A stretch of DNA of 64,000 bases from Candidatus Phycosocius bacilliformis (GTDB lineage: Bacteria; Pseudomonadota; Alphaproteobacteria; Caulobacterales; Aquidulcibacteraceae), in contig NZ_BFBR01000012.1 in NCBI RefSeq assembly GCF_003112735.1, positions 1 to 64,000 on the forward strand. The letters run 5' to 3'. Below are positions 1 to 64,000 of the stretch, in pieces; position 1 is the first letter of the stretch; the number at the start of each line of letters is the position of its first letter. Under the pieces are notes generated by a model. That model searched no databases. It was given only the letters and a program-made list of their open reading frames with translations, and was not told the origin of the DNA. The translations under genes were made by a program, and so were the position numbers.

Positions 1-37
1 TCCCCCGACCCCTCTCCCCCTTAGGGGGCGAGGGGAG
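1..37. repeat. GC-rich inverted repeat, copy A
   Basis: The first 37 bases are the near-exact reverse complement of 1321-1352. Both have the CTCCCCTCGCCC / AGAGGGGTCGGGG pattern and differ only in the central loop. Each copy is partly self-complementary, so it can form a hairpin. The repeat may begin before the window. This short C/G-rich palindrome type is often found beside DUF559 genes, which fits the context here. Confidence 0.75.
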
Positions 38-44
38 CGCGTGG

Positions 45-1202
45 TTAGGATGGCATTTCACCGAGGAAGCCGGCGATAAGTGCTTCCGAAATTTCGAGCA
101 ACCTACCAGGTCCGGCGGTCATTTCCTCGGGGAAAACTGGGTAAAAGTCATCTTCTGGCGGCCAGCCGGAAGCACGGCCACAAAGTTCTTTTACCCTTGC
201 TCTAAGGCCGAAAGAGTCATTGAAGTTGATATAATGATAATGGCGCTTTGGTCGATCAAATCCATAGCTTCTCTCTTCTTCCTCCTTATCGACTTCGATA
301 CCCTTATCCAGCCCAATCAATGAAACGTTGGCCCGCGCAAACGCAAACCCGATAGCGTAAACCCTGAAGGCACCCTCGCAGACACGCCGTGCTCTAGCTC
401 TTTGAGTAATCTCAGCGGCTACGGAGTCGACCGGATCGTCATGCACGACTACAATACGTTTGGCATTAATGAGTAGGTGGGCTGCAAGCTCGTCGTCCAA
501 AACCTGTTCTGGCATCTCTAAAGATCCATGTGGATGAACTATCTCGATGTAATCCGACCAGACTCCCAAGTCGTTTTCGATGCCACCCCATTTCCTATCA
601 AGAATGTGCTCCAGAATACCATCATAATTGAAAGAGATCACCTTAACTTTTGACCGCACCCTACTATATTCAGCTTTTTCAATTAGAATTTGAGACCGGA
701 CCAGATTGATGAAGTGATGCACCCAATTTCGGTATTGCTTTTCTTGTGAGCCCCTAAGGATATTCACATGGCGTTCGGTGAATGTCCGGAGCGTGTACGT
801 TCGAGACTGCTTTTTCAGTTCGTATGTTTTGTGAAAAAGCGCATGGCAAATGCCAACCTTAAGCATTAGCGCCTTTGATGGATTATGCCGAATAATATCA
901 TCAATTGAGTCACCTGTTTGCAAATCTAACCAATTCGCTGCGTCATTGAGCTGCCGCATAAGCAACCTTGGATTGACATCGACCTGACTATCGCCGTTAC
1001 ACAACAAGGCATAACTAATGGGAGCGATAGCTGGTATGGAAGCGTAGTTGGAGTATTCTGCAGGAAGGTTGCTGATGCGTGCAGCTTCTTTTCGAAAATC
1101 TTCAACAATTAAATCAATTAGCTCGGCGCCTGTCGGAAGCCCAAACGGAACAGACGCGCCTGCGCCAACGATGATCACAGTGCCTTCATCGAATAAGCTC
1201 AT
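45..1202 (-). CDS. SIR2-like domain protein (possible defence gene)
   Basis: This 385-residue protein has an N-terminal dinucleotide-binding-like motif GAGAS at residues 13-17 followed by GLPTG. It also has FNYD at 191-194, HPHGS at 223-227 and GFAF at 285-288. These match, in order, the GxGxS, TNYD, HG and G-F patterns of SIR2-like domains found in bacterial NAD-consuming defence proteins. No membrane segment or partner domain is evident, and residues 300-385 are unrecognised. The coding DNA looks more A+T rich than the neighbouring housekeeping genes, which suggests acquisition. The start is the first ATG, with CTCCTTT (an SD complement) just upstream. It is divergent from the DUF559 gene and lies between two inverted repeat copies. 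The fold assignment is fairly safe; a role in immunity is inference. Confidence 0.7.
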   Translation of the reverse strand: MSLFDEGTVIIVGAGASVPFGLPTGAELIDLIVEDFRKEAARISNLPAEYSNYASIPAIAPISYALLCNGDSQVDVNPRLLMRQLNDAANWLDLQTGDSIDDIIRHNPSKALMLKVGICHALFHKTYELKKQSRTYTLRTFTERHVNILRGSQEKQYRNWVHHFINLVRSQILIEKAEYSRVRSKVKVISFNYDGILEHILDRKWGGIENDLGVWSDYIEIVHPHGSLEMPEQVLDDELAAHLLINAKRIVVVHDDPVDSVAAEITQRARARRVCEGAFRVYAIGFAFARANVSLIGLDKGIEVDKEEEERSYGFDRPKRHYHYINFNDSFGLRARVKELCGRASGWPPEDDFYPVFPEEMTAGPGRLLEISEALIAGFLGEMPS

Positions 1203-1320
1203 CTGAATCTCTCCTTTAAGATAGATTTTCTTGTCATCCTACCAAAAGGTAATGGCATTGCCCAGCGCAAAAGGGCGCGCAACTGAGGATGTTGGTGACG
1301 TGACTCTCAGCGGCTGCGGA

Positions 1321-1352
1321 CTCCCCTCGCCCTCTGGGAGAGGGGTCGGGGG
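1321..1352. repeat. GC-rich inverted repeat, copy B
   Basis: Reverse-complement partner of bases 1-37, placed 44 bases before the likely start of the DUF559 gene. Read as protein it gives an LPSPSGRG-type string, a common artefact in over-extended DUF559 annotations. For that reason I start that gene downstream of the repeat. Confidence 0.75.
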
Positions 1353-1395
1353 TGAGGGCATTTACACTCTTAAATTATCTTATAGTCTATTTATT

Positions 1396-1779
1396 ATGCC
1401 AGATGTTCCTCCACAGCTCCTGAAACGGGCACGCGCATTGCGGCAGCGTCCCACCAAGACCGAGGAAATCTTTTGGAAACGGGCTCGCAATCATCAAATC
1501 TCTGGGCTGAAGTTTCGCCGCCAGGTTCCGATCCTTGGCTATGTCGTCGATTTTGCCTGTTTGACCCATCGTTTGGTGGTTGAAATAGATGGCGGAATCC
1601 ATCACCTCCCGGAAGTCCAAGCGCGTGATCATGCCCGCGACGTCCAACTCATGGGCCGTGGTTATTACGTGATGCGATTTTCAGATCCCGCCATTTTTGA
1701 GGACTTGGAAACCGTGGTTGGTTTCATTGAGGACTTTGTACACAAGCAGTCCCTCAAAAGTGCAAAGGGAGCGCGCTAA
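1396..1779 (+). CDS. DUF559 endonuclease-like protein
   Basis: 127 residues when started at the ATG at 1396. A longer in-frame start at 1231 would translate straight through the palindromic repeat at 1321-1352 and is unlikely. The family resembles very-short-patch-repair (Vsr-like) and restriction-type nucleases. Visible hallmarks are LRQRPTKTEEIFWKRARN, then LKFRRQVPILGYVVDFAC with the catalytic-type Asp, VVEIDGGIH with Glu and Asp, and a C-terminal YYVMRFSD. This is the PD-(D/E)xK-like core of DUF559. It ends one base before the convergent deacetylase gene, with no terminator hairpin between. The biological role of DUF559 proteins is not established; nuclease activity is inferred from the fold. 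Confidence 0.85.
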   Translation: MPDVPPQLLKRARALRQRPTKTEEIFWKRARNHQISGLKFRRQVPILGYVVDFACLTHRLVVEIDGGIHHLPEVQARDHARDVQLMGRGYYVMRFSDPAIFEDLETVVGFIEDFVHKQSLKSAKGAR

Positions 1780-1780
1780 A

Positions 1781-2692
1781 TCACCCTACCAAAAAATCCG
1801 CTGCCGCATGGAATACAAAGCTGTGCCGCCGTGCGACGGCATCCACATCATGGCCATAACCGCCACCGAGAACCGTCACCAAAGGGATAGCCCGCCCCCG
1901 CACTGCCCCAATCACGCGGCGTTCGCGGGCCATCAGGCCGTGATCGGTGAGGGCCAGTTTGCCCAGGCGGTCGTCCTGATGTGGATCGACACCGGCAATG
2001 TAGAACACCAAATCTGGACGAATCTCATCCAATAATGCGGGCAAATGCTCATCCAATGCGGCAAGATAGCCCACATCTCCCGTCCCTTTTGGCAAAGCAA
2101 TGTCTAAATCCGACGGCGGCTTTTCCAAAGGCCAATTGTCGTCGCAATGCATGGAAAAGGTGAAAACGCGCGGCTCATTCTGAAAGATCACAGCGGTACC
2201 ATCGCCGTGATGGACATCCAAATCGACCACCATGATGTGGCGCACCGCCGCATCAGCCAAAAGGACAGCCGCGGCCACCGCCACATCATTGAAGACACAA
2301 AATCCTGCTCCATAGTCTGGGCGGGCATGGTGACTGCCCCCGGCGCTGTTGCAGGCAAGGCCGTGAGCCAAGGCATAGCGAGCCGCCAGTAAGGTGCCCG
2401 CCGTTGCCAGACGGGCACGCAGGACGACCCGCTCGGTCAACTCAAAGCCAATCCGGCGCGCGGCTTGGGCGGGCAAGCTCCGGGTCAAGACCGCATCGAC
2501 ATAGTCAGGGCTGTGGGCCGCGATCAGAGCCGAACGGTCAATAGGTTCAGGCGTGATAAACCCATACGGCACCAGACCATCTTGGATGAGTACCTCAGCC
2601 AAACGGGCAAACTTCTGCATCGGAAACCGATGGCCGTCAGGTGTATCGGCGGTATAGTCGCGGTGATGAATGATCGGCAGAACGGAGGTCAC
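1781..2692 (-). CDS. Histone deacetylase family protein
   Basis: Zinc-dependent deacetylase/amidohydrolase of the arginase-deacetylase fold. Numbering from the GTG start at 2692 (303 residues), the paired catalytic histidines are HH 121-122 in GGSHHARPDYG. The zinc-binding DLDVHHGDG lies at 157-165, the second zinc aspartate is in GVDPHQDDRLG at about 234-244, and GGGYG is at about 277-280. The open frame extends upstream into pyrD, but residues before VTSVLPIIHH do not resemble the family. GTG at 2692 lies 10 bases after the pyrD stop and is preceded by TGAGGGG. Bacterial members act on acetylated small molecules (polyamines, acetoin-related substrates) or proteins; the substrate here is unknown. 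It is last in the purQ-DUF952-pyrD run. Confidence 0.9.
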   Translation of the reverse strand: MTSVLPIIHHRDYTADTPDGHRFPMQKFARLAEVLIQDGLVPYGFITPEPIDRSALIAAHSPDYVDAVLTRSLPAQAARRIGFELTERVVLRARLATAGTLLAARYALAHGLACNSAGGSHHARPDYGAGFCVFNDVAVAAAVLLADAAVRHIMVVDLDVHHGDGTAVIFQNEPRVFTFSMHCDDNWPLEKPPSDLDIALPKGTGDVGYLAALDEHLPALLDEIRPDLVFYIAGVDPHQDDRLGKLALTDHGLMARERRVIGAVRGRAIPLVTVLGGGYGHDVDAVARRHSFVFHAAADFLVG

Positions 2693-2702
2693 GCTGCGCC
2701 CC

Positions 2703-3710
2703 TCATCCGGTTTTGAGCCCGTCCTTGATGCGCTGAACCAGACCTGGGCCCTCATAGACCAAGGCGGTGTAAAGCTGGATCGCGTCGGCACCAGCCTCGA
2801 ATTTGGCCTGTGCATCGGCCGCCGAGGCAATGCCCCCCACGCCGATGAGCGGCATGGCCCCATCGAGAGCTTGTTTGAACGCCCCCAATAGGCGTGTGGA
2901 TTTGGCAAATACAGGGCGTCCCGACAAGCCACCCTGTTCGCTGCGGTGGCGGCCCTGCAAACTGTCAGGTCGATCAATTGTGGTGTTGGATACAATCAGG
3001 GCGTCAATCTTCTGGGCGCGGGCGGTCTCGGCAATGGCAAGAACTTCGCCATCATCAAGGTCGGGGGCCACTTTGAGGAATATCGGGCGATGACCATGGG
3101 TGCGTGTCTGCTGATCTGCCATCACCATAACCTGGCCCAAAAGCTCTTCGAGTGCAGCACGGGTCTGCAAGGCGCGGAGGCCCGGTGTGTTGGGTGAGGA
3201 GATATTGATGGTGATATAAGCAGCATGCAGCCAGACCCGGCGCACGCCTTCACAATAATCCCCAATCCGGTTTTCACTGTCCTTATTGGCCCCGATATTG
3301 GCCCCCACCACGCCGGGCTTGTGGGCGCGGGCGCGCAGACGGTTCACAAAGGCCTCCAAACCCTCATTATTGAAACCCATGCGATTAATGACGGCGTGGT
3401 CTTCCGGCAGGCGGAACAGGCGAGGTTTGGGATTGCCCGTTTGGGGACGCGGCGTCACGGTCCCGCATTCGACAAAGCCAAATCCTGCCGCCAGCATGGC
3501 GTCAGGCACTTCGGCATTTTTATCAAAGCCTGCTGCCAAACCGATGCGATTGGGCAAGGTCAGGCCCGCCAGCTGAATAGCATCTTCCGGCCGATCCGGG
3601 GCAGCCTTGGGTCCTAAACCTGCTTTAAGGGCAGCAATGGTAGCTCGATGCGCGGCTTCAGCCGGCAAGAGGCGCAGAACGGCTGTTGCAGGGGCGTGAA
3701 AATCCATCAT
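2703..3710 (-). CDS. pyrD: Dihydroorotate dehydrogenase (quinone), class 2
   Basis: Fourth step of de novo pyrimidine synthesis: FMN-dependent oxidation of dihydroorotate to orotate at the inner membrane, with electrons passed to quinone. The 335-residue product starts MMDFHAP with an N-terminal helical extension typical of class 2 enzymes. It carries GLAAGFDKNAE, the substrate-binding NRMGFNN, NISSPNTPGLR with the catalytic serine, KVAPD, SNTT and the FMN-phosphate site GVGGI near the end. The ATG at 3710 overlaps the DUF952 stop as ATGA, which decides the start over an in-frame start 55 codons upstream. Translational coupling with DUF952 is likely. Confidence 0.97.
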   Translation of the reverse strand: MMDFHAPATAVLRLLPAEAAHRATIAALKAGLGPKAAPDRPEDAIQLAGLTLPNRIGLAAGFDKNAEVPDAMLAAGFGFVECGTVTPRPQTGNPKPRLFRLPEDHAVINRMGFNNEGLEAFVNRLRARAHKPGVVGANIGANKDSENRIGDYCEGVRRVWLHAAYITINISSPNTPGLRALQTRAALEELLGQVMVMADQQTRTHGHRPIFLKVAPDLDDGEVLAIAETARAQKIDALIVSNTTIDRPDSLQGRHRSEQGGLSGRPVFAKSTRLLGAFKQALDGAMPLIGVGGIASAADAQAKFEAGADAIQLYTALVYEGPGLVQRIKDGLKTG

Positions 3711-4054
3711 GGGAACGTCTCGGCCAGCACGTGGCTCCCTGTTGCTGAGACCGGCACGACAAGGGTCTCTACCACCGCGTGCATCGGCAGAGGGCCATAA
3801 ACATGGGGGAAGAGCGCGCCCCCGCGGGAGGCTTCCCAGCGCACATGATCGCCCAAGACAGACAGGTCGATGCACGCCAAAATCAACTCACCTTGGCCCG
3901 CAAACCATTTGGTCAGGGTTTCGCGCACTTGCTCCTTGGCAGACAAATGGATGAAGCCATCTGTGCGATCAAGCGGAGAGCCCAGATAGGTGCCTGCTGC
4001 GACGGCGTCGGCCCATGCCTGTGGGCTTTCAATTTTATAGGCGAAGCGGTCCAT
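3707..4054 (-). CDS. DUF952 domain protein
   Basis: A compact 115-residue cytosolic protein of the DUF952 family, with the hallmark DGFIHLSAKEQVRET near residues 33-48 and a C-terminal half rich in aromatic and hydrophobic residues (FPHVYGPLPM). DUF952 proteins are fold-related to ADP-ribosyl/glutathione-S-transferase-like small domains, but no enzymatic role is established. It sits 48 bases after purQ and overlaps pyrD by four bases, so it is probably co-transcribed with nucleotide synthesis genes. Confidence 0.85.
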   Translation of the reverse strand: MDRFAYKIESPQAWADAVAAGTYLGSPLDRTDGFIHLSAKEQVRETLTKWFAGQGELILACIDLSVLGDHVRWEASRGGALFPHVYGPLPMHAVVETLVVPVSATGSHVLAETFP

Positions 4055-4102
4055 CTTGATCCATCACAGCATCTATCCTTGGCTCAAAAGCTGCAACCAG
4101 CC

Positions 4103-4762
4103 TCAGGCTGCCAGCAGGCTTTGGAACACGCGCGCACCGTCTGCGCTGCCAAGCTCTGCCTCAAAGGCGCGATCAGGATGGGGCATCAGGCCCATAATCC
4201 GCCCGGTTGGATCGACAATGCCAGCAATCCGGCGTTGAGAACCATTGACTTCTTGGCGATAGCGGAAGGCGATGCGGTTTTCCTGCTCCAAGGCATCCAG
4301 AACGGCATCCTCGGCAAAATAATTGCCTTCACCATTGCCCACCGTCATCACCACATCCTCACCCTCGCTGAAGGCGCGGGTGAAAGGCGTGTCGTTATTG
4401 GTGACTTCGAGCGCCACGGGCTTGCAAACATATTTCAAGCTGGCATTGCGCAACAAAGCACCGGGTAGAAGACCGGCCTCGCACAAGACCTGAAAGCCAT
4501 TGCAAATGCCCAGAACCGGCACACCCGCCTTGGCAGCATCCACCACCGCGCGCGTGACGGGTGAGAGGGCGGCCATGGCGCCACATCGCAGATAGTCGCC
4601 ATAGGAAAAGCCCCCCGGCAGGACGATGAGATCAAGCCCTTCGGGTAAAGTGGTTTCCTTGTGCCAAACCATGGACACATCGGCCCCGACACTGCGCTCA
4701 AGGGCGACTTTGCAATCGCGATCACAATTGGAACCGGGATAGATGATGACGGCTGCTTTCAT
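4103..4762 (-). CDS. purQ: Phosphoribosylformylglycinamidine synthase subunit PurQ
   Basis: Glutaminase subunit of the PurSQL complex in purine synthesis; it supplies ammonia for converting FGAR to FGAM. Numbering from ATG 4762 (219 residues, the usual length), the class I amidotransferase nucleophile is C87 in GICNGFQ. The oxyanion region is [12 protein letters not shown], and the catalytic His is H195 in MPHPDRA. Most homologues have HPE here, so HPD is a conservative oddity. The start follows a GGCGAGGG ribosome site; the open frame upstream of it has no family similarity. purS and purL are not in the window. It is divergent from the DUF547 operon. Confidence 0.96.
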
Positions 4763-4883
4763 ACCCTCGCCCCTACGCGGTTTTTCGGCCAAGGTGAAGA
4801 CCGGGACGGATACTCGTGCAGCAATCGTGCAACCGTCCTGCAGCAAGCGGCGTAAGAGGAACATTGGCAAGATTGGAGATGCC

Positions 4884-5669
4884 GTGATTTCACGCAGACG
4901 CCTGATGATCGGAAGTGCAGTTCTGATGACGATACCACCGCGCGATGCAGATGCCACAGGCAGATCCGCCAATGCCCAATGGGATGACTTGCTCGCCCGC
5001 TATGTTCGCCCGGACCCGCAAGGCCTACACCGTGTCAATTATGCGGCGTGGAAGGCCAATGTGGCTGATCGGCAAGCCTTAGATCAATTGATTGGTGGGC
5101 TTTCCGGCCAGAAAATCTCCAGTTTGTCTCGGCCAGCCCAATTTGCGACGTGGGCCAATCTCTACAATGCCATCACCATTCAAGTCGTGCTGAGCCGGTT
5201 TCCAGTCCGCTCAATCCGCGACATCAAGCCCAATGTACTCGCCATCGGGCCGTGGAAAGAACCCCGTGTGACGGTGGAAGGCAAACGTCTGTCGCTGGAT
5301 GACATCGAACATGGAATATTGCGCAAACAATGGTCGGATCCTCGGGTCCATTATGCGGTCAATTGTGCCTCGGTCGGCTGTCCTAATCTACCCCGACGCG
5401 GTTGGCGCGCAGAGACTTTGGACGCCGATCTGGACGCTGCAGCCCGCGCCTTCATCAATTCCCCACGCGGGGTGCGGGTCGTTGGGCCACAGAAACTGCG
5501 TGTGTCGTCAATTTATCAGTGGTTCAAAACCGATTTCGGGAATAATGAGGCAGGTATTCTTTCTCACCTGCGCCGTTATGCGGCCAGCAAACTTTTGGCC
5601 GACATGACCAATGCCCGCATCGTGGGTGATGATTATGACTGGTCCATCAATGCGACGACTGGATCGTGA
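4884..5669 (+). CDS. DUF547 domain protein with Tat-like signal
   Basis: A 261-residue protein from GTG 4884, preceded by GGAG at 4875-4878. The N-terminus reads [15 protein letters not shown] with a twin-arginine-like SRRRL followed by a hydrophobic segment, so export through Tat is plausible. The body has DUF547 landmarks: [41 protein letters not shown] with two cysteines, and a late WF...DF. DUF547 has a papain-like/transglutaminase-related appearance, but function is unproven. The stop overlaps the next start (GTGA). Co-occurrence with a TVP38 protein and an FAD disulfide-reductase-like enzyme is a recurrent arrangement. Confidence 0.85.
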
Positions 5670-6400
5670 CAATGAAATCCTTGCAACGCTTTGGTCCGCT
5701 GATCCTGATCGGCCTTGGCCTGATCACCGCCATTTCCATGGGCTGGCACAAATATCTCTCCTTTGATGTCCTTGCCCAACAAAGTGCCTATTTGCACGAT
5801 CTGGTTCTCACCCGGCCATTGGTTGTGATCGGGGCCTATGTCGGCATCTATATTCTGGCCACCACCATCGCTCTGCCCGGTGCCATTTGGATTACCATTG
5901 CTGGTGGCTTTCTATTCGGCCCCCTCTTTGGTCCGGTGTTCGGCCCGATTATGGCCACGGCGCTCGCCTCAACCTCGGCCACCATCGGGGCGACATTCTT
6001 GTTTATGGCAACCCAATCGGCGCTGGGTGGTGGGTTGCGTGCGCGCGCGGGTGGCTTGATCGACCGGTTGGAAAAGGGCTTTCAGGAAAATGCGTTCGGC
6101 TATCTGCTGACCCTACGGCTTTTGCCCGTCGCGCCTTTCTTTGGCATCAATCTGGCAGCAGGCTTTTTGGGTGTTCCATTGCGCACCTTTGTGCTGGCCA
6201 CGGCCATCGGCATTCTGCCCGGCTGTTATGTCTATGCGTCACTTGGCAATGGGATTGAGCATCTGATCTCTCAAGGCCAGACCCCCAATTTGAAAATCAT
6301 CTATAATCCTGAAGTTCTGGGGCCTTTGGTTGGCTTAGCACTATTGGCACTTTTGCCAACCGCCTGGAAATTCATTCAAGCCAGACGGAAAGCCGCATGA
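5666..6400 (+). CDS. TVP38/TMEM64 (DedA-like) inner membrane protein
   Basis: 244 residues with about six hydrophobic segments. The family core GGFLFGPLFGPVFGPIMATALASTSATIGATFLF is followed by the conserved re-entrant region FAYLLTLRLLPVAPFFGINLAAGFLGV. DedA/TVP38 proteins are membrane transporters or scramblase-like proteins; the exact substrate is unknown. The start is GTG 5666 overlapping the DUF547 stop, with an in-frame ATG two codons later as an alternative. The stop overlaps the ATG of the FAD enzyme as ATGA, so the three genes are one operon. Confidence 0.9.
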   Translation: MTMKSLQRFGPLILIGLGLITAISMGWHKYLSFDVLAQQSAYLHDLVLTRPLVVIGAYVGIYILATTIALPGAIWITIAGGFLFGPLFGPVFGPIMATALASTSATIGATFLFMATQSALGGGLRARAGGLIDRLEKGFQENAFGYLLTLRLLPVAPFFGINLAAGFLGVPLRTFVLATAIGILPGCYVYASLGNGIEHLISQGQTPNLKIIYNPEVLGPLVGLALLALLPTAWKFIQARRKAA

Positions 6401-7821
6401 GCCAGCGCCAACTCACTGTCGATATCTGTGTGCTGGGAGCCGGTGCCGGGGGCTTGTCAGTTGCCGCTGGGGCCGCCCAATTGGGCCTGTCGGTTGTGCT
6501 CTATGAAGAAGCCGATATGGGTGGGGATTGCCTCAACACTGGCTGTGTGCCCTCTAAAGCTCTGATTGCTGCGGCGAAAACTGTCCATGCCATGGCCCAT
6601 GCCAGTCGCTATGGCATTGAGAATGTCAGTGCTAAAGTCAATTGGAACCAAGTGCGCGGCCATATTGGTGGGGTGATTGAGACCATCGCCCCGATCGACA
6701 GCCAAGAGCGTTTTGAAGGCTTGGGCTGTATCGTTCTGCGCGAGCATGCCCGCTTTACCGGCCCCGATACGGTCGAGAGTGCCACGGCGGTGGTCAAGGC
6801 GCAGAAATTTGTTATCGCCACCGGTGCGACAGCGGCCGTACCGCCAATTCCTGGCCTCGCAGAGACCCCGTTTCTGACCAATGAAACCGTTTTTGCCCAA
6901 GATGATCTGCCCGACAGCTTGATTGTGCTGGGCGGTGGAGTGATTGGGGTTGAACTGGGTCAAGCCTTTGCACGGCTTGGCTGCAAAGTCTCATTGATCG
7001 AAGCCTTTTCCTTGCTGGGGGGTCAGGAAGAAGACGCGGTGGCCTGTGTCAGGGACAGTCTGAACCGCGATGGCGTCACTGTGATCGAGGGTGCCAAGGC
7101 CGTCGGCGTAACGGGCAGTTCAACCGAGGTATCGGTGAGCCTTGAGGATGGCCGGGTGATTAAGGCCCAGCGTCTCTTGGTCGCGGTTGGGCGTGCTGCC
7201 CGAGTCGATAATCTTGGCCTTGAGAAGGCCAAGATCGCCTTTACACGCAAGGGCGTGACCACCGACCATCGCCTGCGTAGCACAACCAATCCCCGTGTCT
7301 GGGCTGTCGGCGATGTGGCAGGCAAACAGCAATTGACCCACGCAGCAGGCTTCCACGCAAGCGTCTTCATTCGTAATGCCGTCTTCAAAGCCCCGGCGAC
7401 CGCTGAGGTCGGCCATATGCCAGCCGTTGCTTATTGTGATCCGGAATTTGCCCGCATCGGTCTGAGTGAAGCCGAAGCCCGCAAGCAATTCGGCTCGGCT
7501 GTTACGGTAACGCAGGTGCCTTTCCACGATAATGATCGGGCTCAGGCTGAACGGGCCACAGCCGGCTTTTGCAAGCTTGTCGTCGGAAAAGGCGGCAAAA
7601 TTCTGGGTGCCACAATTGTCGGTGAAGGGGCTGGTGAAGCCATCCAGCTGGTCGGGCTTGCGATGGCCAACAAACTGGGGGTCGGGGCGATCACGGCAAT
7701 GATTGCGCCTTATCCAACGCGCGGGGAAATCGTCAAACGTGCTGCGGGTGCCTATTACACCCCAACCTTATTCTCTGATCGCACCCGCGCGCTGGTTAAA
7801 TTCTTGAAACTGCTGGGCTGA
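6397..7821 (+). CDS. FAD-dependent pyridine nucleotide-disulfide oxidoreductase (mercuric reductase-like)
   Basis: 474 residues in the class I disulfide reductase family. The N-terminal FAD site is LGAGAGGLSVA, the redox-active pair is C45/C50 in GGDCLNTGCVPSK, the NAD(P) site is VLGGGVIGVELG, and VWAVGDV is the second FAD motif. A C-terminal dimerisation domain follows. The His-Pro-Thr...Glu of lipoamide dehydrogenase is replaced by APYPTRGE. The catalytic His is therefore absent and the enzyme is not a normal lipoamide dehydrogenase. Homologues next to TVP38 genes are often labelled mercuric reductase, but there is no merR/merT or extra C-terminal cysteine pair. The substrate is unknown. 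Confidence 0.88.
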   Translation: MSQRQLTVDICVLGAGAGGLSVAAGAAQLGLSVVLYEEADMGGDCLNTGCVPSKALIAAAKTVHAMAHASRYGIENVSAKVNWNQVRGHIGGVIETIAPIDSQERFEGLGCIVLREHARFTGPDTVESATAVVKAQKFVIATGATAAVPPIPGLAETPFLTNETVFAQDDLPDSLIVLGGGVIGVELGQAFARLGCKVSLIEAFSLLGGQEEDAVACVRDSLNRDGVTVIEGAKAVGVTGSSTEVSVSLEDGRVIKAQRLLVAVGRAARVDNLGLEKAKIAFTRKGVTTDHRLRSTTNPRVWAVGDVAGKQQLTHAAGFHASVFIRNAVFKAPATAEVGHMPAVAYCDPEFARIGLSEAEARKQFGSAVTVTQVPFHDNDRAQAERATAGFCKLVVGKGGKILGATIVGEGAGEAIQLVGLAMANKLGVGAITAMIAPYPTRGEIVKRAAGAYYTPTLFSDRTRALVKFLKLLG

Positions 7822-7836
7822 GCCAGCAGTTTCAAG
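7803..7836. terminator. 14-bp perfect stem-loop between convergent genes
   Basis: CTTGAAACTGCTGG at 7803-7816 pairs perfectly with 7823-7836 around a 6-base loop that includes the stop codon of the FAD enzyme. It lies between convergent genes (stops at 7821 and 7844). No long T tract follows on either side, so it is a likely bidirectional or mRNA-protecting structure rather than a textbook terminator. Confidence 0.6.
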
Positions 7837-7843
7837 CACCATC

Positions 7844-9736
7844 CTACTCCCGGTTAGAGCCGGGAAGGCGTTCAAGACCTTGGGCACGATCGACCAGTTC
7901 GATGAACTCAGCCCGCAGCCCAAAGGCATCCTCGCCCTTGGCACTCCTCGCAAGGCGGGCCACATCAGCGAAACCAAAGCCCGATCCGATCCACGGGTCT
8001 TGCCGCAGAAGCTGCGCATAACCAGCAACCGACAAAGCAAAGCGGGTGGATTCTGGGGCTGCAGCCAGACTGGTCGCTTCATCCTTCACCGTGATCGGCC
8101 GCTCGATCAGGCGGGATTTGTCCTCGCCGGGCAATTTGTAGCGTAAGCGCAACAACCCAAGTTCGTCAGACTTCGTTGTGGCCTCGCTACCGGGGGCTGC
8201 CCCATAGCGCAGCGGATCGACACTGCCCGGTGCACCGACGGGTGTGATCTCATACAAGGCTGTCACTTGATGGCCTGCACCGATCTCGCCAGCATCGACC
8301 GCATCATTGTTGAAGTCCTCCCGATTAAGGGCACGTGTCTCATAACCGATCAAACGCCATTCTTTGACACGAGCGGGATTGAACTCAACTTGCGCCTTCA
8401 CATCATCCGCGATCGGAAACAGCGTGCCCTGTATCTGATTATCAAAGACTTTGCGGGCTTCCTGCATGGTATCAATATAGGCCGCCGTGCCATTGCCGTT
8501 TTGGGCGAGGCTTTGCATCATCTCGTCATTGTAATTTCCACGGCCAAAGCCGAAGATCGACAGATAAATGCCCTTCTTGCGCTGATCGGCGACATAATTC
8601 TTCAAGGCACGCGGATCGGTGATACCGACATTGAAATCACCATCCGTCATCAAGATGACCCGATTGACCCCGCGCGGATTGAAGTTGCGGGCGGCCAAAT
8701 CATAGGCGAGGCGGATCCCCTCACCTCCAGCCGTCGAACCGCCAGCCTCAAGGGCCTCCAGCGCGCAAACAATATCGCGGGTCTGATTGCCGGGAGTCGG
8801 GTTAAGCACAACACCAGCTGCCCCGGCATACACAACCATGGACACCCGATCCCGCTGGTTGAGATTGGGGGCCATCAGCGCAAGCGCCCGCTTGGCCAGA
8901 GGCAAACGATCTTCCGGCATCATCGACCCTGACACATCCATCAAAAGCGTCAGGTTCAAAGGCGGCCGCTCTCGTCTGGGAATATCATAGCCTGACAGGC
9001 CGATATGGACGATTTGCTTACTCTCCGCCCAGGGCGAGGGCGTCACCACGACTTGGGTCGCAAATGGGGCCGATTTGTCTTGGGGTTTGGCATAGCCATA
9101 ATCAAAATAATTGAGGAATTCCTCCACCCGCACGGCATCAGCAGGTGGAAGGCTTCCGTCACGTACAAAGCGGCGCGCATTGGCATAAGAAGCGGTATCC
9201 ACTTCCATCGCGAAGGTGGAGACTGGACTCTCAGCCGTTTGTTTAACTGGATTGATCGCAGCTGCGGGATAGCGCTCTGTCGAGCGCTCCATCTGCCCGC
9301 CGGCTACCCGCGTCCCTGTTACCACGACCGATGGCATGGTGGCGGATAGACCAATTTTGGATTGGGCCGCACGACTGGTCGCTGGAGCCACCTCAGCCAG
9401 CGCTGCTAGGCTAGGTGGTGGGGGTGGCGGTGGCGGGGGTGGTGGAGACGGTGGGGCAAGTGGTGGCGGGGGTGTTGGATAGCCCGACGTCGGCATCGCG
9501 AGATGACGGCGGTTTTGGCGGTGATAGCGATCAGCGCCCTCGCGGTCGGTCTGCGGGCATTGGTAATTCGTCACATCGCTTGGTGAAGGTGCGCGACCAC
9601 CTAGGCCTGCAACAGGTGCCGCATTGGCAACGCAACCGGCCAACAATGCCGAAATCGACAACATTGCGACCACCTGCCGCCCAAGATAGGTTTGGCGGCT
9701 CAGGCGGTGATACAGGGGGTTGGATTTAAGGGTCAT
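7844..9736 (-). CDS. YfbK-like von Willebrand factor A lipoprotein
   Basis: 630 residues. A lipobox LLAGC puts the acylated Cys at 35. A long proline run lies at about residues 88-109. A VVVTGTR string at 137-143 resembles the segment after TonB boxes. A YfbK-type N-terminal domain (AMEVDTASYANARRFVRDGSLP) is followed by a VWA domain with the metal site DVSGSM at 267-272 and MTDGDFN. The C-terminal region is DUF3520-like. It is probably an envelope protein that binds a ligand through the metal-dependent VWA site; function is unknown. The start is supported by AGGAGG 8 bases upstream. It is divergent from accA. Confidence 0.88.
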   Translation of the reverse strand: MTLKSNPLYHRLSRQTYLGRQVVAMLSISALLAGCVANAAPVAGLGGRAPSPSDVTNYQCPQTDREGADRYHRQNRRHLAMPTSGYPTPPPPLAPPSPPPPPPPPPPPSLAALAEVAPATSRAAQSKIGLSATMPSVVVTGTRVAGGQMERSTERYPAAAINPVKQTAESPVSTFAMEVDTASYANARRFVRDGSLPPADAVRVEEFLNYFDYGYAKPQDKSAPFATQVVVTPSPWAESKQIVHIGLSGYDIPRRERPPLNLTLLMDVSGSMMPEDRLPLAKRALALMAPNLNQRDRVSMVVYAGAAGVVLNPTPGNQTRDIVCALEALEAGGSTAGGEGIRLAYDLAARNFNPRGVNRVILMTDGDFNVGITDPRALKNYVADQRKKGIYLSIFGFGRGNYNDEMMQSLAQNGNGTAAYIDTMQEARKVFDNQIQGTLFPIADDVKAQVEFNPARVKEWRLIGYETRALNREDFNNDAVDAGEIGAGHQVTALYEITPVGAPGSVDPLRYGAAPGSEATTKSDELGLLRLRYKLPGEDKSRLIERPITVKDEATSLAAAPESTRFALSVAGYAQLLRQDPWIGSGFGFADVARLARSAKGEDAFGLRAEFIELVDRAQGLERLPGSNRE

Positions 9737-9891
9737 TGGGCGTGCCTCCTACGCTCTTCTTGATCACTGCTTAGCATCTGGCATGCGCTTAAAGGCTAGG
9801 ATTGGGAGGCTTATGGGCTAAATTGAGGCAAATCTTACCCATCTGCTACTGGCGCGCGCACTTGCCGAAGTGATCAGGGAGGCTTAATCGG

Positions 9892-10902
9892 GTGCCCATG
9901 GTTGACCGTCCCGCATTTCTCGACTTCGAGAAACCCATCGCCGATCTTGAGAAAAAGATCGAAGAGCTGAACGCGACAGCAGAGAAAAGTGGTGCCAAAG
10001 GTGTGCGCACCGAAGTCGCCAAACTGCGCCAAAAGGCCAATCAAGCCCTGGCTGATCTTTATCAGAACCTTGATCCCTGGCGGCGCACCCAAGTAGCCCG
10101 TCACCCCGACCGGCCGCACTTTAAAGATTATGTCGACGAGCTGATCGGGGATTATGTTGAACTGGCCGGCGATCGTAAGTTTGGTGAAGATGCGGCCATT
10201 CTGGGCGGCATGGGCCGATTCCGGGGACGGCGGGTTGTGGTCTTGGGGCATGAAAAGGGGCGCACCACACCTCAACGCCTTAAACACAATTTTGGCATGG
10301 CGCGGCCTGAGGGCTATCGCAAGGCCGTGCGCCTGATGGATATGGCCGACAAGTTTGGCTTGAGTGTTTTGACCTTTGTGGACACGGCTGGGGCCTATCC
10401 CGGCCTTGATGCCGAAGCCCGCGGCCAAGCTGAGGCCATTGCTCGGGCCACCGAACGCTGTCTGACGTTAGGTGTCCCGATGGTGTCAGTGATTACAGGT
10501 GAAGGGGGCTCTGGCGGTGCTGTGGCGATTGCGGCAGCCAATCATGTGCTGATGCTGGAAAATTCGGTCTATTCGGTGATTTCGCCAGAAGGGGCCGCTT
10601 CGATCCTCTATCGTTCCGCAGACCGCGCCAAGGATGCAGCCACGGCCATGAAGATTACCGCCCAAGACCTGTTGGGGTTTGGTGTGATCGACGGCATTAT
10701 TGCCGAGCCGTTGGGAGGGGCCCACCGGGCCCGCGCGAATGCGATCAAGGCCGTCGGTGATGCGGTGGAAAAGGCGCTCTACCAGCTAGAGGGTTTGGAC
10801 GCAGACGGGTTGCGCGCCCAAAGGGCCGACCGCTTCTATCGGATTGGCCGGTCACTGGCGGACTTGCCATCAAGCGCCGATGGTGCGCCCAAAGCGGGCT
10901 AA
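9892..10902 (+). CDS. accA: Acetyl-CoA carboxylase carboxyltransferase subunit alpha
   Basis: Alpha subunit of the carboxyltransferase that moves CO2 from biotin to acetyl-CoA, the committed step of fatty acid synthesis in the cytoplasm. 336 residues with the family start FLDFEKPIADLEKKIEEL, GHEKGR, NFGMARPEGYRKA, DTAGAYPG, and GEGGSGGAVAIA as the CoA/oxyanion region, plus SPEGAASILYRS. GTG 9892 is chosen because GGGAGG at 9877-9882 is nine bases away; the ATG two codons later would be 15 bases away. Its last 33 bases overlap the convergent epoxide hydrolase gene. Confidence 0.97.
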   Translation: MPMVDRPAFLDFEKPIADLEKKIEELNATAEKSGAKGVRTEVAKLRQKANQALADLYQNLDPWRRTQVARHPDRPHFKDYVDELIGDYVELAGDRKFGEDAAILGGMGRFRGRRVVVLGHEKGRTTPQRLKHNFGMARPEGYRKAVRLMDMADKFGLSVLTFVDTAGAYPGLDAEARGQAEAIARATERCLTLGVPMVSVITGEGGSGGAVAIAAANHVLMLENSVYSVISPEGAASILYRSADRAKDAATAMKITAQDLLGFGVIDGIIAEPLGGAHRARANAIKAVGDAVEKALYQLEGLDADGLRAQRADRFYRIGRSLADLPSSADGAPKAG

Positions 10903-12033
10903 GTCTTCTGCAAACAGATCGGGGGCTTCCCACGCGGCAAAATGCCCGCCACGGGCTAGGTTTGACCAATGCCGCAGGTTATAGGCTTCGGCCACCAGAT
11001 CGCGGGGTGGGTTGGGATAGACTTTGTCCCCCGGAAAATTGGCAAAGCCGGTTGGCACATCGATGCGGGTCCCCTTGGGCAGGAAGTAACCGCTGCCCTC
11101 CTCCAGCACCCCGCGATAAAACCACACCGAGGTGGCGAAACGATCGGTCAGCACATAATGGAGAATATTGGTCAGCAGATCCTTCTTGCCAAAAACCGCA
11201 TCAAGCCCGCCACCGGCAGGATCCGACCAAGCTTGGAATTTTTCCAAAATCCAAGCGGCTTGGCCAAAAGGTGTATCGCTCAAAGCCATGGCCAGCATCT
11301 GCGGACGTGTGGTTTGGAGGTGAAAATAGGCACCATGCGCCTGCATCATTGCGGCTGACTTCTGGGCCCAAGCAACGCGCTCGGGTGTGGTTAGACTGGA
11401 CACATCCGGGCGCAGCCCAAGCATATTCAGATGGATACCACTTACGACATCTGCGTGGTCCAGTCCCAGCCAAGCCGTAACAACAGATCCCCAATCGCCA
11501 CCTTGAGCGAGAAAGTGGCGATAGCCAAGCACATCCACCATCAGCTTGCGCCACAGCCCGGCGGTGGTGCGGGGCCCGATCGGCTGTGATGGCCGTCCCG
11601 AAAAGCTATAGCCAGGCAGGCTGGGGATAATCAGATCAAATGCATCATCTGACGATCCGCCGTGACGGCTTGGAAATGCCAATGGCTCAATCACTTTATG
11701 GAACTCAAAAACTGAACCCGGCCAACCATGAGTCAGCAAAAGCGGCCGTTTGCCACCAGCTTCACCCACGACATGGAGAAAATGAAGGTCCTGACCATCG
11801 ATTGTTACCTGAAACTGGGCCCAGCGATTGAGCTCGGCTTCTACGGCCCGCCAATTGTATTCGGCGAGCCAAAAGCGTTGGAAATCCTTGAGCCAGTCCG
11901 TCGCAGCCCCGCGCGTCCAATCATTCGCCGCCTCGCCTTCTGGCGTATCAGGCCAAGTAAAGTCTGCAACTTTCTGCCAGACTGCGGCCAGCTTCTCGTC
12001 CGATATGGCGATCGAAAAAGGGCTTATCTTCAT
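10870..12033 (-). CDS. Epoxide hydrolase (EHN + alpha/beta hydrolase)
   Basis: 387 residues. The N-terminal lid-like epoxide hydrolase N domain (MKISPFSIAI...NDWTRGAATDWLKDFQRFW) precedes an alpha/beta hydrolase with the oxyanion HGWPG at 102-106. The nucleophile is D180 in GGDWG, and the C-terminal GGHFAAWEAP carries the catalytic His. The family opens epoxides to diols through an alkyl-enzyme ester; the substrate is not deducible. It is the last gene of the sulfatase cluster, 34 bases after the upstream sulfatase. Its 3' end overlaps accA by 33 bases. Confidence 0.9.
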   Translation of the reverse strand: MKISPFSIAISDEKLAAVWQKVADFTWPDTPEGEAANDWTRGAATDWLKDFQRFWLAEYNWRAVEAELNRWAQFQVTIDGQDLHFLHVVGEAGGKRPLLLTHGWPGSVFEFHKVIEPLAFPSRHGGSSDDAFDLIIPSLPGYSFSGRPSQPIGPRTTAGLWRKLMVDVLGYRHFLAQGGDWGSVVTAWLGLDHADVVSGIHLNMLGLRPDVSSLTTPERVAWAQKSAAMMQAHGAYFHLQTTRPQMLAMALSDTPFGQAAWILEKFQAWSDPAGGGLDAVFGKKDLLTNILHYVLTDRFATSVWFYRGVLEEGSGYFLPKGTRIDVPTGFANFPGDKVYPNPPRDLVAEAYNLRHWSNLARGGHFAAWEAPDLFAEDLARFGRTIGA

Positions 12034-12067
12034 GCGGAGGCTCTCTTAGGTCGCACCATGGGGAACG

Positions 12068-13735
12068 CTAGTTTGGCCAATAAGCGATGACATCATCCTT
12101 TGTGAAGCGCTGGCCTAGCGGCTTGTCGATCGGAATAGGGCCTTCAAGTGTGGCCGGATAGAGCGGCTTGCGACCGCTGGCCCGGTGATCATCCAACAGC
12201 TTCCTCAGTTCGGCCACCTTATCTGGACGGCTCGCTGCCAAATTGTTCCGCTCTGTTGGATCTGTGGCCAAATCATAGAGAAAGACGCTATTGGGCTTGT
12301 CGACCAGCTGCAGCTTCCAATCCAAATGGCGCACAACGCGGTAGCCGTCACTCTGCCAGAAGATGGTGTCATGCGGCCGTCGGCCACCACCTTTGCCCTG
12401 GGCAAATGGCAGGATATTCACCCCATCGATCGCCACCCCCTTAGGCAGATCGGCCCGGGCAGCAGCTGCCAAAGTCGGCATCAAGTCGATATGTGCGACC
12501 GGGGCTTGGATTTGTAGACCAGCCGGAATTTGACCTGGCCAACTCATGAACATGGGTACGCGGATGCCTCCCTCAAACAAAGTGAGCTTCCAGCCGCGAT
12601 AGGGCTTGTTGATATCAGGCAGGCCAATATAGCCCGGCCCACCATTGTCGCTGGAAAACACGATCAACGTATTGTCCGCCAGACCCTGTTCTTTGAGGGC
12701 GGCCACAATCCGCCCAACACTGCGGTCCAAAGCTGTGATCATGGCGGCATAGACACGCTCGCGCTCAGAACCCATCGGGCCCACCGCATCATAATCTGCT
12801 TTGGTTGCCTGCAAGGGCGTGTGCACGGTCCAATGCGAGAGATTAATGAAGAATGGCCTGTTCTTATTGGCTTTGATCACTTTGATGGTTTCATCCGTCC
12901 AGTAATCTGCCAGATAACCGCCGGGCTTGAACCATGGCCCGTCATTGTAGGAGGCGGCATATTCCATGCGCGCCCACAAAAATTTGTCGATGGGGTCGAA
13001 GTCGACTTTGGCATTGACGACATTGGGGTCATCTTCAGGCAAATGCAGGCCACTCGCCATCAGCAGGCTTTCATCAAAGCCCTGCGCGTTGGGTCCAAAT
13101 TCGGGGCCAAGGCCTGTATGCCATTTGCCGATATGAACTGTGTGATAGCCGCGTGTCTTGAGAACTTCAGCAATGGTAACCTCTGAACCCGGCAAGCCCT
13201 GCTTTTCAAAAGAGGGCATCTCGGCCACACGGTCAGCGTGATAAATCGTCTCTGGCAGACCGCTTTGGCCACGCATGGAGTCTGACACCATTTTCACGGC
13301 ACGGCCCATACCATCGGGGGTAGGGGTAAACTCAAAACCAGTCCGTGTAGGATAGCGCCCGGTCATGATCATGGCGCGGGAGGGTGCACAGCTTGCAGTC
13401 CCCGAATAGGCTTGACGAAATGCCACCCCAGAGCGGGCGAGCGCATCAATGTTTGGCGTTTTGATCTTGCCATTACCAAGACCACCGCCAAAGGCAGAAA
13501 TGTCATTATAGCCTAAATCATCGGCCAGAATGAAAATGATATTGGGCGGACGGTCGGTGCCAGCAGTTTCAGGTGCTGCGGGGCCCTGCATCCAAGCAAT
13601 CGGCTTATTGTCGGGAATATCGGTGCGTTTGCCCGCCGCCACGAGCGTCAAGAGGATGTCTGCTCTGTTGAACCAGGCCACCGCGCCGAGGCCAACAACC
13701 GCGGCCAGCCCCCCCAAAAGGATTTTCTTGATCAT
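12068..13735 (-). CDS. Sulfatase, cysteine type, membrane-anchored
   Basis: 555 residues from ATG 13735. That codon is preceded by a G-rich site and followed by a single N-terminal membrane helix (MIKKILLGGLAAVVGLGAVAWF), which argues against a longer open frame. The enzyme hydrolyses sulfate esters. Metal-site Asp pairs lie in ILADDLGYNDIS (about 69-80). The sulfatase signature is SCAPSRAMIMTGR with C116, the Cys converted to formylglycine, and GKWHTGL is also present. The formylglycine-generating enzyme two genes upstream of the second sulfatase would be its activator. The C-terminus matches family length. It is probably anchored with the active domain in the periplasm. The substrate may be aryl or steroid-like sulfate, but this is inference. 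Confidence 0.93.
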   Translation of the reverse strand: MIKKILLGGLAAVVGLGAVAWFNRADILLTLVAAGKRTDIPDNKPIAWMQGPAAPETAGTDRPPNIIFILADDLGYNDISAFGGGLGNGKIKTPNIDALARSGVAFRQAYSGTASCAPSRAMIMTGRYPTRTGFEFTPTPDGMGRAVKMVSDSMRGQSGLPETIYHADRVAEMPSFEKQGLPGSEVTIAEVLKTRGYHTVHIGKWHTGLGPEFGPNAQGFDESLLMASGLHLPEDDPNVVNAKVDFDPIDKFLWARMEYAASYNDGPWFKPGGYLADYWTDETIKVIKANKNRPFFINLSHWTVHTPLQATKADYDAVGPMGSERERVYAAMITALDRSVGRIVAALKEQGLADNTLIVFSSDNGGPGYIGLPDINKPYRGWKLTLFEGGIRVPMFMSWPGQIPAGLQIQAPVAHIDLMPTLAAAARADLPKGVAIDGVNILPFAQGKGGGRRPHDTIFWQSDGYRVVRHLDWKLQLVDKPNSVFLYDLATDPTERNNLAASRPDKVAELRKLLDDHRASGRKPLYPATLEGPIPIDKPLGQRFTKDDVIAYWPN

Positions 13736-13760
13736 CTTTCCCCCCGTGGCTTTGGAATTC

Positions 13761-14804
13761 TTATCTCTCGAACAAACATTCGCAACCGGTTCCGGCCAGA
13801 ATGGAACAACACACCGCTTGATCATCGTCGGACAAAGCCGCAGCATGCTGCTTGAGCCAAACAAGGCATTTGGCCTGATAGGCGAAGGTTGGCTGGGTCC
13901 AAGCCCGCCCATCAATCTCGGTCTCAACCTCGGCCAGTCCAGCTTGGGCCGCACCGGCATTGGCGATCAGGAAGGGCACATAGACCCGGCCAATTTCACC
14001 CAAGAGCGGTCCTAAATGACTGCGTGCGGCCGTGCGGTCGAGCCAATCTTCCCCTTGCGGCTCAAGACCGGATAAATCCTCCATCCGATCAATCCACGCG
14101 CGCAGCCGCGGTGTATGAGCAGCACACAGGGCAGCCGGTGTTGGATCAACCACGCCCAATTGGGTCAATTGGCCATAGAGGGCAAAATCGCTGGTACCCG
14201 GTCTGGCCCCCATTACATAGCCCCGCGCAGCGATCATGTGGTCCAAAATGGGCAACAGGCGTTGATAGGATTGCTCAATTGTGGATGACGTGGTCGGGTT
14301 AGAACCCACGACATAAAGGCGATCGATCTGGCGGCGAGAAATGAAGGCCGAGGCAGCCTCAGCCGCTTCATCAGGCGTGGTCGGATCATGCCAGAACACC
14401 AATTGCGGCCCAGCGTGCTCGATGTCCTCTGAGCCAGACCAGCGATAATGGAACATCGCTTTGGTAAGCCATTCATCGGCATAGTCCTCAATTAAGTGGT
14501 CGAGAAAGGCCATCACCGGGTCGCTCGGCTGAAGCGCCCGATCAGCCACCACGTGCTCCAACTCAGCCAGGATCGGGGTAGAATCTACTTTAGCGACATG
14601 GCCCCCATCTGGGTTGGGCACATAGACGGTGGGCAAAAGCTTGACCTTCGGTTCAGGAAAGCCCGGCAACGGATTGCGATGGCTGCCCCAATGCAGGGCA
14701 TAGGGAATGTGACGATAACGCAGCGCGGCAATCACTTTACGCGTATAGGGCGACCCTGCTGCACCCAGCACATGTAGTCTGCCGTGAAGGCCAGTCTCGG
14801 TCAT
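13761..14804 (-). CDS. Glutathione S-transferase family protein, extended
   Basis: 347 residues from the ATG at 14804, which overlaps the upstream sulfatase stop as ATGA. The N-terminal thioredoxin-like fold (LHVLGAAGSPYTRKVIAALRYRHIPYALHW) contains SPYTRK at the usual catalytic position. The helical C-terminal domain is much longer than a typical 200-220 residue GST. Likely roles are glutathione conjugation or isomerisation of an electrophilic intermediate. Placed between two sulfatases, it probably handles an organic product of desulfation. The family is clear; the substrate is unknown. Confidence 0.82.
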   Translation of the reverse strand: MTETGLHGRLHVLGAAGSPYTRKVIAALRYRHIPYALHWGSHRNPLPGFPEPKVKLLPTVYVPNPDGGHVAKVDSTPILAELEHVVADRALQPSDPVMAFLDHLIEDYADEWLTKAMFHYRWSGSEDIEHAGPQLVFWHDPTTPDEAAEAASAFISRRQIDRLYVVGSNPTTSSTIEQSYQRLLPILDHMIAARGYVMGARPGTSDFALYGQLTQLGVVDPTPAALCAAHTPRLRAWIDRMEDLSGLEPQGEDWLDRTAARSHLGPLLGEIGRVYVPFLIANAGAAQAGLAEVETEIDGRAWTQPTFAYQAKCLVWLKQHAAALSDDDQAVCCSILAGTGCECLFER

Positions 14805-16654
14805 GGATTTACCTTTGCTTGAGTAGCGCGCCGCTTGCCCATGCGGCGCAGCAAGAACCAGCCCCCGGCAAACACGAGCCCGAGGAAGCCGATCACATAG
14901 CCACCGTAAAACTGCCACTGCCGCTTCAGACTGTTCAGAGCGGCCTGACGTTGAACCTTGTAGCCGGGCGGCAATTCCAGCACACCATTGGCTTTGGCAT
15001 AAGCAGCATAAGCACGTTCAAGATCTGCGCGAACCGCTGGAAGGCTGGCTGAGAGGTCCTGCGTCTGCCCCGGGTCGCGGGTGACATGATACAGCCGCCA
15101 CTGATTATCGCCAAAGGGAGGATTATACTTCACCAACGTATAGTCGCCTTTGGTTATGGCCGCATTGCCAGAGACTTCAATCCCCACGGAGTCCCCAGGC
15201 CCATAAACGCTTTGGGTTTGCCCAGCCAAAACCTGCGCTTGGCTCCGGCCTGAAATCGGCTTGGAGCCCGGAATAGCGGGAATCTCACCAACCAAATCGA
15301 GCAATGTCGGGGTAACATCTTGCACAAAAGCAGGGGCATTGGTCTTTTGCCCCGCTGCGATACCAGGCCCTGCCATGATCATAGGGACGTGAAGGCCGCC
15401 GCTGGAGGTATAGAATTTGAACAAATAACCCGGCGTCGCTACCGCGCTCGCCCATTCAGGTCCGATCCAATTATGACTGCCCCTTTCGCCGAGATTGTCG
15501 AGCCGACGGTTATAGCCATGGGTCCACATCCACTGATTGAAGCCTGGTTCAGCACCCGGATTACTTGGCTCAGGCCCGTTGTCCGAGGTGATAACAAAAA
15601 TGGTGTTTTCTAGCTCACCCTCTGCGCGCAGACGGTCAACAAGACGCCCGATCTCAGCATCCGTCGCCTCTATCATGCCGGCATAGACTTCCATCGCCCG
15701 GGCTTGGAGCTTCTGTTCCTGCGGACTTAAACTGTCCCACCGGCGCATGCTGGGATGCATGGCCGGTGGGCGGGCATTGGGATTGATCAGACCCAACGCC
15801 TTGGCGCGGGCGAAACGGTCCCGCGCAAGCTGTTCCCAGCCGCGATCAAAGCGGCCGGCATATTTTTGTGTGTAGGCGCGCGGCGCTTGAACCGGGATGT
15901 GCACAGCCTGAAATGCAACATAGGCCAGAAAGGGCTGGCCATCCTTTGGGCGCTTGTCGAGATAGCCTAGCACCTTGTCGACAATGACAGTCGACGAAAA
16001 CTGACCTGATGGATAAGCTGTCGGTTTGTCATCTTCAAACCAAGGAGCCTCATTATAGAAGGGCATATAGGGCTTATCATCCCAGTTATCGGCCCCAGAC
16101 GCATCAAGCGCGAAGGAGCGCTGGAATCCATGTGAGCCCGGCAATTGGCCCGGCCCATCGCCCAAATGCCACTTGCCACTCATAAATGTATGATAGCCTG
16201 CCTTGACCAAACGCTCCGGCAAGGTGGCAACATTGGCTTCCAGATGCAGGCCATAGCCCGGCTTGCCGACATGTTCCTTTGGCAGCACCTCCTTGATGGT
16301 CGCAACCCCAGCCTGATGATTGGTCAGGCCCGTCAGCAACATCGCGCGCGAGGGCGAGCATAGTGGCGAGGTGGCATAGCGGGTAAACAAAGTCCCCCTT
16401 CGCCCAATGGCATCGATATGAGGTGTGCTTGCCTCGCCGCCATAAATGCCCAAATCCATGAGGGCAGCATCATCAAACAGGATGATCACGACATTAGGCC
16501 GTTTGACGGGGGTTGAAGACTTAACCTGGCTCAAAGAGGGCCCGGGCAAAATCAGTGCCACCATCATCGCCATCAGAGCAGTCGCGCGCCCGCGGTGAAG
16601 CCGAAGTCTGACACCTTGGCATGAACCGATCCTGCAGGCGGAGTCTATTGGCAT
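14801..16654 (-). CDS. Arylsulfatase-like sulfatase with C-terminal membrane anchor
   Basis: 617 residues. An N-terminal hydrophobic segment (ATALMAMMVALILPGPSLS) is probably a signal. The metal site is IILFDDAALMDLGIYGG. The signature LCSPSRAMLLTGL has C99 as the residue converted to formylglycine, and SGKWHLGD and SDNGPEPSNP follow. A C-terminal helix YVIGFLGLVFAGGWFLLRRMGKRR looks like a membrane anchor with a positive cytoplasmic tail. The active domain would then face the periplasm. AGGA lies about eight bases before the ATG. Nine bases separate it from the MBL gene upstream, and ATGA overlap couples it to the GST. Arylsulfatase is the best class label; the substrate is unknown. Confidence 0.93.
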   Translation of the reverse strand: MPIDSACRIGSCQGVRLRLHRGRATALMAMMVALILPGPSLSQVKSSTPVKRPNVVIILFDDAALMDLGIYGGEASTPHIDAIGRRGTLFTRYATSPLCSPSRAMLLTGLTNHQAGVATIKEVLPKEHVGKPGYGLHLEANVATLPERLVKAGYHTFMSGKWHLGDGPGQLPGSHGFQRSFALDASGADNWDDKPYMPFYNEAPWFEDDKPTAYPSGQFSSTVIVDKVLGYLDKRPKDGQPFLAYVAFQAVHIPVQAPRAYTQKYAGRFDRGWEQLARDRFARAKALGLINPNARPPAMHPSMRRWDSLSPQEQKLQARAMEVYAGMIEATDAEIGRLVDRLRAEGELENTIFVITSDNGPEPSNPGAEPGFNQWMWTHGYNRRLDNLGERGSHNWIGPEWASAVATPGYLFKFYTSSGGLHVPMIMAGPGIAAGQKTNAPAFVQDVTPTLLDLVGEIPAIPGSKPISGRSQAQVLAGQTQSVYGPGDSVGIEVSGNAAITKGDYTLVKYNPPFGDNQWRLYHVTRDPGQTQDLSASLPAVRADLERAYAAYAKANGVLELPPGYKVQRQAALNSLKRQWQFYGGYVIGFLGLVFAGGWFLLRRMGKRRATQAKVNP

Positions 16655-16663
16655 CGCTTTTTC

Positions 16664-17746
16664 CTAATTGTCGATCAAGGCACGCCGAATTGGCCGACCC
16701 TGCGTGTCAAAAGATACCAGTTCACCATCGCGCATGATCCAGATCGGACCTTTAAAGTAGCGTTGCGCATTGCCAAGAAAGGGCCCTTTCAAGGCTTCGA
16801 TGGGCATGGGTGGCACGATATGGGTCAGAGCTATACCCTTTACCCCGGCCTTGGCACCAATCTGGGCAACCTGCTCGGGTGTGGCATGATAAGTCTCAAT
16901 ATCACCCATGACCTTGGACAAGCTAGGTTGACCGGCCTGACTTGCGGCTTTGCCCATGACACGAGTCAATTGCGGGGCAATGGATTCGTGAATGAGAAGA
17001 TTGGCCCCCCTCGCAGCCCGCATGACACAATCACATGCTTTGGTGTCACCACTAATGACCAGGCTTTGCCCCTGATAGGTCACTCGATAGCCGACGGCAG
17101 GCTCCACTGGGCGGTGATCCACGCCAAAGGCTGTAATTTTGACCCCCGCTTGCTGATAGACTTCGCGTTCCTCGCCGATGGCCGGAGCGGCAAAAGCTTT
17201 CGGGGCAAAGCCAAAGCCGGAAGCAGGCACAATATCGCTACCATGATGGGCTATCCGATAGGTCTTGTCCTGACCATAGATCATAGCAAGGCCGGCCGCG
17301 ATCTGCTCGACGCCCGTCGGCCCGTAGAGCGGTAAAGGTTCACGCGCCGCCTTTGTGGCCCAGCGTTGCAGCCCAAGTGCGCCCAACCCATCAATATGGT
17401 CGGAATGAAAATGGGTCAGAAAGACGGCTTCGGTCTGCCCCGGCGGCAGACCCATGATGGTCATGGTCTCTGCCGCCCCCTCACCGGCATCAAAGACAAA
17501 AAGACGCCCCCCGGCAATCACCGCCAAACACGGCCCTGCCCGGGCACGATCGGGCATGGGTGAACCAGTTCCACAAAAGCCCGCATGCAAGCCCGTCTTG
17601 AGATCGGCAAGAGCGGGATGGGCTAAAGCCTGTTCTGCGCCGCGCGACAATAACAGCATGGCCAGTCGATCACGAGCCACATAGCCGGTCACCATGAGGG
17701 CCAACACCAGCCCGATCAGACCTGCAAGAAGATATCTGGCTTTCAT
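16664..17746 (-). CDS. MBL-fold metallo-hydrolase, exported or membrane-anchored
   Basis: 360 residues from ATG 17746, which follows GGAGG with five-base spacing. An N-terminal helix (YLLAGLIGLVLALMVTGYVA) anchors or exports it. The zinc motif HFHSDHIDG lies at about 112-120, with later ligands in HESI and SGDTKACD. The layout is that of RNase Z/AtsA-type beta-lactamase-fold hydrolases, a group that includes alkyl- and arylsulfatases. In this cluster it could be a third sulfatase or an esterase/lactonase. A palindrome 50 bases upstream is a likely operator, and the 93-base gap before it suggests a separate promoter. Confidence 0.87.
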   Translation of the reverse strand: MKARYLLAGLIGLVLALMVTGYVARDRLAMLLLSRGAEQALAHPALADLKTGLHAGFCGTGSPMPDRARAGPCLAVIAGGRLFVFDAGEGAAETMTIMGLPPGQTEAVFLTHFHSDHIDGLGALGLQRWATKAAREPLPLYGPTGVEQIAAGLAMIYGQDKTYRIAHHGSDIVPASGFGFAPKAFAAPAIGEEREVYQQAGVKITAFGVDHRPVEPAVGYRVTYQGQSLVISGDTKACDCVMRAARGANLLIHESIAPQLTRVMGKAASQAGQPSLSKVMGDIETYHATPEQVAQIGAKAGVKGIALTHIVPPMPIEALKGPFLGNAQRYFKGPIWIMRDGELVSFDTQGRPIRRALIDN

Positions 17747-17796
17747 AAGGACCTCCACCAGATTGTCGCATGGCCGCGGGATAGCCTGCACATATA

Positions 17797-17814
17797 TTGG
17801 CACTATAAGTGCAA
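17797..17814. promoter_or_regulatory. 18-bp palindromic operator candidate upstream of the MBL/sulfatase genes
   Basis: Plus-strand TTGGCACTATAAGTGCAA contains the inverted repeat GCACT-ATA-AGTGC. It lies 50 bases upstream of the MBL start, in the only sizeable gap of the sulfatase cluster. Its reverse complement differs at one of 18 positions from 63977-63994. Two near-identical copies 46 kb apart argue for a shared regulator. Confidence 0.55.
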
Positions 17815-17839
17815 TAAAACGACTGTCAAACCCCGAGGG

Positions 17840-18748
17840 TTACGGTTTCTTCACGTCGCGCACCAAACGGAAACCAATGTGATTACTGGAAAAATCACGG
17901 TCCTGCGGCTGGCGCGCCTGGGGCCTGTAACGGCCACAGAAATTGTCTGAGCATAACCATGATCCACCCTTGATGGTGGCCGCAGGCCCACCCTCAAATG
18001 CCGTATCGGTCCATTCCCACACATTGCCGATCATGTCGTACAACCCAAGTTTGCTGGCCGGGAAACAGCCCACAGGCGCAACAGCCCGAAACCCATCCCG
18101 ACCTTCATCTTGGAAGGGAAACACACCCTGCCACGTATTGGCAATCGGCTTTTTCTGGTTGTCATAAGCGCCGGACCGAGTATTGGCTGGATCAGCAAGA
18201 CCGCTTTGGGCGGCATATTCCCATTCCACTTCATTCGGCAATCGTCCGCCTGCCCAGCGCGCATAGGCTTCAGCGTCGCGCTCGGACACATGGACCACTG
18301 GATAATGATCCAAACCGGTCAAATTCGAACCCGGACCTTTCGGGCTTTTCCATGTGGCCCCCGGTACCAAAGTCCAGCGCCCTGCTTCCAGCCCTGCGCC
18401 AAGCTGGAACATCGCCGACCCAGCCCCGCCATCAGTTCGGCTCATGCTCTTTTCAGCATCGGTCACATAGCCAGTTGCGGCAACAAAGGCAGCAAATTGC
18501 CGATTTGTAACCTCATGAGCTTGGACCTCAAAGGCTGGAACCTGTACCCGCAACCCGGGTCCCTCTTCCGGGAAAGCCGGATCCTGACCCAGAAACACTG
18601 ATCCGGCCGGCACCTTCACCCAATGGCCCTGCTCAGCGGCGCGCAAGCCACAGTTTGCCGTGGTCTGTGCCACTTCTGCAGGTTCGGAAGGCTTGCAGCC
18701 CGCCATCAACCCGAGCATCACCAAAACCGGTATCCAAAGCCTTTTCAT
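17840..18748 (-). CDS. Formylglycine-generating enzyme (sulfatase activator), lipoprotein
   Basis: 302 residues. FGE oxidises the active-site Cys of sulfatases to formylglycine. A lipobox LMAGC (C18) indicates export and lipidation. The FGE/SUMF1 domain carries VPAGSVFLG, HEVTNRQFAAFVAATGYVT, GGRLPNEVEWEYAA and GNVWEWT. GGSWLCSDNFCGRYR has both copper-binding catalytic cysteines, C266 and C271. Retention of the CxxxxC pair means it should be a true FGE and not just a C-type-lectin-fold relative. Both sulfatases of the cluster are of the Cys type it would modify. ATG at 18748 overlaps the upstream stop as ATGA. Confidence 0.93.
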   Translation of the reverse strand: MKRLWIPVLVMLGLMAGCKPSEPAEVAQTTANCGLRAAEQGHWVKVPAGSVFLGQDPAFPEEGPGLRVQVPAFEVQAHEVTNRQFAAFVAATGYVTDAEKSMSRTDGGAGSAMFQLGAGLEAGRWTLVPGATWKSPKGPGSNLTGLDHYPVVHVSERDAEAYARWAGGRLPNEVEWEYAAQSGLADPANTRSGAYDNQKKPIANTWQGVFPFQDEGRDGFRAVAPVGCFPASKLGLYDMIGNVWEWTDTAFEGGPAATIKGGSWLCSDNFCGRYRPQARQPQDRDFSSNHIGFRLVRDVKKP

Positions 18749-20022
18749 GAGGCCCCCCGCAAAGCCTCATCCATGACCCACAAACGGTCCTGCCCCCAAA
18801 CACACACATCTCCGACCCGAAAACAGGGCACACCCCAGTGGCCTAAGTTCAACAATTCCAGCCGATTGGCCTCGGCCTCCTCGCGCCAGGCTTGTGAGGT
18901 CAGAAGCCGTCGGGCCTCATCCCAATTAAGCCCGGCAGATTCCACAATGCGCGCCATGCCAGAATCGCTGCCCGCATCCACGCCCTGCGACCAGACGGCG
19001 GTCATGAAGGCCTCCACAAATTCAAACCCGCGCCCCTGGTCACGTGCCCAAGGCAAAATGGCATAACCCCGCTCTACTGGTTTGCCCACCGGGTCGGCAA
19101 TTCGGCCAAATGGCACACCCAGTCGGCGGGCTTCGCGGGCGGTATCCAATGTGAAATACCGACTTTTCATGGGCGGCACCGGCAGGCCGCGCATCACCAT
19201 GGGCAAGACAAAACGCAGCCGCAAATCGGCACCATGGGCGTCGGCCAATGCCTTTACGCGGGTGGTTGCCAAATAAGTATAGGGGCTGCGGAACGACAAA
19301 TACCAATGCAGTTCCCGACGCGAGGCACCGACAGCCGCGTGGGTCATCAATTCCGGTTCGGGCGGGGCTAGAATAGGATGGGTCGGTGCCTCCATCCGCC
19401 TTGCCCCAAGTTTTGCCAAGCGCGTTTCAAGATAATGCAGCCGGTCTAGGCCCCAATACCATTCCCCACCATAATGCAGCATGGCACTCATGAAATGACC
19501 CAATCGACGGCGTTCGGCATCCCCACGTGCGCAAGGGTCTGCATCGGCCTTGCTGGACACTTCTGCAATCCGGCCAGCCCATAAATCGGCACTGATGGCG
19601 GTGGCACGGGCCCAGAAATCGGAGGTGCCAAGCGCTTGAAAGAAAGCCTGCTGGGCGGCTTTGACCTGTGAGGGGTTTGGCTGCTGACCAGGGTCATAGA
19701 AAGACAGGCCCGCGCGGCGGGCCAGTCGGGCACAATCCGCACGCGCATAGGCAATCAGGCGATCCCGTTCAGGAGCTGCCCAATCATCCGGCGGACCGAC
19801 CAAAAACACCGAAACGTCTACGTCATAACGCTGGACAAACACCGCCAAGGCTTGCAGCGCTAAGTGGCTATATGGGTCATCAATCTGATGAAAATAATCC
19901 ACGCGATGGCGGTTCCCTTGCCGTTGACGGGCCTGCTCGGCTTTATCGCGTGCCATATCCAAGCGCTTCTGACTGGTTATGGCCTCCGCAACCCTTGAAA
20001 CCACAAATGCTTTCAGCGACAT
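18745..20022 (-). CDS. Tandem HCCA isomerase/DsbA-like thioredoxin-fold protein
   Basis: 425 residues containing two related halves. Residues about 35-220 begin VDYFHQIDDPYSHLALQAL and residues about 240-425 begin LHWYLSFRSPYTYLATTRV. Each looks like a 2-hydroxychromene-2-carboxylate isomerase/kappa-GST domain, with the D-P-Y-S or S-P-Y-T turn replacing a DsbA CxxC. The C-terminal half ends with the expected GHWGVPCFRVG-CVWGQDRLW. Such enzymes use glutathione to isomerise aromatic-degradation intermediates. It is the first gene of the sulfatase cluster and is coupled to FGE. Duplication within one chain is unusual but known for long DsbA-family members. Confidence 0.8.
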   Translation of the reverse strand: MSLKAFVVSRVAEAITSQKRLDMARDKAEQARQRQGNRHRVDYFHQIDDPYSHLALQALAVFVQRYDVDVSVFLVGPPDDWAAPERDRLIAYARADCARLARRAGLSFYDPGQQPNPSQVKAAQQAFFQALGTSDFWARATAISADLWAGRIAEVSSKADADPCARGDAERRRLGHFMSAMLHYGGEWYWGLDRLHYLETRLAKLGARRMEAPTHPILAPPEPELMTHAAVGASRRELHWYLSFRSPYTYLATTRVKALADAHGADLRLRFVLPMVMRGLPVPPMKSRYFTLDTAREARRLGVPFGRIADPVGKPVERGYAILPWARDQGRGFEFVEAFMTAVWSQGVDAGSDSGMARIVESAGLNWDEARRLLTSQAWREEAEANRLELLNLGHWGVPCFRVGDVCVWGQDRLWVMDEALRGAS

Positions 20023-20290
20023 GTCTGGCCGCCCTCCCCTAGCGCGATGCGACAGGTTCTTGGCCTGTCTGCTTATCTTTGACAGAGACCAGCATGGACC
20101 GCGTCGAGGTGCAAGCCGCTTTCATGCATAGACTGGTCGCACCAGAACGATGGATGTTGCAGCAATTTCTGGCGTTCAATGGCGCTTGCCCAAACCCCGA
20201 AAAGCTTCCATTGAGACCCAAGCATGTGTCGCCTTGTTGAATTCACTGGGCTTCCACCGCAAAATCTGACGGTCCATGAGGAGTGTGTTG

Positions 20291-20728
20291 ATGAAGATCA
20301 TATTGCCGTTCCACCGCCCAGCACCGTCGCGCTTGCTCATGCTGGGATTGACCGCCTCTCTGTCGATCTTGGTGCTGACAGGCTGTCAGCAACGCAGCGA
20401 AGGCCACGGCAAGATGGGCGACATGTCCCATGCCGATCATGGCATGAGTGCGCCCACTTCAGAGAGCGATTCCGCCTCGACCCGAGCATTCAAAGCGGCC
20501 AATCAGGCCATGCATGCCGACATGGCCATCCCTTATAGTGGTGATGCTGACGCCGATTTTGTGGCAGGCATGATCCCCCACCACCAAGGTGCCGTCGCGA
20601 TGGCAAAAATTGTGCTTGAACACGGCAAGGACCCCGAAATCCGCAAGCTCGCGCAAGACATTGTTACCGCTCAAGACAAGGAAATCGCCCAGATGAAGGC
20701 GTGGCAAGCCAAAAACGCCAAGCCTTGA
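20291..20728 (+). CDS. DUF305 lipoprotein
   Basis: 145 residues from ATG 20291, chosen over the ATG at 20276 because GAGGAG lies at 20278-20283. The signal LLMLGLTASLSILVLTGC has a lipobox Cys. A His/Met-rich segment (HGKMGDMSHADHGM) precedes the DUF305 four-helix motif DADFVAGMIPHHQGAVAMAKIVLEHGKDPEIRKLAQDI. DUF305 proteins are ferritin-like envelope proteins often linked to copper handling; the metal role is inferred from His/Met content. It stands alone between the sulfatase cluster and the tRNA. Confidence 0.9.
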   Translation: MKIILPFHRPAPSRLLMLGLTASLSILVLTGCQQRSEGHGKMGDMSHADHGMSAPTSESDSASTRAFKAANQAMHADMAIPYSGDADADFVAGMIPHHQGAVAMAKIVLEHGKDPEIRKLAQDIVTAQDKEIAQMKAWQAKNAKP

Positions 20729-20902
20729 GGACCATGGCAAAACGTCACGCTAACAGGTTTTCCGGGTTTCCGCGGCCATGTTTTCATAGCTTAGGCTTAT
20801 CGCTGGGCCCAGGATGCAATGCTCAACCGGTACCGACACAGGCCGGACTGTCCAAGCAATGTTGAAACCCGCTGCTGATTAGGCTACCCACATGGCCGCA
20901 CC

Positions 20903-20979
20903 GCACCCGTAGCTCAGCTGGATAGAGTGTTGCCCTCCGAAGGCAAAGGTCACAGGTTCGAATCCTGTCGGGTGCGCCA
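20903..20979 (+). tRNA. tRNA-Arg (anticodon CCG)
   Basis: The 77-base cloverleaf has acceptor GCACCCG pairing with CGGGTGC, D-arm AGCTCAGCTGGATAGAGT, anticodon stem TTGCC/GGCAA with loop CTCCGAA (anticodon CCG), T-arm ACAGGTTCGAATCCTGT, and an encoded CCA end. All stems pair. The plus strand directly downstream becomes AT-rich. Confidence 0.97.
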
Positions 20980-21298
20980 TTTTTCCTTTGTTTTTCAATA
21001 AATTAGTTTTATGATTTTTGGCTCGCAAAATTTTGGGACCATTTTGGGACCATTTTTGTGACCGTGCTTTCACGGGAAACGGGCAAAGGTCATGCTGATT
21101 TTGGGCACCCAAGCGCAGATCGTCGACGCATGAAGTCGAACCGCAAACAAGCATTTTAAGTGTATAATCGGTCTTCTTGTCGACAAAATACCTTCGGCCC
21201 TCCACCTAGTCGACACGACCCGCTCGGACACCTGAAAGTTTAATGTCAAATGACGCAAATTTTAGGCAGCACAGCAACAACTATAGGCGTGAACCATC
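20980..21298. repeat. AT-rich segment after tRNA-Arg with an 11-bp tandem repeat
   Basis: No gene is convincing in these 319 bases. TTTTGGGACCA occurs twice in immediate tandem at 21031-21052. The antisense frame through the tRNA gives the familiar [15 protein letters not shown] artefact. tRNA 3' ends are common integration sites, so this may be the scar or edge of an accessory segment, but no integrase gene is visible. Confidence 0.35.
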
Positions 21299-22552
21299 TT
21301 ACTTAACTATTGTGGCGCGCCAACCAACATAAGTTCCGTTCAGATCCTTCGCTGCCCTAAACAAGCGCACTGTGATTGCATCTATTTCAGATAAGGCCCC
21401 GGGCATTTTAAAATTTAAGCTTAGGTTTTCCGGGGTGCTGCTTTCTGCTTGTAGGATCTGAAAGCCTTCGGTGTTGAGATAGAGTGAAAAGGCGTTGAGA
21501 TTGTTTGGATCTTCAAATGTGACAAAGTGTTCGATGTCTCGGACGCTCTCTTCCCGATCACCACGTTTACACATTTCTTCAACCTGCTGCCGGTTAGTGA
21601 CCGAGAACATTTCTTCAGGCGTCGGGTAGAGAAAATCCTTATATATTTTCCATTCAGGATCTAAATGCGTGCCTGATGTATACGGAAAGGACGGCCATTT
21701 AACCATGACATCTTTGAGGACAGATACATCTGATTTACTTTTTGAGTAGAAATAAAAGGTCTCCTGGCCAGCCGTTAGGCTTCGTCCAGCCAGAACTAAT
21801 CTACCATTGGACTTGATCGCAAAGCAAAGCGCGCTAGCGAGTTCATCCAATTGATCGAACGTAGCGGTTTGGCCTTGAGCCTTGCCTTCTCCATCAGGCA
21901 ACGCGACAGTGATGTAGGTCACGCACGGATGTGCCCGAACTCTTGTCGCATCTCCAATTTCAAGATCAACTGTGATGAGTGCAGGTTGATCATCGACTTT
22001 GGTTTCATAGACAAACCAATTTGGAGCATAGATCGTCTGCACATGCTGTAAGAGTTCCGCTGCTCCGCGTGCATAAGTATCGACCCGCAATGTGGACTTG
22101 TCGTAGAAAGTCCATTCGACCTCGCCGTTCCAGCGCATACGGGACTCTGCAATGGCATGAATATTTCGCTGAACCTCTCCGTCTGGACCGGAAAAGCACA
22201 AAAGGTCGCCGTGCCATCGAATGTTACGCCGATACAGCTGAACAATCTGGCGACTCATCACGGCCGCCCCAGAAGAGAAGCCAAAAAACAGCAGCCAGAA
22301 GGCGACAATATCAACCGTGGTTTTCTGACATGCACACGCAGGATCAGACTGGAATGCTGCTCCAGTAAGAGCCATAAATCCCAAGAGCAACACAAGAAGG
22401 AAACAGCCGACACACGCAAACCAATGTGTGGCCCCCGGCCTTAGGTATCGCCAGCCATCAGCTTCAGCTTTTGCTTTGAAATCGTGCCGGCCAAGAAAAT
22501 AAACGGCACCTGCAGCGACGGTGACAATGCCAATAGCTTCAATCAAGCTCAA
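21299..22552 (-). CDS. Membrane protein with PH-like, DUF695-like and RraB-like domains
   Basis: 417 residues. The N-terminal part has two or three hydrophobic helices (about 4-20, 42-65 and 80-100). A PH-like stretch follows (LLCFSGPDGEVQRNIHAIAESRMRWNGEVEWTF). Next is a DUF695-like domain starting NWFVYETKVDDQPALITVDLEIG. The C-terminal domain has EESVRDIEHFVTFEDPNNLNAFSLYLNTEGF, resembling the RraB/ribonuclease-E-inhibitor fold. DUF695 and RraB domains are known to be fused in other proteins. The N-terminal anchor would place the soluble part at the membrane. Codon use looks AT-richer than the neighbours. Domain calls are by eye and the function is unknown. Confidence 0.6.
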   Translation of the reverse strand: MSLIEAIGIVTVAAGAVYFLGRHDFKAKAEADGWRYLRPGATHWFACVGCFLLVLLLGFMALTGAAFQSDPACACQKTTVDIVAFWLLFFGFSSGAAVMSRQIVQLYRRNIRWHGDLLCFSGPDGEVQRNIHAIAESRMRWNGEVEWTFYDKSTLRVDTYARGAAELLQHVQTIYAPNWFVYETKVDDQPALITVDLEIGDATRVRAHPCVTYITVALPDGEGKAQGQTATFDQLDELASALCFAIKSNGRLVLAGRSLTAGQETFYFYSKSKSDVSVLKDVMVKWPSFPYTSGTHLDPEWKIYKDFLYPTPEEMFSVTNRQQVEEMCKRGDREESVRDIEHFVTFEDPNNLNAFSLYLNTEGFQILQAESSTPENLSLNFKMPGALSEIDAITVRLFRAAKDLNGTYVGWRATIVK

Positions 22553-23216
22553 GGCCTGTTTCTCCCTGACAAGTGAGCCAGCTTTGAAAAAGGCTCCGTT
22601 GAGATAGCATGTACTATCGTAATGTCGTTAAGTTTTGCTATCCATGCTCGATTAAGTCGAAAACCGAACTTTTGGATTATATGGTGCGTGACCCAGCCCC
22701 CTGATCCGGGCTTAAAACTGCTCGTGAGGCATTGGCTAACTGGCGAGCAATTCCCAGCACCGCATGGGCGAGATAGCGGACGACACGGCGTTGGATTGGT
22801 AGTGAGGATGGGTGCGTCCTGGCGGTGGATGTAGAGGCCGGCGCGCACCCCCATTTGTCCGACTTGTACTGATCACACGGGCTTGGCGTCTAACCATCTT
22901 GTGTCTTTCCAACCCGGTACCTCAGCCATCAAACATCCTGGCATGAATCTGCCCTTCTTTTGGGCAATTGGTGAGCGCGGCACCCAATTGCCCCCTTCAA
23001 GCCAGATAATTGACATTATAGGACTTTAAGCAACGATAACGTATAAATCACGCTATTGTTATGACATTGCGGGGCGAAGAGACCAATTTTTGTGTTTCAC
23101 GCGACGCGCGCTTGTGCAAAGGCGGCGCTACCCAACATGAAGTTGGCCAAGATACCCCGACAATCAAATATAATGGATTGCCGGGTTGTTTCTGTTTTTC
23201 CGGGGGCACACACAAT
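22553..23216. other. 664-base intergenic region upstream of a TonB receptor
   Basis: Short frames here lack family similarity. A TTGACA hexamer at 23010-23015 could be a -35 box for the receptor gene, but no good -10 follows at 17 bases. A GC-rich block at about 22690-22860 contains GCTCG...CGAGC complementarity and could hide a small RNA or a gene remnant; I cannot identify it. Confidence 0.3.
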
Positions 23217-25886
23217 ATGAGACTAACCAAGAATTGGCTTCACAAGAACTTGATGATGACATCCGGCCTCGTGTCGGCTCTGGCATTTATTTCAGGCCCT
23301 GCTTTCGCGCAGGCGACAAGCGGGACCAATGCGGAGACCCAGCCCAGCGAAGTTGAAACAGTCGTCGTCTTGGGGACACGGCGTACCGACCGTTCGGTGG
23401 CAAATTCGGCCTCGCCAGTAGATGTTATCAGCGCATCTGAAATCACCAGCCAGTCGAATGCCAACGTGATCGACGCGGTGAAAAATGTCGTTCCATCCTT
23501 CTTTGCCAGTCAGAATACAATTGCCGACGCAGGGACTTTCGTGCGTTCACCGAATTTGCGCGGCCTGCCAGGCGATCAGGTGCTGGTGATGATGAATGGC
23601 AAACGGTTCAATCGTTCCGCACTGGTTCAAACCTTTGTAGGCGGGGATACCGCACTCTCCTTCGGGTCACATGGGCCTGACATTTCCTCCATCCCATCCA
23701 TCGCGATCAAGAATTTGCAAATCCTGCGCGATGGGGCCACGTCGCAATATGGCTCAGATGCTATTGCAGGCGTGATGAATTTTGGTCTGCGCGACAATGA
23801 CTCGGGTCTGGAAATCATCGCGCGCTATGGCAAAAGCATGGATGCCGATGATGGTGAAAGCGGCCAGCTCGCGCTTAACTGGGGCGTCGGTCTCTTCGAC
23901 AAAGGCTTTGTGAATATCAGCGCCGAATATTTTGACGATCAAGGTACCAGCCGTGGTGCACGTCGCCCAGCCGCCATATTGTTCGAGCAGCAAAACCCTA
24001 GCCTTGCCAATAAATTGCCGAATTATCCCGGTCCGGATCAAATCTGGGGATCCTCGCCAACCTTTGGCTGGAAGACCGTGATCAACACTGGCTATCAATT
24101 GTCCGACAAGGTTGATCTATACGCCTTCTTGAACGCGTCGAGCAGCGAAGGCGATCAGAGCTTCAACTTCCGCCAAACCAATACCGGCACAGCAGTGAAC
24201 GCCAATGGCGTGACGGTAAACTTGCCCGCAGCGAATGCTGCTTTCCGCAACACCTTCTTCACCACGCCTTGCCCTGCCAATAATGCGACTTGCCCAGCCG
24301 GTGGCTTTATTCTGGACAATAACCGGTTCGACTTCCGGTCAATCTATCCTGCAGGCTTTACGCCTCGCTTTGTAGGTGTGACCGAATCCTTGACCGGCGT
24401 CGCTGGGATCAAGGGTGAAGCCACCTCTGGCCTCACGTACGATGTATCGGCAACATTGTCGGAAAATACCCTCAATCTGTCGATGTATAATTCGCTGAAC
24501 GCCTCGTTTGGACCGCAATCGAAGACAAGCTTCGAATATGGTTCCTTCAAGCAGAAGCTTGAGAACATCAACGTCGATCTGACTTATCCGATGGATGTCG
24601 GTCTTGCTGGACCTCTGACATTGGCTGGCGGCTTTGAATGGCGCAAGGAATCCTACACAGTTCCGACTGGGGAGTTGCAATCCTATGCGGCTGGCCCTTA
24701 TGCCACCGTCCAGCGCCTGTTCACCCAGACTGCACCAGGCGTTTTTGCGCCGGTCACTACTTTGCCAGCTGGGGTCACCAATATCGCCGTGCCACCTGCA
24801 TCGAGCGGCTATGCAGGTGCCCCACCATCAAGCGCGGGCACTTGGGATCAGAGCAATTATGCCATCTATGTCGACCTTGAAGCTGACCTCACCGAGCGTC
24901 TGAGCGGAGGTATTGCTGCCCGGTTTGAAGATTATGACACCTTCGGCACCGCAACAGTTGGTAAGATTAGTGCGCTCTACAAAGCCACCGATACTTTATC
25001 GTTGCGCGGCTCGGTCGGGACAGGTTTCCAAGCGCCATCGCCCGGCCAATCCAACCTGCAGAATGTGACCACAAACTTCGTGGCCGGTAGCCAGGTTCAA
25101 GAGGGCATCTTCCCGGTCGCAAGCGGCGTTGCGCGCTATTATGGTGCGGTACCGCTGAAGCCAGCCGAAGCCACCAATTACGGCATCGGCTTTATTCTGC
25201 GGCCATTTGCGGGCACTTCGCTGACGATCGACGCCTATCAGATTGATGTGCAGAACCGCATCTTCATCACCCGGCCTTTCCTGGTGACCGCTGCCGACGT
25301 ACTTGCTCAACCAACCCTTTCTTTGGTGGGTGCGGGTGCAAACATTCGCTACTTTACAAATGGCCTAGACACCTCAACCAAGGGGATTGATATTGTCGGG
25401 ACCCACGCGACCAACCTGTTTGGTGCGCGGGTGAACTTCACCTTGGCCTATAATCGCAACGAGAACGAGGTGACAAAATCTCGGTCGACCGTGATCAGCA
25501 ATGCCCAGATCATCACGATCGAGAATGTCGCTCCCAAGGACCGCCTGAACCTCAGCAGCAATTGGTCTTGGGGTAGCTGGACGGTCAATGCACGCGCCAA
25601 TTACTTCGGGAAGTGGCGGAACGAGCAAGACTACCCCGGCCAAATCTTCGGGGCCAAAACCACGATTGATCTGGATATCAGCTATGAGATCAATGACAAT
25701 TACACTGTCACGATCGGGGCACAAAACCTGCTGAGCGAGTACCCAGATCGGATCGCTCAATCCTCTGCCATCAACGTATTCCCGATCAGCGGTGGTCTGG
25801 CCGATGGTCAGGTCTATCCACGCAGTGGTGGGCCATTTGGCATGAATGGCGGCTTTGGCTTTGTGAGCTTGAAGGCCACTTTCTAA
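23217..25886 (+). CDS. TonB-dependent outer membrane receptor
   Basis: 889 residues from ATG 23217, which begins a clean signal peptide (MRLTKNWLHKNLMMTSGL...GPAFAQA); 52 upstream in-frame residues do not fit. A TonB-box-like VETVVVLGTR precedes a plug domain (ANVIDAVKNVVPSFFASQN, LRGLPGDQVLVMMNGKRFN, IKNLQILRDGATSQYGSDAIAGVMNF). A 22-stranded barrel ends in a terminal Phe as the Bam signal. The Cys pair in TPCPANNATCPAG probably lies in an extracellular loop. Transports a large or scarce nutrient energised by TonB; the ligand is unknown and no catabolic gene is adjacent. Confidence 0.95.
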   Translation: MRLTKNWLHKNLMMTSGLVSALAFISGPAFAQATSGTNAETQPSEVETVVVLGTRRTDRSVANSASPVDVISASEITSQSNANVIDAVKNVVPSFFASQNTIADAGTFVRSPNLRGLPGDQVLVMMNGKRFNRSALVQTFVGGDTALSFGSHGPDISSIPSIAIKNLQILRDGATSQYGSDAIAGVMNFGLRDNDSGLEIIARYGKSMDADDGESGQLALNWGVGLFDKGFVNISAEYFDDQGTSRGARRPAAILFEQQNPSLANKLPNYPGPDQIWGSSPTFGWKTVINTGYQLSDKVDLYAFLNASSSEGDQSFNFRQTNTGTAVNANGVTVNLPAANAAFRNTFFTTPCPANNATCPAGGFILDNNRFDFRSIYPAGFTPRFVGVTESLTGVAGIKGEATSGLTYDVSATLSENTLNLSMYNSLNASFGPQSKTSFEYGSFKQKLENINVDLTYPMDVGLAGPLTLAGGFEWRKESYTVPTGELQSYAAGPYATVQRLFTQTAPGVFAPVTTLPAGVTNIAVPPASSGYAGAPPSSAGTWDQSNYAIYVDLEADLTERLSGGIAARFEDYDTFGTATVGKISALYKATDTLSLRGSVGTGFQAPSPGQSNLQNVTTNFVAGSQVQEGIFPVASGVARYYGAVPLKPAEATNYGIGFILRPFAGTSLTIDAYQIDVQNRIFITRPFLVTAADVLAQPTLSLVGAGANIRYFTNGLDTSTKGIDIVGTHATNLFGARVNFTLAYNRNENEVTKSRSTVISNAQIITIENVAPKDRLNLSSNWSWGSWTVNARANYFGKWRNEQDYPGQIFGAKTTIDLDISYEINDNYTVTIGAQNLLSEYPDRIAQSSAINVFPISGGLADGQVYPRSGGPFGMNGGFGFVSLKATF

Positions 25887-25897
25887 ACCACACAAAA

Positions 25898-25936
25898 GCC
25901 TGTTGGGTCTATTGGAAGCAACCTGACCCGACAGGC
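25898..25936. terminator. 12-bp stem-loop after the TonB receptor
   Basis: GCCTGTTGGGTC at 25898-25909 pairs with GACCCGACAGGC at 25925-25936, with one G-T pair. It lies 12 bases after the receptor stop. No T tract follows; probable mRNA 3' end or processing structure, with a stronger terminator just downstream. Confidence 0.55.
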
Positions 25937-26012
25937 AATTCCGCGATGCAGAATCCAGCCGTGTGACCGGGTTCAAAGCCAAGGTCACGCGGCTCCGGCA
26001 CTAAAACAAGAA

Positions 26013-26043
26013 GCGGGAAAGTCCAGGACTTTCCCGCTTTTTT
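26013..26043. terminator. Intrinsic terminator between convergent genes
   Basis: GCGGGAAAGTC (26013-26023) and GACTTTCCCGC (26027-26037) form an 11-bp stem with a 3-base loop, followed by TTTTTTC. It terminates the plus-strand receptor transcript and could also act on the convergent peptidase gene. Confidence 0.9.
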
Positions 26044-26082
26044 CATGATTTGATCGCGACTTGGGGTGACCCCATGCCCCAC

Positions 26083-29000
26083 TTATTTGGCGGATTTTAC
26101 AGCTTCGACGGCGACTAAGTTGTCATCGCTGTTACGGTCAATCCGCTTCACATATGGGTCGATGCCTGCAAAGGCCGGCTCAGCCCCAGCCGGTAGGGTC
26201 AGTACGATTTCCTGACGCCCACTTCGAACGGTCTTTCGCTCGAAAGCCAGAACATGGCTGCGGTTAAATCCTGTTTCAGCAGGCTTTTTGGTGAAGACCC
26301 CTACTTCCCAAGCCTCTGACATCGGGGCTCCGGTCTCCTTGCCTTCGCCATCGGCATAGAGCTTTTTGGCCTCAACGCTCAAGCTTACCTGCCAACGTCC
26401 ATCGGCCAGTTTGGTTTTGGTTGCCGACAAGGTCTTGGCATCATACAGAGTGATCTTCTCAAATAGATCTGTAATCAATTGCTGTTTGACCGGGTCAGGT
26501 CCAACCTCCTCCCGCAAGAAGGCGACAAATTGGGCGCTGGTGGGATAAGGGGCAGACTTGAATGCAAATTGGGTGATGAGGCGACGAATAGCAGCATTAA
26601 CTGGCTCCTCGCCCACTTCATTGCGGAGGAAATACATCACCAATGCGCCCTTCCGGTAATGAATGTAGGACTGATTTTCCACCCTCATCAGCGGCAATTC
26701 TTCCACCACTTCGCTACCGCGGGCACGCAGATAGGCATCCAGCTCGGCCTTAAGGAATTGGCGTACCTGCTCTTTACCCATCATGTCTTCCATGACCAGC
26801 ATGGCACCATATTGCGCAAACGTTTCAGACAACATGGTAGCACCCTGCTTGTCGCCACCAATAATCTGGTGCGCAAACCATTGGTGAGCGATCTCGTGCG
26901 CCGTCACAAATGTAACCAGATCGACTTTTTCTGGATCGCGATTGGTCTGCAACCAACCAATATCCTCACTGAAAGGCACGGTATTGGCAAAGGATTGCGC
27001 GAAGGACTGGTAGCCAGGGAATTCCAAAATCCGGAACTGGCGGAATTGGTAAGGGGAGAAACGCTCGGAAAAGAGCGTCAGAGACCGGTGCGCGGCCTTC
27101 TCCATTCGGTCCAGATTGGCTGAATGTGTGGGGTAATAATAAAGCTCAACCGCCACGGGCTTGCCACCCACCATCACGCTGGATCGATCCAAAAAATAAC
27201 GCGCCGACTGGATTGAGAAGAAGTGCTGGATCGGTGCTTCCGTAACGAAGCGACGGGTGATGCGGCCATTCTTGAGGCTTTCAGAGATCTGATAGCCCGG
27301 CGCAATCGGAATCTGGTCAGCATCGGTGGTCACAGTTATATCTGCGGTCACCCAATGGGAGTCCGGGCGCAAATAATGCTGCCGGTCCCCCTTGGGGTCT
27401 TCAAGCTTAAAGGGACGACGGTCGGGATCAAGGCCATATTTGCGCCGTTTAGCCCGGTCAGTCATCCATTGTGCGCGTGAGATGCCCAAAACCGGCGTGA
27501 ACTCGCTATTGTCTAGAAAGGTCCCGTTGGCCACCAAGCGGGTCTGACCGCCACTGTTGGAGAAGCCAAGACGGCCATAAGTCGTCTTGAACCCGACCAC
27601 CCGCCGTTCGCCCGGAGCCAGCGGCCGCGTGAAACGATAAAGCGTCACATTATAGGCCGGCCAAGCCTTGTCGACTTGCGCGTCCGGCACAGAGATCTCG
27701 GCCATCGCAACTGTACTTCTCTGCGGCAAAGCGGCGATCATATGGGTCAGGGGTTCTTGGTGCTGGTTTTCGATGACGTAACTGCCAACAACATCTGCCT
27801 GCCTGTCTTTAGGACGCAAATTCACATCGAGCTTGACAGAAATAATGGTGGGCCCGGGCATCTCTTCATAACGAGCGAGCGCCTTTTCAGCCTCTGCCAG
27901 TTCGCGTTCCTGCTCGGGCGTTGGCTGATACACGTTGAGAATATTGGTATTGTAGAAGATCCAGCCACCCAGCCCAACAAAGGCAACAAGCGCACCACCC
28001 AACGTGAGGCCGGTTAACCCGCGCATGCGTGCGGGAAAGCGGGCCACCCGTGGCCTCAGGCGTGTCTCTGCCCCGCGCCGCCACAAACCGTAAGAAAGAA
28101 TGACCAGGACGATACAAAAGGCATTCCAATAAAGGTCAAACCATGTTCGGCCGATCCAGAAGTGCCCCATGCCATTGAATGCACTGAGCGGCACCTGCGG
28201 ATTAGAGCCAAAATTATACAAATTGTGCTGGAAACCCAGATTATTCAGCGTAATGGACAAGACCAGATAAATGACCAACAAGCCCCAGCCGACATATTTG
28301 TTAGGCGAGATAGCTTGCAGAAACACGGCCAGACAGGCCAATTGCATCGCCGACATGGTCGATGGAATGATCCACCACAAAAGATAACCAAGCGGCTCGA
28401 GGTTGGTATAGCCCTTGATCAGCTGCACCCCCATGGCCGTGAACATGGCCACCACATTGGCAGACAATAGCACGAGTAGAATCGCGAGAACCTTGGGCAG
28501 GACAAAGGCCCAGTCACTAACTGGTGTGGCGTCGATAATCTCAGCCATGCGCCGCTCGCGGTCACGCCACACAAGATCACCCGCATAAAAGCCAGCAATA
28601 ATGATGGGGATAATGGCAAACGCCCCATAGAGGGCACCGACCATCAGACGTGTCACAGGCTCAATCGGGGTGCCACGAAAATCATCTGCGTAAAACAACG
28701 CGCCCGAAGCATTGAACACGCCCAAGAGCAACAGAACGACAAAGGCGGGGCTGAACAGAACCGATTTGACGTCAAACACCGTCCGGGCCCACAATTGGCT
28801 ACGACGAACTGACGCGGTTAACGCGGGGACAAAGGCAGGTGCGGTTGCAACAATCGGAACCGCTTTGGCTTTTGTTGTGCGGCTGACCTTGCTGGCTGAG
28901 ACGCCCTTGGCTCCGGGACGGAAGAATACATAAGCCAATCCAAGACAAACCAGAGCTACCCCACCCCAAATGGCCCGGTTCTGCAAGAAAACACCATCAA

Positions 29001-29715
29001 AGGCGGGCAAGCGCGTGTTGCGGTCCGCAGCGGTCCAATATTCGGCTTGTTGAAACAGAGCCCCAGACCCGGTTGGGTCAACAAGCGCGGCAATCTCTTT
29101 CAAATCCGGCTTATCAAGCAGGATTCCGACCGTCACCCAAGCCACCAGAATGGCAATCAGCCCCAGATAGGCCCCCATCATCGAGCGGGTCAGCGTCGCG
29201 CAGACAAATAACATGGCCCCGAAGACAAACAGCATCGGCAAGGCAATCACAGTATAGCCATAGGCATAATGGGTCAGCACAAGCGGGCCGAGCTTTTCTG
29301 GGTCCATCCACGGCATTGCCGAACCAATTAGGATCGCCAAAGGAACAGCCAAAAAGCCAGTAGCGGCGGCCAGCCAAGCCCCCGTAAAGCGGCCATACAA
29401 ATAGGCGACCTTCTCCAATCGCGTGGCGCGCAAGATAGGCCCATAGCCAGTCTCGTCATCACGGGTCACCGTATTGGCCACAAAGGCCGTCACGGCAAAC
29501 AGCGAGATAATTCCCATCACCATCGTGATCTGATTAATGGCATAAGGTGAATTGGAATTGGTGTTTCCCGTATCGCCAATCTGGATCTGATCGATGGTGA
29601 CAGCCCCAAAAGTCAGCAGAAAGAACAGGGCAAAGCTAACCCAGAGGACTGGGTTGCGCAGCTGATAGGAAAACTCAAAGGAACAAACGGCAAAAAATTG
29701 ACGGATTGCTTGCAT
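26083..29715 (-). CDS. ABC transporter permease fused to M1-like metallopeptidase
   Basis: 1210 residues. The N-terminal ~570 residues hold two ABC-2-type permease units, about 12 helices, with ENTVTRDDETGYGPILRATRLEK and later WRDRERRMAEIIDATPVSDW at cytoplasmic turns. A linker follows around QPTPEQERELAEAEKAL. The C-terminal half is an M1 aminopeptidase-like domain with zinc motif HEIAHQW at 940-946 and the third ligand in MLSETF at E964. The HEXXH-to-Glu spacing is 19 residues, one more than in standard M1 enzymes. Such fusions appear in proteobacteria and Bacteroidetes next to an ABC ATPase, as here (17-base gap). The peptidase probably faces the periplasm. Substrate and transport direction are unknown. 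Confidence 0.9.
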   Translation of the reverse strand: MQAIRQFFAVCSFEFSYQLRNPVLWVSFALFFLLTFGAVTIDQIQIGDTGNTNSNSPYAINQITMVMGIISLFAVTAFVANTVTRDDETGYGPILRATRLEKVAYLYGRFTGAWLAAATGFLAVPLAILIGSAMPWMDPEKLGPLVLTHYAYGYTVIALPMLFVFGAMLFVCATLTRSMMGAYLGLIAILVAWVTVGILLDKPDLKEIAALVDPTGSGALFQQAEYWTAADRNTRLPAFDGVFLQNRAIWGGVALVCLGLAYVFFRPGAKGVSASKVSRTTKAKAVPIVATAPAFVPALTASVRRSQLWARTVFDVKSVLFSPAFVVLLLLGVFNASGALFYADDFRGTPIEPVTRLMVGALYGAFAIIPIIIAGFYAGDLVWRDRERRMAEIIDATPVSDWAFVLPKVLAILLVLLSANVVAMFTAMGVQLIKGYTNLEPLGYLLWWIIPSTMSAMQLACLAVFLQAISPNKYVGWGLLVIYLVLSITLNNLGFQHNLYNFGSNPQVPLSAFNGMGHFWIGRTWFDLYWNAFCIVLVILSYGLWRRGAETRLRPRVARFPARMRGLTGLTLGGALVAFVGLGGWIFYNTNILNVYQPTPEQERELAEAEKALARYEEMPGPTIISVKLDVNLRPKDRQADVVGSYVIENQHQEPLTHMIAALPQRSTVAMAEISVPDAQVDKAWPAYNVTLYRFTRPLAPGERRVVGFKTTYGRLGFSNSGGQTRLVANGTFLDNSEFTPVLGISRAQWMTDRAKRRKYGLDPDRRPFKLEDPKGDRQHYLRPDSHWVTADITVTTDADQIPIAPGYQISESLKNGRITRRFVTEAPIQHFFSIQSARYFLDRSSVMVGGKPVAVELYYYPTHSANLDRMEKAAHRSLTLFSERFSPYQFRQFRILEFPGYQSFAQSFANTVPFSEDIGWLQTNRDPEKVDLVTFVTAHEIAHQWFAHQIIGGDKQGATMLSETFAQYGAMLVMEDMMGKEQVRQFLKAELDAYLRARGSEVVEELPLMRVENQSYIHYRKGALVMYFLRNEVGEEPVNAAIRRLITQFAFKSAPYPTSAQFVAFLREEVGPDPVKQQLITDLFEKITLYDAKTLSATKTKLADGRWQVSLSVEAKKLYADGEGKETGAPMSEAWEVGVFTKKPAETGFNRSHVLAFERKTVRSGRQEIVLTLPAGAEPAFAGIDPYVKRIDRNSDDNLVAVEAVKSAK

Positions 29716-29732
29716 TGGCCCAATCTCCTGGC

Positions 29733-30611
29733 TCAGGCGGCTGCGCGCACAGAAGCGAGCGTGGAGAAATAAACGTCTTCCAAACCGCCTTCGACGGGCA
29801 CGAAGTCGGTCTCTGGTGCGGTATCAGCCAGCACATGGATCACCGTCTGGCCACCGAAAAGCCGCGAGGAAATCACCTGCATGCGCGCTTGGTAGTCTTG
29901 CAATGCACTCCGAGCGATGGTTTTGCGCCAAACGCGACCGACCAAAGCCTGAGTAAGGTCTTTGGGCGCGCCTTCAGCCACGATGCGACCCTGCGCCAAG
30001 ATTGCCATGGCTGGACACAAATCCGAGACGTCTTCAACAATATGGGTGGAGAGAATGACCACCACACCTTCGCCAATCGCTGCAAGTAGGTTGAGGAAGC
30101 GATTGCGCTCTTCTGGATCGAGCCCAGCTGTGGGCTCATCCACAATGATCAATCGTGGCGCGCCAATCAGCGCTTGGGCGATGCCAAATCGTTGACGCAT
30201 ACCGCCAGAGAAGCCTGCGATCGCTTTGTTCCGCACGTCCCACAAATTGACCTGATTGAGCAGGCCTTCGACCACCTCCTTGCGTTGGCGGGTTTGGGTA
30301 ATACCCTTCAGAATGGCCATATGGTCCAGCATGTCGCGGGCTGTCACGCGCGGATAGACGCCGAAATCTTGCGGCAGATAGCCCAAGGTCTCGCGCAACA
30401 ATTCTGGCTGCTTGAGCACGTCTATATCGCCGAACTGGATGCTTCCGGATGTTGGAGCCTGCAAGGTTGCGATGGTGCGCATCAAGGTCGATTTGCCAGC
30501 ACCATTTGGGCCTAGCAATCCAAACATGCCACTTCCAATGCTCAGATCAATTCCATCAAGCGCTTTGACACCATTCCCATAGACATGTGTCAGGCCTTTA
30601 ATCGTCAGCAT
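29733..30611 (-). CDS. ABC transporter ATP-binding protein
   Basis: 292 residues from ATG 30611, preceded by GGGGAG; the longer open frame lacks homology upstream of MLTIKGLTHVYG. Walker A is GPNGAGKST at 34-42, Q-loop LPQDFG, signature FSGGMRQRF near 134-142, Walker B LIIVDEP at 154-160, and the switch His in STHIVED. It is the motor for the permease-peptidase encoded next, in the manner of ABC-2 exporters. A C-terminal ~80-residue extension is typical of this subfamily. Repeated CATATTGC elements upstream may be its operator. Confidence 0.93.
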   Translation of the reverse strand: MLTIKGLTHVYGNGVKALDGIDLSIGSGMFGLLGPNGAGKSTLMRTIATLQAPTSGSIQFGDIDVLKQPELLRETLGYLPQDFGVYPRVTARDMLDHMAILKGITQTRQRKEVVEGLLNQVNLWDVRNKAIAGFSGGMRQRFGIAQALIGAPRLIIVDEPTAGLDPEERNRFLNLLAAIGEGVVVILSTHIVEDVSDLCPAMAILAQGRIVAEGAPKDLTQALVGRVWRKTIARSALQDYQARMQVISSRLFGGQTVIHVLADTAPETDFVPVEGGLEDVYFSTLASVRAAA

Positions 30612-30642
30612 GCCAATCTCCCCAGGTCGATACCTGACGGTA

Positions 30643-30669
30643 GTCTGGCAATATGCAGACAGCAATATG
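30643..30669. promoter_or_regulatory. Repeated GCAATATG element upstream of the ABC operon
   Basis: GCAATATG occurs at 30648-30655 and 30662-30669, 14 bases apart. The first copy sits inside the imperfect palindrome GTCTG-N8-CAGAC (30643-30660). The element begins about 32 bases upstream of the ABC ATPase start, a position suited to a repressor. No regulator gene is adjacent. Confidence 0.35.
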
Positions 30670-30857
30670 GTCGTAAATTAAATTACCTTCATGCGAGGCT
30701 CAGGTACTTGCTGGTGTTTATCGGGTAGACAACAATTGTATTCACTCGATACTCTATCTGACCGGTTCGGATTCAATCAAATGAATAAAGGCAGCCTTCT
30801 GGCCCCTTAATCAGATATCTTTGTCCTCTACCTGGCCCATCATGAACCAAGCGCGCA

Positions 30858-31961
30858 TTAATGTCGGCGTGGCGACAGTCCGACGCTGAACTCACGCAAG
30901 ATGTCTAGATATTCCTCTATGTGGATCCCGCCCTTTTCCGCCACACGGAACCGATAGGCCCAGTAAGAGACGATGTGTGAAACCATACCCATCATGTGAC
31001 CCAACTCTACAAACAGCAAAGGCGCGTCCAACAAAAACTTGCGAAAGGCTGCTGTGTGACCGCGGTGCACCAGATCACGGAACGCATCATCATAGAGCGC
31101 CAACACGCGAGAGCAATTCAGCGCAGTGGCGCGGATATTTTCACGAATGCTCTTCTTAAGGTCATTCGCCAGCTCTTTACTAACCCGATCAGGCCGACCC
31201 TTGATCTTAATCGTATCCATTTCAGGTCCGATCTTGCTCAAAGCAACCATGCTCTCGCTGAATTGCCACTTATAGAAGATGAAACCCTTCCAGCTGAAGA
31301 TACCATCGCGAAACTGAATACCTTCTAGGCCCAAGGTTAGACGCAGAGGTTCAAGCCGGGAATCGGCATTGGTCGACAAAAGCGCGTTGGCCAGACGCCC
31401 AACCAATTCGGGGTTCAAGTCTGACCCACCATCGCCATAAGCCAATTTGATGAGTGGAAACATCTCGACTTCGGTGAAGGTCAACATACGAGCGGTGTCA
31501 GCCGGCGAGATTGAGAAATAACAATCTGCTGGCGTGCGATTATGGCGGCGCAATTGTTCGCGGACCAAAAACGGGTCCAACGAGGGAATGGTGTTCAGTA
31601 GACGGAGCGTCTCAAGATCGTGCTCTAAATCTTCGCCGCGCACCCCAACGACGTTCATGAGCGAGTCTTTATAACCTGTCTCATTGATGAAAATAAACTG
31701 GCCCCCCACCCGCAGATCGCTGCGATCGAGTGGAAAGACAATCTTTGTACCGACAGCACCACCACTTGGAACCAGATAGGCTTCATCGCTTCGGAAGCGA
31801 TGTTTGATGATAACTGCCTGATTCAGTGTTGAATCACGGAAAAATGGGGCTTCACGATATTGAGGGTCCTCGGCGAACTCCTCAGAGACCATATGTAGAT
31901 TCAGCACGCGACTGGTTGAGGCCGTGGCGCTCAGTGCAGATAAACTTCTGATGCCAGACAT
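30858..31961 (-). CDS. Hypothetical protein next to flagellin
   Basis: 367 residues with no family I can name. The N-terminus is Ser/Ala-rich (MSGIRSLSALSATAST), with no signal peptide. The protein is soluble-looking and mixed alpha/beta. A middle segment reads LVPSGGAVGTKIVFPLDRSDLRVGGQFIFINETGY. A C-terminal helical part contains KELANDLKKSIRENIRATALNCSRVLALYDDAFRDLVHRG and GHMMGMVSHIVSYWAYRFRVAEKGG. Codon use and length support a real gene. It lies 235 bases after flagellin on the same strand, behind a terminator, so it probably has its own promoter. Possibly a flagellar or cell-cycle accessory protein by position only. Confidence 0.75.
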   Translation of the reverse strand: MSGIRSLSALSATASTSRVLNLHMVSEEFAEDPQYREAPFFRDSTLNQAVIIKHRFRSDEAYLVPSGGAVGTKIVFPLDRSDLRVGGQFIFINETGYKDSLMNVVGVRGEDLEHDLETLRLLNTIPSLDPFLVREQLRRHNRTPADCYFSISPADTARMLTFTEVEMFPLIKLAYGDGGSDLNPELVGRLANALLSTNADSRLEPLRLTLGLEGIQFRDGIFSWKGFIFYKWQFSESMVALSKIGPEMDTIKIKGRPDRVSKELANDLKKSIRENIRATALNCSRVLALYDDAFRDLVHRGHTAAFRKFLLDAPLLFVELGHMMGMVSHIVSYWAYRFRVAEKGGIHIEEYLDILREFSVGLSPRRH

Positions 31962-32131
31962 TCCGACCCTTTGCAGACACGAACACTTGCAAATCCCGAT
32001 ATGAGACAGAACAACGCTAAAAAAAAAGTGTAAAGGATGAATTGCAGATGGTCATTTTGCCTAAAGTTTTGACATCAACTTATGAAACCGCCAATATTCG
32101 GGCACAATTTTGTGTGGTTACTTTTGGTCAC

Positions 32132-32162
32132 AAAAAATGGCCCAGACAGGAATGTCTGGGCC
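32132..32162 (-). terminator. Intrinsic terminator of flagellin
   Basis: The minus-strand stem GGCCCAGACA/TGTCTGGGCC with a 4-base loop (32139-32162) is followed by T6 (plus-strand AAAAAA at 32132-32137), 35 bases after the flagellin stop. Confidence 0.9.
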
Positions 32163-32196
32163 CAAGTCAACGGTGTTAGGGTAAGGTATGGTCAGC

Positions 32197-33021
32197 TTAT
32201 CGGAACAGCGACAGCGCCGACTGAGATGAACTGTTAGCAATCGACAGGGCTTGCACACCCAATTGCTGCTTGGTCTGCAGAGCTTGCAGCTTTGCACTTT
32301 CCTTGGCCAGGTCGGCGTCGGCGATCGCACCAATGCCGTTGCTGAGGGCATCCTGCAACTTACCGATGAAGGTACGGTGGACTTCAATCCGTTTCGCACC
32401 TGCACCCCAGGTTGCAAGCTGGGTACCCAAGTTCGTGATGGATGTGTTGACTTGACCAAGAGCGGTTGTGGACGTGGTGGTATCGGTCAGAACCGCTGCC
32501 GCCGCGACCGTGACGACAGTGCCGCCTAGTGCGAGGCTGACGCCGTTGACCGTGATCGAGTTAGCCCCTGTCGCGTCCCCTAGTGCCACGGCGTTCGCTG
32601 GTGTAGCACCAATCATATTGGCACCATCGAAGACCGCATTGGCAATCACGCTCGTGATTTGATCGCGCAATTGCACAAAGTCGGCAGCCAATGCTGCTTG
32701 GGCCGATGTCGAGTTGCCAGGCTGGGTTCCAGCCAAGGCTTTGCCCTTCATTTCGTTGAGAAGTTCCATAATGCTCTCACCAGCGGCAATGCCGGTGTCG
32801 AGAATAGAAGCAGCGCGGTCGGCCGACTCCCGGACACGATCATAGGCGCTGACGTCTGAGCGCATCTTATTCGCGATGGCCCAAATTGCACCATTGTCTT
32901 TTGCGGAGGCTACTTTAAGACCCGTGGAGATCGCATTTTGGGTCTTGTCCAACTGATCGTTGGTACGGTTCAAGGTTTGCAATGCAACCATTGAACCAGA
33001 ATTTGTATTAACGCTGAGCAT
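32197..33021 (-). CDS. Flagellin
   Basis: 274 residues, the short type made by Caulobacter-like bacteria. The conserved N-terminal coiled-coil D0/D1 (MLSVNTNSGSMVALQTLNRTNDQLDKTQNAISTGLKVASAKDNGAIWAIANKMRSDV) and C-terminal helix (LQALQTKQQLGVQALSIANSSSQSALSLFR) flank a small variable domain rich in Ala, Thr and Val. It polymerises into the filament after export by the flagellar type III system without a signal peptide. No other structural flagellar gene is in the window. On the minus strand a TATAAT hexamer (33101-33106) lies about 80 bases upstream; clear sigma-54 or sigma-28 elements were not found. Confidence 0.95.
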   Translation of the reverse strand: MLSVNTNSGSMVALQTLNRTNDQLDKTQNAISTGLKVASAKDNGAIWAIANKMRSDVSAYDRVRESADRAASILDTGIAAGESIMELLNEMKGKALAGTQPGNSTSAQAALAADFVQLRDQITSVIANAVFDGANMIGATPANAVALGDATGANSITVNGVSLALGGTVVTVAAAAVLTDTTTSTTALGQVNTSITNLGTQLATWGAGAKRIEVHRTFIGKLQDALSNGIGAIADADLAKESAKLQALQTKQQLGVQALSIANSSSQSALSLFR

Positions 33022-33532
33022 TTCTAGCCCTCTTTCCTACTAGTTCCCTCGCTACAAGCAAGGCGTATTCATTTTGAATACTTAGTCAGACTATGGTTTG
33101 ATTATAAACCCGGCGTTTAGATTTATAGTTAACAAATCTCTAATCCTAATCGGATTGACTAAATTTATATCGATTTTTATCGATTGCATCGAAGATTAAG
33201 TCGTATTTCCACCGGGAATCCCATTAGGAAACCGCTTGTTCTGGACGCACACGGCCCCCCGCCAATAGGGTGCATCTGAGCGAACTCATTGAAATGAAAT
33301 TCACTGCATAACAGCAGGACAACAGATCAAAATTGCCAGATTGCACGGACAAATGGCCCGAAAGCGGCATGACCTTAGAATAGAAAGAGGGTCTTAGCGT
33401 TCTTAAATTGCGCTTATGATCGCCAAGCTGAGATGGTGGCAACGGATATTTGCGAGGCGATTGCATGAAATATGCCCCGCGACTTTGTTAAAGGCTAACA
33501 TGAGAGCCATGGTCGCTTGTGGTTTGGTACAG
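33022..33532. other. 511-base AT-rich intergenic region upstream of flagellin
   Basis: No convincing gene. The part next to flagellin is AT-rich and contains TATAAT on the minus strand (33101-33106) and ATCGAT repeated around TTTT near 33168-33183. It probably carries the flagellin promoter and leader. The half nearer 33533 has no recognisable feature. Confidence 0.5.
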
Positions 33533-33841
33533 TCAATGCTTGCGGACAAACTCAGCACGTAGAACAAGTCCTCTGATCGCTTCATGCTTGCAGTCGATTT
33601 CCTGGGCGTCGCCGGTCAAGCGAATCGATCGGATGATGGTGCCGCGCCGTAAGGTCTGGCCGGCCCCTTTAACATCCAGGTCTTTAACCAGCACCACTGA
33701 ATCGCCATCCTGCAAAACGTTGCCAACGGCATCTCGCACAACAATCTCAGTCTCTGCCTGTATCCGAGCAGCCAGTTGCGAGGCCGGCATCCAGTCACCG
33801 GTCACCTCGTCATAAATATAGTCCTCATCACCCTCAGACAT
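33533..33841 (-). CDS. PhnA-type (YjdM C-terminal) domain protein
   Basis: 102 residues with the PhnA/YjdM C-terminal SH3-like domain: VVRDAVGNVLQDGDSVVLVKDLDVKGAGQTLRRGTIIRSIRL...EIDCKHEAIRGLVLRAEFVRK. The N-terminal zinc ribbon of full-length YjdM is absent; instead there is an acidic DEDYIYDEVTGDWMPASQL segment. The family was named for linkage to phosphonate operons but has no proven role in phosphonate breakdown. Divergent from the XRE-SulP pair. Confidence 0.88.
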   Translation of the reverse strand: MSEGDEDYIYDEVTGDWMPASQLAARIQAETEIVVRDAVGNVLQDGDSVVLVKDLDVKGAGQTLRRGTIIRSIRLTGDAQEIDCKHEAIRGLVLRAEFVRKH

Positions 33842-33936
33842 GGCCTACCTTTGCCTTGATGCGCCCACATTTTTTGACATATAAAGCATAGAAAGGCAAT
33901 CTATCTCAATCAAAACTGATATCTGAAACATCAAAA

Positions 33937-34197
33937 ATGTTTGGTGCCATGCTGACATCTGCACAACTCAAAGCAGCCCGAGCCCTTCTTGGTGTCGACC
34001 AAGGCGATCTGGCCAAGGCGGCCGGGGTGTCCTTACCAACTATCCAAAGAATGGAAGCCAGCGATGGCATCGTTAGGGCGCAGGTCGACAGTTTGATGAA
34101 GGTCTTGGCAGCATTGGATCATCTGGGTGTCGAGGTAGTCGGCCCTGAACAGCCAAGCATTGGGCGCGGCAGAGGCGTGAGACTTAAGGATGTCTGA
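33937..34197 (+). CDS. XRE-family HTH regulator
   Basis: 86 residues, essentially a single helix-turn-helix: TSAQLKAARALLGVDQGDLAKAAGVSLPTIQRMEASDG, with a short C-terminal tail. An in-frame ATG at 33949 is an alternative start. Its last 8 bases overlap the SulP gene, so the two are translationally coupled and it probably controls that operon. Confidence 0.9.
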   Translation: MFGAMLTSAQLKAARALLGVDQGDLAKAAGVSLPTIQRMEASDGIVRAQVDSLMKVLAALDHLGVEVVGPEQPSIGRGRGVRLKDV

Positions 34198-35452
34198 CTC
34201 TGCGCGCAGGTTCAAACCTAAACTGATCAGCGTCCTTGAAGAAGGCTACGGCTGGCACGCTTTGGGTCGAGACTTGGTTGCAGGAGCCACCGTTGCGGTT
34301 GTCGCGCTGTCATTGTCCATGGCAATTGCAATTGCTTGCGGGCTACCGCCTGAAAAGGGTCTTATCACAGCTGTGGTTGGTGGGCTGATCGTCTCAGCCA
34401 CAGGCGGGAGCCGGTTTCAGATTGGAGGGGCTGCAGGGGCTTTCATTGTACCCGTTGCAGGAACCCTCGTCACATACGGACCTTCAGGCCTCATTACCGC
34501 CACCTTCATGTCTGGGGTCATGCTCGTGGTGGCGGGCGCTGTGGGGCTTGGCCGATTTGTGCGCCTCATCCCGAAGGCTGTGGTGCTGGGCTTTTCAGCG
34601 GGCATTGCCACAATTATCGCGGCAAGCCAATTGCACGACTTCCTGGGCCTACGGATCGGCCATGAGCCGGCTGACCTAGTCGCCAAAATCCGTACACTGA
34701 TATATGCTGCAGAAACCCTCAATTTTGTTGCTTGCGCTGTGGGGCTAGCGACCATCATTCTGATTTTGGGGTTGAGGCGATGGAAGCCCGCCTTCCCCAG
34801 CATGCTGGTTGCGATTATCGTGGCAAGCCTTTTTACCACAGCACTGCATCTTCCAGTAGAGACTCTGGGTGACCGCTTCACCTCGTTGCATGGCGACTGG
34901 CCGGCCCTAAGCCTGCCGAGGCTGGATCCTCACACGATCATCGCGCTTTTGCCTGTGTCAGCCTCTTTTGCACTGTTGGGGGCGATTGAATCTCTCCTGT
35001 CAGCGACAGTTGCAGACGCTATGGCCAACCGTGCGCATCGACCTGAGGCTGAACTGGTTGCCCAAGGTCTTGCCAATATTGGTGCGGCCTTGTTTGGCGG
35101 CTTTTGCGTAACCGGCACCATTGCGCGCACCGCCACTAATATTCGTGCAGGCGCTCATGGCCCCGTCTCGGGTATTGTGCATGCTGTCCTTGTTCTGCTT
35201 GCATTCCTATTGCTGATGCCACTGGCCGGCCACATACCCTTTGCCGCTCTGGCTGGGCTATTATTGGTCGTGGCTTGGGGCATGATCGAGCGCCATGAGA
35301 TTGCAGGCGTTCTTCAGGACTCGCCCATTCAGGCAGCTGCGATGCTGATTACCTTGTTGGTCGTGGCATTGCTCGATCTAACTGCAGGCATTGCAACGGG
35401 CTGTGCCATCATTGCTCTCCATAAAGGACTCAGCCGTTGGCGGACGCCTTAG
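34190..35452 (+). CDS. SulP-family anion transporter lacking a STAS domain
   Basis: 420 residues, about 12 to 14 helices, with LVAGATVAVVALSLSMAIAIACGLPPEKGLITAVVGGLIVSATGGSRFQIGGAAGAFI as the SulP core, and CVTGTIARTATNIRAGAHGPVSGI. SulP proteins carry sulfate, bicarbonate or dicarboxylates across the inner membrane. Typical members are about 550 residues because of a cytoplasmic STAS domain; this one stops right after the membrane core (LHKGLSRWRTP). Sulfate import would fit the sulfatase genes upstream, but linkage is not shown. Confidence 0.9.
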   Translation: MSDSARRFKPKLISVLEEGYGWHALGRDLVAGATVAVVALSLSMAIAIACGLPPEKGLITAVVGGLIVSATGGSRFQIGGAAGAFIVPVAGTLVTYGPSGLITATFMSGVMLVVAGAVGLGRFVRLIPKAVVLGFSAGIATIIAASQLHDFLGLRIGHEPADLVAKIRTLIYAAETLNFVACAVGLATIILILGLRRWKPAFPSMLVAIIVASLFTTALHLPVETLGDRFTSLHGDWPALSLPRLDPHTIIALLPVSASFALLGAIESLLSATVADAMANRAHRPEAELVAQGLANIGAALFGGFCVTGTIARTATNIRAGAHGPVSGIVHAVLVLLAFLLLMPLAGHIPFAALAGLLLVVAWGMIERHEIAGVLQDSPIQAAAMLITLLVVALLDLTAGIATGCAIIALHKGLSRWRTP

Positions 35453-35551
35453 AGCCGGATGTGCATGGATGGCAGCAGTTTGCCTACGCACCTTGCTCTC
35501 GGTTTAATCGGCACATGGACTTTCGCGTCTCAAGAGAAAGCCAAGCCAACT

Positions 35552-36037
35552 CTAACTCTGTGGCAGTACAATGAATTCAACGTCTTGGGCTGCGACTGCG
35601 TGTCCCTGAGGCGTCACCAAAGCAATTGTCAGACTCGCGCCGGTCCGACGATCTGCCACGCGCACTGGCGATGGTCCCTCGCGCAAGTGACGCTCGCCCC
35701 ATTGCATGAGCGCGATCAAAGTCAAAGCCAAATCCTGACCCTTAGCAGTCAACTGATAGGAAAAGCGTACCCGCTCTCGACCTTGTCGGTAGGGAGACTT
35801 CGCCAGAAGGCCAGCTGTCACCAGCGCCTTGAGGCGAGCACTCAAGATTCCGCGGGGAATATCGAGGTCGGCGCGCAAGTCATCAAAGCGCGACACGCCG
35901 TAAAAGGTCTCGCGCAGAATCAAGAGGGTCCAGCGATCGCCCAGGAGATTGGCGGCCACCGCCATGCCACAAGCATCGCGCGCCACTGGCGCAGATCGAA
36001 CAGGATTCTCGGATGAGCTGAGTAGCGAATTTGACAT
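35552..36037 (-). CDS. HxlR-family transcriptional regulator
   Basis: 161 residues with the HxlR winged helix: CGMAVAANLLGDRWTLLILRETFYGVSRFDDLRADLDIPRGILSARLKALVTAGLLAKSPYRQGRERVRFSYQLTAKGQDLALTLIALMQWGERH. The first Cys (C23) is in the position often used for redox or electrophile sensing in this family. A CTAAGT-N11-ACTTAG palindrome lies in the divergent promoter with the HD gene, the probable target. Confidence 0.92.
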   Translation of the reverse strand: MSNSLLSSSENPVRSAPVARDACGMAVAANLLGDRWTLLILRETFYGVSRFDDLRADLDIPRGILSARLKALVTAGLLAKSPYRQGRERVRFSYQLTAKGQDLALTLIALMQWGERHLREGPSPVRVADRRTGASLTIALVTPQGHAVAAQDVEFIVLPQS

Positions 36038-36062
36038 CGCTACTTGCGTAGGACATTTTATG

Positions 36063-36085
36063 CTAAGTTCAAAATCAATACTTAG
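36063..36085. promoter_or_regulatory. Palindrome in HxlR/HD divergent promoter
   Basis: CTAAGT (36063-36068) and ACTTAG (36080-36085) form an exact inverted repeat with 11-base spacing, midway between the two divergent start codons. Its location suggests a binding site for the adjacent HxlR protein. Confidence 0.45.
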
Positions 36086-36096
36086 ATTGTCATGCC

Positions 36097-36861
36097 ATGC
36101 GTCATCTTCCCCCTCTCCCCAATCCAGATCGATTTGGTGGACCAGATTGGCTTTCCAAAACAGGCGGTAGGATGGATTTGCCGGATTGTGCCAAAGGTCT
36201 TTTGGTGGCCGGCCGCCAGCAAGTCGCCAATTTGTGGCAACGTCTAGCCCCGCATCTGTCTCGACCTGGCGATATCAGTGCCATGGCAAGCGTTCCCGAT
36301 AGTCGCTTGGTCAAACTGGCCGAAGAGGCAGCGCTTGAGCAGAGCCCGGCCCTCCTCAATCATGGCTACAGATCGGCACTCTTTGGCCGCGCCTTGGCTC
36401 ATATTGATGGCCGCGCCGCCGACCCCGAGCTATTGCACATCTGTGGCATTCTGCATGATGTGGGCCTGATGCAGGCCGTGACAGGCGAGGATTTCACCCT
36501 GCGCAGCGCGGCTGTCGCGCGCACCTGCGCCCACAGGGCGGGTGAATCTGATCTGGTCGGTGATCATCTCCACGGCGCCCTCGTCGTCCACACCAGCGTT
36601 GGTGTAACCCCTGAACGCGACGGGGTGTTAGGGGCCTACACCCAATATGGGGCCATGGTTGACCTTACCGGGCTGCGCCTTGTTCATCTGCCACGGACCT
36701 TTGTCACAGAAGTCCTCGCCCGGCATCCTCGTGGCGCTTTCAAGCGTGAAATTCTGCATCGCCTTGACCTGGAGGCTCAAGCCGTCAGAGGTGGTCGTTT
36801 TGACTTTGCCCGCCGTGTCGGCTTCCCCCTAGCGGTTCGGACCGCGCCCTTTGCGACCTGA
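36097..36861 (+). CDS. HD-domain phosphohydrolase-like protein
   Basis: 254 residues from ATG 36097; ATG 36172 (MDLPDCAKGL) is an alternative with an AGGCGG site nearby. HD-type metal ligands appear as LLNHGYRSALFGRALA (first His), CGILHDVGL (His-Asp), and later LVGDHLHGALVVHTSVG. The spacing resembles cyanamide hydratase/diguanylate-type small HD proteins, which hydrolyse nucleotides or small amide-like molecules. The substrate is unknown. The divergent HxlR gene probably controls it. It stops 10 bases before the convergent histidine kinase. Confidence 0.8.
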   Translation: MRHLPPLPNPDRFGGPDWLSKTGGRMDLPDCAKGLLVAGRQQVANLWQRLAPHLSRPGDISAMASVPDSRLVKLAEEAALEQSPALLNHGYRSALFGRALAHIDGRAADPELLHICGILHDVGLMQAVTGEDFTLRSAAVARTCAHRAGESDLVGDHLHGALVVHTSVGVTPERDGVLGAYTQYGAMVDLTGLRLVHLPRTFVTEVLARHPRGAFKREILHRLDLEAQAVRGGRFDFARRVGFPLAVRTAPFAT

Positions 36862-36871
36862 GTTTGGCGAG

Positions 36872-38197
36872 CTATTGCCACATCAATTCCACGCCCAGCC
36901 CGCCAAGGCCAGATTCGGTGAGGCGCATTGTGCCACCGCTGGCCCTAATCAAATCTGCACTAATGGCCAACCCAAGACCCTGCGTGCCGCTGGCTTCATC
37001 CAGACGTACACCGCGAGATAGTGCACGTCCCCGGTCCTCTTCCCCTAGGCCTGGACCATCGTCTTCCACACGCAGGCATAAACCGGTGCTGGCCTGTTGA
37101 GCCGTTATGCGAATAAGGCTGTGAGCATGACGGCTGGCATTGTCCAATAAGGCCCCGAAGACTTCAAAGGCGGCATCCTCGCCCAACGGCAGGAAAATGC
37201 TGTCATCTAGGTCAATCTCAAACCTGAGGCGACTGCCTGCCGGGGTTTGGCTGATAACCCTGACGAGCCGTGCAAGAATAGAATGAGCGGCGCAGCTGAC
37301 TGGGCGGTCGTCGAAAGGCTGGGCGCGAGCCAGTTCGGCTTGCACTGCGACTGAGAGGATATTGAGGCTGTCTTGCAGTTCAGCCTTTGGGCCAGTTTCA
37401 GATAAGCCACTGACTTGCATTTTGAGCGCGGTCAAAGGGGTTTTGAGCGCATGTGCCAGATCACGCGCCCGGTCACGGGCACGCGCCATATCGGCCGCGC
37501 GCGCATCTGCCAACGCATTGATCGCCCCAATCAATGGACCGACTTCCGTGGGATATTGTTGATCATCCAAGCGGGCCTGAGCGCTGGCCTCAAGTGCGCC
37601 AAGACGGGCGCGCAACGCCGCTAAAGGTTTCAGGCCTTGTGTTACCTGCACCACCGAGGCCAAGGTGAGTACTGACCACAGCACACCCAAGAAAAGGGCC
37701 ATTTCACGGGCAAAGTCCGCCCGGGCCGCTGTGATCACCCGATGGTCCAACCCAATTTCGACAAGCACGGCAGGCCCGTTGGCGTCTGGGCGGACGATGC
37801 GGCTAACCCGGATCATGCGCGCCTCGAACGGTCCAGCCGTCGTGCTGTCTTGCCATGTCTGTGATTGGGCAGAAGTCGCCGGAATCCAAATCCCATCCCA
37901 CAATGAGCGCGAGGCAATATGGCCCTTCGGACTGGCAACATAATAATAGAGACCGCTGGCAGGCCGGGTGAAGCGGGGATCGGTGAGGGTTTGTGCGACT
38001 TGCGGCATGCCGTCGGCTGCCAAAGATGTGACCGATACCAAGGCCTCACCTTGGCGGATGAGTTCACTGCGTACTTGCCGCTCTGTGTGGCGTTCAAACA
38101 GAAGCGACAACCCAACCCAAGACAGACCCAGCGCGACCCCATTCCACAAGGCAGCCAACAGAAAGAGGCGACGGGTAAGGCTGCGGGTCTTGATCAT
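36872..38197 (-). CDS. Sensor histidine kinase
   Basis: 441 residues. Two membrane helices (about 10-33 and 168-188) bracket a periplasmic sensor of about 130 residues (RQVRSELIRQGEALV...DHRV). A HisKA domain has the phospho-acceptor H249 in DLAHALKTPLTALKMQV, and the ATPase has DNASRHA, DDGPGLG and GLGLAIS. It resembles PhoQ/TctE-type kinases. ATG overlaps the response regulator stop (ATGA). The PepSY lipoprotein upstream may tune the sensor. Confidence 0.93.
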   Translation of the reverse strand: MIKTRSLTRRLFLLAALWNGVALGLSWVGLSLLFERHTERQVRSELIRQGEALVSVTSLAADGMPQVAQTLTDPRFTRPASGLYYYVASPKGHIASRSLWDGIWIPATSAQSQTWQDSTTAGPFEARMIRVSRIVRPDANGPAVLVEIGLDHRVITAARADFAREMALFLGVLWSVLTLASVVQVTQGLKPLAALRARLGALEASAQARLDDQQYPTEVGPLIGAINALADARAADMARARDRARDLAHALKTPLTALKMQVSGLSETGPKAELQDSLNILSVAVQAELARAQPFDDRPVSCAAHSILARLVRVISQTPAGSRLRFEIDLDDSIFLPLGEDAAFEVFGALLDNASRHAHSLIRITAQQASTGLCLRVEDDGPGLGEEDRGRALSRGVRLDEASGTQGLGLAISADLIRASGGTMRLTESGLGGLGVELMWQ

Positions 38198-38859
38198 GTG
38201 GGGGTAAGCCCACCCAGCACATAGCCAAAGCCGCGCCGGGTCTCGATGACATCCGGCCCCGTCTTGCGGCGAAGTCTGGCGACGAGAGCCTCCACAGCAT
38301 TGGCGTCCAGTACATCGCTGCCATGCAGGTGTTCGCCGATCTCCCCTGCAGAAAGCGGTCGTCCAGCGGCATTGGCCAACAAATCAAGCAGGCGGAACTC
38401 CAAAGGCGACAGCCGCACAGCTGCCCCATCATATTGGGCGGTCGCTCGAAACAGATCCAGCGACAATCGCCCGGCGGTGACGACATTGCCCGTTCGTCCT
38501 GCCGCGCGTCGCAGGAGCCCACGCAGACGGGCAATCAATTCAGCAGGCTCAAACGGTTTGGCCAGATAGTCATCCCCACCCGCCTCAATACCATCCACTT
38601 TCTCAGCCCATGAGCCGCGTGCAGACAGAATAATCACCGGCATGGCCCGACCTTCTTGTCGCCACCGTTTGAGCACGCTGAGGCCATCAAGCCGCGGCAA
38701 ACCCAGATCAAGGATCACAGCGTCAAAATCCTCATCATGACCTTTGGTCCAAGCCGTCTGCCCATCGCTGCAGCATTCCACCCGGAAGCCGGCAGCTTCA
38801 AGATGGCTGGCCAGCGCCCGGCTGATCACCAGATCGTCTTCAACCAGCAAGACCCGCAT
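38194..38859 (-). CDS. OmpR/PhoB-family response regulator
   Basis: 221 residues. The receiver has acidic pair ED at 7-8, phosphorylation site D51 in VILDLGLPRLDG, and the signalling Lys in YLAKPFEPAEL. A winged-helix domain follows, with RLSPLEFRLLDLLANAAGRPLSAGEIGEHLH and NAVEALVARLRRK. It is the partner of the histidine kinase directly downstream. Its ATG shares one base with the stop of the PepSY gene, so all three are co-translated. Confidence 0.95.
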   Translation of the reverse strand: MRVLLVEDDLVISRALASHLEAAGFRVECCSDGQTAWTKGHDEDFDAVILDLGLPRLDGLSVLKRWRQEGRAMPVIILSARGSWAEKVDGIEAGGDDYLAKPFEPAELIARLRGLLRRAAGRTGNVVTAGRLSLDLFRATAQYDGAAVRLSPLEFRLLDLLANAAGRPLSAGEIGEHLHGSDVLDANAVEALVARLRRKTGPDVIETRRGFGYVLGGLTPT

Positions 38860-39194
38860 TAATCGGCCTCCCGCTTGAGAATGCGCCCCGTCGCCGCATC
38901 AAGTTCAAGTTCGATCACCCGGCCCTGCGCTGTGAGGATTTTGAACTCATAAATGTCGCGCCCATGGTCCTCTTCCAAATCCACCTGGACAACATCGCCA
39001 GGTACGGCAGCCAGCGCGATGGCCTGAATCTGTAGGAAGGGCAGTTTGCCGGCTGGTGACGGGCCATTGGGTTGGTCGACTGGACGGGCTGGAGTGACCA
39101 ATGTTTGGGGTGGCGCAGGCGGAGGCACCTCAGGCGTACAGGCACTTGCCATCAGCATCATAAGCAATAGCGAGGACAAACGGACGTAGGTCAT
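38859..39194 (-). CDS. PepSY-domain lipoprotein
   Basis: 111 residues. The lipobox LMASAC places the acylated Cys at about 19. A Pro-rich linker precedes one PepSY domain (AIALAAVPGDVVQVDLEEDHGRDIYEFKILTAQGRVIELELDAATGRIL). Single PepSY proteins in two-component operons act in the periplasm and probably modulate the sensor kinase. First gene of the PepSY-regulator-kinase operon, divergent from the cytochrome b gene pair. Confidence 0.92.
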   Translation of the reverse strand: MTYVRLSSLLLMMLMASACTPEVPPPAPPQTLVTPARPVDQPNGPSPAGKLPFLQIQAIALAAVPGDVVQVDLEEDHGRDIYEFKILTAQGRVIELELDAATGRILKREAD

Positions 39195-39308
39195 GACCAG
39201 TCTTGATAGGCCGGCGTCGCTGACGCCTGCCTGACGGTCAGGGTCGGGGGGATGTCAGCCAACAGCTCTTAATCTCCAGTCATCAACCTCAATCACAGGA
39301 GATCTCTC

Positions 39309-39656
39309 ATGTCCATGTCTACCCCCATCCGCATCGGCCTTGGCGTTGGGATCGCAGCCCTCGCCGTCGCCGGCTTTGCAATTGCTTCGGGTCAATTGAT
39401 GCCACCCAAGACCAATGCAACATCTACTTCACCCCTGCAGCAGACAACCAACCAAATCAGTGCGCGAGATGATGATCATCATGATGATCATGATGATCGT
39501 TATGAGCACCGAATTGAAACCCGCGTGATCGACGCCAAGACCGGCAAAGTGCTGACAGAAGAAATTCGCCGCGCAGAAGACCGTTCCGATCGTAAATCGG
39601 ATCCTGATAAGGTGCACGATCGCGACGACCAACAGGGCGGGCGCGATGATGACTGA
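39309..39656 (+). CDS. Secreted Asp/His-rich PepSY-like small protein
   Basis: 115 residues. The N-terminal helix (IRIGLGVGIAALAVAGFAIAS) is probably a signal or anchor. An Asp/His run (RDDDHHDDHDDRYEHR) is followed by TRVIDAKTGKVLTEEIRRAED, which recalls a shortened PepSY repeat; the tail is again Asp-rich. The composition suggests divalent metal binding in the periplasm. AGGAG precedes the ATG. The stop overlaps the cytochrome b gene by 11 bases, so it is part of that operon. Confidence 0.8.
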   Translation: MSMSTPIRIGLGVGIAALAVAGFAIASGQLMPPKTNATSTSPLQQTTNQISARDDDHHDDHDDRYEHRIETRVIDAKTGKVLTEEIRRAEDRSDRKSDPDKVHDRDDQQGGRDDD

Positions 39657-40269
39657 AGGCACATTTTCCGCAGAAAGCACACCGTCCAAGCCTGCACCAG
39701 AGCAATCTTGGATCAAAGTTTGGGATCCCTTGGTCCGCATCGGCCATTGGCTGTTGCTGATCGCAATTGCAACCGCTCTGATCACACGCGGAGAGCCTGA
39801 AAGCCTGCATCAAGGGGCTGGCTATGTCGTGGCCGGCTATGTGGTGTTCCGCCTATTCTGGGGCATTGCTGGTCCTGAGCATGCGCGATTTGAAAACTTC
39901 ATCGCGTTGCCAAAGGCGACATTAGGCTATTTGGGAGGGCTCTTGAATGGCAAGGCCAAACGCCATCTTGGCCATTCCCCGCCTGGCGGGCTGATGGTGA
40001 TCGCACTTCTTCTTGCCATGAGTGCAACCGCGGCCACCGGCATGGCGATGGAAAACAAAGTTCCTGTCCCCACCATTGTGCAAACTCTGGTACCAATCGA
40101 ATTGGAGGCGGAGGAAGAAGACAGCCCTTGGGAGGAAATCCATGAAGCCGCCGCCAATCTTGTTCTGGGTCTGGTGTTCCTTCACATTGGCGGGGTGATT
40201 GCCGCCTCCATCGGGCACAAAGAAAATCTTGTGCGCGCCATGGTAAATGGGAAGAAGCGTGCACCGTAA
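39646..40269 (+). CDS. Cytochrome b561-like membrane protein
   Basis: 207 residues with four membrane helices. Haem-ligand histidines are in VRIGHWLLL (about residue 33), LHQGAGYVV, the KRHLGHSP segment and LVFLHIGGVI near the C-terminus. This is the NiFe-hydrogenase-type/bacterial b561 family, which passes electrons between quinol and a periplasmic acceptor. The acidic insert ELEAEEEDSPWEEIHEA is typical of periplasmic loops of this group. Its partners are the Asp/His-rich protein and, divergently, the PepSY two-component system. Confidence 0.88.
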   Translation: MMTEGTFSAESTPSKPAPEQSWIKVWDPLVRIGHWLLLIAIATALITRGEPESLHQGAGYVVAGYVVFRLFWGIAGPEHARFENFIALPKATLGYLGGLLNGKAKRHLGHSPPGGLMVIALLLAMSATAATGMAMENKVPVPTIVQTLVPIELEAEEEDSPWEEIHEAAANLVLGLVFLHIGGVIAASIGHKENLVRAMVNGKKRAP

Positions 40270-40361
40270 GGGCCTGATCCCTTCGTCAGACGATCAACAA
40301 CAAATGCCCTTCTTGAAGAGGCAGTTTGCTGATCCATTTTGACGATCCAGCATTTGTCTTG

Positions 40362-40386
40362 AAAGGGGGCCGGTGACGGCCCCTTT
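40362..40386. terminator. Intrinsic terminator after cytochrome b
   Basis: AAAGGGGCCG-type stem around GTGA with CGGCCCCTTT (40362-40386), followed by a short T run and symmetrical enough to act in both directions. It lies 93 bases after the cytochrome stop. Confidence 0.75.
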
Positions 40387-40422
40387 CTCACTTGGCGCAC
40401 TCTTCTCGAAAAAGTATATCCT

Positions 40423-40445
40423 TTGTGCGGAAATCTGTTGCACAA
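40423..40445. promoter_or_regulatory. Inverted repeat upstream of lacI-type gene
   Basis: TTGTGC (40423-40428) and GCACAA (40440-40445) form an exact 6-base inverted repeat with 11-base spacing about 80 bases before the LacI start. It does not match the TGCAAT palindromes below and could bind another regulator, e.g. a CRP-like protein. Confidence 0.35.
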
Positions 40446-40525
40446 AAACAATATCGGTTTCTAAGTTGGCTTGCAGAAAATGTCTGGAAAGCCGGTGGCG
40501 GCTTGCATGAGAAGGAGGTTGCGGC

Positions 40526-41554
40526 GTGAGCGAGGAAGGCCCCTTGAAAATGGCCGATGTGGCGCGGCTGGCAAATGTGTCAATGTCGACCGTCTCACGC
40601 GCTCTTGCCGATAATCCCCTGATACCCGAGGATCGCCGCCGTGAAATCCAACGCATCGCGGCTGAGGCGGGCTATGTTGTCAATCAATCGGCCCGCTCAC
40701 TGCGCATGCGGAAGACTCAGACGATTGGCGTTGTTTTCCCGCTAGGCCATGATGTTGGGCAATTAATCTCTGACCCTTTCTTCATCGAAATGTTCGGACG
40801 GCTGGCTGATGAGATCACCACGCGCGGCTATCAAGTGCTGTTGTGTCGAGTGACTGATACATCGGAAGGCTGGCTTAACCGGATAATCCAGTCCCACCGG
40901 CAGGATGGCTTGGTGATTGTAGGCCAGTCTGATCAGCACGAAGCCCTCAACAAAGCGGCTGATACCTATCTGCCATTGGTGGTCTGGGGTGGGCATCTCA
41001 CCGGGCAAACCTATTGTTCTGTGGGCACCGACAATATTGCCGGCGCGCGTCGGGCGGTCGATCACCTCCTCGGCCTCGGGCGGCGTCGGATCGCCTTTCT
41101 GGGCATGTTGGAATTGCCCGAAATCGCCTTGCGGCATGAGGGTTATGTGCGGGCTTTGCGGGCCGCAAACCTTGACCCTGACCCTGCCCTCGTGATCCCG
41201 GCTCATTTCTCTTTCGAGACCGCGTATGAGGCGGCCCGCGAATTAATCGAGAGTGGCACGCCTTTTGATGCCATTTTTGCGGCCTCAGACATTATTGCCC
41301 TTGCCGCAGTCCAGGCCTTGGCGGCTGCAGGCGTTGATGTGCCCGGCGATGTTAGCGTGGTGGGCTTCGACGATATCGCCATTGCCGCCCAATCCACCCC
41401 ACCACTGACCAGCGTGCATCAGGACCTTGCAAAGGGTGCCAAAACGATTGTCGATCTCCTGTTCAAGCGTATGGCTGGTGAGGACGCCCCTTCCGCAACC
41501 TTGCTGCCCAAGCTGGTAGTCCGCAAATCCTGCGGCGGTTCGCCGACGGGCTGA
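40526..41554 (+). CDS. LacI-family transcriptional regulator
   Basis: 342 residues. The GTG start at 40526 is set by GAAGGAGG at 40511-40518. The HTH/hinge MADVARLANVSMSTVSRALADNPLIPEDRRREIQRIAAEAGYVVNQSARSLR is followed by a full periplasmic-binding-like effector domain (IGVVFPLGHDV, DGLVIVG, VGTDNIAGARRAVDHLL, FDAIFAASDIIALAAVQAL, VSVVGFDDI). It is a sugar-responsive repressor. Three TGCAATNNATTGC(A/G) palindromes, one before the next gene and two before the TBDR operon, are its probable operators. Confidence 0.95.
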   Translation: MSEEGPLKMADVARLANVSMSTVSRALADNPLIPEDRRREIQRIAAEAGYVVNQSARSLRMRKTQTIGVVFPLGHDVGQLISDPFFIEMFGRLADEITTRGYQVLLCRVTDTSEGWLNRIIQSHRQDGLVIVGQSDQHEALNKAADTYLPLVVWGGHLTGQTYCSVGTDNIAGARRAVDHLLGLGRRRIAFLGMLELPEIALRHEGYVRALRAANLDPDPALVIPAHFSFETAYEAARELIESGTPFDAIFAASDIIALAAVQALAAAGVDVPGDVSVVGFDDIAIAAQSTPPLTSVHQDLAKGAKTIVDLLFKRMAGEDAPSATLLPKLVVRKSCGGSPTG

Positions 41555-41606
41555 TGACCCCCAAAAGCCAAATATGCATTGACTGGAAAAGTTCAGGGTT
41601 TCTTTT

Positions 41607-41620
41607 TGCAATCGATTGCG
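41607..41620. promoter_or_regulatory. LacI-type operator upstream of the sugar transporter
   Basis: TGCAATCGATTGCG contains the perfect palindrome GCAATCGATTGC with a central CG, as LacI-family sites usually have. It lies 74 bases before the transporter start and matches the pair before the TBDR. Confidence 0.7.
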
Positions 41621-41680
41621 TTAGCCTCAAAGCCTGACACAGAGCGCTGAAGCGCCGGATGGTCTTTTGGGAGGAAGAAA

Positions 41681-43003
41681 ATGTCGCAAGAGGCCGTGAA
41701 GCCGCATTTGCCCCTTTGGCGCATTGCTGAGATGAATCTGGGCTTTCTGGGGCTGCAATTCAGCTTTGGGCTGCAACAAGGCAATATGGGCCCAATTTAT
41801 TCCTATCTCGGCGCTGATGAGGCCAGTCTTCCATTGTTGCAGCTGGCCGGGCCACTGACCGGATTGCTGGTACAACCGATTATCGGGGCCATGAGTGACC
41901 GTACCAAGAGCCGTTGGGGTCGCCGCACACCCTATTTCATTACCGGGGCCGTCATGTGTTCCTTGGGGCTGTTCTTCATGCCCTTAAGCTCATCCATCCT
42001 GATGGCGGTGTCGTTGTTATGGCTGCTTGATGCGGGCAATAACATCACGATGGAGCCTTATCGGGCCTATGTCAGCGACAGATTAAACCCCGACCAACGC
42101 CAGTTTGGCTTCTTGTCGCAAAGCGCCTTTACCGGCCTCGCCCAAATGCTGGCCTTCCTATCCCCATCCATCATGATCAATCTTTTGGGCTTTGATGTGA
42201 ATGCGATTGACGCTCACAACATCCCCGAAACGACCAAAGTTGCCTTCACCATCGGAGCGGTATTGTCGATCAGCACAATCTTTTGGTCGGTATTCCGCGT
42301 CCGCGAATTACCACTGACCGAGCGTGAGATCGCCTATATCAACAGTAAGCCACTCACGGTCAGCGGAACACTTCTGGAAATCTGGCAGGCGATTCTCGAC
42401 ATGCCCAAGGTCATGCGCAAGCTGGCCCTTATGAGCCTGTTTCAATGGTATGGCATGGCCGCTTACTGGGGTTACATCATCTATTCGATTAGTCGCTCGG
42501 TCTATGGCACGTCCGAAGCGGTCTCTGAGGGATTCAGGATGGCGGTTGTCACCAATGGCGAGATCGGGGGCTTCTACAATGGGATCGCCTTCATAGCGGC
42601 CTTTGCCATGGTGCCATTTACCAAACGCTACGGTCCAGAAATCATGCATGCCATCTGTTTGACTTTGGGTGGGATTGGTATGCTTTTCATGCCCCACATC
42701 GGTGAAAAGGCACTTTTGTTCATCCCTGCCATCGGTATTGGTCTGGCCTGGGCAAGCATTATGGGGAATCCGTTCGTCATCCTATCAAGTGCCGTGCCGC
42801 CTGAACGCACCGGTGTCTATATGGGAATTTTCAACATGATGATCGTCATCCCCATGTTGCTGATCGCGGCCACCCTGCCCTTCTATTACAAACCCTTGAT
42901 GGGCGGAGATGCGCGCCATGTGATCACCATGGCTGGTATCATGCTGATCATTGCGGCAGTCTGTGTGATGTGGGTACGCGAGAAGAAGCCCGCCACAGAA
43001 TAA
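41681..43003 (+). CDS. SLC45-like sugar:proton MFS transporter
   Basis: 440 residues, 12 helices. SLC45/sucrose-porter motifs include FGLQQGNMGPIYSYLGA, PIIGAMSDRTKSRWGRRTPYFITG and MGNPFVILSSAVPPERTGVYMGIFNMMIVIPMLL. Bacterial relatives import sucrose, maltose or other disaccharides across the inner membrane with protons. GGGAGG is eight bases before the ATG. The LacI-type operator 74 bases upstream and the nearby GH68 gene favour sucrose or a fructoside. Confidence 0.9.
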   Translation: MSQEAVKPHLPLWRIAEMNLGFLGLQFSFGLQQGNMGPIYSYLGADEASLPLLQLAGPLTGLLVQPIIGAMSDRTKSRWGRRTPYFITGAVMCSLGLFFMPLSSSILMAVSLLWLLDAGNNITMEPYRAYVSDRLNPDQRQFGFLSQSAFTGLAQMLAFLSPSIMINLLGFDVNAIDAHNIPETTKVAFTIGAVLSISTIFWSVFRVRELPLTEREIAYINSKPLTVSGTLLEIWQAILDMPKVMRKLALMSLFQWYGMAAYWGYIIYSISRSVYGTSEAVSEGFRMAVVTNGEIGGFYNGIAFIAAFAMVPFTKRYGPEIMHAICLTLGGIGMLFMPHIGEKALLFIPAIGIGLAWASIMGNPFVILSSAVPPERTGVYMGIFNMMIVIPMLLIAATLPFYYKPLMGGDARHVITMAGIMLIIAAVCVMWVREKKPATE

Positions 43004-43015
43004 GGAACGGCAAGG

Positions 43016-44386
43016 ATGGATTGGCTGGCAGTCGGGCTCGCCCGGCGCGAGCTCCAAGATCTGGAGGGTGCGGTTGACGCATTGGGCCAAGCTGTGGCTG
43101 CAACTCCCGCACACCCCATCGCAGCCTTTGCTTATGCACAGGTCTTATTCGAGACTGGACGGGAAGCTGTTGCTGCCTTTGAACGGGCGGTGTCACTGGA
43201 CCCACAGAATCCTCAACTGATCCGAACCTATGCCGCGGCTTTGGCTGCTGAAGGGCAAGTCGAAAAAGCCCAATCCATTCTGCTCGATGTTCTCGCACAA
43301 CATCCTCAATGGCTCGACGGACACAAGAGCTTGGCGACACTGCGGGTGGCCATCGGCCAACGCGAAGACTTTGATGAGAGCTTTCGCCGTGCAATCGACG
43401 CTCTTCCAGATCAAGCAAGCCTACGTCTGGCCCATATCCATCTGCTGTCAACGGCGCGTGCCTGGGAAGCCGCGGCGGCAGCAATCAAGGAAGCAGCTTT
43501 ACAGGTGGGAACCAGTCGGGGACTGGAAATGGCGCGTCTATCGCTGATCAGCGAACGTGGTGGTCCCGATAGCCTCGACCCCCATTTGTTTGACGCTGTG
43601 GCTGATTGGCAAGACCCCGGACTTGACGTGTGTCGGGTGCGCCACGCGCTTCGATTGGGCCAAGTCGATGCTGCCCTGTCGCGGGCGCTGCCCTATCAGA
43701 ACACCCGACAAGCCCGTCTGTTCTGGCCCTATCTGTCGCTTTGCTGGCGGCTCTTGGGTGATGCGCGTGCGCCATGGCTCGATGGGGCTGAAACTGAATA
43801 CATCCAAACCGTTGATCTGGGCTTGAGCAGGGGGCAACTGGCCGAATTATCCAGCAGTCTGCGCGCACTGCACACCGCCCAAGCGCCCTATCTTGAACAG
43901 TCGGTAAGAGGAGGCACTCAGACTGATCGACAGCTCTTCTTCCGCCCAATCCCGATCGTGCAGGAAATACGCCGGCGCATTTTGGCTGCCGTGGCCGATT
44001 ATGTTGCAGGTCTGCCTCAGCCCGACCTATCGCACCCACTTTTAGGTCCACGTCGGGATAGACCATTGTTGTTCGAGGGGAGCTGGTCGGTTTTGCTGAA
44101 AGCAGGTGGCTTCCATAGTGTCCATACCCATCCAATGGGATGGATCAGCTCTTCTTTGCATATCGAATTGCCAAATCAGGCCGAGACAGGGAATGGTGAG
44201 GCTGGCCATTTGGTCTTTGGCGAGGCTCCACCAGAGCTTGGATTAGGGCTATTGCCAGTCCATGCCATTGCCCCCAAAGCAGGCACTCTGGTTCTATTCC
44301 CCTCAACCTGCTGGCATGGGACGCGGCCAATTACGACAGGGGAGCGGTTGAGTTTGGCTTTCGACATCCGCCAACCCACCGACTAA
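43016..44386 (+). CDS. TPR protein with putative 2OG-Fe(II) oxygenase domain
   Basis: 456 residues. Residues 1 to about 230 are TPR-like helical repeats (LAVGLARRELQDLEGAVDALGQAVAATPAHPIAAFAYAQVLFE...). The C-terminal domain has GSWSVLLKAGGFHSVHTHPMGWISSSLHIELP with an H-x-H pair for iron, then LVLFPSTCWHGTRPITTGERLSLAFDIR with the distal His and the 2OG-binding Arg. This matches the putative 2OG-Fe(II) oxygenase family often coded near TBDR/halogenase genes. It may hydroxylate a peptide or small molecule; the substrate is unknown. Twelve bases after the transporter, so same operon. Convergent with and overlapping GH68 by four bases. Confidence 0.85.
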   Translation: MDWLAVGLARRELQDLEGAVDALGQAVAATPAHPIAAFAYAQVLFETGREAVAAFERAVSLDPQNPQLIRTYAAALAAEGQVEKAQSILLDVLAQHPQWLDGHKSLATLRVAIGQREDFDESFRRAIDALPDQASLRLAHIHLLSTARAWEAAAAAIKEAALQVGTSRGLEMARLSLISERGGPDSLDPHLFDAVADWQDPGLDVCRVRHALRLGQVDAALSRALPYQNTRQARLFWPYLSLCWRLLGDARAPWLDGAETEYIQTVDLGLSRGQLAELSSSLRALHTAQAPYLEQSVRGGTQTDRQLFFRPIPIVQEIRRRILAAVADYVAGLPQPDLSHPLLGPRRDRPLLFEGSWSVLLKAGGFHSVHTHPMGWISSSLHIELPNQAETGNGEAGHLVFGEAPPELGLGLLPVHAIAPKAGTLVLFPSTCWHGTRPITTGERLSLAFDIRQPTD

Positions 44387-45660
44387 ATGAGAGATGACGT
44401 AGCACCTGTAAGCCGCAGACGACTAACAGGTGCTATGGCCCCGGCAAACTGGGCCTGCTTCAAGGCTGGATCGGTAAGAATGTCCCCGCCTTTCAAGCCC
44501 CAGAAATCGATGAAACTGACCACTTCCAGCGACGGCAATACTTGCCACGCATAGGCTTGGCGTGGCTCAGATGGTGGGTTAGCCAACACTAGGCCAGAGC
44601 CATTCAAGGGCTCAAACGGGCCGAAAAGCGATGGACCGACCATGCCATAAAGCCCTGTTGGCCCGCGGGCGACAGTGGGATCAAAAATATGGGACTGGGT
44701 TGACCAGAACAAGTAATAGAGCCCGTCATGAACAAACATGTGCGGACGCTCAAGCTCACTGGCCAGTCCATAAGCGTCGACCAAAGGCGGCAGGAGCGTA
44801 AAGGGCCCGTGACCATCGAGGTCATCGGCACGCGCCAGACCGATCACGCCATCATAAGCTGTGGTTGAAGCGTGCGGCGGACGTGAGGCGGTAAACAATA
44901 CATAACCTTGACCATCAACGGGATCACGAAACCAATAAGGGTCGCGGAAGCCTTTGATCTGGCCTGGCACGCCTTGATGAATTGATAAGTCAGCATAAAG
45001 TTGACCTTGATTTTCGACCGTCTGAGCAAGACCCTGCCACTGTGTCACCTGCGGCAGCGCCCCAGACAGATCGAGCTTCCCTTGGGCCTGGAACAAGCGT
45101 TGTTCAAAGTCCGGCTGGGCTTGCCCGCGCCGACCAGCCGCGGTGAACCATAGGCTCACAACACCAGTACCGGGATCAAATCGCGTCGACCCTGACCATT
45201 CCCGACTGCCGGGGGAAAAGCCATCGGGCAGCAGATTACCGCAATCACGCCAGCCTTCGCATGTCTTCAGCAAAAGCCGCATGCGGGCCATGTTGTGCCG
45301 TTCATCTGGATCGGCCATACGCGGGGCCGAGAGCATAACCCACAGGCTTCCCTGCGGCAGCTCAACCAGGTCGCCATTATCAAGTTGAACAGGCCAGATG
45401 TCCCATAAGGTCAAAGTAGGATCGAGTTGGACCACGTCCTCGGCCATAAACACATGCGGACAAGGCAGCTGATCAAAATCCAGCTTTGCGAGATGCTTGG
45501 CCGTCCAAAAGCTGGGCTCAAAGGAGGGCAAGGACAAAGCCCGGCGTGTGGGAGACGGAGATGCTGGCACGCTAAGAGGATCCTGACATAAGGTCTGAAA
45601 AGGCTCGACAGTGAGCGGATTAGGCGGGGACCCTTTCGGACGCGCAATGGGTATCGACAA
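44383..45660 (-). CDS. GH68 levansucrase/inulosucrase-type beta-fructosyltransferase
   Basis: 425 residues as drawn. GH68 enzymes split sucrose and transfer fructose to water or to growing levan/inulin. Key residues: nucleophile D87 in WDIWP, EWSGS at 154-158, transition-state stabiliser in FRDPYW (Asp 240), and acid/base E304 in ELERPHM. No signal peptide is seen, as in some Gram-negative GH68 enzymes exported without one. The start is uncertain: TTG at 45660 overlaps the halogenase gene by 41 bases with a poor ribosome site, while GTG at 45570 is an alternative giving 395 residues with all catalytic residues kept. Last gene of the TBDR-halogenase operon. Confidence 0.9.
44400..44435. terminator. 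10-bp stem-loop at convergent gene ends
   Basis: TAGCACCTGT (44400-44409) and ACAGGTGCTA (44426-44435) are exact complements around a 16-base loop, inside the last codons of GH68 and just after the oxygenase stop. No T tract; it may stop or stabilise either transcript. Confidence 0.45.
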
Positions 45661-47140
45661 AGGCCTGGTGGGACGTGGTTTGTTCGGCCGCAGCGGCCAT
45701 AGCGGCCTTCAACTTGGCCAGATAGTCACGGCCATCTATGCCACGGAAGTCAAAAAGAGGGTCGACATCTTCGGGGATATTGCCTTGGCCGATGTGCACG
45801 GCAAGCCAGCTTGGCTGACCGAACAAATCCATATCGCGCGCAATATGGCGCCCATAGCGACGGAAGTGGTCGATCTTAAGCTGAAGAGTCTCGGGTATCT
45901 CCATCGCGGCACAATAACGCCAAAGCGGACTGTCATCGCGTGTGGTGAGCTTGTAATGCAAGACGAGAAAATCGCGAATACGCTCAAACTCTGTTGCGGC
46001 GACGTGATTGTATTCATTGACAATCAGTGGGTCGAAGTCACGCTGGGGGAAAAGCGCCAGAAGTTTAGAAATCCCAGCTTGTATCAGGTGGATAGAGGTT
46101 GACTCTAAGGGTTCAAGGAAGCCACTCGACAAACCAATGGCCACCACATTGGCTTCCCAGAATTTCTCACGCCGACCTGTGGTAAAGCGCAAGCGGTTGG
46201 GCCCAGCCAAAACCTCTCCATCGAGATTGGCGCGCAAGGTCGCTTCAGCCTCATCATCTGAGATGAACTTGCTACAATAGACATAGCCATTGCCGGTGCG
46301 ATGCTGCAAGGGAATGCGCCATTGCCAACCCGCTTCTCGCGCGGTCGACCGCGTATAGGGCAACATGCCTTCAACCTTGGCACACGGCATTGCCACCGCC
46401 CGGTCACACGGCAGCCAATGCGTCCAATCCTGATAGCCAACCTTCAGCGTTTCCCCAATAAGAAGCCCCCGGAAACCAGAGCAGTCAATGAAGAGGTCGC
46501 CGGTCAGCTCGGTCCCATTCTCCAGTGTCACGCCTTCGACAAAACCAGTCTCGCCATTCTGTCGAACACTTACAACTTTGCCTTCATGGCGGATGACACC
46601 ACGGGCTTCTGAATAGTCGCGCAACAAGCGGGCATATAGGCCAGCATCAAAATGATAGGCATAGTCAAAGGTCGACAACACATGGCGCGGATCTGGATTC
46701 GGTCGGGTGAAGCGACCGCGCTGGGCCAATGCCCATGCCATTGAAAAATCGTCAAAGGCGGTTGAGTCTCCTGCCGCACGCGCTTTCAGCCAATAATGAT
46801 GCAGGCCAACAATATCGAAGGCACGGCCATGAGGACCAAAGGGGTGAAAGTAGCGATTCCCCAGACCACCCCAATCCACAAACTCAATACCGAGTTTGAA
46901 CGAGCCCTTGGTCTTGGCAACAAACTCGCGTTCATCAATGCCCAACATCTCATTGAAGGTGCGGATCGGAGGTATAGTCGCCTCACCCACGCCGACAGTG
47001 CCTATCTGGTCGGACTCCACCAAAACAATGCGGCAGTCACGCTTAAGCGTGTTGGCCAAGGCAGCCGCAGTCATCCAGCCAGCAGAGCCACCGCCGACAA
47101 TCACGATGGATCGGATTCGTTTATCAGTAGAGGCGGTCAT
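45620..47140 (-). CDS. Flavin-dependent tryptophan halogenase-like protein
   Basis: 506 residues. FAD site [11 protein letters not shown] at 16-26. The conserved Lys of halogenases is K82 in [13 protein letters not shown]. The WxWxIP motif appears as WQWRIPL, blocking monooxygenase chemistry in true halogenases. C-terminal [18 protein letters not shown] is also characteristic. Halogenase-like proteins are commonly found beside TBDRs in Caulobacter and Xanthomonas relatives, with no halogenated product known, so sugar- or receptor-linked flavin chemistry is possible. Downstream of the TBDR by 164 bases and overlapping GH68. Confidence 0.9.
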
Positions 47141-47304
47141 AGCGACACCTTGAGCAAGAATCGTTCAGTTTGTGAAAATGGGGCCGAAAGCGTCCGCGAT
47201 CAGCCCCATTCCATCAGCTTCCTGCCCTGTGGAAGCTGTATATCGGCTTTTGCGGGGGCTTGGAACCGGGTATCCCCGCACCAGGCCTCCGCCACGGCGT
47301 CACC

Positions 47305-49797
47305 TTAGAAGGTGTAGCGGATCGCCGCGGTCACGGTACGGCCCAAAGCCGGATTACCGCTGATTACAGTTGGGTTGACCGTGGGGTCAGCCACCCCGCC
47401 ATTGCCGCGCAGGTCGAACTTGTTGAACAAATTATATGCCGAGAGGCTGAGTTCAATATTGTCGCGGATCTGATACTTGGCGGTGGCGTTGAGAATGGCA
47501 GCACCCGGATATTCGCGGCCTGCATCATCAATTGACGAGGTCTGACCGGTGCTGCTGACACCCAATGTTATTTTGTCATTGAGGTCATAATTAGCTGCAA
47601 CGGTGAAGCTAAGATCTGGGATCCCGGGTGCGCGGGTGAACGGGCCTGAGCCTCCTGTGGAAGTAGGCCGCGAGATCTTCGCATTAGAATATGTCGCGTT
47701 ACCGATGACCGACAATGGGCCATTACGATAGGTGGCATAAGCTTCCGCACCGCTCGACTCATATTTGGCGTCGATCACGCACCCACCAGCACCGCCGGGG
47801 CAGCGGGTTGCAGAGAGTTCAAACGTCGATTGCTTGAAATCGCCCTGCAGCAGAGTGAGTTCCAGCGTGTAACGCCCGCCCAGCAGATCACCGCGATTCT
47901 TCAAGCCAAGTTCGTCTTGATTGACGAAATCGACCGACGCCGTCCGGCCCGCTTGGGTCAACGAACCATCGGCATTAATCTTTCCACTGACAGTCTGCCG
48001 GTCGCCATTAAATCGGCCACCTTTGGAACTGCGGACAAAGAGGCTGGTGTCCTCATTGACCTTGTAAAGTGCCCCAACCGACCATGACGTATAATCCCGG
48101 GTGTAGCCCAGACGCTCACGAGCGCCATTGGCGCGAATGGTGGCAATTTGTACGCCACCAGAATTGACCAGGAACTCCGACCCACCTGCAACGGTGGTGC
48201 CGCGTGCCTTGACGGATTCAAAACGCACAGAGCCGTCGAGTGCAAACTTCTCCGCATCCAATTCCAACGCGATGTAGGGCGCTGTGTTGGTGTAAGACAG
48301 GTCATAATCGCGGGCGCAACAATCACCCCAATTGTTGTTATAGCCCGAGATGCCTTCTTGCGTCAGCTTATTGCCAGCCGCATCAAAGAGATCGAGTTGG
48401 GATGGATTGTTGCCATTGACTTCACGCAGCGATTTATTGACATGCCAGTCCATGGCAATGTCCTGCTTCATGTAGAAATAGCCAACACGGGCAGTCAGAG
48501 CACCAAAGCCGGTGTCATATTTTCCCGTCAGCTTGAAGTCATTGGCCGTGCTACCAATGTCGCGAATATTGGTTCTGACATTCACATTGTTGTCGACATA
48601 AGTGTCGGTGAAGGTCTGGCCAGCCCGCGGGCCAGCGGCATAGCGAATGCTTGCCACAGTCGCATTGGGCAAGCCAGGACGGCTGATTGTAGAGCCAATG
48701 ATGCTGGCACGTGTCGTGACGTTCAAGAAGGGCGACGCAAAGCCACCGCTCATATCAGTCCAACGGAAATTGTTGTCCACGCTCCAATTGTCATTGATAT
48801 TGTAGCGCAACTGACCACCCAAAGCGGTTGCCTTGGTGGTGATACCATCCATCGCTACGCGCTCAAGCACGCCGTCACGGTTAAAGATCAAGAAGTCCTT
48901 GTTATAGACCGAATAATTTGAGTTCTTTCGACCGTCAAATCCAGGAAAGGCTTTGATGTTGCTGACTTTTTTGCCCGAAATGGTCGCAAGAGCGGGCGAG
49001 CCAGTATAATTGGGCTCTTGGGTGTCGGCGATCTTGAACAGGACGCGGAAGAAACCTTTATCGTCAGCGAAATCATGGGTCAGATTGCCCTTGATCTGGT
49101 AGGAATTGCTGACATCATAGCCAGGGTCCAGCGGGCCGGCACCCTTCTTTACAAAGCCACCGATGTGAAAGCGTGTCTGATCGCTGATTGGGCTGCCATA
49201 TCGGAAGTCCAAGCGGTTTTCATCAAAGCCCAGACCTGTGTTGAGCTGGACATAGCCGCCCTTCTGAGCGCCCGTGTTGGAAATGTAGTTGATGACTGCA
49301 CCGGGGGCTTGCGAGGCATAAGTCGAGGCAGAGCCGCCGCGAACACCTTCGACATTGGCAACGCTGGCATCAAAACGGGTCCAGTAGTCATTATTGCCAA
49401 ACTGGATGTCGCCAAACAAAACCGTTGGCAGGCCATCTTCCTGGATCTGGACGAATGGTGAACCACCTGTTGCCACGGGTAGACCGCGAACCGCGATGTT
49501 GGAATTGCCGCCAGGACCTGCCGTGCCTGCGACCTGAATCCCTGGGATCATGCGCAGCAATTCTGATTCAGAGCTTGGCTTGAAATCGGCAATGGCTTGC
49601 GCATTGACCGTGGTAACCGAAACCGAGCTGTTGATTTGGGTACGGTTGCCGCCAGAGGCAGTCACGATCACAACTTCCAGACCATCGGGCTCAGCCTGTT
49701 GCGTAGGGGCTTGTTGGGCCACTGCAGGCGCACCTGCCGCCAGCGCAGTAACCAGCGCCAGCGCGGAGACGCAATTGGAGAAACGGGCGACCTTCAT
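47305..49797 (-). CDS. TonB-dependent receptor of the sucrose/fructan-type locus
   Basis: 830 residues. Signal peptide ends at APAVAQQ; TonB-box-like LEVVIVTASG. The plug (SELLRMIPGIQVAGT, NIAVRGLPV, VANVEGVRGGSASTYASQAPGAVINYIS) is followed by a barrel ending IRYTF. A Cys-Cys pair (NWGDCCARDYD) and RCPGGAGGC lie in predicted outer loops. Two LacI-type operators precede the start. With GH68 and an SLC45-like transporter in the same regulon, the predicted cargo is sucrose or fructo-oligosaccharide; this is context-based. Confidence 0.94.
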   Translation of the reverse strand: MKVARFSNCVSALALVTALAAGAPAVAQQAPTQQAEPDGLEVVIVTASGGNRTQINSSVSVTTVNAQAIADFKPSSESELLRMIPGIQVAGTAGPGGNSNIAVRGLPVATGGSPFVQIQEDGLPTVLFGDIQFGNNDYWTRFDASVANVEGVRGGSASTYASQAPGAVINYISNTGAQKGGYVQLNTGLGFDENRLDFRYGSPISDQTRFHIGGFVKKGAGPLDPGYDVSNSYQIKGNLTHDFADDKGFFRVLFKIADTQEPNYTGSPALATISGKKVSNIKAFPGFDGRKNSNYSVYNKDFLIFNRDGVLERVAMDGITTKATALGGQLRYNINDNWSVDNNFRWTDMSGGFASPFLNVTTRASIIGSTISRPGLPNATVASIRYAAGPRAGQTFTDTYVDNNVNVRTNIRDIGSTANDFKLTGKYDTGFGALTARVGYFYMKQDIAMDWHVNKSLREVNGNNPSQLDLFDAAGNKLTQEGISGYNNNWGDCCARDYDLSYTNTAPYIALELDAEKFALDGSVRFESVKARGTTVAGGSEFLVNSGGVQIATIRANGARERLGYTRDYTSWSVGALYKVNEDTSLFVRSSKGGRFNGDRQTVSGKINADGSLTQAGRTASVDFVNQDELGLKNRGDLLGGRYTLELTLLQGDFKQSTFELSATRCPGGAGGCVIDAKYESSGAEAYATYRNGPLSVIGNATYSNAKISRPTSTGGSGPFTRAPGIPDLSFTVAANYDLNDKITLGVSSTGQTSSIDDAGREYPGAAILNATAKYQIRDNIELSLSAYNLFNKFDLRGNGGVADPTVNPTVISGNPALGRTVTAAIRYTF

Positions 49798-49865
49798 GAC
49801 TTAACTCCCATTCAGTGTTCATAGCTAAGGCTCTGTCGGCCTGCCTGATGGCTTGATACCATCTA

Positions 49866-49879
49866 TGCAATGGATTGCA
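49866..49879. promoter_or_regulatory. LacI-type operator, TBDR promoter, proximal
   Basis: TGCAATGGATTGCA, a symmetric half-site pair, 69 bases before the receptor ATG. Matches the site at 41607-41620. Confidence 0.7.
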
Positions 49880-49889
49880 AGAACGATGA

Positions 49890-49903
49890 TGCAATCCATT
49901 GCA
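49890..49903. promoter_or_regulatory. LacI-type operator, TBDR promoter, distal
   Basis: TGCAATCCATTGCA, the second copy of the palindrome, centred 24 bases from the first. Paired sites are consistent with cooperative or tetrameric LacI binding. Confidence 0.7.
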
Positions 49904-50031
49904 TAAATTTTGAGGTTTCGACGAACATCGATTGATTATGCTCGGTTTTCAGTCAAGCGATCCCCAGCCCATGATCGAAGGCTTGGTGCAGATCGCTGGA
50001 GCGACTCAGTCAAACAGGCAGAGAACCATGG

Positions 50032-50919
50032 TCAGACCAAGGCATTTTCAGCCAGCCACAAAGCTCCCAACAGCCCGGCATCTAAGCCAAGGCCCGCACC
50101 CACCACGTCAAAGCCGCCCTCGCCGGGGGCAGCTGTGCCATAGGGACCGATCAAGGCGGCGGCTTTGTCTGCCACACGTCTTACTAGGCCATTTCGGGCC
50201 ATCACGCCGCCACCAAATATCACGCGCTTAACGGCTGTAGTCAGGACCAGATTGGCCGCCAAATGCGCCAGATAATGGGCTTCGATATCCCAAGCAGGGT
50301 GATCGTCTGGCAGGTCTGAAGCCTGCACCCCCCAGCGCGCCACCAATGCCGGGGCGGATGCCAACCCCTCGATGCAATCGCCGTGGAAGGGGCACACGCC
50401 TGCAAACGTCAAGTCATCATAATGACGTGGTGCCCGCATATGGCCAGCTTCTGGATGCATCGTACCCCAGACGGGTTTGCCGCCCAGCAAGAGTCCCGCA
50501 CCGATCCCGGTTCCCACCGTGACATAGGCAATGTCATCTAGGCCACGCCCGGCACCCCAAGCCCGCTCGGCAAAAGCGGCCGCTGTCACATCCGTTTCCA
50601 GTGCGATGGTGCAGCCCGTGCCACGTGCCAGCATACCGGCCACGTCCGTGCCCGACCAATGCGGCTTTGTTGTCGCCAGAATATGGCCCCAACGAGGGTG
50701 AGCTGGATTGACGGCCAACGGGCCAAAGCACGCTATGCCGATGCGTTTCACCGCCCGACCAGCTTGTGCCTCCGCCTGGAAGAAAGCAATCGCGTGGCCA
50801 AGGGTCTCCTCAGGCGTGGTGGTTGGGAATGCGGTTCGCGCAAGAATGGAGTCTTTGCCGTCAAACACCGCACAGCGCCAGGAAGTCCCCCCCGCGTCAA
50901 TTCCGCCAAACAAAGCCAC
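50032..50919 (-). CDS. ROK-family sugar kinase (fructokinase/mannokinase-like)
   Basis: 295 residues from a GTG start set by AAAAGGGGTAGGGGC. ATP-binding GGIDAGGTSWRCAV, catalytic ETDVTAAAFAE, and the ROK zinc cluster HPEAGHM...GVCPFHGDCIEG with its His and three Cys. It resembles ScrK/GmuE-type enzymes that phosphorylate fructose and mannose with ATP. Placed last in the glycosylglycerate operon, it would phosphorylate the hexose released by GH63. It could equally serve fructose from the neighbouring GH68 locus. Confidence 0.9.
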   Translation of the reverse strand: MALFGGIDAGGTSWRCAVFDGKDSILARTAFPTTTPEETLGHAIAFFQAEAQAGRAVKRIGIACFGPLAVNPAHPRWGHILATTKPHWSGTDVAGMLARGTGCTIALETDVTAAAFAERAWGAGRGLDDIAYVTVGTGIGAGLLLGGKPVWGTMHPEAGHMRAPRHYDDLTFAGVCPFHGDCIEGLASAPALVARWGVQASDLPDDHPAWDIEAHYLAHLAANLVLTTAVKRVIFGGGVMARNGLVRRVADKAAALIGPYGTAAPGEGGFDVVGAGLGLDAGLLGALWLAENALV

Positions 50920-50923
50920 GCCC

Positions 50924-51073
50924 CTACCCCTTTTCGCGCGTCATCGTGCGGGAAGCCCCCGCCCAGACCCGCGCTGCTCTAACCAGAAATGATAATCGTG
51001 CAAGGCCGCCAGACGCTGTTTGTGCGGTCAGGTTCCAATTTATCGGATCATAGGTGGCGATCCTACGCGCCAT
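50924..51073 (-). CDS. Possible 49-residue protein between MFS and ROK kinase genes
   Basis: ATG at 51073 follows AGGTGAGG with six-base spacing and overlaps the MFS stop by 11 bases; the stop is four bases before the kinase start. The fit is that of a coupled operon gene. The product is basic (MARRIATYDPINWNLTAQTA...) with 13 of its residues Arg, Lys or Thr and no known family. It could be a small protein or just a fortuitous frame in a 143-base gap. Confidence 0.4.
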   Translation of the reverse strand: MARRIATYDPINWNLTAQTASGGLARLSFLVRAARVWAGASRTMTREKG

Positions 51074-52319
51074 GTTGCGCCTCACCTGAATCGACCGCCA
51101 CTGCCCGGCTGAGAAGTGGCCAAGCGACAATAAGGGTCACCACAGCGAGGACATAAAGCCCTGCCATCATGGCAAATCCAGCAGCAAGCCCGGTGTAAAC
51201 CGCCATCGCAGGCAAGGCAAAACTGGTAATGCCAGCCCCAATGAAACCCAACATGGTCATGAGGCCTGCCGCCGTGGCGCGTGCCTCCGGCGGCATGACG
51301 TCGTGCATCGCCGCATAGATACAGCCATCAAACAGCCCCTTGCCAAAACTGGTCGCAAACAAAAGCAAGCCAACCAAAGTGGCGCTGTGCGCCCAAGGGA
51401 AAGGTATCAGGAACAGCGCTGCCAAGCTCAAGCCAATGGCCAGAACAACAAAGCGACCTGTTGGACGGCGGGCAGCAAAACTGTCGGCCATAAAGCCGCC
51501 CACCAAAACCGAGAAAAAGCCAGCCGTGGTAATCATCACCGGGCCGACAAGTGCACTATCTGCCAGATTGAGGCCCAGCACATCATGGGCATAAGTATTG
51601 CACCAGTTGAGAACAGCCGACGACGCAGAGGTCGCCAAAAAGAATACCCCACACAAAATGAGCGCTGCGGGGTTCTTCAAAATGATGCCAATTGGTTCTG
51701 CCTTCTTTTCATCAGGCTTGGCGGTTGCCCCAGGTGCATCATCGCGCAGGAAGGCGAACAAGACCGCCATCACAACGAAACCTAGGGCCGCAAACACCAC
51801 GAAGGGGGCTGGCCAGCCATAATGATCTGCGAGTTTACCTGCAACCCAGCCACCAATCCCACCGCCTGCAAAAACCGCCGTCTGATGAATCGACAGGGCG
51901 CGGCTGCGCATGGAAGGCTTGTGCCACGCGCTGATCAGCGCTGTAGCGGTGGGATAATAAGTCGACTCTCCAACAGCCACGAGGGTACGCATTGCCAAAA
52001 GCATGGCAAAACCTGTCGCAAGAGGCATAATGCCGGTCGCGAGGCTCCAGAACACGAGACCATAAATGATCATGGTGCGTCGACGCACACTATCGCCCAT
52101 GCGCCCGAACACAAATGCGCAGACCGCATAGGTCCAAAAGAAAGTGGTATCGATGATACCCAATTGGACATCGGTCAAACTGAAGGCATCCCGCAACAAT
52201 GGCTTGACCGAGTTAAGGATGGAGCGGTCTGCTGCATTGAGGAAAGACACCATCCACAGCAATCCGATTAGGATCCAAGGATAGCGGTCGGAAGCTGGCT
52301 TGTGTGTTAGATTTTGCAT
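51063..52319 (-). CDS. MFS transporter of the glycosylglycerate locus
   Basis: 418 residues, 12 helices, from ATG 52319, seven bases after the GH63 stop and preceded by GAGGA. N-terminal VSFLNAADRSILNSVKPLLRDAFSLTDVQLGIIDTTFFWTYAVCAFVFGRMGDSVRRRTM shows MFS motif A. SLRSHQTAVFAGGGIGGWVAGKLADHYGW resembles the ACS (anion:cation symporter) and spinster-like groups, suited to an organic anion such as a glycosylglycerate. Longer open frame upstream is spurious. Confidence 0.88.
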   Translation of the reverse strand: MQNLTHKPASDRYPWILIGLLWMVSFLNAADRSILNSVKPLLRDAFSLTDVQLGIIDTTFFWTYAVCAFVFGRMGDSVRRRTMIIYGLVFWSLATGIMPLATGFAMLLAMRTLVAVGESTYYPTATALISAWHKPSMRSRALSIHQTAVFAGGGIGGWVAGKLADHYGWPAPFVVFAALGFVVMAVLFAFLRDDAPGATAKPDEKKAEPIGIILKNPAALILCGVFFLATSASSAVLNWCNTYAHDVLGLNLADSALVGPVMITTAGFFSVLVGGFMADSFAARRPTGRFVVLAIGLSLAALFLIPFPWAHSATLVGLLLFATSFGKGLFDGCIYAAMHDVMPPEARATAAGLMTMLGFIGAGITSFALPAMAVYTGLAAGFAMMAGLYVLAVVTLIVAWPLLSRAVAVDSGEAQHGA

Positions 52320-52326
52320 CTTGTCC

Positions 52327-53604
52327 TCATCGGCCGCACCAGGCCAGCCACATGGCTGCCGTCCAAGAAAAATCAGGTCCGCCGGACCCCGCCCCCGTCT
52401 CCGGGCTAAAGCTTTCATAAAAGCCTGAGACTTCAATCAGCTTGGCAGAATCAGTTCGAATGCGGTCGGCCCATTCAAGATGGCCAGCTTCACGCAGGCC
52501 TTCAGCGACCATGTAGCTGACCACCAGCCAGATCGGTCCACGCCAATAGCGCTTGTGGTCATAGGCACGGCTGCCTTTCTCAAGGCTTGGCAGCAAGTAG
52601 GTTGCACTGCGGGTCAGCCGGTTAAGGCCATCGAGCAGGCGCAGGCGTTGATGGCTTGTACCAACCCCGGCATAAAAGGCCAAAAAGCTGGCATTGGTTA
52701 CAAGTCCAGAGCTTTTCCCGGTGATTACATCGCGCGAACAATAGGCACCGACAGCTTCATCCCACAGATAGTCCATACCGCTTTCGGACAGAGCAATCCT
52801 TGCCTCCAATTCTTCAACTACCGCAGAATCGCCGCGCGCTTTGGCCAGGACAAGAAGGTCGCGATTGGCCCGCAACAGCTCCATCGACATCCCAACATCC
52901 AACATTCGGAATGGGCCGTGATCTGCAATGGTGCGGTGGTTCCAGCCGCTGGCCCGCCCGAATTGGAGAATGGCGACATAGCGGTCATATTCAACTGCGG
53001 TAGGTCGCATGGCAGCATCGACATGACCTGTATCGCGGCGCTGATAGGACCCGACCTGAGACGTATCAATCCGGGCCAAGGCGTCATCCCACTCACTGCT
53101 GTTATCGCGCCCAGTTTCCCAATTATGGGTCACCATCACCAGACCATTGCCCAGTGGATCGCGATAGGTATGGAACCAGCGATGGCTCTTGAGGCAGGCC
53201 TCATACAGGGCTGCCATGCGTGGGTGTTGTGGATCAGCCCCCTCATCTTCCCACAAGCGGCGAACGATGGAGGCCAGTACCGGGGGTTGGGTAATGCCCG
53301 ACGTCGGTGGGGTCTTGCCAGTTGCCCAAACAGATGGACCGGGGAAGTAGCCCGGATCGTCTTGATGGAAAATGATATGGGGGATCATGCCATCATCCCA
53401 TTGACCCGAGACAAGCGTCTCAATTTCTTGCCAGGCTCGATTGCGATCAAAAGCGGCAAAACCCAGCGCGACAAAGGCCGAATCCCAATTCCATTGATAG
53501 GGGTATAGCCCGCGGGTTGGCACCGTGTAGCCACCCCGGTCGTTGCGCCGCAGGATATCGCGGGCCTGCTCAGAAAGATCAGGCGCACTATGGTCCTGAG
53601 TCAT
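52327..53604 (-). CDS. GH63 glycosidase, mannosylglycerate/glucosylglycerate hydrolase-like
   Basis: 425 residues, soluble, no signal peptide. The (alpha/alpha)6 barrel has RGLYPYQWNWDSAF at 31-44, HNWETGRDNSSEWDDAL at 160-175 with D167 as the likely general acid, YWRGPIWLVVSY at 353-364 and GFYESFSPETGAGSGGPDFSWTAAMW at 394-419 with E397 as the likely base. Length and motifs match the MgH/GgH branch of GH63, which splits 2-O-alpha-mannosyl- or glucosyl-D-glycerate into hexose and D-glycerate, rather than long eukaryotic GH63 glucosidase. The next gene upstream encodes a glycerate kinase and overlaps by ATGA, which supports this substrate. Confidence 0.85.
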   Translation of the reverse strand: MTQDHSAPDLSEQARDILRRNDRGGYTVPTRGLYPYQWNWDSAFVALGFAAFDRNRAWQEIETLVSGQWDDGMIPHIIFHQDDPGYFPGPSVWATGKTPPTSGITQPPVLASIVRRLWEDEGADPQHPRMAALYEACLKSHRWFHTYRDPLGNGLVMVTHNWETGRDNSSEWDDALARIDTSQVGSYQRRDTGHVDAAMRPTAVEYDRYVAILQFGRASGWNHRTIADHGPFRMLDVGMSMELLRANRDLLVLAKARGDSAVVEELEARIALSESGMDYLWDEAVGAYCSRDVITGKSSGLVTNASFLAFYAGVGTSHQRLRLLDGLNRLTRSATYLLPSLEKGSRAYDHKRYWRGPIWLVVSYMVAEGLREAGHLEWADRIRTDSAKLIEVSGFYESFSPETGAGSGGPDFSWTAAMWLAWCGR

Positions 53605-54848
53605 GATTGGCTTCCTTCAATTGCTATCATTCGGATGTCATTGACATTGGTCCGGGTTGGGCCGGTCTTGATCAGGCCACCCACAGCATTCACCAGCCCA
53701 TATGTGCGGTTGCGTGCCAAAGCTGCGTGCCCGTCGCTGGCCTCAATCTGACCAGCGGCCAAATAGCCCCCGGCATTATCTTCCGTGCCATCAATGCCGT
53801 CGCTATCACCGGCCAATGCTTCGATGCGGGCATTGGGTGGCAAGGCTGACATCAAGGCGACAAGATACTCAAGATTGGGCCCACCCTGGCCATCTTTGGC
53901 CGCCCGCGTCACGGTGAGTTCGCCACCAGATAACATCAAATGACGCCCTGGCTTGCGGGCGAGTAATTGTGCTTCCAACGCGTGGCGCTTGCCGGCATTG
54001 GCGGCATCCCCGCTTAGGCTGCTGCCGGCATCAACAACCTGCCAGCCATCTTCGGTTGCCAGGCGGGTGATTTCGGCCAGCGCATCGTCGCTGCTGGCAA
54101 TAACGCGTACTGGATGGGGATTGGCCAATTGCGGTCGATTGGCGTGAATCGCCATCGCAACATGATCGGGCACATCCACACCTGCATGGCTTAGAATAGC
54201 AAGCGCACGGTCCGGCTCGAAAGGTGCGGAGATACTGGGTCCGGAGGCGACCAATGCGGGATCGTTGCCGACCACGTCCGAAATCACAAATGTGTAGAGC
54301 GCAGCCCCACCGGCTCCTGCCAAAGCTGCCAATCGCCCCCCCTTTATCCGTGACACGTGTCGGCGGACTAGATTGATCTCGCCAATAGGGGCCCCTGATC
54401 GGACCAAGGCATCGGTCAAAGCTTGTTTCTCACTCAAAGTGATGCCGGGTGCTGGTGCGCATAAAAGAGCCGAACCGCCCCCGGACGCCAAAAAGATCAC
54501 CCGGTCGTCCGATCCTATAGTGGCAGCAAGGTTGAGCATCCGCTCCCCAGCGGTCAGGCTATCGAGATCGGGCACAGGATGGCGTGCTTCGATCAAGTCA
54601 ATCCCTGTCCCGCTTAGATCCACACCATGACCATGCCGTGTGACAGCAAGTCCAACGAGTTCACCCCTCATGTGATCAGCCGCAACTTTGGCCATATCGG
54701 CGGCGGCTTTGCCATAGGCAAACACAAACGTGCGGCCAGCAGGAGCATGTTTTGGTAACACATCGGGCAAAGTCAGCCGCGCGCTCGCGGCGGCAATGCC
54801 TGCCACAAAATAATGGGTCAATTGGGCGCGGTGACGCATTGATGGCAC
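53601..54848 (-). CDS. Glycerate 2-kinase (DUF4147/MOFRL family)
   Basis: 415 residues. ATP-dependent phosphorylation of D-glycerate to 2-phosphoglycerate. DUF4147 domain at the N-terminus with VFAYGKAAADMA, RHPVPD and FLASGGGSALLCAP, NLVRRHVSRIKGGRLA and VISDVVGNDPALVASGP. C-terminal MOFRL domain with SGGELTVT, GGPNLEYLVAL and GDSDGIDGTEDNAGGYL. Coupled to the GH63 gene by ATGA; together they channel the glycerate half of the substrate into glycolysis. Confidence 0.93.
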   Translation of the reverse strand: MPSMRHRAQLTHYFVAGIAAASARLTLPDVLPKHAPAGRTFVFAYGKAAADMAKVAADHMRGELVGLAVTRHGHGVDLSGTGIDLIEARHPVPDLDSLTAGERMLNLAATIGSDDRVIFLASGGGSALLCAPAPGITLSEKQALTDALVRSGAPIGEINLVRRHVSRIKGGRLAALAGAGGAALYTFVISDVVGNDPALVASGPSISAPFEPDRALAILSHAGVDVPDHVAMAIHANRPQLANPHPVRVIASSDDALAEITRLATEDGWQVVDAGSSLSGDAANAGKRHALEAQLLARKPGRHLMLSGGELTVTRAAKDGQGGPNLEYLVALMSALPPNARIEALAGDSDGIDGTEDNAGGYLAAGQIEASDGHAALARNRTYGLVNAVGGLIKTGPTRTNVNDIRMIAIEGSQS

Positions 54849-54860
54849 TCCGACAAGCTT

Positions 54861-54887
54861 GCAAGGCCGGACTTGGCCCGGCCTTGC
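54861..54887. terminator. 10-bp hairpin between TBDR and glycerate kinase genes
   Basis: GCAAGGCCGG (54861-54870) pairs exactly with CCGGCCTTGC (54878-54887). In the transcribed (minus) direction no T tract follows, so it is more likely to protect the upstream TBDR mRNA or attenuate read-through than to terminate fully. Confidence 0.55.
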
Positions 54888-54905
54888 GTCTTTTGTCCAT
54901 CCGCG

Positions 54906-57371
54906 TCAGAAATTATAGGTGACGCGGGCCAAGATGCGACGTGGCAACACCGGGCGACCGACAAAGAAAGCGCCATTAGCCGCCTGATTATTGTCCTGAC
55001 GCGGCGAGCCTTCGGTCACGGCATCATCATCGAACAAATTGTAGACATTGAGGCTGAAACGAGCACTCTTGGCACCAATTGGCAGGGTATAGCCGACATC
55101 TAGATTCACAATATTCCATTCGTCCAGCAAGATGGTGTTGCTGGAAGAGGTATAATTTGACCCGGTAAAATTGGTGAACAAGGAGGCATCCCACGTGCCG
55201 TCGTCATAATAGAGTCCGGCATTGTATAGGAACCCGGGCTGACGCTCCACATCCTTACCAATCAGGGCGGTATTGGAATCAAACGCGCTATATTGGTTTG
55301 ACTGCAGGGTCATGTTGCCGCTGAAGCGAAGATGCTTTGTCAGCTTGTAATCCAATGTAGCTTCCACCGCATAGGATTCAGTGCCGACCAAATTGACCTT
55401 CTCGATGAAACCGCCCGCCCCGTCATTGACGAACAGAACTTGCCGGCGATTATCCAAGCTGGTGGCGAGCCCGGCCAAGGTGAGCGACAATTTAGGCATG
55501 TTCATCTTCAAACCGACTTCACCCTGATGGATGATCTCGGCCTTGTAAGACGAGGGCTGAAACAGGCTGTTGAACGAGACAGAGCGTAATTCGGGGAAGA
55601 AATACCCGCGCGAGAAGTTAGCATAGAGGCTAACCCGGTCGGTTGCCTTATAAAGCGCACCAATCGCACCGGCCCATTCGGAGGTAGAGACTTTGCCGAC
55701 GGTAAAGGCGCCATTACCCCAGATTACATCGCGCAAAGCATTCGACAGATTGGCTGTGGTTGAATCGGTGATGGTAACAGAGGTACGCTCTCGACGGATA
55801 TTGCCGTTGAGCGTCTCGACCCGGAAGCCGATGTCGAGATTGACCTTCTCGCCGATCTTGATCTGATCCGCGACATAGCCAGCATAACGCTCCGCCTCAT
55901 GATGATTGTTGACATAGCCCGCACCGGCATTGAGCAGGCCATTGCGCGCAATGATGGTTTGACTTGCCCCATTGGTGACAACCAGGTTTACCAATCGGGG
56001 GCGATTGTTAAGTTCGGCCAGATAGGTCGTGGTGACATTATAGTCCCCCGCGCTGGCCTTGCCGTAAAAACCGCCGACCGTAATGGTGTGATCCAGTGAG
56101 CCAGTGGTGAGAGACTTGGTCAGATTAAGCTCGGCGGTCGTGTCTTGAGCCGGCCGGACCCGATCTGTGAAGCGGTTGGCAAACAACAGAGCATTTGCCC
56201 CAACCGCTGCGCCACCAACATAGGTAAAGCTTGCATTGGCCGTGCTGCCCAGACCACGATTGGTTAAGAAGCTTTGCAGGGTTTCAGGAACATTGATTAC
56301 CCCATCGCCATCAGAGAACAGCCCGAACTTGTGCTTGTAATCGCTGTGTTTAAGGCGACCATTAGCAGCCCAACCGCTATCCCCGAAGGACTTGTCGAAG
56401 CTCAGAGCGACTTGCCCGCCTTTTGTGCTCACCCCGTCATTTATATCTGAAACAAAATTGCCGGTTGGGGTTTTGAAGCCCAAGCTGGGGCCGAAATCAT
56501 TCTGGACCGAGTCAACAATTTGCCCATCATTGCCCACTAAGCGCTTGCGCGTTGTGCCATTGAGCGGGATCGGCAGATAGAATTGCACCTGATCGTCGAT
56601 GTATTGGCCATAGAGTGTGACCGATCCGCTGCCATCCCCAAAGCGATAATCGAGGTTGCCGCGCACTTGGCCGCCAACTGTATCAAGATTGGTATCCAGC
56701 GGGCCCTTATCGGTGCGATAATAGCCTGAGACAGCATAAAAAAGTTTATCACTGATCGGGCCGCCAACTGCAAAATCGCCTTTAATGCGATCATTTTCAC
56801 CCAGTTCGAGTTGCGCTGTCCCTTGATAGGTCTCTCCACCTTTCTTCGAGATATAATTGATCATCCCAGCCACGGAACCCGGACCAAACAGGTTGGACAC
56901 CCCACCGCGAACAAACTCAAGCCTCTGCACACCCAGATCATTGCGATAATAAACATCGTATGCGGAGGAGTTTAGACCAAAGCTCGACAGGACAGTCACC
57001 CCGTCATACATCAATGGCGTGAATTGGTACTGTCCGCCGGAGGGCAGACCTTTGACGAAAATGTTAGCAGCGACTTCACCACCACCGCCATCGGCCTTGA
57101 TCGTGGGAACCGAATTGAGGATGTCGGCCTGGCCACTCGCCGCCAAACGTGACAGGCTCTGGGCGTTGATCTGAGTAACCGCCAGAGGCGTGTCGAGGGC
57201 AACCCGACCACGACTTGTCCCAGTCACGATCACCACCTCAACCTCTTTTTCTGGTGCTTGATCATCGGCTTGGGCTGGGTTGGTTGGCTGTGTCTGCGCC
57301 CAAGCCATGGGCGCAAAGGCAAACAGCGACACGCCGCTCATAGCGATCGCCAGCTTCGAAGCTGCTTTCAT
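54906..57371 (-). CDS. TonB-dependent receptor of the glycosylglycerate locus
   Basis: 821 residues from ATG 57371, which follows GGGGAGAG; the frame's earlier Met is less likely. Signal peptide MKAASKLAIAMSGVSLFAFAPMAWAQ; TonB-box-like VEVVIVTGTS; plug with QADILNSVPTIKADGGGGEVAANIFVKGLPSGGQYQFTP and GVQRLEFVRGGVSNLFGPGSVAGMINYISK; barrel ends VTYNF. First gene of the locus, divergent from the ROK-type regulator. Predicted cargo is a charged glycoside such as mannosyl- or glucosylglycerate by context only. Confidence 0.94.
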   Translation of the reverse strand: MKAASKLAIAMSGVSLFAFAPMAWAQTQPTNPAQADDQAPEKEVEVVIVTGTSRGRVALDTPLAVTQINAQSLSRLAASGQADILNSVPTIKADGGGGEVAANIFVKGLPSGGQYQFTPLMYDGVTVLSSFGLNSSAYDVYYRNDLGVQRLEFVRGGVSNLFGPGSVAGMINYISKKGGETYQGTAQLELGENDRIKGDFAVGGPISDKLFYAVSGYYRTDKGPLDTNLDTVGGQVRGNLDYRFGDGSGSVTLYGQYIDDQVQFYLPIPLNGTTRKRLVGNDGQIVDSVQNDFGPSLGFKTPTGNFVSDINDGVSTKGGQVALSFDKSFGDSGWAANGRLKHSDYKHKFGLFSDGDGVINVPETLQSFLTNRGLGSTANASFTYVGGAAVGANALLFANRFTDRVRPAQDTTAELNLTKSLTTGSLDHTITVGGFYGKASAGDYNVTTTYLAELNNRPRLVNLVVTNGASQTIIARNGLLNAGAGYVNNHHEAERYAGYVADQIKIGEKVNLDIGFRVETLNGNIRRERTSVTITDSTTANLSNALRDVIWGNGAFTVGKVSTSEWAGAIGALYKATDRVSLYANFSRGYFFPELRSVSFNSLFQPSSYKAEIIHQGEVGLKMNMPKLSLTLAGLATSLDNRRQVLFVNDGAGGFIEKVNLVGTESYAVEATLDYKLTKHLRFSGNMTLQSNQYSAFDSNTALIGKDVERQPGFLYNAGLYYDDGTWDASLFTNFTGSNYTSSSNTILLDEWNIVNLDVGYTLPIGAKSARFSLNVYNLFDDDAVTEGSPRQDNNQAANGAFFVGRPVLPRRILARVTYNF

Positions 57372-57508
57372 CGTTTCTCTCCCCGTCGCTGGATGCACCT
57401 ACCCGCCCCAGCTTTTTGTCCGCATGAGAAGACTAGCACGATTAAAACTTATGACAAGTATTATTAGGAAGTCGATCTGTTGCACTCTGGCGGAGTTCAC
57501 GCCACACT

Positions 57509-58657
57509 GTGTCCATGCGTGAGATACTTGAGCCCAATCATCGGTTTACGCTGCCATCGGACAGCGAAATGGCGATCTTGAGTCATATTTTGCGCCATAA
57601 GGGCTCGGCCCAGCCTGATATTGTTCAAGCCACAGATTTGTCTCAGCAAACGGTTTCACGTCTTGTGAATAGCTTGTTGGATCGTGGCGCGGTGCAATTG
57701 GCCGGACGCATCCCCAATGGTCGGCGCGGACAACCCCGCCTCAAGCTCGAGATCGCGCCAGGCTATGCCTACGCGCTGGGTGTGGCCCTCATGACAGATG
57801 CCATGTCGGTCGTGTTGATGGACTTTGCCGGCCAAGTGGTCGATTACCAGCATATTGAAATGCCAAAAATGACGCGCCCTGCCGTATTCTCCCGGCTAAA
57901 GGACAGTGTCTCCACCTTTCTCCACCGCCATCCCAGCGCACAAGATCGCTTGTTCGGGGTCGGTATTGGAATTTCCGGCTATTGCCTCGATGGACGTGCG
58001 CGCTACAACCCACCTGCGGCGCTCGATGATTGGGCCAAGGTCGATATTGATCAGTTGTTCACCGACGCACTTGGCCTGCCTGCCTGGGTTGAAAATGATG
58101 GCAATGCCGCAGCAATCGGGGAAAGCCTCTTGGGCGTTGGGCGACGCTATGCCAATTTCGTTTATATGTTCATTGCGGCAGGCATTGGCGGTGGGGTGAT
58201 CTCAAATCAACGCCTATTGCGCGGTGTGCATGGCAACGGTGGGGAAATCGGCTTGATGCTGCCGCGCAATATGTTTGAATTGCCGACATTAGAGACACTC
58301 TTGGCCTCGGTCCGCGACCATGGCATCCAGGTATCAAGCATTTCAGAAATGCTGGCCCAATTTGATGCCACGTGGCCGGGTGTTGATGCCTGGATCGGGC
58401 GGGCCAGAGAGCCTTTATCCCGTATCGCCTCGTCGATCGCGGCCCTACTCGACCCCGAAGCCATTGTATTGGGCGGGCGACTCCCACCGGAATTATCTGC
58501 CAAAATCATTCCGATGATTGAGCTTTATGATGACGCTCGGCGCGAGGAACCCCGACCTCTGCCCCGATTGCTGGTCTCAGAGACCCAGGTTGACGCCTGC
58601 GCAATCGGGGCTGCCATGTTGCCACTGGAAAAGCAGTTTTTCGCCAGCATGGTCTAG
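57509..58657 (+). CDS. ROK-family transcriptional regulator (NagC/XylR-like)
   Basis: 382 residues from GTG 57509, with an ATG two codons later. N-terminal winged HTH (SEMAILSHILRHKGSAQPDIVQATDLSQQTVSRLVNSLLDRGAVQLAG) is joined to a sugar-kinase-fold domain with ALGVALMTDAMSVVLMDFAG, VENDGNAAAIGESLLG and GIGGGVISNQRLLRGVHGNGGEIG. The Cys-rich zinc loop of active ROK kinases is missing, so it should be a sugar-sensing repressor. Divergent from the TBDR start by 137 bases; it probably controls the glycosylglycerate operon. Confidence 0.9.
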   Translation: MSMREILEPNHRFTLPSDSEMAILSHILRHKGSAQPDIVQATDLSQQTVSRLVNSLLDRGAVQLAGRIPNGRRGQPRLKLEIAPGYAYALGVALMTDAMSVVLMDFAGQVVDYQHIEMPKMTRPAVFSRLKDSVSTFLHRHPSAQDRLFGVGIGISGYCLDGRARYNPPAALDDWAKVDIDQLFTDALGLPAWVENDGNAAAIGESLLGVGRRYANFVYMFIAAGIGGGVISNQRLLRGVHGNGGEIGLMLPRNMFELPTLETLLASVRDHGIQVSSISEMLAQFDATWPGVDAWIGRAREPLSRIASSIAALLDPEAIVLGGRLPPELSAKIIPMIELYDDARREEPRPLPRLLVSETQVDACAIGAAMLPLEKQFFASMV

Positions 58658-58666
58658 GCTGTCGCC

Positions 58667-59146
58667 CTAGTTAGGGCAATCGCCGATACGTCGGCCGCTC
58701 AGCTTGGTGACCAAAAGCCGCCGCATCATCGTGCCGCGCCCGACCAAGACAAAGTCATCGGCGGCATAGCTACCCTGCCATTGCGTTCGCATCTGGCCGA
58801 AGGGCATGGCGCAATGGGTTTCATAGCTGATTTGAGTTCCATCGACGACAAGGTTGTGGGTTTCGCATGTCAGGGCGGCCCTTCCCGGGGGTGGTGCGGG
58901 CATGAACAACGCCATCGGGTCCTTTTGACGCTGGTCACTCGTCAAGCAAATGCTGCGCGTCTGGATTTGATCCGCATCGGGACCGACATTGATGCTTTGG
59001 CTAATCTGCCAAGCCCCGACATTCATTGCCGGCTGTGGGACGGCGAGCGCGGCCAGCGAGGCGGGAGCCGCTGCTGCCAGACAATAGATCAAAGCTTCCA
59101 GAAACATTCTGGCAGGTCTTGGCGTGGTCTTGGATTGCGTGTGCAT
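58667..59146 (-). CDS. DUF3617 family exported protein
   Basis: 159 residues. Hydrophobic N-terminal segment (MFLEALIYCLAAAAPASLAALA) is probably a signal. DUF3617 features: GAWQISQSINVGP, SICLTSDQR with Cys, TCETHNLVVDGTQISYETHC, MRTQWQGSYAADDFVLVGR, and a C-terminal RRIGDC with another Cys, so a disulfide is likely. DUF3617 is a lipocalin-like periplasmic family of unknown role. Shares its promoter region with the response regulator gene. Confidence 0.87.
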   Translation of the reverse strand: MHTQSKTTPRPARMFLEALIYCLAAAAPASLAALAVPQPAMNVGAWQISQSINVGPDADQIQTRSICLTSDQRQKDPMALFMPAPPPGRAALTCETHNLVVDGTQISYETHCAMPFGQMRTQWQGSYAADDFVLVGRGTMMRRLLVTKLSGRRIGDCPN

Positions 59147-59232
59147 GGATAAAGCCTTTCATCCGCCCCATTCCTTGCCTAACCCATGTTTGGCGCATGT
59201 GCGTGACAGCGATTGACCGCCCGCGGCTCAAT

Positions 59233-59250
59233 TGTGACAATCTGTGACAA
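59233..59250. promoter_or_regulatory. Direct repeat upstream of response regulator gene
   Basis: TGTGACAA at 59233-59240 and again at 59243-59250, one helical turn apart, 91 bases upstream of the regulator start. OmpR-family regulators bind such tandem half-sites. The same pattern lies upstream of the adjacent receptor at 61402-61419. Confidence 0.6.
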
Positions 59251-59340
59251 GGCGATTGAAATGGCAGAGATTCTGGGCTGAAGGGGGTTACATGCCACGT
59301 CGTTAGGCCGGACGCAGGCAATTAAGAAGACCGTTGCATC

Positions 59341-60075
59341 ATGATAACGCCCGAGACGCCCCATATTTTAATTGTCGATGATCACCGAGAGATTCGCGAA
59401 AGTTTGGGTGCTTTTCTGCGCCGGCACGGACGGCGGGTCACCACTGCCGACTCTGTCACTGCAGCTCGTGAAGCCCTAAAAATCAATCGGTTTGATTTGA
59501 TTGTGTTGGATATCATGATGCCCGGCGAGGATGGACTGTCTTTTTGTAAGTCGCTCAGTCCCTACCAGTCGCCGCCCGTGATTCTGATTTCGGCGCGCGG
59601 CGATGATGTCGATCGTATAATCGGGTTGGAAATCGGAGCGGATGATTATGTTTCCAAGCCTTTTAACCCGCGTGAGCTCCTAGCCCGGATTGATGCGGTC
59701 ATTCGACGTGCCATCCAACCTCCACGTGGGAGTGTGTCGGGCACTCTGCGTAAAGCCCGATTTGGCGATTGGACCTTCTCACCAACTCAGTTCCGTCTGC
59801 AGCAAACCGGGGGGGAGGCATTCCTTTTATCTTCTACCGAAGCACGTCTGCTACAGGTGCTGGTCCAACGGCCTGGCATCGCGTTTTCCCGTGACCAATT
59901 GCTCGATTTGTCGAGCGTCCACGGTCTTGATATCAGCGAACGAGCCATCGACACTCAAATCTCCCGTTTGCGGAGAAAGTTGGGCGACGATCCAAAGAAT
60001 CCGCGCTTCATCCAGACAATTTGGGGTGGCGGCTATGTCTTTGCGGAGGCCGTGACATGGACGGACGAAAACTGA
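59341..60075 (+). CDS. OmpR-family response regulator
   Basis: 244 residues. Receiver domain with VDDHREIRE, phosphorylation site D57 in IVLDIMMPGEDG, and YVSKPFNPREL. A long linker (IQPPRGSVSGTLRKARFGDW) precedes a winged-helix domain with FLLSSTEARLLQVLVQRPGIAFSRDQLLDLS and ERAIDTQISRLRRKL. Its 3' end overlaps the kinase gene by 19 bases. Identical direct repeats before this gene and before the receptor suggest autoregulation and control of the receptor. Confidence 0.95.
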   Translation: MITPETPHILIVDDHREIRESLGAFLRRHGRRVTTADSVTAAREALKINRFDLIVLDIMMPGEDGLSFCKSLSPYQSPPVILISARGDDVDRIIGLEIGADDYVSKPFNPRELLARIDAVIRRAIQPPRGSVSGTLRKARFGDWTFSPTQFRLQQTGGEAFLLSSTEARLLQVLVQRPGIAFSRDQLLDLSSVHGLDISERAIDTQISRLRRKLGDDPKNPRFIQTIWGGGYVFAEAVTWTDEN

Positions 60076-61388
60076 TCGGATCTACCCTTGCGATGCAAGT
60101 CGGGGGGCTGGCCGTACTGGCCGTGATCTTGTCGAATGTTCTGACGGTCGTGTTCTTCTTCGGCGACCGAAATGAGATCATTCGAGGCATTATCAATGCG
60201 GAAGCCATGGCTCGGCTGACCCCAATTGTCAGCACTTTGGCACGCGGCGACTCCTTGAAGCTGGATGAAGGCCTAACCGTCTATCCGGCTGAGACCTGGC
60301 ACGCTGACCCAGCCCATTGGCAGGAGGCTCCCGATTTGGCCAAGCAGATTATGGCGACGTCCGGGACGACGGGCCTTGCGGTCTTCACCCCTCGACTTTC
60401 TGGAATTTCTTTCACGGATTTGTTCCAACAAGTCCAAAGCGGCGGTCCGCTTGTCGCAGCCTCGATCGCCTTGCCTGACAGAGACCCCCAAGTAGTCACA
60501 GTGCGTATACAGCCTGATCTGCCGCCCCCTTTGGCGGCATTGATTGCCACCTTGATATCGGGGGTCTTAATCACTTTGGGCACGAGCATATTGATAGGCA
60601 GGATGACCAAGCCCCTGACGGCTTTGGCCGCAGCATCAGAACGCATCGGGCTGAACGGCAATATCGACAACGTTCCGGTCCGGGGGCCATTAGAGTTGAA
60701 GATCGCCGCTGGGGCCTTCAATCGGATGGCTCAGCGCATCAGCCAGCTGCTGGATCGCCAGCGTGCAACCCTGTGGGCCCTGGGACATGATTTGCGCACC
60801 CCAGTGACAGCAATGCGGATTCGCTTGGAATTGGTTGATGATCCAGACTCGCGTGAGCGTTTACGCGAGTCGGTCAGCGAGATTGAACGGGTCGTCGAAG
60901 ATGCCTTGTTTTTGGCGCGCAGTGAGCTGGCAGCAGCGCCAAACCAGCTTGCCTTGCTTGATCACCTCGTCGACCAAGCGATCAGTGGTCTGATGGAGAC
61001 CGATCCCGCCCTCGCCAGCCGTCTGGAAATTGTGAGAAATCCCGCGGCGCGCGTGCTTGCGCGGCCAAATGATCTGGTGCGCGCCATTCGCAATCTGATC
61101 CATAATGGGCTGCGCCACACCCAAGGGCAGGTAAAGGTGCGCATCTGTGCAGAGCCCACGCCGAGCATCGAAGTTGTCGATTGTGGAGAAGGACTGCCTC
61201 AGGAAATCCTGCAATCCCCCGGTGAGCCCTTTACCCGCGGTGATCGCGCGCGCAGTGCAGATGGCAGCACGGGACTTGGCTTGGCCATTGTCCGTTCCAT
61301 CGCTCAAGGACATCAGGCTGAGCTGCAGGCTGAAAACCGCCGCGACGCCAGCGGAACGATCATGCGTTTGATCTTTAAGCCGTCGTGA
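60057..61388 (+). CDS. EnvZ-like sensor histidine kinase
   Basis: 443 residues from ATG 60057; the open frame before it is the regulator's coding region. Helix at about 10-35, periplasmic sensor of about 120 residues without a known domain, helix at about 160-180, HAMP (GRMTKPLTALAAASERIG), phospho-acceptor H244 in LWALGHDLRTPVTAMRIRLE, and ATPase motifs NLIHNGLRHT, DCGEGLP and STGLGLAIVRSIAQGH. Partner of the regulator upstream. The periplasmic domain may sense substrate or state of the adjacent outer-membrane receptor. Confidence 0.94.
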   Translation: MDGRKLIGSTLAMQVGGLAVLAVILSNVLTVVFFFGDRNEIIRGIINAEAMARLTPIVSTLARGDSLKLDEGLTVYPAETWHADPAHWQEAPDLAKQIMATSGTTGLAVFTPRLSGISFTDLFQQVQSGGPLVAASIALPDRDPQVVTVRIQPDLPPPLAALIATLISGVLITLGTSILIGRMTKPLTALAAASERIGLNGNIDNVPVRGPLELKIAAGAFNRMAQRISQLLDRQRATLWALGHDLRTPVTAMRIRLELVDDPDSRERLRESVSEIERVVEDALFLARSELAAAPNQLALLDHLVDQAISGLMETDPALASRLEIVRNPAARVLARPNDLVRAIRNLIHNGLRHTQGQVKVRICAEPTPSIEVVDCGEGLPQEILQSPGEPFTRGDRARSADGSTGLGLAIVRSIAQGHQAELQAENRRDASGTIMRLIFKPS

Positions 61389-61401
61389 TCCTATCGGTCA
61401 C

Positions 61402-61419
61402 TTGTCACAATTTGCCACA
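61402..61419. promoter_or_regulatory. Direct repeat upstream of the TBDR-like gene
   Basis: On the minus strand, TGTGGCAA (61412-61419) and TGTGACAA (61402-61409) lie 10 bases apart, matching 59233-59250 except for one base. The element is 84 bases before the receptor start. Confidence 0.6.
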
Positions 61420-61502
61420 TCTGAACAAAGACTTGGCACACATGATCCTGCACGATCATTTAAATCCACGGCCATCCTTCATGTCTGACAAGAGATGGTC
61501 TT

Positions 61503-63890
61503 ATGCACAAACTTTCCCTTCTGGCCTCAACCACAATCTGCCTTAGCCTAGGCCTGCCTCAGATAAGCAGCGCCCAATCTGCCCCAACGGCGTCACCCAC
61601 CGTCAAGCCTGATCCGGCAATGGAGGTGGTGGTGGTACGCGGCGCGCGATTGCCGGAAAGCGTTCCCGGAGATGCCAAGCCAGAACTGGTAATCGGAACT
61701 TTTGACATTCGAACCACGGGTGCCACCACCCTACCCGAACTTCTTGTTACACTCTTGCCGCAAACCCAAAGCGGGGCGCGCAGAGGCGACAATAAGCCGA
61801 TCCTCCTGGTCAACGGACGGCGGGTGGCTGATTTCAGCGAAATACGCGCTATCCCCGTGCGCGCGATCCGCCGGGTCGAAGTCTATCCTGAAGATGTTGC
61901 GCTAAGGTACGGCTTTCCGGCTGATCAGAAAGTCGTCAATCTCATCTTGTTTGGCAGCTTTTCAATCCGCGGGGTGACAATTGGTGTGGGCCAGGCCGCT
62001 GATGCCGAACGCGACACATTGGACGTTATTCTCGATTCAACCCGGATTGATGGCCAAGGTCGGTCAGTGTTCAGCTTGGATGGCACAAGGGCCAGCGGCG
62101 TAAGCGAGCAGGATTTGGGAATATCCTTGTCGACGGGTGGCCTTCCCGGTGTCCGAAGCATCTTGCCCAAGACTGAATCATATCGATTGTCCGGCGCGGT
62201 AGGACGATCCGTTGTGGGGCTTGGTGAACAAGGCTATGCAACTTTTGGCTTGGATGCCCAAGCGCAGCAGGATGAAGCCGCGCTCGGCCGCAGCCTCAAT
62301 GGCACACGCCTGTTGCGCGACACTGATATCAACAAACTCAAAACCTCCCTCACCGCTGAAGGCGTCGCCAAGGAGTTACGCTGGAATATCATTGGTGCGG
62401 CCCGCTCTGAAGAAACCAACACCCGCACAGATCGAAGTGACGGAGGCCGACGCGACCGCACCAACCAAAAGCTATCGGGGGCCAGTTTAGACGCCAATCT
62501 CGCAGGGCCTGTGCATGGGATTGGGGTCGGAACGGGGGCTTTCAGCTTACGGAGCCTAGTGTCGGCTGACCGGCTTGAGTCCAACTTTACCCGCGGTGTG
62601 TTGAGCGGAACGACCGAGTTAGACCGCACGACACTTGATGTGAATGGCAGCCTGACCATTCCGCTTTTGAGCCGAAAGGCCGCAGGAAACCCAATGGGTG
62701 ATGTGTCTTTGACCCTTAATGGCGAATTGGCGAGCAGCAGTGATTACGGCGGGACAGGCGGCTGGGGGTCAGGTTTGACTTGGTCTCCCACCAGCGCACT
62801 CCAGATCACCACACGCTACACGACGCGCGAAACATTACCAGCGCTGGAACAATTGGGGGGACCACAGACCACTCTGCCGTCGGCATCTATCTATGACGCA
62901 CGTACCGGCCAAAGTGTGCGGATTGATGAAACGCGCGGCGGAAATCGAGCCTTGCAGCCGGAACAGCAACGGGATTTCATCTTGGGGGCCAGTTTCGCCC
63001 CGCTCCAAATTGATGGGTTGAATCTGTCTCTGACCTATGCCCGCAATAAGACCGAGGATTACATTGGCAGCATCGGCGTCAACACGCGCGCAGCTGAAGC
63101 CGCCTTTCCTAGCCGCTACCAACGCAACAGCAGCGGTGCACTGGTAGGGCTCGATACACGGGCCCTGAATCTTGGTGACCGGACAACCCAAACTCTAAGC
63201 CTTGGACTATCCTACAGCCGCAACTTCGGCCAGGCACCGCAATTTCTGCGCGACATTGTTGAGAAGGTGAAGAAAGCCCAGGATGACAATCCCGATGCGA
63301 CCGGTTTGCCGGGTGGCCTGCCTCCCGGTGTGACGCCACCACCCGGCTTCAAGCCCCCACCGGGCGGCACACCGCCAGATTTTGATCAGCTACTTCAGGC
63401 CGCCAAAATTCCCGGCGGACGGTGGAATATTGGCTTGAATTATGCCTATACGCTCGATGATAGCTTGATCCTGAAGAATAGTGGCGTGAAGCTTGACTTG
63501 CTCGACGGCGGGGCACTCGACACCAATATGGGCCATCGTCACGAGCTGACACTCGATGGCGGACTGAATTATCGCGGCATTGGCGGGCGGCTGGCGGCGG
63601 TCTGGAAAGGCGATAGTGAAATCGCGACAGGCTATGGCGCTGAGCGCCTCTACGTCGGGGATCAGGCCACATTGGATCTTTCACTTTTTGCATCCACCGA
63701 CTTGATGCCCCAGCTCAATATGGCCCTTCCCTTCCTCAATGGGGCTCAAGTCCGTTTTGAAATCAACAATCTAACCGACAGCACGCAAAAGGTAACCAAT
63801 TCGGCGGGGTCAGTACCGACAGCCTATCAACGGTGGCTTTTGGAGCCAGAGGGGCGGAGTTACAAATTGAGCCTCAAGAAGCAATTCTAG
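61503..63890 (+). CDS. Atypical TonB-dependent receptor-like protein
   Basis: 795 residues. Signal peptide MHKLSLLASTTICLSLGLPQISSAQ; TonB-box-like MEVVVVRGAR. The plug is short (TLPELLVTLLPQTQSGARRGDNKPILLVNGRRVADFSEIRAIPVRAIRRVEVYPEDVALRYG) and ends in FPADQKVVNLIL rather than the usual GVINI. The barrel is present (EPEGRSYKLSLKKQF, ends in Phe). A Pro/Gly-rich insertion (GLPGGLPPGVTPPPGFKPPP) at about residues 600-620 probably lies in an extracellular loop. Seems to belong to a subclass of TBDR-like proteins with unknown cargo. Under probable control of the two-component system just upstream. Confidence 0.85.
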   Translation: MHKLSLLASTTICLSLGLPQISSAQSAPTASPTVKPDPAMEVVVVRGARLPESVPGDAKPELVIGTFDIRTTGATTLPELLVTLLPQTQSGARRGDNKPILLVNGRRVADFSEIRAIPVRAIRRVEVYPEDVALRYGFPADQKVVNLILFGSFSIRGVTIGVGQAADAERDTLDVILDSTRIDGQGRSVFSLDGTRASGVSEQDLGISLSTGGLPGVRSILPKTESYRLSGAVGRSVVGLGEQGYATFGLDAQAQQDEAALGRSLNGTRLLRDTDINKLKTSLTAEGVAKELRWNIIGAARSEETNTRTDRSDGGRRDRTNQKLSGASLDANLAGPVHGIGVGTGAFSLRSLVSADRLESNFTRGVLSGTTELDRTTLDVNGSLTIPLLSRKAAGNPMGDVSLTLNGELASSSDYGGTGGWGSGLTWSPTSALQITTRYTTRETLPALEQLGGPQTTLPSASIYDARTGQSVRIDETRGGNRALQPEQQRDFILGASFAPLQIDGLNLSLTYARNKTEDYIGSIGVNTRAAEAAFPSRYQRNSSGALVGLDTRALNLGDRTTQTLSLGLSYSRNFGQAPQFLRDIVEKVKKAQDDNPDATGLPGGLPPGVTPPPGFKPPPGGTPPDFDQLLQAAKIPGGRWNIGLNYAYTLDDSLILKNSGVKLDLLDGGALDTNMGHRHELTLDGGLNYRGIGGRLAAVWKGDSEIATGYGAERLYVGDQATLDLSLFASTDLMPQLNMALPFLNGAQVRFEINNLTDSTQKVTNSAGSVPTAYQRWLLEPEGRSYKLSLKKQF

Positions 63891-63899
63891 TACCTGAGC

Positions 63900-63935
63900 A
63901 AGGCTGGCAAGCGTCTACGCCCGTCGGCCAGCCTT
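63900..63935. terminator. Stem-loop after the TBDR-like gene
   Basis: AAGGCTGGC (63900-63908) pairs with GCCAGCCTT (63927-63935) ten bases after the receptor stop. Only a weak T run follows. Likely transcript end. Confidence 0.55.
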
Positions 63936-63976
63936 GATCACACTTTTGTCAGCACATTGACCCCGGTCGGAGATTA

Positions 63977-63994
63977 TTGCACATATAGTGCCAA
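63977..63994. promoter_or_regulatory. 18-bp palindrome matching the sulfatase-cluster operator
   Basis: TTGCACATATAGTGCCAA matches the reverse complement of 17797-17814 at 17 of 18 positions, with similar A+T flanks. It probably controls a gene beyond the right edge of the window. Confidence 0.55.
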
Positions 63995-64000
63995 AATAAT

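Follow-up and report, generated by a model that had tools for sequence, protein, structure and literature searches.

The locus

The window, the whole stretch of 64,000 nucleotides that was analysed, carries a block of four genes near its end. The first encodes a secreted protein (58667-59146, minus strand; Pfam DUF3617, E=1.9e-9) and is divergent from the second, which encodes an OmpR-type response regulator of 244 amino acids (59341-60075, plus strand). The regulator has a receiver domain (Pfam Response_reg, 3.8e-30), a winged-helix domain (Trans_reg_C, 2.9e-21) and a phospho-acceptor that its sequence position predicts to be Asp57, which together place it in the OmpR/PhoB family. Overlapping it by 19 bp is the gene for a membrane sensor histidine kinase of 443 amino acids (60057-61388, plus strand) with HAMP, HisKA and HATPase_c domains. 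An alignment of six orthologues puts its phospho-acceptor at His244 and its periplasmic sensor at about residues 37-157. The best NCBIfam models are OmpR for the regulator (231.5 bits, cut-off 331) and EnvZ for the kinase (130.2 bits, cut-off 415), so neither protein reaches the score that defines these equivalogs. The sensor domain was modelled at pLDDT 86, and the model has no match at E<=0.001 among solved PDB structures, PfeS included. A PfeS-like periplasmic PAS sensor is therefore not recognised in this kinase, and we dropped the attempt to read the ligand from the fold.

The fourth gene (61503-63890, plus strand) encodes a protein of 795 amino acids that the preliminary description took for an unusual TonB-dependent receptor (TBDR). 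It has no Pfam match above cut-off, the plug model reaching only E=0.07, and a sequence search of solved structures gave nothing useful. Among its homologues, one exceeds the cut-off of the barrel model, and the plug model matches several below threshold. The AlphaFold model (pLDDT 79, pTM 0.76) has a plug at about residues 60-150 followed by a large barrel at 153-795, with a Pro/Gly-rich insert at about 599-625. Foldseek finds 182 PDB matches to this model at E<=0.001, the best being PirA, Cir and PfeA (E 7.5e-26 to 2.7e-24). The model thus has the N-terminal plug inside a barrel that marks a TonB-dependent receptor, an assignment made on plug and barrel and not on a count of the 22 strands that the definition also names. 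We believe the predicted fold and the structural matches bear out the gene as a divergent TBDR. A stretch after the signal peptide, EVVVVRGAR at residues 41-49, is conserved as ExIVVxGxR and could possibly be the TonB box.

More distant homologues of the receptor are about 25-35% identical. They have neither a two-component system nor a common partner gene beside them, so a substrate could not be read from their neighbours and we abandoned that route. Since these homologues lack an adjoining two-component system, the linkage appears to be an Aquidulcibacter feature among the genomes examined. All nine of the Aquidulcibacter genomes that we examined have a receptor paralogue with a long Gly/Pro-rich insert (L046:6514-9072; G000:C1). 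Its neighbourhood includes membrane insertase-like and GTPase genes and, at a distance of a few kb, another regulator-kinase pair of the OmpR type. The window also holds a conventional TBDR gene (54906-57398, minus strand) divergent to a ROK-family regulator gene (57509-58657, plus strand). This pair (54906-58657) is likely a sugar-uptake locus, and it accompanies the two-component block in G003, G006, G007 and G008.

Repeat sites at two promoters

The preliminary description pointed to a direct repeat at one-turn spacing before the regulator and to a copy with one change before the receptor, and both are there. The regulator-promoter site is TGTGACAA-TC-TGTGACAA (59233-59250, plus strand, TGTGACAATCTGTGACAA), with no mismatches and its half-sites 10 bp apart from start to start. 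The receptor-promoter site is TGTGGCAA-AT-TGTGACAA (61402-61419, minus strand, TGTGGCAAATTGTGACAA), with one mismatch to TGTGACAA-N2-TGTGACAA. The genome scan that the same description proposed was done by pattern matching with mismatches, not by matrix scoring. In the whole 3.33 Mb genome these two are the only matches with zero or one mismatch, the receptor site being the second best; after them come two sites elsewhere with 2 mismatches. From base composition one expects 0.0009 exact sites and 0.045 sites with at most one mismatch in the whole genome, and 1.5e-6 of the latter in the 114 bp that separate the receptor from the kinase. On the match quality, the rarity in the genome and these expectations we rejected a chance origin of the two sites.

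It was also claimed that the receptor site is inverted relative to the regulator site. It does read on the minus strand with one mismatch, but this claim is fragile: reverse-complementing the half-site TTGTSACAA returns almost the same sequence, which leaves a single base, the central one in each half, to define the direction. The receptor sites of the five other species read GTGACA-N5-TG(T/C)CAC on the plus strand, which is an inverted repeat and not a reversed direct repeat. Site-like elements also occur in both directions within one promoter of the sister genus.

Just downstream of the regulator site is a possible -35 element, ATTGAA (59255-59260, plus strand), which is invariant in six species. 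The candidate receptor promoter (61433-61462, plus strand) consists of TTGGCA (61433-61438), an 18-nt spacer and CATTTA (61457-61462), and the receptor site ends 13 bp upstream of its -35. This candidate appears in the alignment as partly conserved TTGNCG...GATCTAAA-like blocks and was not picked up by a sigma-70 consensus scan. The gap between kinase and receptor contains no terminator-like site, so read-through from the kinase gene into the receptor is possible.

Conservation among Aquidulcibacter genomes

Orthologous loci in named genomes assign the organism to Aquidulcibacter; a scan of such genomes gave four relatives from this genus and, besides them, a single remote hit. The block of DUF3617 gene, regulator, kinase and receptor is found in six Aquidulcibacter genomes, split over two contigs in G001. 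Our footprinting alignment covers these six species, the window's own and five others with the regulator, and three congeners that do not have the regulator serve as a contrast. Upstream of the regulator, TGTGACAATCTGTGACAAGG is invariant over 20 columns (59233-59252), while 25% of the other columns are invariant and the next longest run is 7. Upstream of the receptor, the downstream half of the site, TTGYCACA, is invariant in all six species and the upstream half varies. Invariant columns make up 12/17 of the receptor site and 37/93 elsewhere (Fisher p=0.018), and in conservation the receptor site falls behind that of the regulator.

Each of the other five regulator-bearing genomes has a single exact copy of the repeat, which lies at the regulator, and the three congeners without the regulator have none. 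The DUF3617 protein has no match in these congeners, and of the receptor they retain the paralogue but no close orthologue. A DUF3617 orthologue, transcribed divergently from the regulator, occurs in 6/6 regulator-bearing genomes versus 0/3 of those without. This gene has its promoter region in common with the regulator, and we think it a probable third target, one that the preliminary description had not included. In G007 this gene (G007:C160:33500-33930) matches in two frames, which is either a frameshift or a sequence error. The receptor gene of G003 is interrupted (L040:3560-5936, minus strand), two frames being joined near residue 321, so it is a pseudogene or contains a sequence error; the regulator and its site are intact in that genome.

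The sister genus as an independent comparison

The closest regulators outside the genus, at 54-59% identity, belong to the sister genus g11. Their promoters carry a conserved site with the consensus CTTGCCTAAGTGTGTCGC and a second site, GCCAAGGTTTGGCACAA. The pattern TTGNCNAANTGTGTC has exactly one occurrence in 7/10 g11 genomes and none in the remaining three, and each occurrence is about 100 bp before the regulator orthologue.

We built a matrix solely from the g11 first sites and ran it on 356,452 positions of Aquidulcibacter sequence. The top four positions are the receptor-promoter sites of G001, G003, G007 and G008, at 21.6, 17.1, 15.9 and 15.9 bits, and the next position scores 12.5. 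Because a matrix from another genus puts these four on top, we believe that the sequence recognised by this lineage of regulators is present at the receptor promoter. The result is independent of the repeat that had been picked out beforehand. In the window, the receptor site ranks third in the 64 kb with this matrix, at 9.0 bits, and that of G006 is weaker, both of its halves scoring poorly. There is also a weaker site-like element, TGACAGCGATTGAC (59204-59217, strand not assigned), at the regulator, where it precedes the main repeat by about three turns. It is partly conserved, aligning in other species with a TGACA-N5-TGgC-like element, and the G001 copy scores 16.5 bits with a matrix from the g11 second site; we regard it as a candidate only.

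A probable local circuit and its alternatives

The recognition sequence is almost unique to the promoters of the pair and of the transporter, and for this reason the two-component pair very probably controls the adjacent outer-membrane transporter gene. Uniqueness in the genome, the footprint in six species, the presence and absence among congeners and the g11 motif all favour the preliminary prediction that the regulator controls both its own gene and the neighbouring receptor gene. As read from these sites, it is a real and well-supported regulatory link confined to one locus.

The reading we prefer, and think likely, is a local, self-controlling circuit in which the receptor gene is activated. 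The membrane kinase would read a periplasmic signal and phosphorylate the regulator. Two places would then be bound by a regulator dimer, each through a pair of TGTGACA-like half-sites separated by one helical turn. One lies in the region that divides the DUF3617 gene from the regulator-kinase operon, the other directly ahead of the receptor's candidate -35. Phosphorylation would most likely activate the receptor gene and the regulator's own operon, and perhaps the DUF3617 gene as well. The cell would in this way make more of the outer-membrane transporter on sensing either the transported substrate or a need for it, if signal and substrate do correspond. Weaker conservation of the receptor site, its poor g11-matrix scores in G006 and third rank in the window, the differing arrangement of the two sites and possible read-through from the kinase gene count against this circuit.

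The position just upstream of a -35 is a usual one for activation by OmpR/PhoB-type regulators. This position, together with the precedent of PfeR as an activator of a TBDR gene (PMC8001512), is why we favour activation, and we do so with modest confidence only because phosphorylated VgrR represses a TBDR gene, tdvA, in Xanthomonas (PMC5231390). The same wiring with the opposite sign, in which the phosphorylated regulator represses the receptor gene under a signal of stress or repletion, would also agree with Caulobacter, where ChvGI lowers the TBDR ChvT through an sRNA (PMC9731502), and with the different arrangement of the receptor site. However, the site ends upstream of the candidate promoter and does not cover it, and we consider repression unlikely.

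The receptor site might instead be decaying or non-functional, the regulator controlling only itself; transcripts of the receptor gene would then come from the kinase gene by read-through or from a basal promoter of its own. The site does vary more than the regulator site, the gap is short and without a terminator-like site, and the sister-genus system appears to have a single site. Against this, one half of the receptor site is invariant in six species, and the g11 matrix scores the orthologous receptor sites at 15.9-21.6 bits versus 8.2 bits for the regulator site of Aquidulcibacter. We find this reading quite improbable.

Another, more global regulator might read these repeats, as TGTGACA-like half-sites resemble those of several regulator families and as a site with 2-3 mismatches upstream of a pentapeptide-repeat gene is conserved irrespective of this regulator. 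We consider this very improbable, given how close to unique the site is within each genome and that its exact form is missing from the regulator-less congeners. ChvGI in particular can be set aside, since the published ChvI motif in Caulobacter, TTGC-N3-GCAA, is unlike these repeats (PMC9731502).

We also looked for a wider set of targets and rejected it, the other 2-3-mismatch sites being mostly before unrelated genes or within genes. The pentapeptide-repeat gene has the best conserved extra site, found in several species, and was dropped because the better half of that site is conserved in congeners without the regulator too. Upstream of this gene TTGTTACAACCATTTAAGTGG is invariant in 9/9 genomes, regulator or not (L101-L109). 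Control of the receptor paralogue (G000:C1) was likewise rejected: it has no TGTGACA-type site, the best match in the 350 bp upstream having 6 mismatches. This absence agrees with a circuit confined to the receptor's own locus.

Relation to known systems

The preliminary description remarked that control of a TBDR by an OmpR-type system is less usual. This is fair as a remark, but dedicated two-component control of TBDR genes is already established. In Pseudomonas aeruginosa PfeS/PfeR is dedicated to PfeA and PirS/PirR to PirA (PMC8001512), and in Xanthomonas campestris VgrR acts directly at the promoter of tdvA (PMC5231390). The locus described here has the layout of PfeRS-PfeA, with regulator and kinase genes beside the receptor gene, a predicted common operator and sites at both promoters in six species, and PirA and PfeA are themselves among the best structural matches of the receptor. 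It differs in that the receptor is only about 14% identical to theirs and in that the locus includes a DUF3617 gene. VgrRS resembles it in having a response regulator at a TBDR promoter, which here is predicted from the sites, but VgrR regulates hundreds of genes (PMC5231390) and these sites are confined to one locus. OmpR directly controls fecA and fepA in Yersinia (PMC10342277). EnvZ/OmpR provides the best NCBIfam matches of the pair; the scores are far below the equivalog cut-offs, and sites at one locus are unlike a global set.

We believe that the locus is a solid further instance, in a freshwater alphaproteobacterium, of a circuit type already known, and it adds an alphaproteobacterial case to the receptor-dedicated two-component systems. 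Our literature search found nothing on this Aquidulcibacter locus or on an EF-hand-linked system of the kind seen in g11. The prediction is clean and testable: a regulon of one locus with at most three promoters and conserved operators, for which the three congeners are natural controls. It includes a divergent TonB-dependent receptor overlooked by sequence models, and offers a way to approach both the substrate of this receptor family and the role of DUF3617 proteins.

Evolution of the locus

The more interesting side is evolutionary, since the regulator lineage and the operator are common to two genera while the sensor and output genes are different. Like the Aquidulcibacter system, the g11 system has a secreted-protein gene divergent from the regulator and a related operator. 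Unlike it, that gene encodes an EF-hand lipoprotein instead of DUF3617 in nearly all loci read (L066-L088), no receptor adjoins where examined, and the kinase sensor looks unrelated. It is possible, though we hold it only tentatively, that the locus was rewired: operator and regulator were conserved, the divergent output gene and the kinase sensor came to differ, and the receptor was gained through a single site, closing a loop of sensing and import in which the DUF3617 protein would be a periplasmic partner of the receptor or the sensor. The comparison is one of present-day loci and not of a reconstructed history. Comparison with the EF-hand-linked system could show circuits changing their inputs and outputs while the operator is kept. 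In most g11 kinases the detectable similarity to the Aquidulcibacter kinase starts only near residue 150, past the sensor, and the EF-hand lipoprotein suggests a calcium-related output or input in that genus.
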